A stretch of 49,452 nucleotides of DNA from Verrucomicrobiia bacterium (lineage in GTDB: Bacteria; Verrucomicrobiota; Verrucomicrobiia; Limisphaerales; CAIMTB01), in NCBI GenBank assembly GCA_019634625.1, contig JAHCBA010000046.1:1-49452 (forward strand), in the 5' to 3' direction. Under the pieces are notes generated by a model. That model was not told where the DNA came from. It saw only the letters and a program-made list of their open reading frames with translations, and made no database searches. A program made the position numbers and the translations under genes. Of this stretch, positions 1 through 49,452 are shown in pieces; position 1 is the first letter of the stretch, and every line of letters starts with the position of its first letter.

Positions 1-1
1 A

Positions 2-349
2 TTTCTGGGGGCAACCGACTGGAGCGCCGCGTCAGCAGAATATCGCCTGGCGCTTTACGTGATTGGCGGGACGTCGGGGCGGAGCGACAAGCGGGTGCTG
101 GATCCGGAGGCGATCCGGGCGGAACTGGCGCGGGGCGGCGAGTTGCCGCTGGGTCAAATCCTGCGGTTGCGAATCCGGCACATGACCGACGGGGTGTTCC
201 TGGGATCGAAGGAATTCGTGGACCAGATGTGGGAACGGCACCGGGACAAGTTCGGCAGGCGGCGCAAGAGCGGTGCGCGGATCATTCGAGGCGCCCCGAT
301 CCCGGGTCTCACCGTGTTGCGCGATCTCCGCGTGGATGCGGTCGGCTGA
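2..349 (+). CDS. REP-associated (RAYT-like) transposase, C-terminal part
   Basis: The frame is open from the left edge, so only about the last 115 residues are present. It ends with a basic segment and the terminal motif LRDLRVDAVG. The stretch from TDGVFLGSKEFV through RHRDKFGRRRKSGARI resembles the C-terminal region of bacterial REP-associated tyrosine (Y1/HUH, IS200-like) transposases that mobilise palindromic REP elements; the catalytic HUH and Tyr part would lie outside the window. A complete palindromic element starts 114 bp downstream (464-625), the usual arrangement for a RAYT and its targets. The same C-terminal motif recurs on the other strand at the right edge (49407-49452). Family assignment rests on remembered C-terminal motifs; the truncation is only the window edge. 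Confidence 0.6.
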   Translation, partial: FLGATDWSAASAEYRLALYVIGGTSGRSDKRVLDPEAIRAELARGGELPLGQILRLRIRHMTDGVFLGSKEFVDQMWERHRDKFGRRRKSGARIIRGAPIPGLTVLRDLRVDAVG

Positions 350-463
350 CTTGCCGCATCGGGGCGACTTACCAGGTGTGGCGATGGGCGCCCCAAGGGG
401 CGTAGGGGGAGACGCACCGACGTTGCCCGCTTTCCTGGCGGGATCGCCGACGGCTCAACCCCC

Positions 464-625
464 TGCATCCCGGAGTTGTGGGGAGGGGAGCGAACTTCGC
501 AAAGTATCGCTTCGGAGGGCAGAGTTCCACGTGGTCGCAACGGTGTGGAGTGGAGCGTTGGGTTGAAGACTTGCGGAGCTCGTCCCTCCGATTTGCTGCC
601 TCCTCACCCACAACTCCGGGATGCA
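464..625 (+). repeat. Palindromic REP/MITE-like element, copy A (complete)
   Basis: A 162-bp element bounded by a perfect 19-bp inverted repeat: TGCATCCCGGAGTTGTGGG at 464-482 and its exact complement at 607-625. A second nested inverted repeat, TCGGAGGG (512-519) against CCCTCCGA (584-591), would give a long two-tier hairpin. Related copies occur at 4164, 7476, 12378, 39668 and 44264. It lies just downstream of a RAYT-like transposase end and encodes nothing credible itself. The remaining bases 350-463 and 626-735 hold no recognisable feature. Confidence 0.85.
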
Positions 626-735
626 CCGTGATGCGGGTTGAACGGATGCCTGGACTTGCCTCACCGGCCGCTGGTCTGGATACTGCCTCCCCGCGCCCGG
701 GAGGCCGATCCCGGGGGCGCCCGTCGGTTGCCAGT

Positions 736-810
736 GCCAGGGTAGCTCAGAGGTAGAGCAGGGGACTCATAAGCCCTTGGTCGGGGGTTCGATTCCCTCC
801 CCTGGCACCA
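736..810 (+). tRNA. tRNA-Met (CAT), elongator type
   Basis: Cloverleaf drawn by hand. Acceptor stem GCCAGGG (736-742) pairs with CCCTGGC (800-806), followed by discriminator A and an encoded CCA (808-810). D stem GCTC/GAGC is at 745-748 and 756-759. The anticodon loop CTCATAA (766-772) has anticodon CAT at 768-770. The T arm is 783-799 with loop TTCGATT. The lowest anticodon-stem pair (765/773) is an A-G mismatch. Elongator Met is preferred because the acceptor starts with a G-C pair, unlike initiator tRNA. A tRNA-Ile2 with lysidine-modified CAT cannot be excluded from sequence alone. Confidence 0.9.
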
Positions 811-890
811 TTCTTCCCCGCCTTGTTCACCCGCTCGTGACCAGAAAGGGATTCCCCTGGGTGGACGGTTCGCGACAGGGTTTGGGCGAA

Positions 891-2462
891 ATGAAGCCCA
901 TGCCAACCGCCCTGCTTCTGATCGTGCTGCTCGCCTTTCCGGCCGCCCTGGCGGTGTCCGCGGAGGCCCAGCTGGCCCGCGGCAGGGTGTTCGATGACCG
1001 GAATCGCAACGGCGTCCTGGACCCTGGCGAACCTGGCATTGCTGGCGTCCTTGTGTCCAATGGGGAGGCGGTGGTTCGAACCGATCTGGAGGGCCGCTGG
1101 GAACTGCCGTCGTGTGACGACTGCCATTTCTTCGTGATCAAGCCGAGCGGCTGGATGACCCCGGTGGATGACCATCAGCTTCCGAAGTTCTACTACAACC
1201 ACAAGCCCGCGGGGTCCCCGGAACTGAAGTATGGCGGGGTGCCTCCCACCGGGCCGCTTCCGGCGTCGATCGATTTTCCCCTTCATCGCCAGCCGGAACC
1301 GGGCCGGTTCCAGGCCATTTTCTTTGCCGATCCCCAGGCCCGGGATCAGAAGGAACTCGATTACATCGCCCATGACGTGATCGAGGAACTGATCGGCACC
1401 GACGCCAGGTTCGGAGTCACCCTGGGCGACATCCTGTTCGACGATCTGTCGCTGTTCACCAACCACAATGCGATGGTCGCCCTGATCGGCATCCCCTGGT
1501 ACAACGTCATCGGCAATCACGACATCAACTTCGACGCGGCGCACGACGATCATTCGGACGAGACGTTCGAGCGCATTTTCGGTCCCAACTACTACGCCTT
1601 CTCCTATGGCGCGGTGCATTTCGTGGTGCTCGACAACATCCAGTGGGGCGGAGCCAAGCCCGAGGGCACAGGCACCTACACCGGCGGCCTCGGGGAACGG
1701 CAGCTCACCTTCCTCGCCAACCTCCTCCCCCACCTTCCCGAGCATCAGCTCATCCTTTTCATGATGCACATCCCGCTGACGGGAACCGCGGACCGTGAAC
1801 GCCTGTTCCGCCTGATCGAACACCGGCCCTACACCATGTCCATCGCCGGTCACACTCACTGGCAGGCCCATCTGCACCTCGATGCCAAGGACGGCTGGCA
1901 CGGTGCCGAACCCCATCACCATGTGGTCAATGTCACCGTCTCGGGAAGCTGGTGGAGCGGCGAACCCGACGAACTGGGAATCCCCCACGCCACCATGGGG
2001 GACGGCGCCCCCAACGGCTACTCGATCATCACCTTCGACGGGCACCAGGCGATCGTGGATTTCAAAGCGGCCCGGCGCCCTGCGGATTACCAGATGAATG
2101 TCCACGCACCGGAAGTCGTGGCCGCCTTTCGCTCCACCCCGGACACCAACGCCGTCGTTCACGTCAATGTCTTTGGCGGCTCGTCCCGTTCCCGGGTCGA
2201 AATGCGGGTGGGCGACAAGGGTGACTGGATCACGCTCGACCATGTCGCCGAACCCGATCCCTACTTTGTGCGGCTCAAGCAGCTCGAAGGCGACGGGTCC
2301 CAACTGCGGGGCCGTCCGCTTCCCCAACCCCGCATCTCCCATCATCTCTGGAAGGCGCCCCTGCCCGAACGCCTGCCCGTCGGCACTCATCGGATTTGGG
2401 TGCGGACCGAGGACGCCTACGGCCGTGTCTTTCACGGTTCGCGCGTGATCCGGGTGGAGTAG
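891..2462 (+). CDS. Secreted calcineurin-like metallophosphoesterase
   Basis: A 523-residue exported phosphoesterase. The N-terminus (residues 1-25) is a signal peptide. Residues about 30-100 form an SdrD-B/CNA-like beta domain with the repeat-like stretch GRVFDDRNRNGVLDPGEPG. The catalytic domain shows the metal-site order of the family: ADPQ (147-150), GD (179-180), GNHD (208-211), MMHIP, then GHTHW. A C-terminal beta domain follows, matching the N/core/C architecture of calcineurin-like phosphoesterases with Metallophos_N and Metallophos_C domains. ATG 891 is chosen because the signal peptide follows directly; the longer frame runs back into the tRNA. Substrate unknown; a secreted phosphodiesterase or phosphomonoesterase is likely. 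Monocistronic, convergent with the PEP-CTERM pair. Confidence 0.85.
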   Translation: MKPMPTALLLIVLLAFPAALAVSAEAQLARGRVFDDRNRNGVLDPGEPGIAGVLVSNGEAVVRTDLEGRWELPSCDDCHFFVIKPSGWMTPVDDHQLPKFYYNHKPAGSPELKYGGVPPTGPLPASIDFPLHRQPEPGRFQAIFFADPQARDQKELDYIAHDVIEELIGTDARFGVTLGDILFDDLSLFTNHNAMVALIGIPWYNVIGNHDINFDAAHDDHSDETFERIFGPNYYAFSYGAVHFVVLDNIQWGGAKPEGTGTYTGGLGERQLTFLANLLPHLPEHQLILFMMHIPLTGTADRERLFRLIEHRPYTMSIAGHTHWQAHLHLDAKDGWHGAEPHHHVVNVTVSGSWWSGEPDELGIPHATMGDGAPNGYSIITFDGHQAIVDFKAARRPADYQMNVHAPEVVAAFRSTPDTNAVVHVNVFGGSSRSRVEMRVGDKGDWITLDHVAEPDPYFVRLKQLEGDGSQLRGRPLPQPRISHHLWKAPLPERLPVGTHRIWVRTEDAYGRVFHGSRVIRVE

Positions 2463-2597
2463 GGAACGGCCTTCCGCGCCCCGATGCCCACCGGACGGGA
2501 CGGAGCAGCCTGCGGCATTCGTCATGGCCGGCCCGGAATTCGTTCCGGATCAGGCGCCGCCCGCCACGCGGCCGACGGCGCCTGTCGGATGACCCGA

Positions 2598-3353
2598 TCA
2601 ACGGGGTGAACTCACGCGTGTCTCCGGGGTGCCGGACTTCTTCTCTCTCCGCCGGCGCATGGCGCCCAGCGCGACCGCCCCCACCACCAACAGCGCCCCA
2701 GGGGGCGGCTCCGGCACCAGGGTTTGTCCGAAGTTCAGTCTCCCCGGCGTGCTCTCTCCCAGGGCGGACCACAGGAAGTCCGAAGGGCCGGCCCCCGCCC
2801 CGATCAGACCCAGCGAGCTTCCCGGGGGAGTGAGTTCCGACTGGGCGACGCCGATATCCCAGGCGAAGAGTCCGGCGGCCGGTCCGTTCGCGGCCAGGAA
2901 TCCCCCTTCATAACTCAGCAGGTGGACGACTTCGCCGCCGACATCGAGTGACATGCCGTCCGGGGCGCCATTCTGGATGCCACCGATGAACTTCGAGTAG
3001 AAGGTCATTCCCTCCACGGTCTCGCCCCGATCGAAGGTGCTCAGCGGATGCGGCGTGCCGTAGGTCCGGCCGTCCCCTCCGTTGTAGAGTACCAGCCGCA
3101 CGGCTGCCAGGTCCGTAAAGTCCGCCGGCGCCACGACCTCGACAAACTCACCGACGTCCGCACCCGTATTGTCATAGTGAAACTCATTGATCCAGAACCC
3201 AGGAAGTGCGGCTCCCGCAGGGAACCAGGCGCTGACCAGGGAGATCATGAATAGAGCTGCAACCCAGGTCGCATGGACCGCGCAAAGCCTGTGCCGGCCC
3301 GCCGATTGCGCCGGGTCCGACCGTCCCTTCTCTGCCAGAATCATGCGTTTCAT
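2598..3353 (-). CDS. PEP-CTERM sorting-domain protein (second of tandem pair)
   Basis: A 251-residue exported protein. A hydrophobic segment near residues 29-48 fits an export signal. The mature part begins with FWINEFHYDNTGADVGEFVE, a lamin-tail-like/ExeM-N-terminal-like motif. The C-terminus has the exosortase signal VPEPP, a hydrophobic helix and a basic cluster RRRREKK, then about 13 extra residues. It is a clear paralog of the next gene, sharing most of the INEFHYDNTG...EFVEVVAPADF region. The start at 3353 is set by an ATGA overlap with the upstream stop and by an AAGGA ribosome-binding site six bases away (3360-3364). Probable surface-anchored protein processed by an exosortase encoded elsewhere; function unknown. 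Confidence 0.8.
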   Translation of the reverse strand: MKRMILAEKGRSDPAQSAGRHRLCAVHATWVAALFMISLVSAWFPAGAALPGFWINEFHYDNTGADVGEFVEVVAPADFTDLAAVRLVLYNGGDGRTYGTPHPLSTFDRGETVEGMTFYSKFIGGIQNGAPDGMSLDVGGEVVHLLSYEGGFLAANGPAAGLFAWDIGVAQSELTPPGSSLGLIGAGAGPSDFLWSALGESTPGRLNFGQTLVPEPPPGALLVVGAVALGAMRRRREKKSGTPETRVSSPR

Positions 3354-4048
3354 CGGCATTCCTTTCCCGAAGGGTTTGCAGACACAGTTGGAAGGCATGG
3401 GTTCCCGACACAGCGACGCCGCCGGCGCCACCAGGCGAGTCCGCCGAGGCCCAGGCAGGCCGCCAGGGCGTACTCACCGGGTTCTGGCACGACCGCCTGG
3501 CCCGCGTTGAAATAGCCCGGCGATGCCGCCCCGAAGCTTGTCCATGTAAAATCGGACAGGCTTGATCCCGTCCCGATCAGGCCCAGGGAACTTCCGACCG
3601 GCGTGGATTCGGACTGACTCACGCCTATGTCGGGCGCGAACAACCCCGCGGCCGGCCCGGAACTGCCCAGAAACCCGCCTTCGTAACTCAGGAAATGCAC
3701 GACCGACCCGCCGACATCCAGAGACAGCCCGTCGGGAGCGCCGTTCTGCAGACCTGAGATGGTTTTGGAATAGACCGTCCAGCCCGAGGCCGTCTCACCT
3801 GGCGTGAAACTGCTGAGCAGATGGGCGGCCCCGTACGGATGGCCGTCCGCTCCGTTGTACAGGGTGAGTCGGACACTGGCCAGATCCGTGAAGTCGGCCG
3901 GAGCCACGACCTCGACGAACTCACCGACGTCCGCACCCGTGTTGTCGTAGTGAAACTCGTTGATCCAGAAGACCTGGCTCGACGCCGAAGCTGCCGCGAG
4001 GGCAGTGAATGCAATACCGATCCATGAAGACAATGCGTCCCCGTGCAT
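3350..4048 (-). CDS. PEP-CTERM sorting-domain protein (first of tandem pair)
   Basis: A 232-residue paralog of the downstream gene. It has a signal peptide (about 1-25, ending ASASSQ) and the same lamin-tail-like WINEFHYDNTG core. The sorting signal VPEPGEYALAA is followed by a hydrophobic helix and WWRRRRR. About 20 residues (CVGNPCLP...GKECR) follow the basic cluster, where such proteins normally stop; these codons overlap the ribosome-binding site and start of the next gene (ATGA overlap). A strong AGGAGG lies 8 bases before ATG 4048. The pair is probably a tandem duplication translated from one mRNA. No enzymatic motif seen. Confidence 0.8.
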   Translation of the reverse strand: MHGDALSSWIGIAFTALAAASASSQVFWINEFHYDNTGADVGEFVEVVAPADFTDLASVRLTLYNGADGHPYGAAHLLSSFTPGETASGWTVYSKTISGLQNGAPDGLSLDVGGSVVHFLSYEGGFLGSSGPAAGLFAPDIGVSQSESTPVGSSLGLIGTGSSLSDFTWTSFGAASPGYFNAGQAVVPEPGEYALAACLGLGGLAWWRRRRRCVGNPCLPTVSANPSGKECR

Positions 4049-4053
4049 AGGTT

Positions 4054-4063
4054 TCTCCTCCTT
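4054..4063 (-). promoter_or_regulatory. Strong ribosome-binding site for the PEP-CTERM pair
   Basis: On the minus strand the bases read AAGGAGGAGA, a near-perfect Shine-Dalgarno sequence 8 bases before the ATG at 4048. Most genes in this window lack such a clear site, so it fixes this start and suggests strong translation of the coupled pair. Confidence 0.75.
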
Positions 4064-4163
4064 GTTGAATGTCTTGAAGGCCTCCTTGGTGACCTTCGCC
4101 GCCCAGTCAACTGAGTGAGTTCACGAATGGCAAGGGAAAAATACGGGGAAACTTCGTGACCGG

Positions 4164-4285
4164 TGCATCCCGGAGTTGTGGGGAGAGGTGCGGACTTTGC
4201 AGAGCGGCGCTTCGGAGGGCCGAGTTCCACGAGGCCGCAGCGGTGTGGAGCATTGGGTCGAGGACTCGCGGAGCTCGTCCCTCCG
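4164..4285 (+). repeat. Palindromic REP/MITE-like element, copy B (right end missing)
   Basis: Starts with the intact 19-bp terminal repeat (4164-4182) and follows copy A through the inner TCGGAGGG and CCCTCCG arms. It then stops at about 4285, where the permease 3' flank begins. The right-hand terminal repeat is absent, so this is a decayed or partial copy. It sits between the permease stop (4310) and the PEP-CTERM gene start. Confidence 0.75.
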
Positions 4286-4309
4286 GAGGGTGGAAACCGG
4301 GTTGAGACC

Positions 4310-5977
4310 CTAACGGACCAGGATCATCCCCAGCAGGCCCGCCATGGCGGCATAGTACGCAAAGGGGATGAGGGTCATGCGAATGATGGTTCCTTCCCGA
4401 CCCAACAGACCCACGACCGCGGATGCCGCCACGACGTTGTGCACGCATACGATGTTGCCGGCGGCGCCACCCACGGCCTGCAGCGCCACCATCCACAGAG
4501 GATCGAGTCCGATGCGTTGACCGACGCCAAACTGGAACAGGCTGAACATCATGTTGCTCACGGTGTTGCTCCCGGCCACGAACGCCCCCAGTCCGCCGAT
4601 GGTCGGTGCGAAGAGCGGCCATGCACCGCCCACCAGCGAGGCCACGCCCTCCGCGAGCGCGATCGGCATCCGCTCGTACCCGGCGGTCCCGCCTTCGGTA
4701 TGGATGAAGACCTGGACCATCGGCACGGTGAAGATCAACGCGACCGAGGCGCCCGCCAGGGTGCGCAGCGACCGGCTCCACACCCGCCGATACTCGGCGG
4801 CCGGCACTCGATGCAGTGCGAAGGTCAGAAGGGACACCACCACGAAGATCGTTCCGGGCAGGTACAACGGCTGCGCGTCGGCCACCAGTCCCGTCCCGAA
4901 CAGGTCCGACCAGCGCAGCGTCACCCCCTGCAGCCAGCCCTTCAGCGGCAGCACCGGCACGCGCGTCAGCACCAGCAATCCCGCCACCACGCCATATGGC
5001 AGCCAGGCCTTCCACAGCGACGGTCCCGACCGGGCCGGGTCGAGTCGGGGCTCGATGAGGCCGCTCCATTCGCGTTCCCATCCCGCGCGCGGCCCGAAGT
5101 CCCACGCCTCCTCCGGGGGCGGCACCAGCCAACCCTTCCGGGCGGCGGTCACCACCAGCGCCAACCCGATGAGGGGACCCAGCAGCGACGGGAACTCGGG
5201 ACCCAGGGTGCGGGCCACCAGGTAGTAGGGCACGATCATCGCCCAGGCTGCGAACAGGGCGAAAGGCCAGACCTTCAACCCATCCCGGATAGACCGGCGC
5301 GGCCCGAAGAACCGCGTCATCAGGCAGACCACGAACAACGGCATCAACGTCCCGACCATCGCGTGGATCAGGGCGACGCGCACTCCGATGGCCGCGAGCA
5401 ACTCCTCCGTGCCCAGGCCGGCCGCGTCAGCGAACGCCTGCACCTGGGGATCGCCGGACAATCCTGTTCGAACCCCGACCAGGATCGGAGTGCCAAGCGC
5501 ACCGAAGGACACCGGGGTGCTTTGGATCACCATCCCGGCCACCACGGCGGCCATCGCTGGGAAGCCGAGTCCGACCAGCAGGGGCACGGCCACCGCGGCC
5601 GGCGTTCCGAATCCCGCCGAACCCTCGATGAAGGCCCCGAAGAGCCACGCCACGATGATGGCCTGCACGCGGCGATCCGGACTCAGATGGGTGAAGCCGC
5701 GCCGGATGGTGCCCATCGCCCCGCCGGCTTCGAGGGTGTTCAGCAGGAGGATGGCGCCGAAGATGATGTAAATCAGGGTGGCCGCGGTCACCAATCCCTT
5801 CACGGTCGCCGCCGCGATCTGAGTCGCGGGCACCCCCCAGACGCCCCAGGCCAGCCAGGCGGCGGTGAGAAACGACAACGGCATCGCGCGGCGGGCCGGC
5901 CATCGAAGCCCCACCAGGAACACCGCGACCACCGCGATGGGGAGCAAGGCCAGCAGCGCGAGGGTTGCCGAACTCAT
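4310..5977 (-). CDS. L-lactate/glycolate permease (LctP family)
   Basis: A 555-residue polytopic inner-membrane transporter of the lactate permease family (TC 2.A.14; LldP/GlcA type), full length for the family. It has about 12 or more hydrophobic segments. The hallmark [20 protein letters not shown] and the later [12 protein letters not shown] are present. It begins three bases after the stop of the aminotransferase (5981), so the two are one transcript. An adjacent glyoxylate-type aminotransferase makes glycolate as plausible a substrate as lactate; family members carry both. Substrate is inferred, not shown. Confidence 0.85.
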
Positions 5978-5980
5978 GCC

Positions 5981-7102
5981 TCAACGGCTTGGCAGGATCT
6001 GGTCGAGCGCCTGCATCAGGGCCTCGATCGGGGCGGCCCGGCTGGTCTCCCCCATCAACCCGATGCGCCACACCTTGCCCTTGAGCGGTCCCAGACCCGC
6101 CCCGATTTCGATGCCGTGGTCAATCAGCAGGGCCTTTCGCACCGCGGCCTCGTCCACTCCCTTGGGCACCGCCACCGCGTTGAGCTGCCAGAGCCGGTGT
6201 CCATCCTGGGCGGTCAACGCCAGGCCCCTCGCGGCCAGGCCTTCCCGCAGGATCTCGTGATGGAGCCGGTGCCGTTCCCATCTTGCCTCGAGTCCTTCGA
6301 GGAGCACGAGTCGCAGGGCCTCGTGCAGGGCGTAATTCATCGAGATGGGGGCGGTATGGTGATACACGCGTTCCTCGCCCCAGTACGAGGCCAGCAGGTT
6401 CACGTCGAAGTACCAGCTCGACACCTTGGTGCGGCGTTTCCTCGCCACGTCGAGCGCCCGCTCGCTCAAGGTCACCGGCGCCAGGCCCGGCGGGGCGCTC
6501 AGGCACTTCTGGGTTCCGCTGTACACCGCATCGAGCCCCCAGGCGTCCACGCGCACGGGGCATCCGCCCAGGGACGTCACGGCATCCACCACCATCAGGG
6601 CCCCGGCCTGATGTGCCACCCGGGCAATCTCCTCGACCGGTGTCCACGCACCCGTCGAGGTTTCCGCCTGCACCACCGCCACCAGCTTCGGTTGCCGCGT
6701 CGCGCCCAGGGCCGAGGCCACCTCGTCCGGTTCGATGATCCGCCCCCATTCGGCCTCGACCCGGATCACCCGGGCCCCCAACCGGGCGGCGACTTCCGCC
6801 ATGCGACCGCCGAACACCCCGTTCACCCCCACCACCACTTCGTCCCCCGGTTCGATCAGGTTTCCCAGGCAGAACTCCATTCCGGCGCTGCCGGTTCCGC
6901 TTACGGGGAAGGTCATGGCGTTGTCCGTGAGGAAGACCGCGCGCAGCATCCCCTTGATCTCCTCCATCAACCGCACGAACTCGGGGTCCAGGTGCCCGAT
7001 CAGCGGGCGGGCCATCGCCTCGTACACCGACGGCGCCACCAGGCTTGGTCCCGGACCCATAAGCACACGACGGGGCGGCTCGAACGCGAGGGGGGGTTGC
7101 AT
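5981..7102 (-). CDS. Class V aminotransferase (alanine/serine-glyoxylate type)
   Basis: A 373-residue PLP enzyme of the alanine-glyoxylate/serine-pyruvate aminotransferase group. Visible features: the N-terminal MGPGPS motif, the phosphate-binding SGTGSAGME (68-76), Asp173 in VVDAVTS as pyridine-N ligand, and Lys199 in YSGTQK as the Schiff-base lysine. The expected reaction is amino transfer to glyoxylate, forming glycine. ATG 7102 is chosen because family homology begins there; the frame is open far upstream through a repeat-bearing spacer. A GTG three codons earlier is an alternative. Co-transcribed with the permease, suggesting uptake of a two- or three-carbon hydroxy acid linked to glyoxylate use. 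Confidence 0.85.
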   Translation of the reverse strand: MQPPLAFEPPRRVLMGPGPSLVAPSVYEAMARPLIGHLDPEFVRLMEEIKGMLRAVFLTDNAMTFPVSGTGSAGMEFCLGNLIEPGDEVVVGVNGVFGGRMAEVAARLGARVIRVEAEWGRIIEPDEVASALGATRQPKLVAVVQAETSTGAWTPVEEIARVAHQAGALMVVDAVTSLGGCPVRVDAWGLDAVYSGTQKCLSAPPGLAPVTLSERALDVARKRRTKVSSWYFDVNLLASYWGEERVYHHTAPISMNYALHEALRLVLLEGLEARWERHRLHHEILREGLAARGLALTAQDGHRLWQLNAVAVPKGVDEAAVRKALLIDHGIEIGAGLGPLKGKVWRIGLMGETSRAAPIEALMQALDQILPSR

Positions 7103-7475
7103 GGACGCCACCCTACCCGCGCGCCTCCCCGCCAGACAACCACCCGCTACGGGCGGGGCTCGTCCCGGACGCATCCCACGTTTCCTGGAACCCGCCCAAG
7201 CCCTCCCTTGTGGGGACTCGTACTCAGCCCGAAGGGCGGTACTCGTCCTCGTCCTCGAAACGCCAGGCGCACCATTTGGAACGTCGTCTGAAGGCTGGCC
7301 CGATGGGTTCGATCTGGTTCGGACCTCCCATTCCGCGTGGGATTCCGCATGGGAACTGGGGGGGCGAAGGGGGAGGGCGATTACGATTACGATTACGATT
7401 ACGATTACGAGGGCTACTGCAAGAGGTTGATGTGCGCCCGTTCGTCCATCCGGAAGGGCAGCGGGGAGGGAGATA
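7103..7475. other. Gene-free spacer with hexanucleotide tracts
   Basis: Open reading frames here are compositional. Two hexameric tracts face each other: GTACTC-GTCCTC-GTCCTC at 7239-7256, and CGATTA repeated 5.5 times at 7378-7410, which reads as repeated GTAATC on the minus strand. The stretch between holds G/C-rich sequence without a recognisable gene. It lies between divergent genes (aminotransferase and ccsA), so promoters must lie here, but I cannot place them. Confidence 0.6.
7378..7410. repeat. CGATTA hexanucleotide tandem repeat (5.5 units)
   Basis: Thirty-three bases of perfect CGATTA iteration in an otherwise GC-rich spacer. As a multiple of three it stays open in all frames and produces spurious dipeptide repeats (DY, RL, VI). 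A simple-sequence tract of this kind can vary in copy number by slippage. Confidence 0.9.
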
Positions 7476-7583
7476 TCGGAGGGCCGGGTTCCACGAGGCC
7501 GCAACGGTGTGGAGCGTTGGGTCGAGGACTCGCGGAGCTCGTCCCTCCGATTCACGGCGTCCCACCCACCCCTCCGGGATGCA
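7476..7583 (+). repeat. Palindromic REP/MITE-like element, copy C (left end missing)
   Basis: Begins at the inner TCGGAGGG arm and continues through the conserved core to the right terminal repeat at 7565-7583, which has two mismatches to the 19-bp consensus. The left terminal repeat is gone. It lies 76 bp before the ccsA start. Confidence 0.7.
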
Positions 7584-7659
7584 CCGGCCCGGGCGGTTGG
7601 GAGCCTCCTATCCGGGCTGGCGCCCCGTGGGAATTCATGCACTCTGCCCGGGTTCGATC

Positions 7660-9603
7660 ATGAAGCGTTTCATTCCCTGGCTGGTCGTCGGTGTCGCCGT
7701 GCTCTGGCTTGGCGCCACGTTGCTGCCCCCGCGCGAGAAGGAGTTTCAGTCCCGTGAATTCGGGCGCATTCCGGTCCTGCTGAACGGTCGGGTTCAACCG
7801 CTGGATTCTGTGGCGCGCAACGCGCTGCTCCAGCTCCGGGCCAAGCAGTCCGTTCAGGTCACGGACTACCAGACGGGTGGCGCCTCGACGAAGCTGAGCG
7901 CCATCGACTGGCTCAAGGAGGTTCTTTTCCATCCGGAACGGGCCGACACGCGGCCGGTTTTCCGGATCGACCACACGGAGGTCATCGGGCTTCTCCGGAT
8001 CGACCGCGAGGACAAGCATTTCTCCTTTGCGGAGATCCGTCCGGCGCTCGAGGACATCGAGCGCGAGGCGCGCCGGATCAACGCGGCCGAGAAGAAGCCC
8101 GAGCAGATGACGCCCTACGAGAAGGCCGTCATGGGCGCGTACAACCGGCTCATTCTCTACCAGCGCCTGAAGAACAGCCTCAAGCCGGAGCGCATCGCCG
8201 AACTCGGCCGGTATCTCGAAGACTACGAGCGGGTCATCGGCCCGGGCCGCACGGCCGCGCGCGCCGAACGGGCCGGACAGGAATTCGACCGCGAGGCCCT
8301 GGACGCCCTCATCGGGCACCTCACCCAGTTCGACATGGTCTCCCGGTTTGCCTATCCGCTGATCATCCCCGGGCCGAATCCCGGGCATGATCGGGAGGAC
8401 TGGTCCAATGCGGGGGCGGCGATGATGAACGCCGCCCATTCGGACCGTGTGCCCGAGCCGATGCGTTTCTTCGCGTCGATGAACGATTCGTTCCGGGCCG
8501 GCGAAGGCGCGGCGTTCAACCAGGCGGTGGCGGACTACCATCGGTGGCTGCTCGCCCATGACTACGCGCCGGAAGTGACGAAGGCCGGCTGGGAACACTT
8601 CTACAATCGTTTCCAGGGCTTCTACCGCTCGATGGTGCTTTACATCGCCGCGCTCGTATGCGCGTTCGTGTGCTGGTTCAACCGCAACGAAACCATCCGC
8701 CGCAGCGGCGTCGGGCTGGCCGTTGTCGCCCTGGTCATTCACACCGCCGGCCTGATCTTCCGCATGGCCCTGGAAGGCCGTCCGCCGGTCACCAACCTCT
8801 ATTCCTCTGCCATCTTCATCGGCTGGGGGAGCGTGATCCTTGGGCTCATTCTCGAACGGCTGTACCGCGACGGCATCGGCACCGTGGTGGCCGGGCTTAC
8901 CGGATTCACGACCCTGGTGGTCGCGCATAATCTCTCCATGAGCGGGGACACGATGGAGATGCTGCGGGCCGTGCTGGACACCAACTTCTGGCTGGCAACG
9001 CACGTGGTGGTGATCACCCTCGGGTATTCGGCCGCGTTCGTCGCCGGCTTCCTGGCGGTGCTCTACATTCTCCGCGGCGTCTTCACCACCGGCCTCACCC
9101 CCGGGGCCGCCCGGTCCCTGTCCCGCATGGTCTATGGCGTCATCTGCTTCGCGACACTGTTCAGCTTTGTGGGCACGGTGCTTGGCGGGATCTGGGCCGA
9201 TCAGTCGTGGGGCCGGTTCTGGGGTTGGGATCCCAAGGAGAACGGCGCCCTGCTGATCGTGCTCTGGAACGCCTTCTACCTGCACGGCCGGTGGGGGAAG
9301 ATCCTTTCCGAGAAGGCGCTGATGGCCACCGCCGTGTTCGGGAATGTCATCACCGCCTTTTCCTGGTTCGGCACGAACATGCTTGGCATCGGGCTGCACA
9401 GTTACGGCTTCATGGATGCCGCCTTCAAGTGGCTGATCCTCTTCGACATTTCCCAACTGGCGGTGATCGGCCTCGCGCTCCTGCCGCTGCGCTACTGGCG
9501 CAGCTTCCGGGACCCGGCCCCCACCCCGCGCCCGCCGACGGCCACCCAGACTCCGGATCGTTCGAGTCCCTCGGACCTCCTGCCCAAACCCCGGACCGCC
9601 TGA
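7660..9603 (+). CDS. ccsA: Cytochrome c biogenesis protein CcsA (ResC-like)
   Basis: A 647-residue membrane protein of the system II cytochrome c assembly (CcsA/ResC). Residues 1-20 form an N-terminal membrane anchor, followed by a long periplasmic region (about 25-320). Several transmembrane helices begin near residue 325. The haem-handling WWD motif is clear near residues 518-537 (WGRFWGWDPKENG), with conserved histidines in flanking helices. The N-terminal part is longer than in minimal CcsA proteins, as in fused or extended Bacteroidota/PVC forms. ATG 7660 gives a clean membrane anchor (MKRFIPWLVV). It precedes a cytochrome c-bearing dehydrogenase by 11 bases, its probable client. Confidence 0.85.
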   Translation: MKRFIPWLVVGVAVLWLGATLLPPREKEFQSREFGRIPVLLNGRVQPLDSVARNALLQLRAKQSVQVTDYQTGGASTKLSAIDWLKEVLFHPERADTRPVFRIDHTEVIGLLRIDREDKHFSFAEIRPALEDIEREARRINAAEKKPEQMTPYEKAVMGAYNRLILYQRLKNSLKPERIAELGRYLEDYERVIGPGRTAARAERAGQEFDREALDALIGHLTQFDMVSRFAYPLIIPGPNPGHDREDWSNAGAAMMNAAHSDRVPEPMRFFASMNDSFRAGEGAAFNQAVADYHRWLLAHDYAPEVTKAGWEHFYNRFQGFYRSMVLYIAALVCAFVCWFNRNETIRRSGVGLAVVALVIHTAGLIFRMALEGRPPVTNLYSSAIFIGWGSVILGLILERLYRDGIGTVVAGLTGFTTLVVAHNLSMSGDTMEMLRAVLDTNFWLATHVVVITLGYSAAFVAGFLAVLYILRGVFTTGLTPGAARSLSRMVYGVICFATLFSFVGTVLGGIWADQSWGRFWGWDPKENGALLIVLWNAFYLHGRWGKILSEKALMATAVFGNVITAFSWFGTNMLGIGLHSYGFMDAAFKWLILFDISQLAVIGLALLPLRYWRSFRDPAPTPRPPTATQTPDRSSPSDLLPKPRTA

Positions 9604-9614
9604 ACCGTGGCTCC

Positions 9615-12326
9615 ATGCGGACCCCGCCTGAAGCACGGCCCGCCCCCTTGCAACGTCCCGGCCCCCGCACGGCCGCCATCGCCACGGCGATGGCGGCCGT
9701 CTCGTTGCTGGTCGTCAGCCCGTCCGCGCGCCCGGACCTTCCGCACCTTCACGATCCCCGCCTGGAACTGACTCTCATCGCGGAGGAACCCCGGATCGTC
9801 ACCCCGATCGGGCTCGTCATTGACGCTCGCGACCGCCTCTTCGTGGTCGAATCCCACACCCATCTTCCCCCCAGGGACTACCCGGGCCCCAAGACCGACC
9901 GGATCAAGCTCTTCACTGGCGCCGACGGCGATGGAAGGGCTCAACGCATCACCACCTTTGCCGAGGGCTTCATCGACGCGATGAACCTCGCCCTCTCCCC
10001 GGAGGGCGAGGTCCACGTCGTCTGCGCCCGCGAGGTCTGGGTCCTGCACGACCGCGACGACGATGGGGTCAGCGAATCCCGCACCCGGCTCCTCGAAGTC
10101 CGGACCGCCAACCGGTATTCCCATAGTTGCCTCCTTGGCATTGTCTTCGGCCCGGATGGCTGGCTCTACGTCTCCCGCGGCAACAACGGCGCCCAGCCTT
10201 ATCGCATCCTCGGCACCGACGGATCGACGGTCGAGGGCTGGGGTGATGGCGGCCAGGTGATCCGCTGCCGGCCCGATGGGTCCCGGCTCGAGGTCTTTGC
10301 CACCGGCTTCTGGAATCCCTTCGACCTCAAGTTCGACCGCCGCGGTCGCTTCGTCCTCATCGACAACGATCCCGATGCCCGCGGCCCCAATCGCCTCCTT
10401 CACCTTGTCCGGCACGGCGACTACGGCTACCGCTCCATCCACGGGGGCGGCGGCAACCATCCGTTCCAGGGCTGGGACGGCGACCTTCCGGGCTCGTTGC
10501 CTTACGCCGGCGGGACTGGCGAGGCGCCCAGCGGCCTGCTGGATGCCCACCGGACCTCCCTGCCGGCGGATTACCGCGATCAATGGCTGGTCACCATCTG
10601 GAACGAGAACCGCATCGACCGCTTCACAACCCGGCCCCGGGGCGTCTCGTTCGCGGCGTCCCCCGCCCCGTGGATTTCCGGCGATGCCAACTTCCGCCCG
10701 GTCGCCCTCGACGCGGATTCCCGCGGCAACGTCTTCTTCACAGACTGGGTTCTCGTCGATTACCCGAATCATGGACGCGGTCGCGTCTGGCGGGTCGCGC
10801 CCCGCCACCCCGCCGGATCCGATGCACCGCATCTTCCCGCACGGCCCCATCACGCCCCGCTGGAACCGGATCCCGAGTGGGCGGCGGTCGAAGCCCTGTC
10901 CACCGTCCGCGATCCGGCCGGGGTCCCGCGGATCCTCGCGGCCCTGGCCGATCCCGACCCGTTCGTCCGCCATGCGGCCGTCGTGGGCTTCGCCCAGCCG
11001 TCCTTCGTCGAGGACGCGCTTCGAGCCCTTGCCCATGCCGATCCCGCGGTCCGATCCGGCGCTCTCCTCGGCCTGCAACGGCTTCCGTTTCCGAACCCGG
11101 AGTCCATCCTACGCGAGCGCCTGGACGATCCGGATGAAGAAGTCCGGCGCATCGTTCTGGTCTGGACGGCCGAGGCCGGACTTCTCGGACTTCGGGACGA
11201 CCTCGACCGCGCCATCGCCTTCCCCGACCTGTCTCCGGTCCTCTTCGAGTCCTATCTCGCCGCCGTTGAAGCACTCGATCCGGACTTCGTGGCGGCCCGC
11301 ACCCGCATCCCGTTCGAAACGTCCCAGCGCGCCGACCGGATTCCGCGACGCCTCGACCCCGCCCTCGTCGAGGCGCTCGTCACCGACCCCGGCCGCCCTG
11401 CGGCCGTGAGGGCGCTGGCCATGACGCGCCTGGCCACGCCTCTCGATGCGGGTGTGACCGACCAGCTCCTCGGGCTCGTCCGGCATCCGGATCCCGTCCT
11501 CCAACGCGAGGCCCTCCGCACCCTGGGGCATGCGAGTGCCGCCACGGTCCTGCCGCCCCTGATTGAGTTCGCCCGCGACCCGTCCCAATCCGTCGGGCTG
11601 CGCGCTGAAGCCCTTCAGACCCTTGGGGGCTGGCCCGGGTTTGCCCGCACCAATGCCCTGGCCTGGCTCGACGACCCGAACCCGGCACTCCAGTCCACGG
11701 CCATCCGCCTGCTCCGCCCGATGGCCGGCCAACCGCTCGTCCGGCAAGCCCTCCGCCAGCGTCTGCGCACCGCCGCGGAGCAGTCCCTTGCATCCTCCGT
11801 CGTCGAGCAACTGGCCTTTGCGCTCGCCCCCCACGAGGCGGAGACGACCGCGTCCCCACCCCGACCTGATTCCCCGGAAGGCTGGCGCGCCATTCTCGCC
11901 CGCGGCGGGGATCCGGAAGCGGGAGGCCGGGTCTTCTTTTCCCCGGAAGTGGGTTGCTCCCAGTGCCACCAGGTCCGTCGGCGCGGCGGTGGGATTGGGC
12001 CCGACCTCAGCCACATTGCCCAGTCGCTCGACCGCGACGCCCTGATACGGGCCATCCTGCAACCCAGCGAAGGATTCGCGCCCCAATGGCAGGCCTGGTT
12101 TGTGGAGCTTCGCAACGGCGACGAGTTCCTTGGTCTCCAGCTCGACCACCAGAGCCGCGGCGACATCGAACTGTTCACCACCGAAGGCATCACCCGCCGC
12201 TTCCGCGGCTCCGACATCGCCCGCTATGGCGTCCTCCCCCGGTCCCTCATGCCCGACGGTCTCGAGGAAACCATGACGGTGACCGAGTTCCGCGACCTCC
12301 TCGCCTTCCTCGAATCCCTTCGCTGA
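9615..12326 (+). CDS. PVC-type membrane-bound dehydrogenase with HEAT repeats and cytochrome c
   Basis: A 903-residue exported protein. A signal/anchor (about 19-38) is followed by a soluble-glucose-dehydrogenase-like beta-propeller (about 45-400; note GIVFGPDGWLYVSRGN and FWNPFDLKFD). HEAT-like alpha repeats (about 415-745) follow, then a C-terminal cytochrome c domain with haem motif CSQCH near residue 782 and a downstream PSEGFAPQW signature. This architecture is typical of Planctomycetes/Verrucomicrobia membrane-bound dehydrogenases, whose substrates (probably sugars or alcohols) are unproven. ATG 9615 is chosen for its signal peptide; the gap to ccsA is 11 bases, implying one operon. Confidence 0.85.
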   Translation: MRTPPEARPAPLQRPGPRTAAIATAMAAVSLLVVSPSARPDLPHLHDPRLELTLIAEEPRIVTPIGLVIDARDRLFVVESHTHLPPRDYPGPKTDRIKLFTGADGDGRAQRITTFAEGFIDAMNLALSPEGEVHVVCAREVWVLHDRDDDGVSESRTRLLEVRTANRYSHSCLLGIVFGPDGWLYVSRGNNGAQPYRILGTDGSTVEGWGDGGQVIRCRPDGSRLEVFATGFWNPFDLKFDRRGRFVLIDNDPDARGPNRLLHLVRHGDYGYRSIHGGGGNHPFQGWDGDLPGSLPYAGGTGEAPSGLLDAHRTSLPADYRDQWLVTIWNENRIDRFTTRPRGVSFAASPAPWISGDANFRPVALDADSRGNVFFTDWVLVDYPNHGRGRVWRVAPRHPAGSDAPHLPARPHHAPLEPDPEWAAVEALSTVRDPAGVPRILAALADPDPFVRHAAVVGFAQPSFVEDALRALAHADPAVRSGALLGLQRLPFPNPESILRERLDDPDEEVRRIVLVWTAEAGLLGLRDDLDRAIAFPDLSPVLFESYLAAVEALDPDFVAARTRIPFETSQRADRIPRRLDPALVEALVTDPGRPAAVRALAMTRLATPLDAGVTDQLLGLVRHPDPVLQREALRTLGHASAATVLPPLIEFARDPSQSVGLRAEALQTLGGWPGFARTNALAWLDDPNPALQSTAIRLLRPMAGQPLVRQALRQRLRTAAEQSLASSVVEQLAFALAPHEAETTASPPRPDSPEGWRAILARGGDPEAGGRVFFSPEVGCSQCHQVRRRGGGIGPDLSHIAQSLDRDALIRAILQPSEGFAPQWQAWFVELRNGDEFLGLQLDHQSRGDIELFTTEGITRRFRGSDIARYGVLPRSLMPDGLEETMTVTEFRDLLAFLESLR

Positions 12327-12377
12327 TCCCGCCCTGGCCGGGATTTCGGCGCCCGGTCGCCCTGGCTCCCAACCCTG

Positions 12378-12534
12378 TGCATCCCGGAGTTGTGGGTGGA
12401 GGCACGAACTCCGCCAAGCGGCGCTTCGGAGGGCCGGGTTCCACGAGGCCGCAACGGCTTGGAGCGTTGGGTTGAGGACTCGCAGAGCTCGTCCCTCCGA
12501 TTCGCTGTCTCCTCACCCACAACTCCTGGATGCA
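12378..12534 (+). repeat. Palindromic REP/MITE-like element, copy D (complete)
   Basis: A 157-bp copy with left terminal repeat at 12378-12396 (exact consensus) and right terminal repeat at 12516-12534 (one mismatch). Inner arms and core match copy A. It lies in the 281-bp gap between the dehydrogenase and the DUF1537 kinase. Confidence 0.85.
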
Positions 12535-12607
12535 CCGCCCCCAACCCTGGGACGCACCAAACACTCGCCACCCACGGACCCCGGCGCGCATCGTCCTGTC
12601 CGCCGTC

Positions 12608-13984
12608 ATGAATCAGCTCCTGCTCGCCTACTACGGGGACGATTTCACCGGGTCCACGGACGTGATGGATGTCCTTGCCCGGGCGGGGCTGCGCACCGTG
12701 CTTTTTCTGGATCCGCCGTCCGGCGCCCAGCTCGCGCGGTTCCGCGGTCTGCGGGCCTTCGGGGTTGCGGGCGGTTCCAGGACCCTGGCGCCGGAGGCCA
12801 TGGACCGCGAACTCCCGCCGGTCCTCGAGGCGCTGCGGGCCAGCGGCGCTCCGATCGTCCACTACAAGATCTGCTCGACCTTCGACTCCGCGCCTCACAT
12901 CGGATCGATCGGCCGCGCCCTGGAAATTGGCCGCCGCGTCTTCGGTCCCGGTCGCGTCCCCATGATCGTCGGCGCCCCGTCCCTGGGCCGGTACGTGGTG
13001 TTCGGGAACCTCTTCGCCCGTTCCGGACTCGACTCCGAGCCGTCGCGACTCGACCGGCACCCGACGATGCGCTGCCACCCGATCACGCCGATGGCGGAGG
13101 CCGATCTGCGACTGCACCTCCGCGACCAGACCGACCGCGACGTGGCGTTGTTCGATGTTCTCCAGATCGAGGCGGACGACGCGGATGCCCGTCGGAACCG
13201 GCTTCCCGCCGATGGGCCGGTGCTGTTCGACACCCTGAACGACGCCCATCTGGCGAGGATAGGCCGCTGGGTGTGGGAGGATGTGCTGGCCGGGCGCACC
13301 CGGCTGTCGGTTTCGTCGTCGGGCCTCGAACACGCCCTGGTGGGCTGGTGGCGGCACGCCGCGCTGCTGGCCCCACCCCCGCCGGAGGCGGCCCCTGCCA
13401 CGCCGCATCCGCTCCTGGTCGTCTCCGGAAGCTGTTCCCCGGTCACCAGCCGGCAGATCGGGCGGGCCATCGCGGCGGGGGCGTTGGATCTTCCGCTCGA
13501 TCCCCTGGCCCTGCTCGATGGCAGTCTTCCGGACGAGACGCTTCGGCTCGCCTCGGACGCGCTTCGCGCCAATCAGAGCGTCGTGCTTCACACCAGCCGC
13601 GGCCCGGAAGACCCGCGCCGGCTTGCGGGCGCCACGTCCGGACAGCGGAGCCGGTTGAGCACGGCGCTGGGCCGTTGCATCGACCGGATCCTCTCCGGCA
13701 CCCCCACCCGCCGCACGGTAGTCTGCGGCGGCGACACCGGCCTGGGTGTGGCACGGGCGCTGGGCATCGAATCGCTCGAGTTCCTGGCGCCCCTGGCCCC
13801 GGGGGGCCCCTGGTGCCGGGCCGCCGCGCCGGACCGGGCCGCCGACGCCCGCGCATTTCTTTTCAAGGGCGGCCAGATCGGACGCGACGCCATTCTCCTC
13901 GACGCCGCGCGAACGCATCTCGAACCGCCCCCCATCCCGCTGCCCTCCCACCCGACTCCCGGGGCTTGGAACGTCCGGGGGTGA
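12608..13984 (+). CDS. Four-carbon acid sugar kinase family protein (DUF1537)
   Basis: A 458-residue cytoplasmic kinase of the DUF1537 (OtnK/DtnK/YgbK) family, which phosphorylates tetronates and related sugar acids. The N-terminal substrate domain shows YYGDDFTGSTDVMDVLARAG (DDFTG motif). The C-terminal nucleotide domain has SGSCSPVT, GGDTGLGVARALG and FKGGQIG, matching the family's GGET and KPGGFG positions. Length is normal. ATG 12608 is chosen because family homology starts there; the frame upstream lies inside the palindromic element. No tetronate dehydrogenase or aldolase is next to it, so the exact substrate is open; a serine hydrolase follows by 36 bases. Confidence 0.8.
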   Translation: MNQLLLAYYGDDFTGSTDVMDVLARAGLRTVLFLDPPSGAQLARFRGLRAFGVAGGSRTLAPEAMDRELPPVLEALRASGAPIVHYKICSTFDSAPHIGSIGRALEIGRRVFGPGRVPMIVGAPSLGRYVVFGNLFARSGLDSEPSRLDRHPTMRCHPITPMAEADLRLHLRDQTDRDVALFDVLQIEADDADARRNRLPADGPVLFDTLNDAHLARIGRWVWEDVLAGRTRLSVSSSGLEHALVGWWRHAALLAPPPPEAAPATPHPLLVVSGSCSPVTSRQIGRAIAAGALDLPLDPLALLDGSLPDETLRLASDALRANQSVVLHTSRGPEDPRRLAGATSGQRSRLSTALGRCIDRILSGTPTRRTVVCGGDTGLGVARALGIESLEFLAPLAPGGPWCRAAAPDRAADARAFLFKGGQIGRDAILLDAARTHLEPPPIPLPSHPTPGAWNVRG

Positions 13985-14020
13985 CAAGGGCCGTGGGTTC
14001 GGGCACGAAGGGCGGCGGTC

Positions 14021-15658
14021 ATGACGACATTTCCGATTCGTACTGGAATCTGCCTGGTGATGGCGGGGTCACTTTTCTCGGGGACGGCGGGCGCCTCGAT
14101 GCCGCGCGGCGTTCCGGAGGCGCACGGGGTCTCCTCGGCGGCACTCTTGGAACTGGTGCATGCCCTCGAAGACCGGGTGGGCGGACTCCACAGCCTGATG
14201 ATCGCCCGGGACGGCCAGGTGATCCTGGAAGGATGGTGGGCGCCGTACCGGGCCGGGGACAACCATGTCCTGTACTCGCTCAGCAAGAGTTTCACGGCGA
14301 CGGCGGTGGGGCTGGCGGCCGCGGAAGGCCGGTTGTCGATCGACGACGAGGTGCTGAAGTACTTTCCCGCCGAGGCGCCGGCCGACCCGGCTCCCACCCT
14401 GCGGGCGATGCGGGTCCGGGATCTGCTGATGATGACGACGGGCCATCAGGACGAGCCGCCGTTGTCGCCGGACCGGATGTCGGTGCGGACATTTCTGGCG
14501 CATCCGGTCCCGCACCCGCCGGGAACGCATTTCCGGTACAACACGCCGGCGACGTTCATGCAGTCGGCGATCGTGCGGAAGGCGACCGGGCAGACGGTGC
14601 TGGAGTACCTGCGGACGCGCCTGTTCGAGCCGTTGGGGATCGAGAGGCCGGTGTGGGAAACGAACTTCGAGGGAATCCCGCTGGGAGGATATGGGCTGCG
14701 GGTCCGGACGGAGGACATCCTGAAGTTCGGTCTGCTGCATCTGCGCGAGGGCGAATGGGGCGGGCGGCGACTGCTGCCGGCCGAGTGGGTGCGGCTGGCG
14801 ACATCGCGGCAGACCTCGAACGGGAGCCACCCGGAGAGCGACTGGAACCAGGGCTACGGCTTCCAGTTCTGGCGCTGCCGGCACAACGCCTACCGGGGCG
14901 ACGGGGCCTTCGGGCAGTTCTGTGTCGTGATGCCGGACCAGCGGGTGGTGGTGGCGATCACCGGCGGATTGGGCGACATGCAGGGAGTGTTGAATGTGCT
15001 TTGGGAACGCCTGCTTCCCGCCTGCGAGCCCCGGCGTCTGCGCCCCAACAACGAGGCGCATGAGCGGTTGCAGGCCAAACTCGGGCGGCTCGAAGTGGTG
15101 CCTGCCCAGGGGGCGCCGTACTCGGCGGCGGCCGGACAATGGGTGGACCGTCGTTACGATTTCCCGGAGAACCCGCGCCGGGTCGAAAGCCTCTGGCTGC
15201 GGCCGGGGCTTGAGGACCGGGAATGGATCCTGTCGATGGTGGTCAACGGCCGGACCCTGCACCTCCCGTCCGGATTCCGGGAATGGCGCCGGGGCCGGGC
15301 CCCGTTCCCGGCCGGGCCGCTGGCCCAGTTCCCGGACGAACCGGTGGCCGGGACGTACGGATGGGAGACGGACCAACAACTCACCGTGAAGGTCTGCGCC
15401 ACCGAGACGCCGTTTCACCTGACCTTGAGGCTGGCCTTCGAAGGGGACGCCGTGACCCTCGACGCGGCGGCCAACGTGGCGTTCGGACCGACCGTGTGGG
15501 AAACCGTGACCGGTCGGGCCGAACCCGTGGAGGCGGAAGCCGATGCGGAACCTCAGACAGAATCCGAGGCCGACCCTGAACCCGACGCCGAAGCCGGGGT
15601 GGACCCGGTTGCGGGTGACGACGACGATGCGGCCGACGATGCGGCTTCCGACCCCTGA
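14021..15658 (+). CDS. Secreted serine hydrolase (beta-lactamase/class C fold)
   Basis: A 545-residue protein with a signal peptide (about 1-25, ending GASA-like). The penicillin-binding/beta-lactamase fold is shown by SLSK (86-89) as the catalytic SxxK and by FRYNTPATF as the second motif region. Family members are DD-peptidases, esterases or class C beta-lactamases; the specific reaction cannot be read. The C-terminal 45 residues are highly acidic (repeated EAEADAEP, then DDDDAADDAA), and the last 106 bases overlap the convergent PQQ-propeller gene. Follows the DUF1537 kinase by 36 bases. The tail looks like coding sequence extended past an ancestral stop. Confidence 0.8.
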   Translation: MTTFPIRTGICLVMAGSLFSGTAGASMPRGVPEAHGVSSAALLELVHALEDRVGGLHSLMIARDGQVILEGWWAPYRAGDNHVLYSLSKSFTATAVGLAAAEGRLSIDDEVLKYFPAEAPADPAPTLRAMRVRDLLMMTTGHQDEPPLSPDRMSVRTFLAHPVPHPPGTHFRYNTPATFMQSAIVRKATGQTVLEYLRTRLFEPLGIERPVWETNFEGIPLGGYGLRVRTEDILKFGLLHLREGEWGGRRLLPAEWVRLATSRQTSNGSHPESDWNQGYGFQFWRCRHNAYRGDGAFGQFCVVMPDQRVVVAITGGLGDMQGVLNVLWERLLPACEPRRLRPNNEAHERLQAKLGRLEVVPAQGAPYSAAAGQWVDRRYDFPENPRRVESLWLRPGLEDREWILSMVVNGRTLHLPSGFREWRRGRAPFPAGPLAQFPDEPVAGTYGWETDQQLTVKVCATETPFHLTLRLAFEGDAVTLDAAANVAFGPTVWETVTGRAEPVEAEADAEPQTESEADPEPDAEAGVDPVAGDDDDAADDAASDP

Positions 15659-16908
15659 TCAGCGATCTTCCAGAGGGTGCGGTCGCTGCGCAGGTAGAGG
15701 GCGTTGTCGGAGATGGACGGGGTGGAGAGGATGATGTCCTCGAGCGGCAGTTCGCCGACCACTTCGCCCTCGGGACGGCTGAGATCGACGACCTGCAGCA
15801 GGCCGGTCTCGTTGGGCAGATAGAGGTGGTGCCCGGCGATGACCGGCGACGCGCTGAAGGGACCCTTGAGGCGCACCTGCCAGAGGCGCTGTCCGGTGTC
15901 CGCGTCGCCGGCGGTCAGGACCCCGGCGGCGTTGACGACGTAGAGCCGGTCGGCCAGCACGGCGGGACTCGAGGTGCCGGGCCGCAGGGTGCCGGCCCGC
16001 CACAATTGGGCGGGGGATTGACCGGCCGGACCCGGTTGCAGCGCGGTGATGCCGAAGGAGGGGACGAACAGAACGCCACCGGACGCCGCGGTCGAGGCGA
16101 CCGTCGAGGCGCCATCCGGGTAGTTCCATCCTTCCTCGCCGGTCACCGGATCGACCGCCAGAAGCCCGCGACCCGACTGGAGCGCGACACGCATCCGGCC
16201 GGTGACGGGGTCGCGAAAGGCGACGGGCGAGGTCCAGTTGGCGAGCTTGGGGCGGTCGTGCTTCCAGCGATTGACACCGGTGGCGGCGTCGAGTCCGAGG
16301 GCGAGGGGCTGGGTGTCGTTTTCGACCTGGGCGACGACGGTGCCTTCGACGACCAGGAGGGACGACGCCATGCCGAGGGAATTGCTGACGTTCGGGTAGT
16401 CGAGGGCGAGGGCCCGGAGCCAGACGAGGTTGCCTTCCAGGTCGAGGGCGAAGAGGTCGTTGGAGGAGAACAGGGCGAAGAGGTGACGTCCGTCGGTGGC
16501 CGGGGTATTGGCGGCGACGGACGTTTTCGGGTGGCACATGGTGCGCCCGGTGGCGACGAACTGGCGTTCCCAGAGCCGGGTGCCGTCCGAGGCGCGGAAG
16601 GCGATGACGTGAAGGCGGGTCTGTTTGGGCCCGCTGGAACAGGTCACGAAGACGCGGTCGCCCACGACGATGGGGGAGGACAACCCGCGCCCCGGCAGCG
16701 GCACCTGCCAGGCGATGTGGCGTGCGGGATTCAAGGCCACGGGCAATTGCGCGCCGGGAAGGGCGGCAGAGCCGTCGGCTCCACGGAACTGCGGCCAGTC
16801 GGCGAAGGCGGCCGTGGTCGTCGCGCATGCCAGGAGCAGCGCGGCGAGGCGGGGAAGCCGGAGGGACGAGCTGGCGCCCGGCCCGGCGAAGCGGCGGGGA
16901 TCATTCAT
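15553..16908 (-). CDS. PQQ-binding-like beta-propeller repeat protein
   Basis: A 451-residue exported beta-propeller. The signal peptide spans about residues 15-36 (ending TTAAFADW). The mature start DWPQFRGADGSA is typical of planctomycete/verrucomicrobial PQQ-like propellers, followed by blade motifs such as LHVIAFRASDGTRLWERQF and LLAVDPVTGEEGWNY. No catalytic dehydrogenase residues are obvious, so it is probably a structural or scaffold propeller (BamB-like) rather than an enzyme. The last 35 residues are Ser/Ala/Gly/Pro-rich and lie antisense to the serine hydrolase tail. Start 16908 overlaps the preceding gene's end by 8 bases, so it is the last gene of the murA operon. Confidence 0.8.
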   Translation of the reverse strand: MNDPRRFAGPGASSSLRLPRLAALLLACATTTAAFADWPQFRGADGSAALPGAQLPVALNPARHIAWQVPLPGRGLSSPIVVGDRVFVTCSSGPKQTRLHVIAFRASDGTRLWERQFVATGRTMCHPKTSVAANTPATDGRHLFALFSSNDLFALDLEGNLVWLRALALDYPNVSNSLGMASSLLVVEGTVVAQVENDTQPLALGLDAATGVNRWKHDRPKLANWTSPVAFRDPVTGRMRVALQSGRGLLAVDPVTGEEGWNYPDGASTVASTAASGGVLFVPSFGITALQPGPAGQSPAQLWRAGTLRPGTSSPAVLADRLYVVNAAGVLTAGDADTGQRLWQVRLKGPFSASPVIAGHHLYLPNETGLLQVVDLSRPEGEVVGELPLEDIILSTPSISDNALYLRSDRTLWKIADQGSEAASSAASSSSPATGSTPASASGSGSASDSV

Positions 16909-18079
16909 GGCGGGTCAGGATCGCGGGAGGTTCGGAGCGCAGGACGCGGCCGGCGGGATCGGTCACGCGGAGCTGGAACTCCCATTCCACGGTCCAGTCC
17001 TCGACCATTTCGTTCTGGGTGAGTTTCACGAGGATGGTGTTGGGTCCGGAGCGCAGCCGGACCGGGAGCCGGTACTGGTCGATTTCGGCGGCCCGGTGGT
17101 ACTCGTCGCGACCGAAGAGGAACTCTCCGTTGAACCAGACCTTCCAGCCGTTCTTGGAGCCGATCCGGACCTCGGCCGGGCGGTCGGCGTCACCGTGGAA
17201 CGTGGTGAAGGCATAGCCGGCGACCTCCTTGAGGGGGGCGAGGGCCCGGTTGAAGTCGATCTTGCCGAAGGCGTTGGTGCTGACGAATTCGCGCCAGCGG
17301 ACCGGGCCTTCGAGACCCGGATACTCGGCCCGGGGATTCCATTCGGTTTCGGGGGGCAGTACCCGTTCGTACCCGGCGCCGCCGGTATTGTCGAAGGGGC
17401 CAATGATGTGCCAGCGGGTCAGGAACCCGAGCTGCCGGACGAGGTCCACGGAATGGCCGAGGTTCCGCAGCGGGGCGACAACCGATTGGATCTGGTCGGC
17501 TTCCCGGGCGAACTGCAGGGCCTGAAGATAGAGGACGGTCGCGGTGGGGTGATGGCCCCCGGCCAGGGCGGCGGCGGCGGTGTCGATGGCGTGCTGGACG
17601 GCCTCGCGGCGCAGTTCGGGGGCTGGATCGTCGATGAAACCGCCGCGCAGTTCCGAGGCCAGGCCGGGATCGACGCGGAGGACGAGTTCGTAGGCCAGCC
17701 GGCGGGGGCGGGGTTCATGGGTGGAATCGAGCAGGAACGCCCCGACATCGGCGAGGGGAAGGGTGCCGCCGGAGGAGAGGGTGCGGTCGGCGATGGTGCT
17801 GGCCGCGGCGAGGAAGTAGTTGTTGGCGCGTTCGCCCGCACCGTTCATGGCGGCGAGCAGGGCGGGCAGCACCGCGGCATCGCGGGCGGCAAGGCGGTTC
17901 CAGGCGGCGGTGGCGGCGGCGTTCCCCAGTCCTTCCGGTCCCACCGCACGGAGGGCGGCGCAATCCGCAGCGAGAGCCGGATCGGGTGGCGGGGAGGCGG
18001 CCGGGAGGGACAGGACCCCGAAGACGGCTGGAACCAGGCCGAGGACCAGCCATCGGGCACGGGTGACCGGATTATTCAT
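16901..18079 (-). CDS. PVC secreted protein with alpha-helical N-part and beta-sandwich C-part
   Basis: A 392-residue protein of unknown function. Residues 8-28 (ARWLVLGLVPAVFG...) form a signal or anchor. The middle is helical and Ala-rich (HEAT/TPR-like, about 30-220). The C-terminal part contains TRWHIIGPFDNTGG and NGWKVWFNGEFLFG, resembling the sugar-binding-like beta-sandwich common at the ends of PVC proteins. The start at 18079 overlaps the upstream gene's stop by 8 bases, and its own stop overlaps the propeller's start by 8. This tight coupling implies a joint envelope role with the propeller. Functional name not assigned. Confidence 0.7.
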   Translation of the reverse strand: MNNPVTRARWLVLGLVPAVFGVLSLPAASPPPDPALAADCAALRAVGPEGLGNAAATAAWNRLAARDAAVLPALLAAMNGAGERANNYFLAAASTIADRTLSSGGTLPLADVGAFLLDSTHEPRPRRLAYELVLRVDPGLASELRGGFIDDPAPELRREAVQHAIDTAAAALAGGHHPTATVLYLQALQFAREADQIQSVVAPLRNLGHSVDLVRQLGFLTRWHIIGPFDNTGGAGYERVLPPETEWNPRAEYPGLEGPVRWREFVSTNAFGKIDFNRALAPLKEVAGYAFTTFHGDADRPAEVRIGSKNGWKVWFNGEFLFGRDEYHRAAEIDQYRLPVRLRSGPNTILVKLTQNEMVEDWTVEWEFQLRVTDPAGRVLRSEPPAILTRHE

Positions 18080-18482
18080 ACGCGGACTGGAGGCGGACGA
18101 TGCGATCGTGGACCGGGGAGGTGGCGGGGACGCGGGCACGGACCTGATGAAAGCGTTCGCGGGCGGCGCGGTGATCCTTGAGATTGAGGAGCACCACATA
18201 GTCGAGTTCGATCCAGGCGAGGCGGGGGTCCTGAACATGACTGCTCCAGGTGCGGAGCCAGCGTTCGAGGGATTCGAGGCCGCCCTGCTGGGCCTCGGCG
18301 AGGGAGCCTTCGAGGTAGGAGGGCAGCCCGGGCAGCGATTCGCCGGTGAGCCGTTCGGATTCCGGGGTGACCTGCCGGGTCCGGGCCTGCGAGGGATTGG
18401 CGGTGCGGTCGTAGAACCCGACCAGTTCGGTGAAGACATAGACCGCGCTGAGCACGATCAGGACGACGATGAGGGCTTTCAT
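18072..18482 (-). CDS. Small membrane-anchored helical protein (TPR-like)
   Basis: A 136-residue protein: one N-terminal transmembrane segment (MKALIVVLIVLSAVYVF, residues 1-17) then a soluble helical region with alternating Leu/Ala/Arg that may form one or two TPR-like hairpins (WIELDYVVLLNLKDHRAARE). The start at 18482 makes an ATGA overlap with the murA stop, so translation is coupled. Not recognised as a known family; topology suggests a periplasm-facing scaffold for the downstream secreted proteins. Confidence 0.7.
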   Translation of the reverse strand: MKALIVVLIVLSAVYVFTELVGFYDRTANPSQARTRQVTPESERLTGESLPGLPSYLEGSLAEAQQGGLESLERWLRTWSSHVQDPRLAWIELDYVVLLNLKDHRAARERFHQVRARVPATSPVHDRIVRLQSAYE

Positions 18483-19747
18483 GGTTCGTCTCGCCTCCGT
18501 TCGATGCGGGCACCCACCCGCCGGAGCTTCTCGTCGAGGGTCTCGTAGCCGCGGTCCAGATGATAGACACGTTTGACCTCCGTGATCCCGTCGGCCGCGA
18601 GCCCGGCCAGAACCAGGGCGGCGGAGGCGCGGAGATCGCTGGCCATGACCGGCGCCCCGCTGAGGGGACGTCCGCCCTTGACGATGGCCGTGGAACCCTC
18701 GATGGCGATTTCGGCACCGAGGCGGCACAGCTCGGGGACGTGCATGAAGCGCGACTCGAAAATGCGCTCGGTGATGACGCTGATCCCCGGGACCTGGAGC
18801 ATGAGGACCATCATCTGCGCCTGGACGTCGGTGGGGAAGCCCGCATACGGCTGGGTCGTGATGTCCACCGGGCGCAGGCGGCTGCGTCCGCGATGCACCA
18901 CGAGGTCGGGACCTTTGCGTTCGACCCGGACGCCCGCCTCTCCGAGTTTGTCGAGGACGGCGCCCAGGTGGTCGGCGCGGGCCCCACGGAGGGTGAGCTG
19001 GCCGCGGGTGACGGCGGCGGCGATGGCGAGGGTGGCGGTTTCGATCCGGTCGGGAATGACCTCGTGATCGGCGCCGTGGAGTTCGGAGACCCCGGTGACG
19101 ACGATGGTGGGGCTGCCGGCGCCCTGGATCCGGGCGCCCATGGCGATCAGGAACTGGGCGAGGTCCACCACCTCGGGTTCGCAGGCGGCGCTCTCGATGA
19201 GGGTGACGCCCTGGGCGAGGCAGGCGGCCATCATGACGTTGGCGGTGCCGAGGACGGTGGGGCCGACGCGCCCGCCGAGGAAGACCTCGCTGCCCTGGAG
19301 GCCGGGGGTGTTGCCCACGACATAGCCGCCGCGGACATTGAAGCGGGCGCCGAGCTGGGAAAGCCCCTTGAGGTGAAGGTCGATGGGGCGGGCCCCGATG
19401 ACGCAGCCGCCGGGAAGGGAGACGCGGGCCTTGCCCAGGCGGGCGACAAGGGGGCCGAGAATGCAGACCGAGGCGCGCATCTTGCGGATCAGGTCGTAAT
19501 CCCCGACGCCGCTGAGGGAGGGCGCCTCGATGGTGACCGCGTCGTCGTGGAAGGCGACCGAGGCTCCGAGGGAGCGGAGGATGTCGCCCATGAAACGCAC
19601 ATCGCTGAGGTTGGGAACCCTTCGGATGGTGCAGCGCTCGCGGGTGAGGAGGGCGGCGGCCATGATGGGGAGGGTCGCGTTCTTGCTGCCGCTGACCGTG
19701 ATCTCGCCCCGGAGGGGGCGACCGCCCTGGATTCGGAATTCGTCCAT
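18479..19747 (-). CDS. murA: UDP-N-acetylglucosamine 1-carboxyvinyltransferase MurA
   Basis: First committed step of peptidoglycan synthesis: transfer of enolpyruvate from PEP to UDP-GlcNAc in the cytoplasm. The 422-residue length matches the family. Lys22 in SGSKNA and the catalytic Cys115 in LPGGCVIGARPIDLHLKGL sit at their Escherichia coli positions, so the enzyme should be fosfomycin-sensitive. Later motifs DYDLIRKMRASV and AGFPTDVQAQMM are intact. ATG 19747 begins the conserved MDEFRIQGG. It follows prmC by 31 bases and overlaps the next gene by ATGA, the centre of a five-gene operon. Confidence 0.97.
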   Translation of the reverse strand: MDEFRIQGGRPLRGEITVSGSKNATLPIMAAALLTRERCTIRRVPNLSDVRFMGDILRSLGASVAFHDDAVTIEAPSLSGVGDYDLIRKMRASVCILGPLVARLGKARVSLPGGCVIGARPIDLHLKGLSQLGARFNVRGGYVVGNTPGLQGSEVFLGGRVGPTVLGTANVMMAACLAQGVTLIESAACEPEVVDLAQFLIAMGARIQGAGSPTIVVTGVSELHGADHEVIPDRIETATLAIAAAVTRGQLTLRGARADHLGAVLDKLGEAGVRVERKGPDLVVHRGRSRLRPVDITTQPYAGFPTDVQAQMMVLMLQVPGISVITERIFESRFMHVPELCRLGAEIAIEGSTAIVKGGRPLSGAPVMASDLRASAALVLAGLAADGITEVKRVYHLDRGYETLDEKLRRVGARIERRRDEP

Positions 19748-19778
19748 GATTGCCCGATGCCCTTGGGTGAAAGACGGC

Positions 19779-20654
19779 TTACCTACCCGCCGGCAGTCGT
19801 GTTGCCAACAGGAACCGTTCGCGGCCGGAGTGATCGCGGTGGCATTCGGCAACCGTCCAGTCGTGCGCCTCGAGGATGGCGGTCACCGCCGGTCCCTGGC
19901 CATCCCCGAACTCGAGGAGCAGGGCCCCTCCGGAGCGGAGCCGGCATGGCAGCTCCATGGCCAGGCGCCGGTAGTAATCGAGGCCGTCCGGGCCGCCATC
20001 AAGGGCCGTCCGTGGGTCGTGATCGCGCACCTCGGGCTGAAGGGAGTCGAGTTCCGCCGTGGGAATGTAGGGAGGATTGGAGACGACCAGATCGAAATCG
20101 AGGTGGGAGGGAAGTTCACGGCAGCCGTCGCCGTGATGGAACGTGATCCGGTCGGACTCGGGGAGACGGGCTGCGTTGCGCCGGGCCAGAGCGAGAGCCT
20201 CGGGGGATTGGTCCACGGCGACGATGCGGGCGCCTGGGGCATGGCGGGAGATGGCGAAGGCGAGGCAGCCGGTTCCGGTGCCCCAGTCGAGGACGTCCGA
20301 TGAGGGAATCCCGGAAGCGGCTCGGTCCTGGAGCCACGTCCAGGCCCGTTCGGCGAGCAGTTCGGTTTCCGGACGGGGAATGAGGGCCGCCGGGGATACT
20401 TCGAGTTCGAGGCCGGCGAAGGCGGCGGTGCCGAGCACGTGCTGGAGCGGTTCGCGAAGGCCGCGGCGCCGGACCGCTTCCCGGACGGAGTCGAGCTGGG
20501 CCTCATCGAGGGCCCGGTCGAACTCGAGGTATAACTGGAGCCTGGGGCGCCGAAGCGTGTGGGAGAGGATCCACTCGACCTGAAGGCGCGGGGATTCGAC
20601 GCCGCGTTCCTCCAGGTAGGAGGCGCTGCGCCGGATGACCTCGAGCAATCGCAC
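19779..20654 (-). CDS. prmC: Peptide chain release factor N5-glutamine methyltransferase PrmC (HemK)
   Basis: Methylates the GGQ glutamine of release factors RF1 and RF2 using S-adenosylmethionine. The 291-residue product from GTG 20654 has the helical N-terminal domain (REPLQHVLG), IPRPETE (92-98), the SAM-binding GTGTG (125-129) and the catalytic NPPYIP (193-198). The longer frame upstream overlaps the divergent gene at 20706, so the GTG start, giving normal family length, is preferred. First gene of the prmC-murA operon; only 51 bases separate it from the divergent gene. Confidence 0.93.
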   Translation of the reverse strand: MRLLEVIRRSASYLEERGVESPRLQVEWILSHTLRRPRLQLYLEFDRALDEAQLDSVREAVRRRGLREPLQHVLGTAAFAGLELEVSPAALIPRPETELLAERAWTWLQDRAASGIPSSDVLDWGTGTGCLAFAISRHAPGARIVAVDQSPEALALARRNAARLPESDRITFHHGDGCRELPSHLDFDLVVSNPPYIPTAELDSLQPEVRDHDPRTALDGGPDGLDYYRRLAMELPCRLRSGGALLLEFGDGQGPAVTAILEAHDWTVAECHRDHSGRERFLLATRLPAGR

Positions 20655-20705
20655 GCCGGGCAAGTAGCACTTGCTGGCCCCGACCCGCAAACCTAACCTG
20701 CCCGG

Positions 20706-21353
20706 ATGCGCTTTCTGTCCGTCCCCGGACGGTTTCTCGCCCTTGGAATGGCGTTGGTTTTCGGGTTGCCCGCGGTGTATTCGCAACCGGTCGATCCGGC
20801 CGTGTTCGGCGAACGCCTCCAGCGTTTGACGTCTGCGGTGGAATCCCTGGAGATGGCGCTGGCAAGCCAGAGGCGCCAGATCGACAACCTCAGCCAGGAG
20901 TTGCAGCAGGTGCGCCAGGACATGCTGGACCGCTCCCAGGCCCAGCCCCGGGGCGGGGATGACGATCTCAAGCGTCTGGCCTCGGCGATCGCCGAGGTGG
21001 ACCGCAAGCGGATCGCAGACGCCGAGCAGGTGCTCCGGATCCTGGGGGAACTTCGCAAGTCCATTGCCGCCGCCGCGGAATCCGGTGCGGCCCGCTCCGG
21101 GGGAGCCAGCCGCCCCGCCACGGGCGGAGCCCGCCCTTCACGGCCGGCCGAACCGACGCCGGACAAGGAGCTTCCCTATGTGATCAAGCGGGGGCAGACG
21201 CTTTCGCAGTTGCTGGTGGAGTTCAACACCGACGCCCGAAAGCACGGGTACCGGACACTGACCGCCCAGCAGGTGATGGACTACAACCAGATCACCGACG
21301 CCACCCGCATCCCCGAGGGCGCCACCCTGCTGTTCCCGCTGTACCCCCAATGA
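20706..21353 (+). CDS. Exported coiled-coil protein with LysM-like C-terminus
   Basis: A 215-residue protein. A signal peptide (1-26, ending AVYSQ) is followed by a coiled coil (about 35-105; VESLEMALASQRRQIDNL), an Ala/Pro/Gly-rich linker, and a C-terminal LysM-like unit (VIKRGQTLSQLLVEFN ... IPEGATLLFPL). LysM units bind peptidoglycan, so a periplasmic wall-binding protein is likely. Divergent from prmC and followed by two small membrane proteins on the same strand. Confidence 0.7.
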   Translation: MRFLSVPGRFLALGMALVFGLPAVYSQPVDPAVFGERLQRLTSAVESLEMALASQRRQIDNLSQELQQVRQDMLDRSQAQPRGGDDDLKRLASAIAEVDRKRIADAEQVLRILGELRKSIAAAAESGAARSGGASRPATGGARPSRPAEPTPDKELPYVIKRGQTLSQLLVEFNTDARKHGYRTLTAQQVMDYNQITDATRIPEGATLLFPLYPQ

Positions 21354-21408
21354 ACCGGCCGACACCCGCGGTCCGTCCGCCGGGCGTCCCGGTTCCCGTA
21401 TTTCCGGA

Positions 21409-21786
21409 ATGAACCGATACCTCCGGCGGCTCCACCTCCACCTCGGCGTCTTCTTCGCGCCGCTCCTGCTCTTCTTCGTCCTGACCGGCTGGCATCAGAC
21501 CGTGCAGCCCGACCGGCGCAAGGGGACGACCGATTCGGACGATTGGGTCAGCCGCCTGAACCGGGTGCATGTGGAGCAGTACTACCCCGCCGAATCGGCG
21601 GAAGGGTATTCGACCCGGCTGTTCACCGTCCTGGTGGTGGTGATGTCCGCGGCGTTGACAGGGACGATTTTACTGGGTGTCCTTCTGGCGTTCCAAGTTC
21701 TGAAGGCACGGTGGGCGGTGTGGCTATCCCTTGGGCTCGGATTCGTGATTCCAGCAGTAGTCTTATGGGCGGGACAGATGCGGTGA
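21409..21786 (+). CDS. Small membrane protein, PepSY-associated-helix type
   Basis: A 125-residue protein with a basic N-terminus (MNRYLRRLHLHLGVFFAPLL) and a first transmembrane helix resembling PepSY-associated membrane proteins. Two more helices follow at about 68-92 and 100-121. The conserved His pair in LHLHLG could bind haem or metal, as seen in relatives, but this is inference. Its stop overlaps the GTG start of the next gene. Confidence 0.65.
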   Translation: MNRYLRRLHLHLGVFFAPLLLFFVLTGWHQTVQPDRRKGTTDSDDWVSRLNRVHVEQYYPAESAEGYSTRLFTVLVVVMSAALTGTILLGVLLAFQVLKARWAVWLSLGLGFVIPAVVLWAGQMR

Positions 21787-22124
21787 CAGACGATTGGCAT
21801 GGCTGGCTCGTGGCGGGCGGGTCGGTGCTGGTGGCGTTGATGGCGGCCGTGTGGATCCGGCTCACACGATACCGGCTGAGCCGCCATGAGTTCGAGATCC
21901 TGTTCTGCGGCGTGGTGCTGCGCCGGGTGTACCTGAAGGACATCGACGAGGTGTTCCTCGGGGGGCGGTTTCCCACCGAGTTTTGGCCGTCCCGATGGCT
22001 GTTTCGAAGTGCGCGACTGACCCTTCGGAAGAAACGCGGCCTGATCCGGCACGTCACCGTCACTCCGCACGACGCCGAACAACTCCGGATCAACCTTTGC
22101 TACGCGCTGGGCCGGAAGCCCTGA
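21783..22124 (+). CDS. Membrane-anchored PH-like domain protein, hypothetical
   Basis: A 113-residue protein with one helix (WLVAGGSVLVALMAAVWI) followed by a compact beta-rich region (YRLSRHEFEILFCGVVLRRV, then LKDIDEVFLGG) that looks like a bacterial PH-type domain. GTG 21783 forms a GTGA overlap with the upstream stop and is preferred; an in-frame ATG at 21765 is the alternative. Convergent with the hydrolase, ending three bases before it. Confidence 0.6.
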   Translation: MTDDWHGWLVAGGSVLVALMAAVWIRLTRYRLSRHEFEILFCGVVLRRVYLKDIDEVFLGGRFPTEFWPSRWLFRSARLTLRKKRGLIRHVTVTPHDAEQLRINLCYALGRKP

Positions 22125-22127
22125 CGC

Positions 22128-23129
22128 TCAGCGTCCCGGATCCGCCGCCGCCGCGGCCCCCAACCGCCCCAGATGGGTGTCGAACCAGGCCGCGAACTGG
22201 CGGATGTCCCAGGACATGGTCCACCAGCCGTGCCGGGCCCCCGGACGGACCACCAACCGCACCTCCCGGCCGTATTGCGCGGCCCGGTCCCGAAACCATT
22301 CGGACTGCTCCAGCGGCGTCAGGGTGTCGGCATCTCCGTGGTGAATCAGGACGGGAGGAAGATGGGCATCCAGGTGGTGGATGGGCGATGTCTCCCGCCC
22401 GACCTGTTTCCACACCGCCATGTGGGTCGAATCGGCGCCGAACCGCTCCGGAAAGCCGAAGGCCCGGACGAAGCTCTTCGGCGGCCCGCCGTCGCCGGGG
22501 TTCTCCGTGGACTGGCCGAGATTCAGCAGGTCGGTGACCGGGAAGAAGATGGCCACCGCCTGAACCGCGCTGCTGGCCCGGTCGATCGGGTCCGGAGCGT
22601 CCGCGGGTCCCGGACCGCCGCGCGTGGCCAGCATCAGGCTGAGATGCCCTCCGGCGCTGCCTCCGATCGCGCCGATACGGTCGGGATCAATGCCATACGC
22701 CGCAGCGTGATGCCGCACGAAACGCACCCCTCGGTTCACGTCCTCGATGATTTCCATCACGGTGGCTTCGGGCTGCGACACATGGCAGATGGCGAAGACG
22801 GTGTAGCCGCGACGGAGCAGCGGAGCCATGAGCCAGACCTTGGCCGATCCCGGCCCGCTGGACTTCCAGCTCCCGCTGACCATCAGGGCAATGCCGACGC
22901 CGTTGGGGCGGCGGGGATGGATGACGTCGAGCGTCAGCGGACGACCGTGACGCTGTCCATAGACGATGCCGTCGGTCCGCTCGACGGGCGGATGCAGGTA
23001 CCACCACCCCAGGGCCACAAGCGCTGCGGCCAGGGCCGCGATGGCCAGCAGGGACAGGAGGATGCACCGGAGCCATCGCGGCAACCGGAACCGGAAACGA
23101 AGGGAGGGAAGCATGGGTGACGGCGCCAT
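22128..23129 (-). CDS. Membrane-anchored alpha/beta hydrolase
   Basis: A hydrolase of about 333 residues with a basic N-terminus and a membrane helix (CILLSLLAIAALAAALVALG), then an esterase/lipase fold of the BD-FAE or acetyl-xylan-esterase-like group. The nucleophile elbow is GGSAGG, the acid is in HHGDADTLTP, and the His in ARHGWW. The catalytic part should be periplasmic. The start is uncertain: ATG 23129 is chosen, with ATG 23114 and GTG 23168 possible, and no clear ribosome-binding site decides. Substrate unknown. Confidence 0.75.
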   Translation of the reverse strand: MAPSPMLPSLRFRFRLPRWLRCILLSLLAIAALAAALVALGWWYLHPPVERTDGIVYGQRHGRPLTLDVIHPRRPNGVGIALMVSGSWKSSGPGSAKVWLMAPLLRRGYTVFAICHVSQPEATVMEIIEDVNRGVRFVRHHAAAYGIDPDRIGAIGGSAGGHLSLMLATRGGPGPADAPDPIDRASSAVQAVAIFFPVTDLLNLGQSTENPGDGGPPKSFVRAFGFPERFGADSTHMAVWKQVGRETSPIHHLDAHLPPVLIHHGDADTLTPLEQSEWFRDRAAQYGREVRLVVRPGARHGWWTMSWDIRQFAAWFDTHLGRLGAAAAADPGR

Positions 23130-23186
23130 CGCACCCGCAGCGGCGACGCCCGGCAAGCTTCGGTTCACCGCCTCACCGGTTCGGGT

Positions 23187-23519
23187 TTATCGAGGGGCCG
23201 GGACTCCCGCGTAGAGGAAGAGCTGAAGGCCCCCGAAATCGATGAAGTTGGAAGGGCAATAGAACTGGGCGCGTGGCACGCTGTAGTTCGAGTGGATCAT
23301 GTTTCGAAAGGGAAGACCCACCCAGTGCGGGTCCCGGTGTCCGTCGCGCATGAAGCGGCCGTTGTAATCGTCAGCATAGAGGAGTGTGGCGAGGGTGGGT
23401 TGCCGGATTGCGTTGAGGCAGGCGATACGATTGGCCCGTTCCTTCGCCTGCGAGAGGGCCGGCAGCAGCAGGCTCGCGAGAATCGCGATGATGGCAATCA
23501 CCACCAGCAGTTCGATCAA
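23187..23519 (-). pseudogene. Type II secretion pseudopilin, short and without a normal start
   Basis: The sequence has the N-methylation helix ([18 protein letters not shown], Glu at +5) of verrucomicrobial pseudopilins, and later YCPSN. Only about 110 residues follow, half the usual size. The helix is preceded in frame by a plausible leader (KTPPSRAA), but between it and an in-frame stop (TAG at 23574-23576) there is no ATG, GTG or TTG; only ATT (23559-23561), or TTG inside the conserved helix. Either an ATT start is used or the gene has lost its start. It borders a gene-poor, decayed-looking stretch, so a remnant is favoured. Confidence 0.6.
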
Positions 23520-23561
23520 GGTGAACGCGGCGCGGGATGGAGGTGTCTTGCCCGGGCTAAT

Positions 23562-24209
23562 GCTGGGACCCTAAGGGTCCACGCAGGAATCGTCACCTGC
23601 CGACTGGAGAGGTGTCGGCGGGGAGGGCGATCAGGACTTTGAATTGGGAGGGCGAAAAGGCCTGCAGAAATCCGAAATGCGCCCCCACTGCGGGAAGACT
23701 TGTGGAATCGGGTTCGAGGAGTCCCTCGATGGGACAACCGGTCCGGGTCCCCCTTCATATTGCCAGGCCCTTTACGGTTTACGGTGGACTTCGAGCGTCA
23801 ACAATAACAATGAACGTTATTAGGGCTGACTCTTTGAACTTGTCATGTCGGGTCCGGTAGCGACTCCGCAATGCTTTCCCGCGCTCTCTCTGTTTGAATG
23901 CCAGGCGATTACCTGTTGACGCCCCCACCTTCATCCATCACCACCACGGCCCGCTCGAATCTCGGAAGGCCCGGATTGGAGTCGGAGAGGAGCCGAATCG
24001 TGGCGTCAACAATAGCCGGCCTGACTATTTGAAGTACAAGGTCAACTAAATTGCGCCTGACCTGTTGGTGACGGTCTGCGGGAACCGGGGCGGAGGGGCA
24101 GGCGCGAGTTGGGTCTGGAGGCGATTCGGGCGGGAGGGGCGCGGAGGGGTTTGCGGACCCGCGATGGGTCCGGTGTCCCGGATTCAGCCGGCCTCGGCCA
24201 TGCCCCACG
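23562..24209. other. Gene-poor spacer, about 650 bp
   Basis: No frame here has coding character and base composition is less GC-rich than the surroundings. The 12-mer GCGTCAACAATA occurs at 23795-23806 and 24003-24014, each followed within about 30 bases by CTGACT and TTTGAA. The inverted core TGTTGACGC lies at 23914-23922. These may be remnants of an intergenic repeat, but I cannot name one. Confidence 0.5.
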
Positions 24210-24926
24210 TCAGCCAAGATCGAACAGCAGTGCCTCGACGGGTTGGGTCGCCGTCAGGGTCAGGAGACCCGCCACCTCCGTGCTTGCCCCGTCGCCGGCG
24301 GCCAGTGCCATGCCATCCAGCATCAGCGACCCTCTGGCCATCTGCAGCCAGGCGCCGCGCCCGGGGGCCAGATCGTGAGAGATCGTGGCGTCAGCTTCGA
24401 GTCGGAGGCGGTACACGAGGGCGTCCTGATGAATCGTCGCCGATCCGTCACGACCGTCGGGCGAGATGACCAGCACCTTGGGATGGTGGGCCTGAGCCGG
24501 CTCGGGATGCCACTCGGTGTAGCCTGGATCGAGACCGCGAACACGGGGTCGGATCCAGATCTGAAGGAGCCGGGCCGGATCGGAGGGCGAGGGATTGAAC
24601 TCGCTGTGAGTCACCCCGCGTCCGGCACTCATCAACTGGATCTGGCCCGGCCCGAGCCGGCGTCCGTTGCCAAGGCTGTCCCGGTGTTCCAGCGCCCCTT
24701 CGAGCAGGTAGCTGAAGATTTCCATGTCCCGGTGGGGATGGGTGCCGAATCCCGCGCCGGGCGCAATGCGGTCGTCATTGATGACCCGCAAGGAGCGGAA
24801 CCCCATGTGCGCCGGATCGTGATAGTCCGCGAAGGAGAACGTGTGGTGGGTGTCGAGCCAGCCGTGGTCGGCATGGCCGCGATCCGCGGCGCGGCGGATG
24901 TTCCATGATCGAAGGGTTGTTGTCAT
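24210..24926 (-). CDS. Pirin family protein (YhaK/quercetinase-like bicupin)
   Basis: A 238-residue bicupin. Metal ligands at the usual spacing are His63 and His65 (FGTHPHRDME), His107 and Glu109 (GVTHSE). The N-terminal HHTFSFADY and GFRSLRVINDD motifs are typical of pirins. Some relatives have quercetin 2,3-dioxygenase activity or act in redox sensing; the substrate here is unknown. ATG 24926 is chosen because homology begins at MTTTLRSWNI. Divergent from a LysR regulator 82 bases away, which probably controls it. Confidence 0.85.
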   Translation of the reverse strand: MTTTLRSWNIRRAADRGHADHGWLDTHHTFSFADYHDPAHMGFRSLRVINDDRIAPGAGFGTHPHRDMEIFSYLLEGALEHRDSLGNGRRLGPGQIQLMSAGRGVTHSEFNPSPSDPARLLQIWIRPRVRGLDPGYTEWHPEPAQAHHPKVLVISPDGRDGSATIHQDALVYRLRLEADATISHDLAPGRGAWLQMARGSLMLDGMALAAGDGASTEVAGLLTLTATQPVEALLFDLG

Positions 24927-24958
24927 GGGCCCACTGTGCCGCCGGACTGGGGCGGCGA

Positions 24959-24976
24959 CCAATGCCACGTGATTGG
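24959..24976. promoter_or_regulatory. Candidate LysR operator in the pirin/LysR gap
   Basis: CCAATGCCACGTGATTGG: five-base inverted arms CCAAT/ATTGG separated by eight bases containing CACGTG. Such imperfect palindromes in divergent gaps are typical binding sites of LysR regulators. Position supports it; binding is not shown. Confidence 0.4.
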
Positions 24977-25008
24977 CCTGAGGCCGTCATCGCCTCATGC
25001 TGCCGCGC

Positions 25009-25899
25009 ATGGAACTGCGCCAACTGCGCTGGTTCGTCGCGGTGGCCGAGGACGGCAACATCAGCCGGGCGGCGCGACGTGTTTTCCTCACCCAGTCCGC
25101 CCTGAGCCGGCAGATCAAGGCGCTCGAGGAGGAGCTCGGACAGTGTCTGCTTGAGCGGCACGCGCATTCGGTCCGGTTGACCCCGGCCGGGGAGATCCTC
25201 GCCCGCGAGGCACGGGAACTGCTGCAGCAGGCGGACGCCGTGGCGGAGCGGGTGCGCACGGCGGGCCGAAATCCGCGTCTGCGGGTCGGCTATGCGCCGT
25301 CCCTGGCGGCCGACCTGTTGCCGACGGCGGTCCGGGCGTTCTCCGGGAAACACCCGAATGCGGCGGTGGAACTGCACGACCTTTCAACCCAGGAGATGCT
25401 CAGCGGACTCGACACGGGGACCCTGGACGTGGCCCTTACCGTCGGGTCGGTGCGGGGTCCCCGGGGATTGACCTGGACGCCGCTGATCCGGGCAGCGTGG
25501 CGTCTTGCGGTGCCTGCCGCGCATCCGCTGGCGCGCCGGGCCCGGATTGGTGCGGCCGAGGTGGCGGGGGAGCGCCTGCTGGTGTTCTCGCGGCGGGAGT
25601 ATCCGGAATACCGCGAGATTGTCCTCGCGTGGTTGCGTGCTCATGGGCAGCGCCCGCGTCTCGGGGGCGAGTATGACGGCGCCTCCAGCCTGTTTGCGGC
25701 GGTGGCATCCGGACTGGGGGTGGCCCTGGTGACCCTTCGTTCCCGACGCCACCTTCCCGGGCACGTACGGCTCAAGATGCTGGAGTCGCCTCCGGAATCC
25801 CTCTGCATTGCGGCCGGTTTCCGCGCCGACCGGGTGGGGGAGGAGGGCATCGCCGGATTTCTTGCGGAACTGGCGCTAGCCGCCCGGGCGCCCGGGTGA
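25009..25899 (+). CDS. LysR family transcriptional regulator
   Basis: A 296-residue regulator. The N-terminal winged helix-turn-helix (LRWFVAVAEDGNISRAARRV, then QSALSRQIKALEEELG) is textbook LysR, followed by the effector-binding domain. ATG 25009 (MELRQLRWF) is the conserved family start; the ATG at 24997 adds four residues. Transcribed away from the pirin gene, suggesting it regulates that gene and itself. Effector unknown. Confidence 0.9.
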   Translation: MELRQLRWFVAVAEDGNISRAARRVFLTQSALSRQIKALEEELGQCLLERHAHSVRLTPAGEILAREARELLQQADAVAERVRTAGRNPRLRVGYAPSLAADLLPTAVRAFSGKHPNAAVELHDLSTQEMLSGLDTGTLDVALTVGSVRGPRGLTWTPLIRAAWRLAVPAAHPLARRARIGAAEVAGERLLVFSRREYPEYREIVLAWLRAHGQRPRLGGEYDGASSLFAAVASGLGVALVTLRSRRHLPGHVRLKMLESPPESLCIAAGFRADRVGEEGIAGFLAELALAARAPG

Positions 25900-25940
25900 C
25901 GACTCCGGGGGCCGCCAGCGAGGAAGGGGAACGGTCGTCG

Positions 25941-26327
25941 TCAGGAAGCGGCCTGGGAATCCCGCCCGCCATCCACGGCGTGGGCCCGGAGATGATCGAG
26001 ATCAACGAATTCGAGGGCCGAGGTGTGGGTGGATTCGAGCACGACGGGCGGCGCACAGCCGGCTTGGAGGGCTTCCGCCCAGCGGGTCACGCACAGGCAC
26101 CAGCGGTTACCGGGTTCGAGACCGGGAAACTGGTATTCCGGAACCGGCGTGACCAGGTCGTTGCCGAGCTGACGGGAGAATTCGAGGAACTCGGCGGTCA
26201 TGACCGCGCAGACCACGTGAAGCCCGTGGTCGCCCGGGCCGGTGTGGCAGAACCCATCCCTATAGAAGCCGGTCAGCGGCTCATGGCAGCAGGATTGGAG
26301 CGGCGTGCCCAGCACGTTGGAAGGCAT
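25941..26327 (-). CDS. DUF2237 family protein
   Basis: A 128-residue cytoplasmic protein matching DUF2237 in length and motifs: NVLGTPLQ at the N-terminus, LTGFYRDGFC, GLHVVCAVMT, FPGLEPGNRWCLC and APPVVLESTH. Several conserved cysteines and histidines suggest metal binding. The biological role of the family is unknown. Convergent with the LysR gene (41-base gap). Confidence 0.85.
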   Translation of the reverse strand: MPSNVLGTPLQSCCHEPLTGFYRDGFCHTGPGDHGLHVVCAVMTAEFLEFSRQLGNDLVTPVPEYQFPGLEPGNRWCLCVTRWAEALQAGCAPPVVLESTHTSALEFVDLDHLRAHAVDGGRDSQAAS

Positions 26328-26444
26328 GGCGCAGAGGGTAGCCGCAAAGGCCGTTGACGTGAAGGCGGGGCTGGAGCGTCGGCCTGATCGGCGCCGCTGG
26401 GGGGGGGAGTGTATTCAAGCTGACGCCGGGCGGCGCGATCCATG

Positions 26445-27914
26445 TCATGTGCCGGAGAGGCGGTCACGGAGGCCGGTGAAGAAGGACTTCATTCCCTCGA
26501 GGATCTGGCGGGTGAGCCCCGGGGTGGGGGCGACGCCCTGGGCGGACTGGGCGGGGGCGTCCCCAGCCGCGGTGAGTTCGCGCTGACGACGGGCGGCGAC
26601 TTCCGCGAGGTGCCAGGCGAGTTCGGGCCGGGCGGTAAGGAGTTGCTGGAGGGCGGAGGCATCGATCTCGTACACGATGGAATCGGTGACGGCGAGAACC
26701 GTGGCGGCCCGGGGGGCGCCGGTGAGGAGGGACATTTCGCCGAAGAAGGCCCCGGGATGGAGTTCGACGACGTGGACGGGGGATTCGCCGGGCGGGTCGT
26801 CCTTGCAGACATCGAGGAGGCCCTCGACGAGGACGAACATGGAGGCGCCGGACTCGTGCTGACGGACGACGGGTTCGCCGGGGGCGAAGCGGCGTTCGCG
26901 AACGGCGTCATTGAGCTGGGAGAGTTCCTCGGGCTGGAGGGTGGCGAAGAGTTCGACACGACCGAGGAGTTCCTGTCGGTTGCGGTCGCAGTGGAGCTGG
27001 CGGACGGGGAGGCGGGCGAGGTAGAGGTCCTGCTTGGGGTAGGCGAGGCTGATGCCGGCGTGGTAGAGGTGCTGAAGGATGCTGGCGGTGACGGCGTGCC
27101 GGCCGGAGCGGGGGGAGGTGCGGACGGGATCGAGCCAGTAGCGGACCTTGTATTCCACGCCGGTTTCGGTGGTGCGATAGACCTGGACTTTGGGGGGGGG
27201 ATCGGGAAGGAGGCCCTGGGCGGCGCGGACGCCGGCATTGAGGACGCGGAGGGCGCGATCGGGGAGGACTCCGAACTCGATGCAGAAGGTCTGTTCGAAG
27301 CGGCTGCGCGGGGTGGGGAGACTGAGATTGACGACGACCACGGAGCCGAGGAGGCCGTTGGGGACGATGACCACGGTATGGTCGATGGTCTGAAGGCGGG
27401 TTGATCGCCAGTTGATCTCGCGGACGCAGCCGCGCATGACGGGAATGCCGCGGCTGTGGACCTCGATCCAGTCTCCGACGCGGAAGGGGCGATCGACGTT
27501 GAGGGCGATACCGGCGAAGACGTCGGCAATGGTGCCGCGGACGGCGAAGCCGACGATGATGCCGAGGACGCCGGAGGAGACCCAGAGGCCGGTGACGTCG
27601 CGGCGGAACACGAGGCCGAGGATGATGATGGCGGTGGCGAAGAGGACGAGTCCGACGACGAGGTCCTTAAGGAGCCGGGGGACGGGGGTTTGGAAGCGGC
27701 GTTCGAGGAGGCCCCAGACGAGGACGTCGATAAGGCGGATGAGGAGCCAGGCAAGGGAGAAGCCGATGCCGGTGCCGAGGACCCAGAAGGCGATGCGTTG
27801 GGAGAGGGCGCGGGCCTCGTCGCCGTAGGTGGTGAGCAGGGGCCAGCCGGGGATGAGGAGAAGGGCGAGGGTGACGGCGGGCCAGAGGAGGCGACGAAGG
27901 GACGACCAGGACAT
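26445..27914 (-). CDS. MscS-type mechanosensitive channel with cyclic-nucleotide-binding domain
   Basis: A 489-residue inner-membrane channel. Four hydrophobic segments (about 8-27, 43-66, 84-104, 110-130) include the pore-lining helix region WVSSGVLGIIVGFAVRGTIA. The MscS beta domain follows (VGDWIEVHSRGIPVMRGCV, then TVVIVPNGLL). Residues about 325-450 form a cNMP-binding domain (GASMFVLVEGLLDV, then FFGEMSLLTGAPRAATV). This is the bCNG architecture, gated by nucleotide rather than, or as well as, tension. It starts 32 bases after the secretin stop on the same strand, so the two may be co-transcribed. Confidence 0.85.
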   Translation of the reverse strand: MSWSSLRRLLWPAVTLALLLIPGWPLLTTYGDEARALSQRIAFWVLGTGIGFSLAWLLIRLIDVLVWGLLERRFQTPVPRLLKDLVVGLVLFATAIIILGLVFRRDVTGLWVSSGVLGIIVGFAVRGTIADVFAGIALNVDRPFRVGDWIEVHSRGIPVMRGCVREINWRSTRLQTIDHTVVIVPNGLLGSVVVVNLSLPTPRSRFEQTFCIEFGVLPDRALRVLNAGVRAAQGLLPDPPPKVQVYRTTETGVEYKVRYWLDPVRTSPRSGRHAVTASILQHLYHAGISLAYPKQDLYLARLPVRQLHCDRNRQELLGRVELFATLQPEELSQLNDAVRERRFAPGEPVVRQHESGASMFVLVEGLLDVCKDDPPGESPVHVVELHPGAFFGEMSLLTGAPRAATVLAVTDSIVYEIDASALQQLLTARPELAWHLAEVAARRQRELTAAGDAPAQSAQGVAPTPGLTRQILEGMKSFFTGLRDRLSGT

Positions 27915-27946
27915 GGGTAACGGGTGGGGGGGGCGGGAGCGGGGCG

Positions 27947-30754
27947 TCAGGGCTGGTTTGGGGAACCGGATTCGGCGAGGAGCCGGTCGATTTCGGCGAG
28001 GGTGGCCTCGATGTTCCGGAGGGCGGCGGCGTAGTAGTGTTCGGTGTGGAGGAAATGCTCGGCCACGCGGCGGTCGAGGAGCCGGGTGTCGAGGGTGTTT
28101 TCGTCGGGGACGAGCAGGACCTGCCCGCGGCTGAAATTGCGCCGATTCACCCGGGAGGAGCCTCCATTGAGGTTGATGATTTCGCGCAGGAGGAGGGCAC
28201 GTTGGAGGCGGACGAGGTCCTGGGGCTGGTGGATGAGGAGGGTGGAGCGGGGGGTACCGTCGGGCTCGGGTTGGTTCCAGCGCCAGAGGAGTTCGCCCCA
28301 GGTGGTTCGGTCGGGGCAGTCGATGAGGCTGACCTCGGGGATGGGATTACGGGTCAAGGCCCCGGCGGTGATGGCGTCGGTGCCTCGGCGGAAGGTAAGG
28401 GCGAGTGCGCGGTTCGTCTGGGTGGTGAAGAACGAGGCGGCGGTGAGGCCGTCACCAAACCCGGCGAGGATCCGATCCAGGAACTGGACGTCGTAGCCGC
28501 CAGCGTTCTGGTCGGAGAAGAAGATGATGCGATCGGGGGCGATGCGGTTGTCCAGCCAGGCGGGGTCGGAGTCGGAGAGCCGCTTGACGACCTCGTAGAT
28601 CATGCGTTCGACGAGGATGGATTCGCCCGGGACACGACCGTCTGCGAATTCATTGAAAGGGGGCCGGCTGGCGAGGCGGAAGTTGCGTTCGACGACGCGG
28701 CGGGCGAGGTCGCGGTAGCGATTGAGGCGTTCGTTGCGATCGAGGAAGGAGAGGTCGAGGACATCCTCCTCGCGAATGCGGTAGGAGGAGCGGAAGAGGA
28801 CATTGCCGTCGTCGTCGAACTTGGCGTCATCGCGCGGGAGGTAGCGGCCCCAGGCGCGTTCGGATTCGGCCTCGGGCAGCACGTGGGGCGTGAGGACGAT
28901 GATGACCTCCTGTTTGCGGGTGCGGGTGGAGCGGGTGCGGAAGAAGGTGCCGAGATAGGGAATATCGCCGAGGAGCGGGACTTTGCGGCGGATGGACGTG
29001 GTCTGGCGGTTGACGAGGCCGCCGATGATGAACGGGGTGTTGTTGGCGATGCGGGTGTAGGTCTGGACGCGGCGGCTGGCGACGGTGGGGGCGGAGGCGA
29101 GGACTTCGCCGGAGGAGGAGCGGAGTTCGAGGTCGGCACCGGGGATGGGCGCGGAGACGACCGTATCGACCAGCATGCTGACCTCGTTGCCGTCCTCGGT
29201 GATGCGGGGCCGGATGTTGAGGGCGATGCCGGTGGCGAGGTATTTGAAGTTGAAGGAAATGCGGTTGGCATCCTTGACGATGCCGGCTTCGGAGCTGGTG
29301 GCGATGGGGATTTCCTGGCCGACGCGGATGGTGGCCTGGCGGTTATTGAGGGTGAGGACGCTGGGGCGGGATAGGATCTCGGCCTTCTGCTCCTCGACGA
29401 GTGCGCGGAGGCGGACGACCCATTGCTGATCGAGGTCCCGGAGGCTGTCGAAGGTGAGTCCGGCAGTGCCGGAAGCGGCGGGAAGACCGGGGAGGAGGTT
29501 GCCGGCGCCAAGTTCGAGTCCGCCCTCCTGGTATTTCCAATCCACGCCGAGCTCCTTGAGACCCTCCTCGCTGATTTCGAGGATGAGGCCCTCGATGAAG
29601 ATCTGCCGGGCGGGACGGTCGATGAACTCGTCGAGGAGCCGTCGGACGCGGGTGAACTGGTCAGGGCGGTCGGGATGGAAATAGACGAGGACCTGGGACG
29701 AGCGGGCGAGATTCGGGTCGGGCGGGAGGGCGGTGGCGAGGGAAGGCGACATGGATAGGTCGAAGCCGGCGGCGCCTTTCTGGGCATCGACGCCAAGAAG
29801 CGCAGTCTTGGGGCCCTCCGGGGACGGCATACGGGCGACGATGGGGAGACGTTCGAAGGCGACGGGCAGGACGACCTTGGCGGGGCTGTCGGCGGTTTCG
29901 ATCCCGAAGCCCTTGAGGGACTCGATCGCGCCTTCGACGTCGATGTAGCTGACCTGGATCAGGCGAAAGTCGAGATCGTCCCGGGTGAGGGGTTGGCCAC
30001 CCTGTCCGGTGGTGGCGAGCGACGCTTCGGCGAGGCCGAGGGCGGTTGCGAGATCGGGGTTGACCTGCCAGGCGCTGGAGGGATCAGGGCTGCGAAGCGC
30101 CTGGATCCAGAGTTGAGGGGCGCGGGAGATGAAGGGGACGATGCCGAGACGGATGAGGAAGGTTTCCTGGCCTTCAACGCGGGCCAGTTCGAGGAGGCGG
30201 TTTAGGCCTTCCGGTGGCGACGGGAGCAGGGGGTGCGGGGAGGTGGAACCGGAGCGGTAGCCGAGGTCGGCTTCGAGGTGGAGGGCGATGCCAGCCTGGA
30301 GTTCACGGATCTGGGTGATGGTGAGGTTGGGCAGCGCCACAAGGCGCGTGGAGCCGACCGGTGCCGGCGGCGCGGAAACGCCCGCACCAGAACGGCTGGG
30401 GGAGTTGAAGGAAGCAACGGCGGACGGCGATGCCGATGGCGGGCCGGGCTCCCGATCAGCTTCAGGTGACGTCAGGTGCCGGGCGAGCCGGTCAGCATCG
30501 GCGTCATGGAGCTCCGACCAGACATGACCCCGGCTGACGCGGGGAACGTCGAGCGCGAAGCCGGCGAGGGGCGGCGTGGCAGCGACGCAACCGGGGGCTG
30601 GGACGAAGCAGGTGAGGAAGGCCAGTGAGATCCAACGCGAGAGCGAAGCACGCGACGGATGGGATCGCGGGCATGGCTTGGAAGGGTGGATGTCCCGGCC
30701 GCGCACGTTTGAGAGGCTAGGGGCGGGGCGGCTGGGGTCGCCAGCCCAAAGCAT
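27947..30754 (-). CDS. Secretin (GspD/PilQ-like) with long C-terminal extension
   Basis: A 935-residue outer-membrane channel protein. An export signal lies at about 40-58 (RWISLAFLTCFVP). The N-terminal half is low in recognisable motifs; residues about 350-385 look like a GspD N-domain (QVLVYFHPDRPDQF). The secretin domain spans about 385-627 (RQIFIEGLILEISEEGLKEL to KVPLLGDIPYLGTFFR), ending VIIVLTPHV. About 300 residues follow that are not part of the normal secretin. They are rich in Arg/Glu/Asp and resemble nothing I can name. ATG 30754 is the best start. Ordinary gsp partners are not adjacent. Confidence 0.85.
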   Translation of the reverse strand: MLWAGDPSRPAPSLSNVRGRDIHPSKPCPRSHPSRASLSRWISLAFLTCFVPAPGCVAATPPLAGFALDVPRVSRGHVWSELHDADADRLARHLTSPEADREPGPPSASPSAVASFNSPSRSGAGVSAPPAPVGSTRLVALPNLTITQIRELQAGIALHLEADLGYRSGSTSPHPLLPSPPEGLNRLLELARVEGQETFLIRLGIVPFISRAPQLWIQALRSPDPSSAWQVNPDLATALGLAEASLATTGQGGQPLTRDDLDFRLIQVSYIDVEGAIESLKGFGIETADSPAKVVLPVAFERLPIVARMPSPEGPKTALLGVDAQKGAAGFDLSMSPSLATALPPDPNLARSSQVLVYFHPDRPDQFTRVRRLLDEFIDRPARQIFIEGLILEISEEGLKELGVDWKYQEGGLELGAGNLLPGLPAASGTAGLTFDSLRDLDQQWVVRLRALVEEQKAEILSRPSVLTLNNRQATIRVGQEIPIATSSEAGIVKDANRISFNFKYLATGIALNIRPRITEDGNEVSMLVDTVVSAPIPGADLELRSSSGEVLASAPTVASRRVQTYTRIANNTPFIIGGLVNRQTTSIRRKVPLLGDIPYLGTFFRTRSTRTRKQEVIIVLTPHVLPEAESERAWGRYLPRDDAKFDDDGNVLFRSSYRIREEDVLDLSFLDRNERLNRYRDLARRVVERNFRLASRPPFNEFADGRVPGESILVERMIYEVVKRLSDSDPAWLDNRIAPDRIIFFSDQNAGGYDVQFLDRILAGFGDGLTAASFFTTQTNRALALTFRRGTDAITAGALTRNPIPEVSLIDCPDRTTWGELLWRWNQPEPDGTPRSTLLIHQPQDLVRLQRALLLREIINLNGGSSRVNRRNFSRGQVLLVPDENTLDTRLLDRRVAEHFLHTEHYYAAALRNIEATLAEIDRLLAESGSPNQP

Positions 30755-31125
30755 TTCGCCCGATCGCCAATCCAATTGACGAGTCCGGCAGGCTGCCGTG
30801 GTTTCGGAGATGCAACAGATAATAGGCCAGGCGTTTCCTATTTGACTGAAAACTGTTAATAAGCCCGACACGTAATGCTTTACCTCCTGGCACCTGTGGA
30901 CTGCTATAAGCCCGACACTTAGTGCTTTACCTCTGAGCGCCCGGGCGGGTTCTGTCGAGCGACGGGGAGCGGGGTGCCTGCCATTCACGGCATGATGGGG
31001 TTCCTGCCGTTCCCTCGCGGAGAGACGAATGGGCGATCCGGGGCAGTCCCCGTTCCGGCCTGCACGACGGAATGGGTTGCCTGGGGGCGGTCGGCGCCTA
31101 CTCTGCCGCGGTTCGCGAAACGGGC
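30755..31125. other. Divergent spacer between secretin and UreF-like genes
   Basis: A 371-bp gap carrying two near-identical direct repeats (30859-30933, listed separately) in a more AT-rich patch. It must hold divergent promoters, but I see no convincing -35/-10 pair. Confidence 0.5.
30859..30933. repeat. Pair of 28-bp direct repeats
   Basis: Two 28-bp copies at 30859-30886 and 30906-30933 differ at two positions and are spaced 47 bp start to start. Both begin ATAAGCCCGACAC and end TGCTTTACCTC. They sit 105-180 bp upstream of the secretin start. They could be paired regulator sites or part of a dispersed intergenic repeat. Confidence 0.8.
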
Positions 31126-31788
31126 ATGGAGACATCACCACAGGGTCTGGCGTTGACGAGCAGCGAGGAGCTCGCAGGGGACATCGCGCCTTTGCGACGG
31201 GCCTTGGGGGAGCCGGAGGTGCTGGCATCGCTGACAGCCCTGGCGGAACTGGTGGAGGCGCCCCGGCCGGACACGGTGCCGGCGTTGCGGGCATTTCTCG
31301 AACGGTACCGGGATCGGATGCTGATGGCGGTGGAACTTCCGGCCATCCGGCAGGCGTACGATCACGCGATGCGGGGTGAGGTGCGCGAACTGGTGGCGCT
31401 GGATCGCTCGCTGGCGGGGCAACTGGGACGTTCGGCCTTTGCGGACGCCAGCCGTCATACCGGCCGGATGCAGTTGCGCCGGGTGCGGCCATTGCGGCAG
31501 CGGACGTTGCAGCGGTATCTGGGAGCGGTGGAACGGGGGGAGGCGACGGGCTGGCACATGGTGGTGTTCGGGGTCTTGCTGGCGCTCTTCTCGATGCCAC
31601 TGAGGCAGGGGCTGGTGCATTTCGCGATCCAGGCGCAGCGGCAGGTGCTGAATTCGGCGCCGGTGACGGACCGGCTAACCCTATCCGAGCGGAGCCGGCT
31701 GTGTGCGGAGTGTGACGCGCCGGTAGGCGCGGCGGTGCAGCGGCTGATACCGGCTTTCGTGCCGCGGGTGGTCCAGGCCAGCCCATGA
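31126..31788 (+). CDS. UreF-like (urease accessory) protein
   Basis: A 220-residue helical protein. The arrangement ELPAIRQAYDHAMRGEVREL, then VALDRSLAG, then ASRHTGRMQLRR matches the UreF pattern of LPAL, GD..LALD and SRQMGR, and SMPLRQGLVH sits where UreF has its PLGQ region. No urease genes are nearby, so this would be an orphan or repurposed homolog; the family call rests on remembered patterns. ATG 31126 is chosen; ATG 31072 would add 18 unlikely residues. Its stop overlaps the mtnA start by ATGA. Confidence 0.5.
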   Translation: METSPQGLALTSSEELAGDIAPLRRALGEPEVLASLTALAELVEAPRPDTVPALRAFLERYRDRMLMAVELPAIRQAYDHAMRGEVRELVALDRSLAGQLGRSAFADASRHTGRMQLRRVRPLRQRTLQRYLGAVERGEATGWHMVVFGVLLALFSMPLRQGLVHFAIQAQRQVLNSAPVTDRLTLSERSRLCAECDAPVGAAVQRLIPAFVPRVVQASP

Positions 31789-32873
31789 AGGTGACCGTTG
31801 GAGGTCGGGAACGGTGGTTTCGCACGGTGGGATTCGATGCCGGTCGCAATGCGGTGCGCCTGATCGAGCAACGCCTGCTTCCGCATCGGTTCCAGGTGGT
31901 GTCGATGCGGGATTACCCGGCCACGGCGGATGCGATCCGGACCATGGTGGTGCGGGGCGCGGGGGCGATCGGGGCGACGGCGGCCTTCGGGTACGCACAG
32001 GGGATGCGGGCGTTCCGGGGTGCGACCCTGCGGGAATGGCGGCGCGAGGAGGCGATGGTGTTCCGGACGCTGGCCGGGGCCCGGCCCACGGCAGTGGATC
32101 CCCTGAATGCATTGCGCCGGGTGCGGGCGGCGGCGGGGCTGGGAAAGACGGTCAGGGAACGCCAGGCACTGGCCCTGCGGGAGGCGGAAGCGTTTGCCGA
32201 GGAGGACGTCGAGCATTGCCGGCGGATCGGGGAGCACGGGGCGCCACTCATCCGGGACGGGATGCGGGTGCTGACGCACTGCAACGCGGGATGGCTGGCG
32301 TTCGTGGACATCGGCAGCGCGACGGCGCCCCTGTACGCTGCGCAGGCGACGGGGCGGCGATTTGAAGTGTTCTGTGACGAGACGCGGCCGCGGTCGCAGG
32401 GGGCGGCGCTGACGGCGTGGGAACTGGGTCAACAGGGGATTCCGCACGCGATCATCGCGGACAATGCGGCGGGACACCTGATGCAGCGGGGCGAGATTGA
32501 CCTGGTCCTGGTGGGAGCGGACCGGGTGCTGGGTCGGACGGGGGAGGTGGCGAACAAGATCGGAACGTACACGAAGGCGGTGCTGGCCCGCCGTCATGGA
32601 ATTCCGTTCTACGTGGCCATCCCGCTTTCCACGCTCGACTGGGAAACCGGATCCGGGATGGAGATCCCGATCGAGGAGCGGCCGGCCGATGAGGTGCTCC
32701 AGGCGTGGGGCGTAACGCGGGCCGGGAAGCGCATCGCGGTTCGCGTGGCGGCGCCGGGGAGCAACGCCCGGAACCCGGCGTTCGATGTGACGCCGCCGGA
32801 TCTGGTGACGGGAGTGATCACGCCGGAAGGGATCTTTCGACCCTCGGATCTGCAGAAGTGCCGGCCGCGGTAA
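31785..32873 (+). CDS. mtnA: S-methyl-5-thioribose-1-phosphate isomerase MtnA
   Basis: Isomerises methylthioribose-1-phosphate to methylthioribulose-1-phosphate in the methionine salvage pathway. The 362-residue length is normal. Present are VVRGAGAIGATAAFG, Cys166 in LTHCNAGWLA, DETRPRSQGAALTAWEL and Asp246 in VGADRV, the catalytic Cys/Asp pair. Translation is coupled to the UreF-like gene by ATGA. No other mtn genes are in the window. Confidence 0.95.
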   Translation: MKVTVGGRERWFRTVGFDAGRNAVRLIEQRLLPHRFQVVSMRDYPATADAIRTMVVRGAGAIGATAAFGYAQGMRAFRGATLREWRREEAMVFRTLAGARPTAVDPLNALRRVRAAAGLGKTVRERQALALREAEAFAEEDVEHCRRIGEHGAPLIRDGMRVLTHCNAGWLAFVDIGSATAPLYAAQATGRRFEVFCDETRPRSQGAALTAWELGQQGIPHAIIADNAAGHLMQRGEIDLVLVGADRVLGRTGEVANKIGTYTKAVLARRHGIPFYVAIPLSTLDWETGSGMEIPIEERPADEVLQAWGVTRAGKRIAVRVAAPGSNARNPAFDVTPPDLVTGVITPEGIFRPSDLQKCRPR

Positions 32874-33105
32874 GCGATTGGCCGTTCGGCACCGGGGAAT
32901 AGCGGAAGGGATGGCTCGAAGCGGGCATGAAGCCGCAATTCGTGCCTGCATCCGGGCTGCCCTATATCGCTCCCGCCGGCGAAGGCAGCCTCGGCGGGGA
33001 CCCAAGGTCTGCGGGAGCGGGACCGCAACGTTGAGGAATCGGATGGGGCGCCGGGAGGAGCGGCGCAAATGTCAAATTCAGAGATGTGACCCCGGGGCCG
33101 GGAGT

Positions 33106-35106
33106 TTACGTGATCTCGGGAATGCCGATCTCACGGAGGAGTTGATAGGAGGAATCGTAAAATGCCGGCGAGCGCGTGGGATCATGGGGATCCCCGGGGG
33201 GAATGAAGACGACCATGCCTTGTCGCGCCCGGGTGAGCAGGACCCGGTAGGCATTGCGCAGGTACTCGCGGTTGTCGGGGTTCGCGATGTTGCACCAGCG
33301 ATCCCCGCGGAAATCGTGATACGTCCAACCGTTCTCGGCAGCACGAAAGTCCGCATCCCAGGCAACACAGACCCAGTCGAGTTCCAGGCCCTGGACCTGA
33401 AACTCGGTGGCCACATCCTCGAGGTAGTAACTGGATCGCGTGTCCTCGCGATCGTTCAGGAAGTAGTGAACCGGGTTGATGGCGACACGGATGTCGATGG
33501 CATGCGGCTTGAGCCGCATGGACTTCGAGGAGGCCACCAGTCCGTAGCGTTCCGAACCCCGGGCGTGGGAGCGGATCCAGCTCTTGGCCGCGGGGAGGCT
33601 GCGGGTCAGGGCCAGGGGATAGCGGAGGCGGAATTCGGAGAAGGCCTCGCGAGCCTTTTGTCTTTCCCCGTCCAGCAGGGCTTTGATGAATGCGGAAACG
33701 TTCTCCGCCCGGAACGAACGCATGGATACCGCAAGGTGCAGGGAGTCTTCGAAGCGGGTGGCTTGACTCCGCCGGGCGGTCTCCAGGGCGCCGTCCGCGG
33801 CGTATTCCGAGTCAATGAGCCGCGGCGAGATGACCCTGCGCCAGTGTTCGAAGCGGTGGTTCACGGCCTCCAGCCATGCACCAATTCCTGCCTCACCGGT
33901 GTTGATCTCCTGGCCACCCCCCACCAGGCAGATGATCACCGCCCAGTCCGCGTGCCGGTCCAGGTAGGAAATCAGAAACTCCGGCTCCGATTGATCGAAC
34001 CCTGGGCGGTTCTTCTTCCGACGCATGAAGCTCGCCGTCTGCCTGCGATTCCAGGCTCGCTGTGCTTCATCGAAGATCACGACATGCTCCACTGGCGGTC
34101 CGGAGTTGATCAGTCCATCGTCGCGAAAGTGGTGCACGTTCTGGATGAACGCTTTGACGCATTCACCCACCCGCCCTTTGCGAACCCTTTCACCCTGTTC
34201 CTTGCGCCTTTCGCATTCGTCACGGGTCAGGGCTTCACGGAGAACGGCAACCAGCGGGCCGTTCCCGGAGAGGAAAACCGCGTGGGTGGGTTGTTCGGCA
34301 TCACGCCTTCGGGTCGCCACGTTGAGACCGACCAGGGTTTTTCCAGCGCCGGGGACACCGGTGACGAAGCAGATGACCTTCTGACTCGCCGCCCGCGCTT
34401 CGTCGATCAGTTCCTCGATGCGGTGGGACGTTACCTGCAGATTCCGTGCGCCCGCGTCGAATCGCGCAATGGCTTCGACGGAGTGACGCGAGTAGAGGGC
34501 TCGCGCCGCCTCGACGATGGTGGGAGTGGGGCGGTAGGGGGCTCCGGCCCAAGCCGGTCCGTCGATCGCCGCTCCGGACGCGGCGCGAACACCCTCCTCC
34601 AGCACTGTGCGCAGGTCCGACGGATGGGTCAGAATAGGGCGGAACACGCGGTCCGGATCCTTGGTGAGCCGGAGCCGGGGTGGCTGGGGGCATTCGGTGG
34701 CGACGAGGATGGGAACCAGCGACACTTCATGGCTGGCCTCGTGAAAGTTCCTGAGGTCGAGTGCGTAGTCCCAGACCTGGTCGATTGCCGCGCGATCGAA
34801 AACGCGCTCGCCCACCTTGAACTCGATTGCGAAGACCACGGGGCCGATGAGGAGGATCCCATCCACCCGACGCCCCATCCGCGGGATGTTGAACTCAAGG
34901 AACACAGACCCGTCCAGCCCGGGAAGATGGCTGCGGAGAATGTCGATCTGCACCCGCCAGGCATCGCGTTGGGTGGGCAGCACCGCGAAGTCGGAGTGTG
35001 ATGTCAGTTGCCCGAGAACAAGGTCCTGATCGGAGGCCAGGAATTCGGCAATGGACGCCCCGTACCAGGCGCGCAGCGACGATACCATTGGAGTCGTGCC
35101 GGCCAT
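33106..35106 (-). CDS. DUF2075-type DNA/RNA helicase with nuclease-like N-terminus
   Basis: A 666-residue protein. Walker A is GVPGAGKT (250-257) and Walker B VVIFDEAQ (342-349), fitting the DUF2075 superfamily 1 helicase-like family. The N-terminal region has Glu71, Asp82 and Glu95-Phe-Lys97 (FAIEFK), spaced like a PD-(D/E)xK nuclease core. The C-terminal VLLTRARQGMVVFIPPG is the last helicase motif. Such proteins are often accessory or defence-associated, but function is unproven. The gene stands alone between a 232-bp featureless gap (32874-33105) and a WD40 remnant. ATG 35106 or 35088 may be the start. Confidence 0.75.
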   Translation of the reverse strand: MAGTTPMVSSLRAWYGASIAEFLASDQDLVLGQLTSHSDFAVLPTQRDAWRVQIDILRSHLPGLDGSVFLEFNIPRMGRRVDGILLIGPVVFAIEFKVGERVFDRAAIDQVWDYALDLRNFHEASHEVSLVPILVATECPQPPRLRLTKDPDRVFRPILTHPSDLRTVLEEGVRAASGAAIDGPAWAGAPYRPTPTIVEAARALYSRHSVEAIARFDAGARNLQVTSHRIEELIDEARAASQKVICFVTGVPGAGKTLVGLNVATRRRDAEQPTHAVFLSGNGPLVAVLREALTRDECERRKEQGERVRKGRVGECVKAFIQNVHHFRDDGLINSGPPVEHVVIFDEAQRAWNRRQTASFMRRKKNRPGFDQSEPEFLISYLDRHADWAVIICLVGGGQEINTGEAGIGAWLEAVNHRFEHWRRVISPRLIDSEYAADGALETARRSQATRFEDSLHLAVSMRSFRAENVSAFIKALLDGERQKAREAFSEFRLRYPLALTRSLPAAKSWIRSHARGSERYGLVASSKSMRLKPHAIDIRVAINPVHYFLNDREDTRSSYYLEDVATEFQVQGLELDWVCVAWDADFRAAENGWTYHDFRGDRWCNIANPDNREYLRNAYRVLLTRARQGMVVFIPPGDPHDPTRSPAFYDSSYQLLREIGIPEIT

Positions 35107-35150
35107 GTTTGAGGGGAACCCTGCCAGGTGAACGTTTCGATGGGAAGGCG

Positions 35151-35903
35151 GTGGACACCCCGGCAGCAGAGGTATGCCGGGAGCGGGACGATCGGAGGTT
35201 GCAGTCGGCGTCAGGTCGGGGCTCGATTGGATTGCTGCTGGCCGTCCGGCGGGCGGTCGCAGTCCGGGCCAGCGGCGGACCTGGCGGCGGTTCGGTGGAT
35301 CGCGCGGTGTTCTGCCCGGAGGGAGTCCTTCTGCTTACGGGGTCATGGGATGCCTATGCCCGCGTCTGGGACACCCGTACGGGCCGGTTGGTCGGCGTTC
35401 CCATGCTGCACAACGCACGGGTGGCGGAGGTGGCGTTTCATCCTTCGCGGGAGATGATCGCCACGGCCTCCTCGGACGGGGCGGCACGGGTCTGGCGGGT
35501 CGGCGGGGGCGAAGCCGGCGAGATCGCGGCGCAGCACGGAGGTCAGACCGGTGTCACCGCATTCAGCGCGGATGGCACCCTCTGGCTGACGGTGTCCCGG
35601 GACGGTGTCGTGCGGGCATGGGATACGCAGACGTGGACGCCGGTCACGGAACCGCTCCGTCACCGCACCGAAGTGCGTCAGGCGGGGTTTCATCCCGACG
35701 GTCGCACGATCTGGACGTGGGACGCGCTGGGTGTGGCGCGCCGCTGGCCGGTTCCCGCGTACGAGCCTTCGGATGCAGCCTGGCTGCCCGACACCGCCGA
35801 ACTGCTGGGGCGGATGTACCTGGATCGCGCCAACCGCTTCCGGGTCACTTCGGCCGACCGATGGAACACCATCCCGCCGCCGGGGGCGCACGGCATCCGG
35901 TAG
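35151..35903 (+). pseudogene. WD40-repeat protein, probable 3' remnant
   Basis: About 250 codons. From near 35301 they read as three to four WD40 blades (FCPEGVLLLTGSWDAYARVW, ATASSDGAARVW, DGVVRAWD). The ending resembles the C-termini of PVC WD40/kinase proteins. No signal peptide, kinase or other N-terminal domain is present, and the 5' part has no WD40 character. GTG 35151 with GGAAGG upstream is only a possible start, and the open frame further upstream overlaps the helicase gene. Most likely a truncated gene left by rearrangement. Confidence 0.55.
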
Positions 35904-35915
35904 CGGGACCGGGGC

Positions 35916-38900
35916 TCATCGGGGTGCGACGGCGACGGGGATGACAAGGCGGTAGAAGCGGGTGTTGGTGCCCGCCGGAATGCGGTCGAGGGCCGTCGTG
36001 GTTCCGGCATTGCCGACAAAGGGCCCGAGCGGGAGCCATGGTCCCGCGGCGACCGCTTCGCGGTATTCGATGCGATAGGTCCTGTTCGGCGTCGAGGCCC
36101 ACGACAGTTCAACCTCGCCCGCACCGAAACGTCGCACCGCCAGGCGAACGGTCCCCGGGGTCCCGGCGACCGGCGAAAGGGAAAGGTCATCCAGGCCGAA
36201 ACCGTCCGCCTGGATCCCAAGACGTTCCAACTCCACCCGCACAAACGGATGGTTTCGGTCGATCACGCCGAAGAAGAAGGCGCCTCCGCTGCCCTGCGGC
36301 CGGGTCACCGGGACATCGATTTGGGTCCGCCATCCGTCCGGTGTGACGAGGGTGATCTGCAGTCCGGCGCTTTCGCCCAGGTCCGTTGCGTAGAATCCCA
36401 CGGCGGTGCCGGGCTCCGACAGATCGATGGCCCAATGTCCGGCATGGCCGCCGGGAAGCAGAAGCGCCTTGGCACCCGAGATGGGGAAGACGCCATTGAA
36501 CGTCGCGCCCGGGTCGCTGACGGCCACCACTTCGCGCGGCCCGGAAAGGGTGGCAAGAACATCGCCGAAGACCAGCGTGCCGGGCGTGTCCCCGTCCTGG
36601 AACAATTCGAAAGTCTCCTTCTGCGGAGCTTCGAGCGCCGACTCGAAGGCGTGGGCGGCTGCCGAGGATTCCGGCAGGGTGGCCGGGCGGGGCACGACGT
36701 TGGGGCCGCCGACGGGGTGCGGACTGACGTCCTCGCCGAAGAAAACCGTGGGCGGCAGGGCCTGCGGCATGTTCAACCGGGCGGCCCGGCTGACCGACAG
36801 GCCGTGCGGATTGGAGATGGCGACCGAGAACGTCGCCCCTGCGTCGGCGAGGGCGAGATCCTCGAGGGCATAGGTCGCCCCGGTGGCTCCCTCGACCGGT
36901 TGTCCGTTGCGGGTCCACTGGTAGTTGAAGGGCCGGGCTCCGATGGCCACGACCGAGAAGGACACCGTATCGCCCACGGCGGCGGTCACATCGGCGGGCT
37001 GCGTCACCAGAGTGGGCGCGAAGCCGGGCGGGCCGGGAATCCCCTCCTTCATCACCTCGATCACCTCGGCCTGGCTGAGCGCCCGTTCCCACAGGGTGAG
37101 TTCATCGAGGGCGCCCTGGAAGACGGCACCCTCGGCGACCATCGCCCGGACCAGCGTGCCCACCGCCGTCCGATCGAAGGGGAACGATCCGCTCCGGGTG
37201 TAGGCAAAGTCCGTCGGGTCCGGTTCGCCGTCGATGTAGAGTCGCGCCTGTCCCCGGTCATCCACCCACGCCACGTGGCGCCAGGTGTCGTCGAACACCA
37301 CCCCTGTTGAAACGCGATGATTCACCGGTGTCGTCCCGGCGCTGTTGCGGACGATGACGTCGAAGCGATCCTGGTTGGCCGCGACCTGGCCGGTCTGGAG
37401 GATGAGGAGGGGATTGTTGCCGGTGCTGGAGCCATGGCTGAAGAGGTACTTTCCGGTTTGAGGCGGACCTTTGACCCACATTGCGATGGTGTAGCTCTCC
37501 GCCCCGAAGACCGGCAGCCCGGTGGCGGCGGGGTCGGCGTCATGATCGATCCGGAGATACTGGCCCGCGCCGCTCAGTCCCACGGCGTTGCCCCGCCGTC
37601 CCGGCACCGTTTGAGGGGCGCCGACCGCGACGAGGTGATTGCCGGAGACCCAGTCCGGTGCGCGTTCGCCCACCTCCTCGAAGGCCCAGTACGAGACCAG
37701 GCCCCGGCGGATGTCCTCGCTCAGGGCGGCCATGGCGCAGGGCAGGGCATCGTCGCGTCCCCGGTCTGTGAGCACGCGGTTGACGCATCCTGCGGCTTCG
37801 GACGGGCTGGCGGCCTGGTCCTGGCACTCGGCGACCAGGAAGACCAGGAGGGCCATGCCGGCACTGGCCTGGGCGCGCGACTGAGGGAGTCCCGGAAAGG
37901 GCTCTTCGAAGGGATCCGGACAACCGGCGGCCTCGATGCGCCGTTGGATCAGGGCTTCGGAACTGCGTGCCTGCGCCTGCTGCCGTTCGAGCTGGTTCAG
38001 TTCCTCCCAGCGGGCGCGGCGCTGGGCGTCGGTCAGTGCCGGCATCGGCCCGATGCCGCTCTCAATGTCGAGACCGAGACCGGGATCGTCGTCGGTGCCG
38101 GACACCGATGGCGGTGCCAACGCGGCCGGCGAAACGGCTCCCGAGCCGATTCCGCCACTTCCGAGGAAGACCCGGGCGACATCGTCGGTGAGCTGGTTCA
38201 TGTCGGCGCCGGTTTCATTGGCGAGGAGCGCGACGCCGAAGTTGCGGGAGGACCAGACGGTGAATCGGGCCTTGAAGCCGGGATAGGCGCCGTCGTGCAG
38301 ATAGACCGGCAGGCCGAGTTTCGTCCCCAGCAGCATCCCGAGTCCGAACCGCAGACTGCCTTGGGCGCCGTGCTCGGTGAGCATCTGTGTCCGGGAGGCT
38401 GAAGAGACGATGCTGTTGTTCTGCAGCGCGACCATGAGGCGGACCATGTCGCCGATGGTCATGGCCCAGCCTCCGGCGGGTCCCTCCCAGCCGGCCGGCC
38501 CGCCGGCGAGGGAGTCGTAGGTGGCGGGAACGTAGTTCGAGGTCGCTTCGTTCCACGTGTAGCCGCCGGCCAGCCATGGGATGTCTTCGGCGCGCCAGGG
38601 GGGATTGAGGCCCGGCGAGATCATCTGGTTGGGGTCGCTCAGGCGCCCGCCGTAGTAGCCGACATACCGCCAGATGAACGACTCGTAGCGGGAGTGGGGG
38701 ACACCGAGGCTGGCAACGCTGGATCCTGCCACCGTTTCGATGAGGGCGCCGAGCACCAGATACCCGGCGTTGGAATAGCGGGCCGTCTCGCCGGTTTCGA
38801 AACCGATGACCGGGGTCCCGGCGTAACTGTGGATCACCAGCGACGGATGGATTCCCAACTGGGCGCTGGGAGGCTGCAACCAGGGAAAGAGATGGGTGCT

Positions 38901-39479
38901 GAGGCTCTCGGAGGTGCTCAGGGCCGCGGACATCCGGGCCTCCCGTTGCAGCCCCGAGGTGTGGGAGAGCAACTGCCGGGGGGTGATGCCGGACCACGCC
39001 GTCGGCACCCCCAGATGTTCCTGGATCGGGTCATCGAGGCCCACGAGCCCCATCTCGACCATGCGCAGAAGACCGAGCGCCGTCAGCGTCTTCGACACGG
39101 ACCCGACCATCGACATGGTGGCGTGGGTGAACGGGTGATTCCGCTCACGATCTGCCAGGCCATACCCCTTCAAGTGGCGGATGGCGTTGTTCTCCATGAT
39201 GCCCACCGCCACACCGGGGGGGGCGCCGGAACGGGCCAGGTAGTTCGAGACGACGACGTCCACCCCGGCCGGCATGCCCATCCACTGGGTGTCCTTCCAA
39301 TCGGTCACGAGCTGGTTGGCATTGGGATACTGGTCCGGGCCGGTCTGGCGCGGGGCGCATCCCGCCAGGCCGGCCAGGACGGCGAGGAGCACCATGCCCT
39401 TGGAGCCCTGCCGGCGGACGCGATGGCCGGGGGGTGACAGGTACTGGGGACCGGGCAGGCATGGGAACGTCAGGCTCAT
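35916..39479 (-). CDS. Large lipoprotein: serine hydrolase (beta-lactamase fold) + LamG + Ig-like modules
   Basis: A 1187-residue multidomain surface protein. A lipobox (LAGLAGC, Cys41) predicts lipidation. The beta-lactamase/DD-peptidase-fold domain (about 60-440) has SVSK (127-130), YSN (235-237) and a HDGAYPG C-terminal motif. A helical linker leads to a LamG/concanavalin-like domain (about 640-820; SYWAFEEVGE, AMWVKGP). An Ig-like module follows (about 845-925; QPADVTAAVGDTVSFSV), then beta domains ending YRIEYREAVA...FYRLVIP. Hydrolase plus adhesion-type modules suggests a surface enzyme held on a polymer. ATG 39479 supplies a basic n-region before the lipobox. Confidence 0.75.
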   Translation of the reverse strand: MSLTFPCLPGPQYLSPPGHRVRRQGSKGMVLLAVLAGLAGCAPRQTGPDQYPNANQLVTDWKDTQWMGMPAGVDVVVSNYLARSGAPPGVAVGIMENNAIRHLKGYGLADRERNHPFTHATMSMVGSVSKTLTALGLLRMVEMGLVGLDDPIQEHLGVPTAWSGITPRQLLSHTSGLQREARMSAALSTSESLSTHLFPWLQPPSAQLGIHPSLVIHSYAGTPVIGFETGETARYSNAGYLVLGALIETVAGSSVASLGVPHSRYESFIWRYVGYYGGRLSDPNQMISPGLNPPWRAEDIPWLAGGYTWNEATSNYVPATYDSLAGGPAGWEGPAGGWAMTIGDMVRLMVALQNNSIVSSASRTQMLTEHGAQGSLRFGLGMLLGTKLGLPVYLHDGAYPGFKARFTVWSSRNFGVALLANETGADMNQLTDDVARVFLGSGGIGSGAVSPAALAPPSVSGTDDDPGLGLDIESGIGPMPALTDAQRRARWEELNQLERQQAQARSSEALIQRRIEAAGCPDPFEEPFPGLPQSRAQASAGMALLVFLVAECQDQAASPSEAAGCVNRVLTDRGRDDALPCAMAALSEDIRRGLVSYWAFEEVGERAPDWVSGNHLVAVGAPQTVPGRRGNAVGLSGAGQYLRIDHDADPAATGLPVFGAESYTIAMWVKGPPQTGKYLFSHGSSTGNNPLLILQTGQVAANQDRFDVIVRNSAGTTPVNHRVSTGVVFDDTWRHVAWVDDRGQARLYIDGEPDPTDFAYTRSGSFPFDRTAVGTLVRAMVAEGAVFQGALDELTLWERALSQAEVIEVMKEGIPGPPGFAPTLVTQPADVTAAVGDTVSFSVVAIGARPFNYQWTRNGQPVEGATGATYALEDLALADAGATFSVAISNPHGLSVSRAARLNMPQALPPTVFFGEDVSPHPVGGPNVVPRPATLPESSAAAHAFESALEAPQKETFELFQDGDTPGTLVFGDVLATLSGPREVVAVSDPGATFNGVFPISGAKALLLPGGHAGHWAIDLSEPGTAVGFYATDLGESAGLQITLVTPDGWRTQIDVPVTRPQGSGGAFFFGVIDRNHPFVRVELERLGIQADGFGLDDLSLSPVAGTPGTVRLAVRRFGAGEVELSWASTPNRTYRIEYREAVAAGPWLPLGPFVGNAGTTTALDRIPAGTNTRFYRLVIPVAVAPR

Positions 39480-39667
39480 GCACTCCCATTAAGAATCTGC
39501 CGGCGAAGGTAACCGGCAAAGTTGCGGGAGCGCGGCGAACGTCGCCAAGCCGTATCCATGCAGCAAGAGCCTGTCTGAAAACTGGAAGGCGCCCTGCGAC
39601 GAGGGGTCTTGGTCCCGCAGCCGCGGGACGGCGAGGCCGGCGCATCCCCGCAGCGGGCTGTCACGGT
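39480..39667. other. Spacer upstream of the ATPase gene, with a short hairpin
   Basis: No gene. A perfect 7-bp stem, GTCCCGC (39612-39618) and GCGGGAC (39623-39629) with loop AGCC, lies in this gap. The string GAGCCTGTCTGAAAACT at about 39564-39580 resembles ends seen near some insertion sequences; no transposase accompanies it. Confidence 0.45.
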
Positions 39668-39764
39668 CGAGCCGACGCTCCACACCGTTGCGGCCTCGTG
39701 GAACTCGGCCCTCCGAGGCGATGCTTCGCGAAGTTCGCGCCTCGACCCACAACTCCCGGATGCA
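39668..39764 (-). repeat. Palindromic REP/MITE-like element, copy E (half, inverted)
   Basis: The left half of the element in reverse orientation: its 19-bp terminal repeat is at 39746-39764 (one mismatch) and similarity fades at about 39668. The other terminal repeat is absent. It lies 79 bp before the ATPase start. Confidence 0.7.
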
Positions 39765-39842
39765 GCGTGGGATTGCCGCCGGGGCACTGGGGGATTGACC
39801 GCGACCGCCGCGGAGCCAACGGTGCCCCCATCCCACCGCGAG

Positions 39843-41933
39843 ATGAAAGTCACCGACCCCAAGCCGACCTGGCTACAGCCCCTGACCGAGTCGCTGGCCC
39901 ACCTGTTCGAGCGTTGGACCGGGCAGGCCGCCAACGAGCCCGGTGCCCAGCGCGCGGATCCGAGCGAACTGGCGCGACTGATCCTGCTCGACGCATCGAC
40001 GGAGGGGGCGACGGACATTCATCTCGAACCGCGCAAGGACGGCTGGTGCATCCGGTTGCGTATTGATGGCGTGCTCCACGAGACGGCCCATCTGCCGCCC
40101 GAGCTGGGGCAGCGTCTCCTCCAGCATCTCAAGTCCCTGGCCGGCCTGGATCCCGGACCGGTGTTCGAGCCGTCCGATTCCCACATCCCGTACGAACTCG
40201 AGGACCGGCACCTGGATGTCCGTTTCGCCTGCGTTCCCTGCCAGTTTGGGGAGAAGGTGGCCCTGCGGATCCTCGATTCGCGACGCATCCGGCACCGGCT
40301 CGGCCAACTGGGACTGGGCACGGACGAACTCACCGTGGTGCGGCAATGGCTGGCCACCCACACCGGGATGTGCCTGATCGCCGGCCCCACCAGCAGTGGC
40401 AAGACGACCACCCTCTACGCCCTGCTCCAGGAGCTTCAACTGGCCACCCGGTCCGTGGTCACCATCGAGGATCCCGTCGAGTACGCGATCGACGGAATCA
40501 CCCAGATCCAGGTGGACGAACGGCGGGGCCTGACGTTTCCCGAGGGGCTCAAGGCGATGCTCCGCCTGGATCCGGACTACCTCATTCTCGGGGAGACGCG
40601 CGATTCGCTTTCCGCACGCATTGCGGTCGAGGCCTCGGCCACGGGGCGGATTCTCATGAGCACGCTGCACAGCCGCGATGCCGTCGGGGTGCTGACCACG
40701 TTGCGCAACTGGAACATCACCGACACCGAGATCGCGGTGAGCCTCGAGATCGTCATCGCCCAGCGTCTGGTGCGGCGGTTGTGCGAGAAGTGCCGCCGGC
40801 AGGACGCGCCTCCCGACGCCATCCGGGTGTGGCTGGAAAGCATCGGCCGGTCCGTGCCCGAATCCGTGTGGCGTCCGGTCGGGTGCCGGGCCTGTCACAA
40901 GACCGGGTACGCGGGGCGCATCGGCCTGTTCGAGATCTGGCTCAAGAGCGAGCAGGATCACGATGCGATCCTGCGCCACGCCGACGAGAAGACGATCCGG
41001 CAGGGCCTGGTCCGGAATGGCCGGAAGGCCCTGCTGGACGATGGTTTGGACAAGGCGGGGGACGGGCGGACGAGCCTCGACGAGGTCAAGGCGGCCGGGA
41101 TCGGGAACAGCATGGGGTCCTTGAAGGCGCCGCGTTCCCGCCGGACTCCGGCGCCGCGGCGCAGGAAGGGCGCTTCGGCCTTCACGTTGATCGAGCTGCT
41201 GGTGGTCATTGCCATCATTGCGATCCTGGCGTCCATGCTGCTCCCGGCGCTGTCGAAGGCGAAGCGGAAGGCCAGGGAGACGCATTGCCTGTCGAACTTC
41301 CGACAGTGGGCGGTGGCGGCGAATCTGTATGCGATGGACGACACCCGGGGCCGTCTGCCGATGTTCGGGAGCATCGGGAACAACCCGTGGGATGTGCACT
41401 ACGACATGATTCCCGCGCTACAGCAGCAGGGCCTGACGGTGCCGATGTTCTTCTGTCCGGCGCGGCCGACCGAGTTCACGGAGGCCCGGACGTGGTTCCA
41501 GCGGCAGGCAGGGCGGACGATCTCGAACAACGACGATCTCCGGGCCTACTACAGCCAGCGCTGGGCCTTCGGGTTCGCCATCATCCAGCACAGTTGGTGG
41601 GTGCCGCGTTCGGGGCAGCCGGGCTTTCAGGTGATGCCCGCCACGTCGCGCGTGAACACCAATTCGATGACGGACGGCTGGCCGACGAAGCTGGAGGATC
41701 CCGGGGCGTCCACCAGTCCGATCGTGACCGACACGTTGTACCACGACGGGTTCATGACGGATCTGAACCGCGCCTGGGGCGGACATCCGACGCGTCGTTC
41801 GGACTCGGGGTTCCAGATCCACGGGGGCGGCGCGGAATCGATCAGCCGGGCCTACGCCGACGGGCACGCGGACGTCGCGCGCCAGTCGCGGATCGTGTGG
41901 AGACACTACGGCAACTGGACCAGCTTTTACTGA
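39843..41933 (+). CDS. GspE/PilB-type ATPase continuous in frame with a pseudopilin
   Basis: A 696-residue reading frame with no stop between two modules. Residues 1-423 are a type II secretion/type IV pilus assembly ATPase: Walker A GPTSSGKT (181-188), Asp box TIEDPVEY (207-214), Walker B LILGETRD (247-254), His box STLHSRD (273-279), and the tetracysteine zinc site C314, C317, C348, C351. The N-terminal domain is short. From residue 447 a pseudopilin begins ([18 protein letters not shown], Glu at +5), with a DGHA C-terminus. ATG 39843 is the ATPase start. The module can also start at internal ATG 41112. Either a genuine fusion or a lost stop. Confidence 0.75.
41112..41933 (+). other. Pseudopilin module of the fused frame, with possible internal start
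   Basis: From ATG 41112 the frame encodes a 273-residue protein with a normal leader (basic, RRKGASA), N-methylation helix and C-terminal [10 protein letters not shown] typical of verrucomicrobial pseudopilins with a DUF1559-like body. The upstream sequence holds only a weak GGGA at about -9, so initiation here would be inefficient unless coupled. Listed because the pilin may be made as a separate protein. Confidence 0.6.
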
Positions 41934-42024
41934 GGGGGGCGCAGTCGCCTGGCGCGACGCCCCGTGGGAGGAGGAACGGCCGTACCCGAATGCCTCGAAA
42001 GGCTTGGGGAATCCTTGAGGGGTC

Positions 42025-44196
42025 CTATTCCTGCTCGGCGGCAGGGGGCTCCTCGCCGCGAAGAACGCCTTCGAAGGCGGGATTGGGGGGTTGCCCGGCA
42101 CGGCGCGCCTTCTCGTAATGGTAACGGGCGAGTTCGAGGAAGGGAGGTCGCTGGGTGGCGTACACCACGGCGAGATTGTAATGGGCGGCCGGGGAGGCGG
42201 GGTTGAGTTTGAGGGCGCGGCGCAAGGCGGTTTCTGCGGCCTGGCGCTGCCCGCGCTGGCTCAGGGTGATGCCGAGGTAGTTCTGGGTGTCCGCGTTGTC
42301 GGGGTCGATCCGCGCCGACCGGCTGAGGGTGTCGAAGGCCTCATCGTAACGCTGCTGCCGGAACCGGATGATGCCCATCAGGGAGAGGCTGAACGGGTCG
42401 TCCTGGTCGAGGCGAAGGGCGCGGTCCAGAAGCGCCTCGCCTTCCTCGATCCGGCCCTTTTCGACCAGGATGGCGGCCAGGTTGCCGAGGGTGAAGATGT
42501 TGTCCTCGTCGAGTTTGAGGATTTCCCGGTACCCGGCTTCCGCCTCGTCGAAGCGGCGCATGAGGAAGGCCCGGTGGGCCTGCTGGGCGAGGATGCCGGC
42601 ACCGGCGGGCAGATCCCTGGCGGTACGACGTCGGGGAGCCGACGGATCCGTAGTCGCAGTCTCAGGGGCCGCGGTGGCCTGGGCGGGCGTCGGATGGGAG
42701 GGCGTCTCCCGGGCGGGAGGAACAGGCGCCGGCGCCGGGGGGGCGGTTTCGACCGGGGCGGGCGGAGGTTGCGGAGGTGGGGGAGTTTCCGTGGGGGCGG
42801 CCTGGGCGAGCTGGAGCGGGCGTAGGATTTCGCGTTCGACGGGCTGGCGGAACAGGGCGCGTTCCTCGTCGGTGTAGGGTTCCGGGGGGGCGGTGAGGAC
42901 GCGCAGACGGGCGTCGAGGCGGTCCACTTCGCGTTCGAGCTGCCGGACGCGGGCGGGGTTGCCGCGCTGGAGTTCGGCCTGGGTCAGTTCGAGCTGGTGG
43001 AGGAGTTCATCGCGCTCACGTTCCAGGCGGCGGGCTCGAACCGCCCCGGCGGCGGCGAGGTCGCGGTCGTCGGACAGAACCTCCTGGGGTTTGAGGCTGG
43101 CCGGGGTGACCCGAATGGCGGTGAGCTTCTCGATTTCGCGGAGGAGGGAGAAGTTCTCCCGGCGGAGTTCCTCGGCGGCGGTCCGGTGGGCGGCGAGTTC
43201 GCGGCGGAGATCTTCGGAACCGGGTTCAGGACTTGGCGGTTCGGCGCGGGCCTCGTCGAGTTGCCGGCGCAGGGAGGCGACCTCGGCGCGGAGGGGTTCG
43301 GACTGGGACTCGTCCCGGCGGGAGAGGGTTTCCACACGGGCGAGGAGGCGGCGTCGTTCCTCGCGCAGGGCGTCGAGTTCGCGTTTCTGAGCGGCGAGTT
43401 CCGACCGGGCCTCGGTCCATTGACGTTCGAGTTCCAGGGCCTTGGAGGCCGTTTCGACCAGGCGGCGGTTTTGGGCGGCCTGGTGGTCCAGGGCCGCCTT
43501 GAGGATCTCGTTCTCCCGGATGAGGAGGAGGTTGCGGTCATGGACGCGGGCCAGTTCCACGGGATCGATGGCGGCGGGGCGGGGGCGGAGAGCCTCGTCC
43601 AGTTTGGCCTGGAGGGTGGCGCGCTGGTTCTCGAGCTGGCGCCGGGTTCGCTCGAGATTCTGCTGGGACGCCTCGAAGACCTCGAGTCGATCCCGCGCGT
43701 CGCGCAGGTCGAGGGCCATCTGGGCCGTGCGGTCGGCAAGGGTGTCCGCACGGGACTCGGCGGCGTGGGCCCGCGCCAGGGCATCCGCCGCCACCGCACG
43801 GGCGACGGCCAGGGCGGCATTCATCGCTTCGTCCCCGGATGGGGCCTGCCAGGCGGGGGAAGCGGGCGATGCCGGGGAGGGGGTGACCGTGCGAAGCGGA
43901 GCCGGGACCGGCTCGGCGGGAGCGTTGAGCTTCAGGGCGCCGACCTTCTCGCCAAGGAACCCCAGGCGGAACTGGACGATGCGGCGGTTCCAGGTGGGGT
44001 TGGCGCGGGCGAAACGATCGAGTTCGCGACGCGCCTCCTGGTAGCGGTCCATGGCTTGGGCGAACTCGCCCGCTGCCTCGTGGGTTTCGCCCGCCTGGAT
44101 GAGCCGGTAGATCTGCAGGAATTCGGAGTCGGGGGTTTGCGCGTGCAGGCCGATCAGGGCGCCCGTCAGCCAAAGCCACAGCGCGAGACGTTTCAT
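42025..44196 (-). CDS. Exported coiled-coil and TPR protein
   Basis: A 723-residue protein. Signal peptide 1-19 (MKRLALWLWLTGALIGLHA) is followed by a short helical domain, then a long coiled coil (about 130-430, heptad-rich with many Glu/Arg/Leu). A Pro/Ala linker (about 480-560) leads to four TPR-like repeats (about 570-700; AILVEKGRIEEGEALLDRAL, then LGITLSQRGQRQAAETALRR). It probably scaffolds an envelope complex. ATG 44196 supplies the signal peptide. Convergent with the ATPase-pseudopilin gene (91-base gap). Confidence 0.75.
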   Translation of the reverse strand: MKRLALWLWLTGALIGLHAQTPDSEFLQIYRLIQAGETHEAAGEFAQAMDRYQEARRELDRFARANPTWNRRIVQFRLGFLGEKVGALKLNAPAEPVPAPLRTVTPSPASPASPAWQAPSGDEAMNAALAVARAVAADALARAHAAESRADTLADRTAQMALDLRDARDRLEVFEASQQNLERTRRQLENQRATLQAKLDEALRPRPAAIDPVELARVHDRNLLLIRENEILKAALDHQAAQNRRLVETASKALELERQWTEARSELAAQKRELDALREERRRLLARVETLSRRDESQSEPLRAEVASLRRQLDEARAEPPSPEPGSEDLRRELAAHRTAAEELRRENFSLLREIEKLTAIRVTPASLKPQEVLSDDRDLAAAGAVRARRLERERDELLHQLELTQAELQRGNPARVRQLEREVDRLDARLRVLTAPPEPYTDEERALFRQPVEREILRPLQLAQAAPTETPPPPQPPPAPVETAPPAPAPVPPARETPSHPTPAQATAAPETATTDPSAPRRRTARDLPAGAGILAQQAHRAFLMRRFDEAEAGYREILKLDEDNIFTLGNLAAILVEKGRIEEGEALLDRALRLDQDDPFSLSLMGIIRFRQQRYDEAFDTLSRSARIDPDNADTQNYLGITLSQRGQRQAAETALRRALKLNPASPAAHYNLAVVYATQRPPFLELARYHYEKARRAGQPPNPAFEGVLRGEEPPAAEQE

Positions 44197-44263
44197 CAGT
44201 GGGACGCTAGCCACCGGGGCGGAAGGTTGGCAACCGGGGAAACGCCGCGGACCCGCGGAGCGG

Positions 44264-44420
44264 TGCATCCCGGAGTTGTGGGTGAGGAGGGAGCGAATCG
44301 GAGGGACGAGCTCCGCGAGTCCTCAATCCATGGCACCACTCCGCTGCGGCCTCGTGGAACTCGGCCCTCCGAGACGACGCCTCGCGAAATTCGCACCTCT
44401 CCCCACAACTTCGGGATGCA
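44264..44420 (-). repeat. Palindromic REP/MITE-like element, copy F (complete, inverted)
   Basis: A 157-bp copy in reverse orientation relative to A-D. Terminal repeats are at 44264-44282 (exact) and 44402-44420 (one mismatch). It lies between the divergent TPR gene and hisI. Confidence 0.85.
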
Positions 44421-44490
44421 CCGCCCGCGGGGAGCCGGCTGCGGGTGGATTGGCAGGGCGGTCCGGATCTGTCAGGGTCGCGACCGCAAG

Positions 44491-44892
44491 ATGACCGAGA
44501 CCATGAGCGCCCTGGATTCCCTCAAGTTCAATGCGGACGGGCTCATTCCGGCAATCATCCAGGACCGGAGCACAGGCCGGGTGCTGATGATGGCGTGGAT
44601 GAACCGGGCCTCGATCGAGAAGACCCTCGAGAGCGGGTACACGCATTTCTGGAGCCGATCCCGGAAGGCCTTCTGGAAGAAGGGCGAATCCAGCGGGCAC
44701 ACACAGCGCGTGTTGGACGTCGCGTTCGACTGCGATGGGGACACGCTGCTGGTGCAGGTCGAACAGGTGGGGGCGGCGTGCCACGAGGGTTACCGGTCGT
44801 GCTTTTTTCGATCGATGCGGAAGGGTGGGGAGGCCGCGGAGGTCACCGAGGACCGCCTTCAGACCCCGGAGCAGATCTACGGTCGGGCCTGA
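44491..44892 (+). CDS. hisI: Phosphoribosyl-AMP cyclohydrolase HisI
   Basis: Third step of histidine synthesis: hydrolytic ring opening of phosphoribosyl-AMP in the cytoplasm. The 133-residue monofunctional form lacks HisE. Motifs are AWMNRASIEKTLESGYTHFW, SRSRKAFWKKGESSGHTQ, the metal-binding FDCDGDTLL and CHEGYRSCFF. ATG 44491 gives normal length. A membrane protein gene starts two bases after its stop. Confidence 0.95.
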   Translation: MTETMSALDSLKFNADGLIPAIIQDRSTGRVLMMAWMNRASIEKTLESGYTHFWSRSRKAFWKKGESSGHTQRVLDVAFDCDGDTLLVQVEQVGAACHEGYRSCFFRSMRKGGEAAEVTEDRLQTPEQIYGRA

Positions 44893-44894
44893 CC

Positions 44895-45461
44895 ATGACC
44901 ACGTGGCCGATCGATCACGTCACCGCGTTCGGCAGTATCGATCATCTCGCCCTGGTATTGCTCGTCCTGTTCGGACGGGGGATGGACCTGTTGAGCACCT
45001 GGGTGGCCACGCCCTGTCTCGAGCTGGAGGCAAACCCGATCGCGCGGTGGCTGGGATGGCGGGCGGGGATGGCGGTGAACGGGGTGGTGGCGCTGGGGGT
45101 CGGCCTGCTCCCTCTGGCGGCGATTTCGATCGCGACCACGAGCCTCCTGGTCGCCTCTCGCAACTTTCAGTCGGCCTGGCTCACCCGGGTGGTGGGAGAA
45201 CTGGAATACCGGCGATGGATTGCCGCCCGTTACCGCGAGGGCAGGCCGGGAGTCTTCCTCATTTGCCTGATCCTGCATGCCGGCCTCGTCGCCTTGGTCG
45301 GCGTGGGCCTGATGGCCGGCAGCCAGTGGCGGCTGATTCCGTTCGCGATCGGGCTGGGTGTCGTCACCTACGCCCTGGCCATCGCCGTGTTCACCGGCCT
45401 GGCGATGCGACGCGCCGGGCGGTCGGACATCTGGCCGACATCCATTCCGGACCGGGAGTGA
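44895..45461 (+). CDS. Polytopic membrane protein, hypothetical
   Basis: A 188-residue protein with about four transmembrane segments (residues about 14-32, 52-80, 115-137, 142-163). No signature family motif is recognised; the conserved-looking GRGMDLLSTWVATPCLELEA precedes the second helix. Located two bases after hisI, so co-transcribed, with no obvious link to histidine synthesis. Confidence 0.65.
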   Translation: MTTWPIDHVTAFGSIDHLALVLLVLFGRGMDLLSTWVATPCLELEANPIARWLGWRAGMAVNGVVALGVGLLPLAAISIATTSLLVASRNFQSAWLTRVVGELEYRRWIAARYREGRPGVFLICLILHAGLVALVGVGLMAGSQWRLIPFAIGLGVVTYALAIAVFTGLAMRRAGRSDIWPTSIPDRE

Positions 45462-45488
45462 CCTCCACGGGCGCGACGTTTCAGGGAA

Positions 45489-46436
45489 TCAGGGCGAGGG
45501 GGGCCGCAGGGCACCCAGACTGAGGCCCTCCCGGCGCTTCAACACCGCTTCGAACTTGGGGACGTACATCTGGGTCTCCGCCGGCAGGCTCGGCGCAATG
45601 GCGTCGTAACTGGCGGCACGCCGGCTCTTGAGGAGTGTCGAAACCCGGCCGGGTCCGGCGTTGTAGGCCGCCAGCGCGAGGTGCCAGTCCTTGAACTGCC
45701 CATGCATTTGCCGGAGATACGTGGCCGCCGCACGGGCGTTCTTGTCCGGGTCCAGCCGTTCGTCCCGGGGCTGCAGACGCAGACCCAGTCCTTCGGCCGT
45801 CCGCGGCATGAGTTGGTAGAGGCCGACCGCCCCGACCGGACTGCGGGCGGCAGGGTCGAACGACGACTCGATTTCGGCGAGCCAGACCCAGGCCTCGGGC
45901 AGGCCGGAGCGGCGGAAAACGGGTTTGAGGCGGGGCACCCACACGTTGGCGCCCTTGGGCGCGGGGCGCCGTTCCATCGAACGTTCCCACGCCCGGCGGC
46001 CCTGGCTGGGGGTGGGCACGGGTGGAGGCCGGGGAACGGGGCCGGGCACGGGAGGGGCCGGGACCCGCACGGCCTCGCGCAACCAACGCGCCACCTCGCC
46101 GTAGTCCACGCGGGACCGGAGCCAGGCCGCGTAGGGGCGCGTATCCGGATGGGACTCCAGCAGGGGTAGAACGGTCCGGGCCGTGCCCTCCAGGGCTTCG
46201 AGGTCCAGCACATACTCGCCCTGCAAGCGGGTGAAGGCGTCGCGGAGGGCGGGTTCAAGGGCCGTCATGTCCAGCGACCGGAGGGCGCGGGTCAGGTCGG
46301 GATCCCCCTGCCCTTCCAGCCAGCGCCGGCCGGTTTCCAGCCATTCCTGCCACTGCGCCCGTCCCGCCGGGACGGCGGCCAGCCAGAGTAGCGCGATCAG
46401 GAAGCGCCTCCGGCGGGACGGGACAGACAGGGACAT
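45489..46436 (-). CDS. Lytic transglycosylase (SLT domain)
   Basis: A 315-residue exported enzyme cleaving the MurNAc-GlcNAc bond of peptidoglycan to form 1,6-anhydro products. Signal peptide about 8-27. A helical N-terminal part and Pro-rich linker lead to the SLT domain. Catalytic Glu190 is in AEIESSFDP, with SPVGAVGLYQLMPRTAEGLG and AAYNAGPGRV. It is close to a secreted protein (12-base gap), probably one transcript. Confidence 0.88.
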   Translation of the reverse strand: MSLSVPSRRRRFLIALLWLAAVPAGRAQWQEWLETGRRWLEGQGDPDLTRALRSLDMTALEPALRDAFTRLQGEYVLDLEALEGTARTVLPLLESHPDTRPYAAWLRSRVDYGEVARWLREAVRVPAPPVPGPVPRPPPVPTPSQGRRAWERSMERRPAPKGANVWVPRLKPVFRRSGLPEAWVWLAEIESSFDPAARSPVGAVGLYQLMPRTAEGLGLRLQPRDERLDPDKNARAAATYLRQMHGQFKDWHLALAAYNAGPGRVSTLLKSRRAASYDAIAPSLPAETQMYVPKFEAVLKRREGLSLGALRPPSP

Positions 46437-46448
46437 GCGGCGGATCGA

Positions 46449-47177
46449 TCAGCTTCCCAGCTTGGTCTTGGCGGCGGCCGGGATTTCCACCGTCGTCGTG
46501 CCAATCTCCTTCAGTTCGTAGGTGGTGGTCCGTTCCACGAAGCGGTCGTTGTTGTTGAAGGAATAGGTGCCGGACACCTTGACCTGGATTTTTGCGAGCT
46601 GGCCGTCCTTGAGCCAGTAACGGACAGACCCCTTGGCATCGCGAGCTTCGGCCGCGCCCCCTGCACCGCCGCCACGACCGCCGCGACCGAAGGCCATCAT
46701 TTCACGGGCGCCCGCTTCCGTGAGGTCGCCGCCCAGACCGTCAGCCGAGGCTTTCCATTCCTTGATGTGGCCAAGTGCACGCTTCGCCTCGTCGAGCGGG
46801 GTGCGCGTGCGCAGGAGCATCCCGGCGCGAAAGGCCCCGCCGCCGCCGCCGCCCTGGCGTTGTCCGCGAAGATCCTCGGCCGAGTGCCATGCACCGTCGG
46901 CCTGGACGACCCCGTTTTCGCCCTTGAACACGGCGACGGTCCGGGTGCCATCCCGTTCCTGGGTCACCACGGCCCAACCCTCCTTCTGGGCCTTGCCGTG
47001 GATGTCGGAGGACTGGAATTGGGAACCTTCCACCTGGGTCCGGGTGGTCCAGGCGTAGTTCGGCGCTTCTGCCAGGCGACCGAGAGCCGCTTGGATATCC
47101 TCCTTGGGCCCGGCGAAGCAGGGCGACAACACGAGGGTGGAGGCGACAGTGGCGGTGAATGCAAACAGGGTTTTCAC
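46449..47177 (-). CDS. Exported protein, hypothetical, glycine-rich middle
   Basis: A 242-residue protein beginning at GTG 47177: signal peptide (MKTLFAFTATVASTLVLSP, cleaved near CFA-GP), then a soluble domain with a Gly-rich stretch (about 175-195) and C-terminal beta-rich region. The longer frame upstream has no signal peptide. The domain vaguely recalls LolA-like lipoprotein carriers, but I do not assign it. Precedes the lytic transglycosylase on the same strand. Confidence 0.6.
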   Translation of the reverse strand: MKTLFAFTATVASTLVLSPCFAGPKEDIQAALGRLAEAPNYAWTTRTQVEGSQFQSSDIHGKAQKEGWAVVTQERDGTRTVAVFKGENGVVQADGAWHSAEDLRGQRQGGGGGGAFRAGMLLRTRTPLDEAKRALGHIKEWKASADGLGGDLTEAGAREMMAFGRGGRGGGAGGAAEARDAKGSVRYWLKDGQLAKIQVKVSGTYSFNNNDRFVERTTTYELKEIGTTTVEIPAAAKTKLGS

Positions 47178-47317
47178 GGTATTTCTAGGTTGATGACCGC
47201 CCCCGCCCGGCACGGGAGCCGACACGCCTCGACAGGAGGACGCCGGAACTCGGCACGAAGAACGGGAACTCGCGGGGAGACGCTTAACCGCCGCCGCAGG
47301 TTACCCGGAAATCGTGG

Positions 47318-47947
47318 CTAGAGGCGGGTCAGTTGGACCCGGATGCGGGCGGGATCGGGACGGACGCGCTGGGGAGGTCCCTGGGGTTGAGTGGTTGAAG
47401 GGGGCAGCAAAGGAACGGCACAGGCCGCCAGGGCGCCAACCACAATGCAAATGGATGCCAGACCGTAGGCCCATGGCCTGGACAAGGGCGATGCCAGACA
47501 CAGCCACGCCGCCAGTCCGAGCAATACCAGGTCGAGTCCCATCGCCAGGATCCACCAAGCCCGCCGGCTTTCGCAGCGCACCGGGGGCGGCGCCGGAATC
47601 GCGCTGAAGGTGGCATCCTGCGGCCGTTGCCAGGGTGGGGGAGATGGGGTTTGAACGACGGTCGCAGGGACGGAAGCGGGAGTTGGTCCGGGGACTGCAA
47701 CCCATCTCGTCGGCAGAGAGGAAGGAGGCTCCGGAGGGGGCGGGTCGGGGGAAGCCACGGGCGCAGCCGCCTCCATCGGGTTGACCCATGGAGAGCCCGG
47801 ACGTTCGGAACGCGAAGGATCGGGTGGCCTCGGGGAAGGCACCTCGCTGTCCTTGGCGGAAAGGGGAACGGCGTCGTCGAGAAAACGCGCGGGACGGGCG
47901 CGGGAGAGGAGTTCGCCGAGATCGCGGCCTAGGGCTTTCTTGGCCAC
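47318..47947 (-). CDS. Membrane protein with ParB-like N-terminal start, hypothetical
   Basis: A 209-residue protein from GTG 47947. Its first residues (AKKALGRDLGELL) closely resemble the conserved opening of ParB chromosome-partitioning proteins (KALGRGLGALL). There is no ParB body: a Pro-rich linker (about 35-125) leads to two transmembrane helices (about 133-155 and 162-184). It starts 14 bases after the lysC stop, so is probably in its transcript. Function unknown. Confidence 0.65.
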   Translation of the reverse strand: MAKKALGRDLGELLSRARPARFLDDAVPLSAKDSEVPSPRPPDPSRSERPGSPWVNPMEAAAPVASPDPPPPEPPSSLPTRWVAVPGPTPASVPATVVQTPSPPPWQRPQDATFSAIPAPPPVRCESRRAWWILAMGLDLVLLGLAAWLCLASPLSRPWAYGLASICIVVGALAACAVPLLPPSTTQPQGPPQRVRPDPARIRVQLTRL

Positions 47948-47961
47948 CGGAGCGCGGGCGA

Positions 47962-49179
47962 TCAGCCCAGAAAGGTGGTGTGGAGGGCGCGAACAGCGCG
48001 TTCGCCGTCCGCCATGCGGACGACCACCGAGATCTTGATTTCGCTGGTGGAGATCATGCTGATGTTGATGCCTTCCCGGGCGAGCGTCTCGAACATCCGC
48101 CCGGCCACGCCAGTGTGACTGCGCATGCCGACCCCGACGATGGAAACCTTGCCGACGTCCTCATCGGCCTGCACCACGCCGAAACCGAGATCGGCCCGGA
48201 GTTCCTCAAGCACCTTTCTCGCCTTGAGAAGGTCCGGCTTGTCCACGGTGAACGAGATGTCGGTGGCCGGCGACCCACCCCCGTGGCTCGCACTCTGAAC
48301 GATCATGTCCACATTGATGGCCGAATCCCCCAATCTCCGGAAAATGCTCGCCGCCCGGCCGGGTTGGTCGGGAACGCCGACAACGGTGAGCTTGGCCTGA
48401 TTCCTGTCGAGCGAGACGCCTCGGATCACGACGTCCTCCATGCTGCGCGTTTCTTCCTTCACGATGGTTCCAGGGTGGTCGTTGAGACTCGATCGGACCT
48501 CGAAGACGACGCCGAACTTCTTGGCGAACTCAACCGAGCGCAATTGCATCACCTTGGCGCCAGCCCCGGCGAACTCCAGCAGTTCGTCATAGGCAATCTC
48601 GTCGAGTTTGGTGGCATCGGGCACAATACGGGGGTCGGCGGTGTAGATGCCGTCCACATCCGTGTAGATCTGGCAGAGGTCAGCCCTGAGAGCCGCGGCG
48701 AGCGCAATGGCGGTAAGATCGGATCCGCCCCGGCCAAGCGTGGTGATCTGTCCCTCCGCCGTCTGGCCTTGGAACCCGGCAACGATGACCACATGGCCCT
48801 CGTCAAGGAGGCCGTGAACCTGCTTCGGGGTGATGTTACGGATCTTGGCTTTGGTGTGGACGCCATCGGTGACGATGCCGGCCTGGGCCCCCGTGAGCGA
48901 AGAGGCAGGGATGTCGAGGGCGTGCAGGGCGACGGCCATGAGCGCGATGGTCTGCTGTTCACCGGTCGCCAGCAGCATGTCCATCTCCCGTTCGCTGGGC
49001 ATCGGGGTGATCTCGCGGGCCAGGCGAATCAGCCCATCGGTGACCCCGCTCATGGCCGAAACCACCACCACCACTCTGTCTCCCCGCGCACGGTACTCCG
49101 CCACCCGGCGGGCAACATTGCGGATCCTCTCGGTATTGCCGACAGATGTGCCGCCGTACTTCTGAACGATCAAGGCCAT
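47962..49179 (-). CDS. lysC: Aspartate kinase
   Basis: Phosphorylates aspartate, the first step toward lysine, threonine and methionine. The 405-residue monofunctional form has the N-terminal kinase domain (KYGGTSVG, then TLGRGGSDLTA and IYTDVDGIYTADPR) and two ACT domains (about 265-405; VPDQPGRAASIF, ISMISTSEIKISVVV) for feedback control by lysine and/or threonine. ATG 49179 (MALIVQKYGG) is the conserved start; the frame upstream adds 58 unconserved residues. I see no lysine riboswitch in 49180-49406. Confidence 0.95.
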   Translation of the reverse strand: MALIVQKYGGTSVGNTERIRNVARRVAEYRARGDRVVVVVSAMSGVTDGLIRLAREITPMPSEREMDMLLATGEQQTIALMAVALHALDIPASSLTGAQAGIVTDGVHTKAKIRNITPKQVHGLLDEGHVVIVAGFQGQTAEGQITTLGRGGSDLTAIALAAALRADLCQIYTDVDGIYTADPRIVPDATKLDEIAYDELLEFAGAGAKVMQLRSVEFAKKFGVVFEVRSSLNDHPGTIVKEETRSMEDVVIRGVSLDRNQAKLTVVGVPDQPGRAASIFRRLGDSAINVDMIVQSASHGGGSPATDISFTVDKPDLLKARKVLEELRADLGFGVVQADEDVGKVSIVGVGMRSHTGVAGRMFETLAREGINISMISTSEIKISVVVRMADGERAVRALHTTFLG

Positions 49180-49406
49180 GGAATCGAGATCCCGAACGCG
49201 CCACCCGGGGTGGCCAGATTCCGGGACGGGGAGGCTGCCTCGGGGGCGGGTGGCACGAAAAGGCGAAAAACGGGGCGTAACCGCGGGCAGCGGCCCAGTC
49301 CGGTAATGGGACGAAATCCTCCCGTCCTCACTCTGCATTACGTCGCTCTCCACTCCCCGGGGTTATCCCTTGCTACCCCGGATACTCCGTCTCCGGATCA
49401 GATGCC

Positions 49407-49452
49407 TTACCCCACCGCATCGACGCGGAGATCGCGCAGCGCGGTAACTCCT
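49407..49452 (-). CDS. RAYT-like transposase, extreme C-terminus (cut by window edge)
   Basis: Reading the minus strand, the last 15 codons encode GVTALRDLRVDAVG and a TAA stop. This is nearly identical to the ending GLTVLRDLRVDAVG of the transposase at 2-349. Only the tail is in the window, so a second copy of the same transposase family must begin beyond the right edge. Confidence 0.65.
   Translation of the reverse strand, partial: GVTALRDLRVDAVG

Follow-up and report, generated by a model that had tools for sequence, protein, structure and literature searches.

A gene for a putative nuclease-helicase lies next to a truncated WD40 gene in this verrucomicrobial DNA, which raises the questions of whether it is a solitary gene for phage defence and whether its arrival disrupted the neighbour, as the initial annotation had suggested. 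The window, by which we mean the whole 49,452-base stretch of DNA analysed here, is one entire contig of a 6.74-Mb, 88-contig genome, and this genome carries the nuclease-helicase gene as a single copy. The gene product comprises 666 amino acids (ORF 33106-35106, minus strand). The upper part of the annotated interval, 35107-35903, corresponds to the plus-strand WD40 ORF, which spans 34998-35903 and overlaps the nuclease-helicase gene at its start. The features are as follows.

33106..35106, minus strand: gene for a PD-(D/E)xK nuclease plus Schlafen-group-3 SF1 helicase, PDC-S41 family (PDC-S41, 917 bits; Pfam SLFN-g3_helicase, 263 bits)
34531..35106, minus strand: predicted PD-(D/E)xK nuclease domain, residues 1-192 (AlphaFold2 model, conserved residues, structure matches)
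33199..34380, minus strand: SF1 helicase core, residues 243-636 (Pfam, UvrD and SLFN11 structure matches, invariant motifs)
35280..35903, plus strand: WD40 remnant lacking its 5' part, corresponding to the C-terminal portion of a WD40 protein that has about 1200 aa in relatives (Pfam and genus comparison)
32874..33105, no strand: gap of 232 bases from mtnA to the stop codon of the nuclease-helicase gene (no ORF of at least 60 aa wholly inside)

The gap, which had been called featureless, indeed follows directly on the end of mtnA at 32873 and is crossed only by frames that run through it. A long plus-strand ORF (32878-35001) has no match in Pfam and lies opposite the nuclease-helicase gene, and is therefore taken as a shadow frame. 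No promoter-like sites were found, terminator-like sites number 2 against 1.8 expected, and the sole tRNA of the window lies at 736-810.

Two predicted domains and their conservation

The superfamily 1 helicase core proposed earlier is real, as Pfam assigns residues 243-636 to SLFN-g3_helicase (PF09848, of which DUF2075 is presumably the older name) with 263.4 bits and an E value of 4.6e-78, exceeding the gathering cut-off of 24 bits. Its motifs are Walker A (249-257), DEAQR (346-350), GGGQE (396-400), QGLE (572-575) and TRAR (625-628). In structural comparison, the helicase half gives the highest motor Z score with UvrD (4c2t_A; Z 17.5, 4.2 Å, 322 aligned residues), and SLFN11 (7zel_A) is matched with Z 16.3 at 9.6 Å over 387 residues. 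Foldseek with the whole model places SLFN11 at the top of its list, with RecBCD chain D and Dna2 within the best ten.

Conservation was assessed in an alignment of 77 proteins (A1), composed of those from 80 loci minus eight with an early stop, a missing end or an unclear start (L057, L072, L074, L078, L080, L102, L107 and L108), plus four relatives from the order (L026, L028, L030 and L031) and the window protein itself. Identity to the window protein is 55-79% in 72 of the 76 others and 43-47% in the remaining four. The helicase residues T249, P252-T257, F345-R350, G396-E400 and Q572-E575 are invariant throughout (77/77), as are R621, T625, R626 and R628. The window protein by itself retrieved nothing from the PDB by sequence at an E value of 1 or better, and the A1 profile matched SLFN5 (E 0.097) and SLFN11 (E 0.24) at the P-loop stretch. 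The top PDB matches of this profile, potassium-channel chains (E 0.005-0.007), fall on the same stretch and were rejected as chance for that reason.

In the N-terminal region, the residues to which the initial annotation had drawn attention, E71, D82, E95 and K97, are located at the positions given there and are invariant in all 77 aligned proteins. The other N-terminal residues with this property are P75, R76, R80, F96, Q110, D113, Y114, D117 and L118. A plasmid homologue of 31% identity likewise keeps E71, D82, E95, K97, Q110 and Y114. This conservation suggests strong selection on both active sites.

Fold prediction, which had been proposed as a check, yields a model with a nuclease core at about residues 10-190 (AlphaFold2; pLDDT 93.7 for the N-terminal model from 41 sequences and 83.6 for the full-length model from 77). 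The predicted elements are a helix (44-60), three strands (66-74, 79-87 and 90-97), a second helix (105-121) and a further strand (129-136), where E71, D82 and the pair E95/K97 sit on the first, second and third strands, respectively, and Q110 and Y114 on the helix 105-121. We take this layout to be that of a usual PD-(D/E)xK nuclease with a QxxxY-type helix. By the predicted model and the invariance, the domain belongs to the PD-(D/E)xK nucleases: its core is of the alpha-beta-beta-beta-alpha-beta type, with E, D and ExK each on the element where they would be expected. The nuclease-helicase design proposed earlier is borne out by motif, conservation and predicted fold.

Structural matches of the nuclease domain in VIA-align are Can2 (8q41_B; Z 9.1, 4.5 Å, 147 aligned residues), which is the best fold match, McrC (6hz4_M; Z 8.1, 4.4 Å, 133 aligned), Cdn1 (8z4i_B; Z 8.1), EndoMS (5gke_A; Z 7.5) and Hjc (1gef_B; Z 6.6). 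Foldseek found no match for the nuclease-domain model at an E value of 0.001 or better, so that the assignment rests on topology, residues and middling Z scores taken together. Pfam returned nothing for residues 1-192 of the window protein; among 41 relatives it gave hints below threshold to NERD (13/41, best E 0.0084), HSDR_N (3) and PDDEXK_9 (3), together with one stray ABM match (E 0.0014).

Family, distribution and neighbourhood

PADLOC-DB of 2023 already lists this family as the single-gene phage defence candidate PDC-S41 (PADLOC-DB 2.0.0, PDLC05014). The model matches residues 12-665 of the window protein with 917.5 bits and an E value of 1.1e-276, covering positions 3-653 of its 657, and a rerun together with control genomes gave 917.8 bits. 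Only one of 14 well-known control genomes, Deinobacterium chartae, has a match. No essential difference between the window copy and PDC-S41 was seen, and among named relatives those nearest to the window copy are verrucomicrobial MAGs. The accessible text of PMC11514479 presents 'phage defence candidate' (PDC) genes as found with PADLOC. A search of the open literature, with most subscription papers and every bioRxiv preprint outside its reach, retrieved no paper naming PDC-S41 and no functional report on PDC-S41, phage-linked DUF2075 or COG3410; the titles that it did retrieve were those of genome descriptions or probiotic studies. Judging from sequence and model, we regard the nuclease-helicase as a defence gene candidate of a known family, which is probably DNA-degrading.

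The distribution of the gene is patchy. A full-length copy is present in two of the five genomes of the genus, including that of the window, and a third has only a weak match of 89 residues. Across the order, where 293 genomes were sampled from a larger group and at most four candidates were scored per genome, matches occur in 45 genomes, in 25 of the 154 of good quality and in 27 of 118 genera. In 25 of the 45 positive genomes, a single unbroken match covers at least 90% of the query, and in ten, by our reading, copies are broken within one contig (G011, G051, G073, G099, G100, G101, G139, G150, G181 and G209). Some of the interruptions, particularly in the six-piece copy of G100, may be assembly errors.

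Relatives are encoded by 422 stretches in genome_contigs. The 80 of these that were retained for analysis include records with labels of Verrucomicrobiota, Acidobacteriota, Pseudomonadota, Planctomycetota, Lentisphaerota, Kiritimatiellota and other phyla. In a quick tree, starred branches force at least 4 of the 9 changes that Verrucomicrobiota requires and at least 7 of the 10 that Pseudomonadota requires, and Solimonas fluminis, a record without a MAG label, falls within a mostly verrucomicrobial part, on unstarred branches. Mis-binned contigs could explain part of the phylum mixing. Judged by these sequences, the family apparently moves horizontally between distant bacteria. Relatives at 1e-5 are carried by 4 of 72,556 plasmid records and by 1 of 50,697 phage records, the latter unverified; a pattern scan of viral_contigs, sensitive to close relatives only, found none, and E. 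coli has no match to the gene at the DNA level.

This distribution bears on whether the protein serves its own cell in DNA repair or recombination, as a small AddAB- or Dna2-like enzyme with phage defence as a side effect at most. Such a role would fit the presence of RecBCD chain D and Dna2 in the Foldseek list for the whole model, that of EndoMS and Hjc among the nuclease matches, and the location of the window copy among genes such as mtnA and the UreF-like gene, with an aspartokinase-like gene further off. However, 248 of the 293 order genomes, many of them incomplete bins, and 129 of the 154 good ones have no match, the phyla are mixed in the tree, copies are interrupted in 10 of 45 positive genomes, and the family figures among the defence candidates of PADLOC. 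We therefore consider a repair enzyme rather unlikely.

Conservation in synteny across the order, which would have spoken against a solitary defence gene, was not observed. The nearest relative, 79% identical and from the same genus, shares no neighbour with the window copy: on its 6.3-kb contig, the only window ORFs with matches are the gene and its shadow frames. No flanking family occurs within 3 kb in more than 5 of 75 loci, many of which have short flanks, and the gene thus looks like a single-gene module. The PADLOC scan of ten window ORFs, the gene and the WD40 remnant not among them, gave no match, and hence no defence island is seen around the window copy.

Defence genes are found near some relatives. 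The Exiguobacterium plasmid homologue is surrounded, according to its annotation, by McrC, an AAA ATPase, two methyltransferases and an HNH protein; a ZacB (Azaca) match lies beside the relative in L035, and the set of ORFs to which this match belongs also contains one match to ZacA; an AbiEii gene lies beside the relative in Solimonas. At a threshold of 1e-10, 73 PADLOC models were matched by a set of 114 flank ORFs, compared with 4 models by a control set of 112. These are counts of models rather than distinct members, the ORFs of both sets are mechanical, and genomes and phyla are incompletely matched. For the flank set, 13 of the 29 loci that have 5 kb on either side supplied 114 of the 241 ORFs; for the control set, picked before scanning, 13 of the 16 stretches supplied 112 of the 129. 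Many of the 73 models overlap with one another, being models for helicases (DpdF, GajB) or of protease type, and when 10 large flank ORFs were scanned one at a time, 8 had no PADLOC match, so that the true excess is smaller than the counts suggest. ORFs that by their letters were read as Mrr-like or Vsr-like were each counted, with blast, at 6 of 80 distinct loci (81 records, one contig occurring twice as L032 and L132), and the same queries gave 0 in the 16 control stretches, which cover 0.19 Mb against 1.17 Mb.

The initial claim of a solitary defence gene is hence supported in part: membership in PDC-S41, the lack of a partner, the patchy and apparently mobile distribution and the defence genes near relatives all favour it, and they do so for a candidate, not for an established defence gene. 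The same wide and mixed distribution would accord with a selfish or plasmid-stabilising nuclease that spreads with mobile DNA and brings no benefit against phages. In Limnohabitans sp. JirII-31, the next gene downstream of the copy is an integrase-core (rve) transposase (L110:12053-12922), with Dus and PurH on the other side of the copy, and a PIN-domain ORF lies 1.3 kb from the closest relative. Mobile-element or antitoxin partners are not recurrent, however, with at most 5 of 75 loci per family, and only the four plasmid records noted above carry a relative, which makes a selfish nuclease very improbable.

Two small families were also noted in the flanks. The commonest (tblastn), a conserved protein of about 85 aa with no assigned function, occurs at 7 of 80 distinct loci (L033, L045, L050, L052, L060, L065 and L067); at four of them (L033, L045, L050 and L052) it is encoded upstream, on the opposite strand and no more than about 350 bases away, and in L060 it lies downstream. 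The second, of about 100 aa, occurs at 6 of 80 (L042, L043, L046, L050, L056 and L080). Neither has a match in the window.

Proposed action and relation to known proteins

The reading that we consider reasonably likely is a single-protein defence enzyme, a nuclease-helicase that acts on DNA. Its computational support consists of the two-domain fold, the invariance of both active sites, the family membership, the apparent horizontal spread and the lack of a recurrent partner. The SF1 motor would load on exposed DNA, such as an end, a gap or a replication fork in the DNA of an invading phage or plasmid, and would translocate or unwind it with ATP, feeding a strand to the N-terminal nuclease. The nuclease would then cut this strand using a divalent metal held by E71, D82, E95 and K97. 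We infer the substrate to be DNA rather than RNA and the target to be foreign DNA, and the survival or death of the defending cell is likewise a matter of inference. By analogy with Nhi and Hna, the trigger might be a phage single-strand-binding protein. The PDC-S41 candidate thereby gains a concrete model, with two active sites, named residues and a single-gene module distributed over many phyla.

Nhi and Hna resemble the window protein in combining nuclease and helicase domains in one polypeptide, and are described as single proteins that respond to phage SSB in the accessible part of PMC10732053, where a model of Nhi degrading phage DNA is also cited. The PADLOC model of Nhi matches the window protein with only 13.4 bits over residues 241-269, the Walker A stretch, and full-length membership is not seen. 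Membership in Gabija is not seen either, as GajB gives only 11.6 bits over 46 residues and no GajA partner was matched by PADLOC among the ten window ORFs scanned. McrC and Can2 have the nuclease fold in common with the window protein (Z 8.1 and 9.1), but neither a McrB GTPase partner nor a CARF sensor is seen here, and the motor is fused in cis.

The human group III Schlafens SLFN11 and SLFN14 have in common with the window protein the Pfam SLFN-g3 helicase and a globular domain directly before it. They differ in that the family described here has the invariant E/D/ExK nuclease residues and no match to the Slfn core RNase. Pfam gives no match to this core domain in the window protein or in seven further members, which by this criterion places them outside Schlafen groups I-III. 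An RNA-directed enzyme that, like the vertebrate Schlafens, acts for example on tRNA and shuts down the infected cell would accord with the group 3 helicase and the top rank of SLFN11 in Foldseek, and Can2, the best match of the nuclease domain, is reported to cut RNA as well as DNA. Against such an enzyme stand the lack of a Pfam match to the core RNase in these eight proteins and the fact that McrC, EndoMS and Hjc are DNA enzymes, as is the helicase UvrD with its highest motor Z; we regard it as very unlikely.

A separate idea concerns the origin of the Schlafen linker domain, for which it is a testable proposal. The 'linker' of vertebrate group II and III Schlafens might be the decayed descendant of a PD-(D/E)xK nuclease that is intact in the bacterial family, although we consider this quite unlikely. 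The nuclease model aligns weakly with the SLFN14 linker (9nyy_A; Z 6.2, 4.2 Å, 130 residues; model 5-192 to chain 389-552), and model residues 18-637 are colinear with SLFN11 404-899, at 9.6 Å and in identical domain order. An equally doubtful part of this idea is that the SWAVDL motif is a relic of the QxxxY-type helix (DYALDL, residues 113-118). If it were true, the two-domain nuclease-helicase would resemble the ancestral Schlafen before the addition of the Slfn RNase.

Several observations argue against linker descent. The Z of 6.2 lies in the commonplace range of the tool, and the nuclease-domain profile matched no PDB chain at an E value of 10 or better. The motif pairing needs a large gap, as 40 residues separate SLFN11 404 from SWAVDL and 95 separate the matched positions here, the SLFN14 version of the motif reads SWAGDV, and the similarity of letters between SWAVDL and DYALDL was noticed post hoc. 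In the accessible portions of the literature, SWAVDL is assigned to SLFN11 444-449 (PMC9482658) and is helical in structures (PMC12499436), and the linker is said to be of unknown function (PMC8789055). Those portions of the Schlafen papers treat it variously as a connector, as a part of the autoinhibition of the helicase or as a domain with no known function, and nowhere as a nuclease fold; a 2025 preprint on bacterial Schlafens appears among the references in the available part of PMC12839542.

The WD40 remnant and the remaining genes

The initial annotation took the WD40 ORF for a remnant without its 5' part, and the genus comparison agrees: 217 residues match WD40 repeats in five of five genus genomes, often in open frames of about 1200 aa. 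In the relative L134, the open frame was also seen by eye to contain a Ser/Thr kinase. In the window copy, similarity to WD40 becomes clear from about 35280-35310 on. The fragment has its start within the propeller, and the C-terminal end seems to be preserved; the 5' loss is therefore well supported. The genus genomes are rich in WD40 repeats, with 48 to 129 matching stretches per genome and several per protein.

The further suggestion, that recombination had inserted the gene next to the WD40 gene or within it, was not substantiated, as no empty site was found and the flanking repeats are short and imperfect. Nothing was found that causally links the WD40 breakage to the arrival of the nuclease-helicase gene. 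In the mtnA regions of three genus genomes, only UreF, mtnA and shadow frames match the window ORFs (those of at least 100 aa, from about 20 kb on). Direct repeats were found in nine families of two copies each, with lengths of 14-34 bases and identities of 76-93%. Two of them flank the gene, namely 32992-33025 with 35878-35911 (76% over 34 bases), a pair that encloses the WD40 remnant as well, and 32851-32866 with 35089-35104 (81% over 16 bases). They were rejected as an insertion footprint, since short two-copy families often arise by chance.

In base composition, the nuclease-helicase gene has a GC of 0.633 and a GC3 of 0.762, against 0.637-0.705 and 0.79-0.86 in eight neighbours that were judged to be real genes partly by the same base composition. 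The composition table has 15 rows, from which the gene, the WD40 remnant and five others, including 27947-30600, which was read out of frame, were set aside. The slightly low GC and GC3 are not decisive for a foreign origin.

Among the other genes of the window, the minus-strand ORF 27947-30547 has letters that we take to resemble a type II/III secretin motif, and it has no PADLOC match. The minus-strand ORF 35916-39479 encodes a protein of 1187 aa. Pfam places a Beta-lactamase (serine hydrolase) domain at its residues 85-428, and the protein also has a LamG-like domain and weak matches to Ig-like domains; NCBIfam class C beta-lactamase names score far below their cut-offs, and thus no resistance gene is implied. 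A UreF-like protein overlaps mtnA (31072-32873, plus strand). The pair, which is kept in three genus genomes, is unusual in that it joins a protein resembling a urease accessory protein to methionine salvage.
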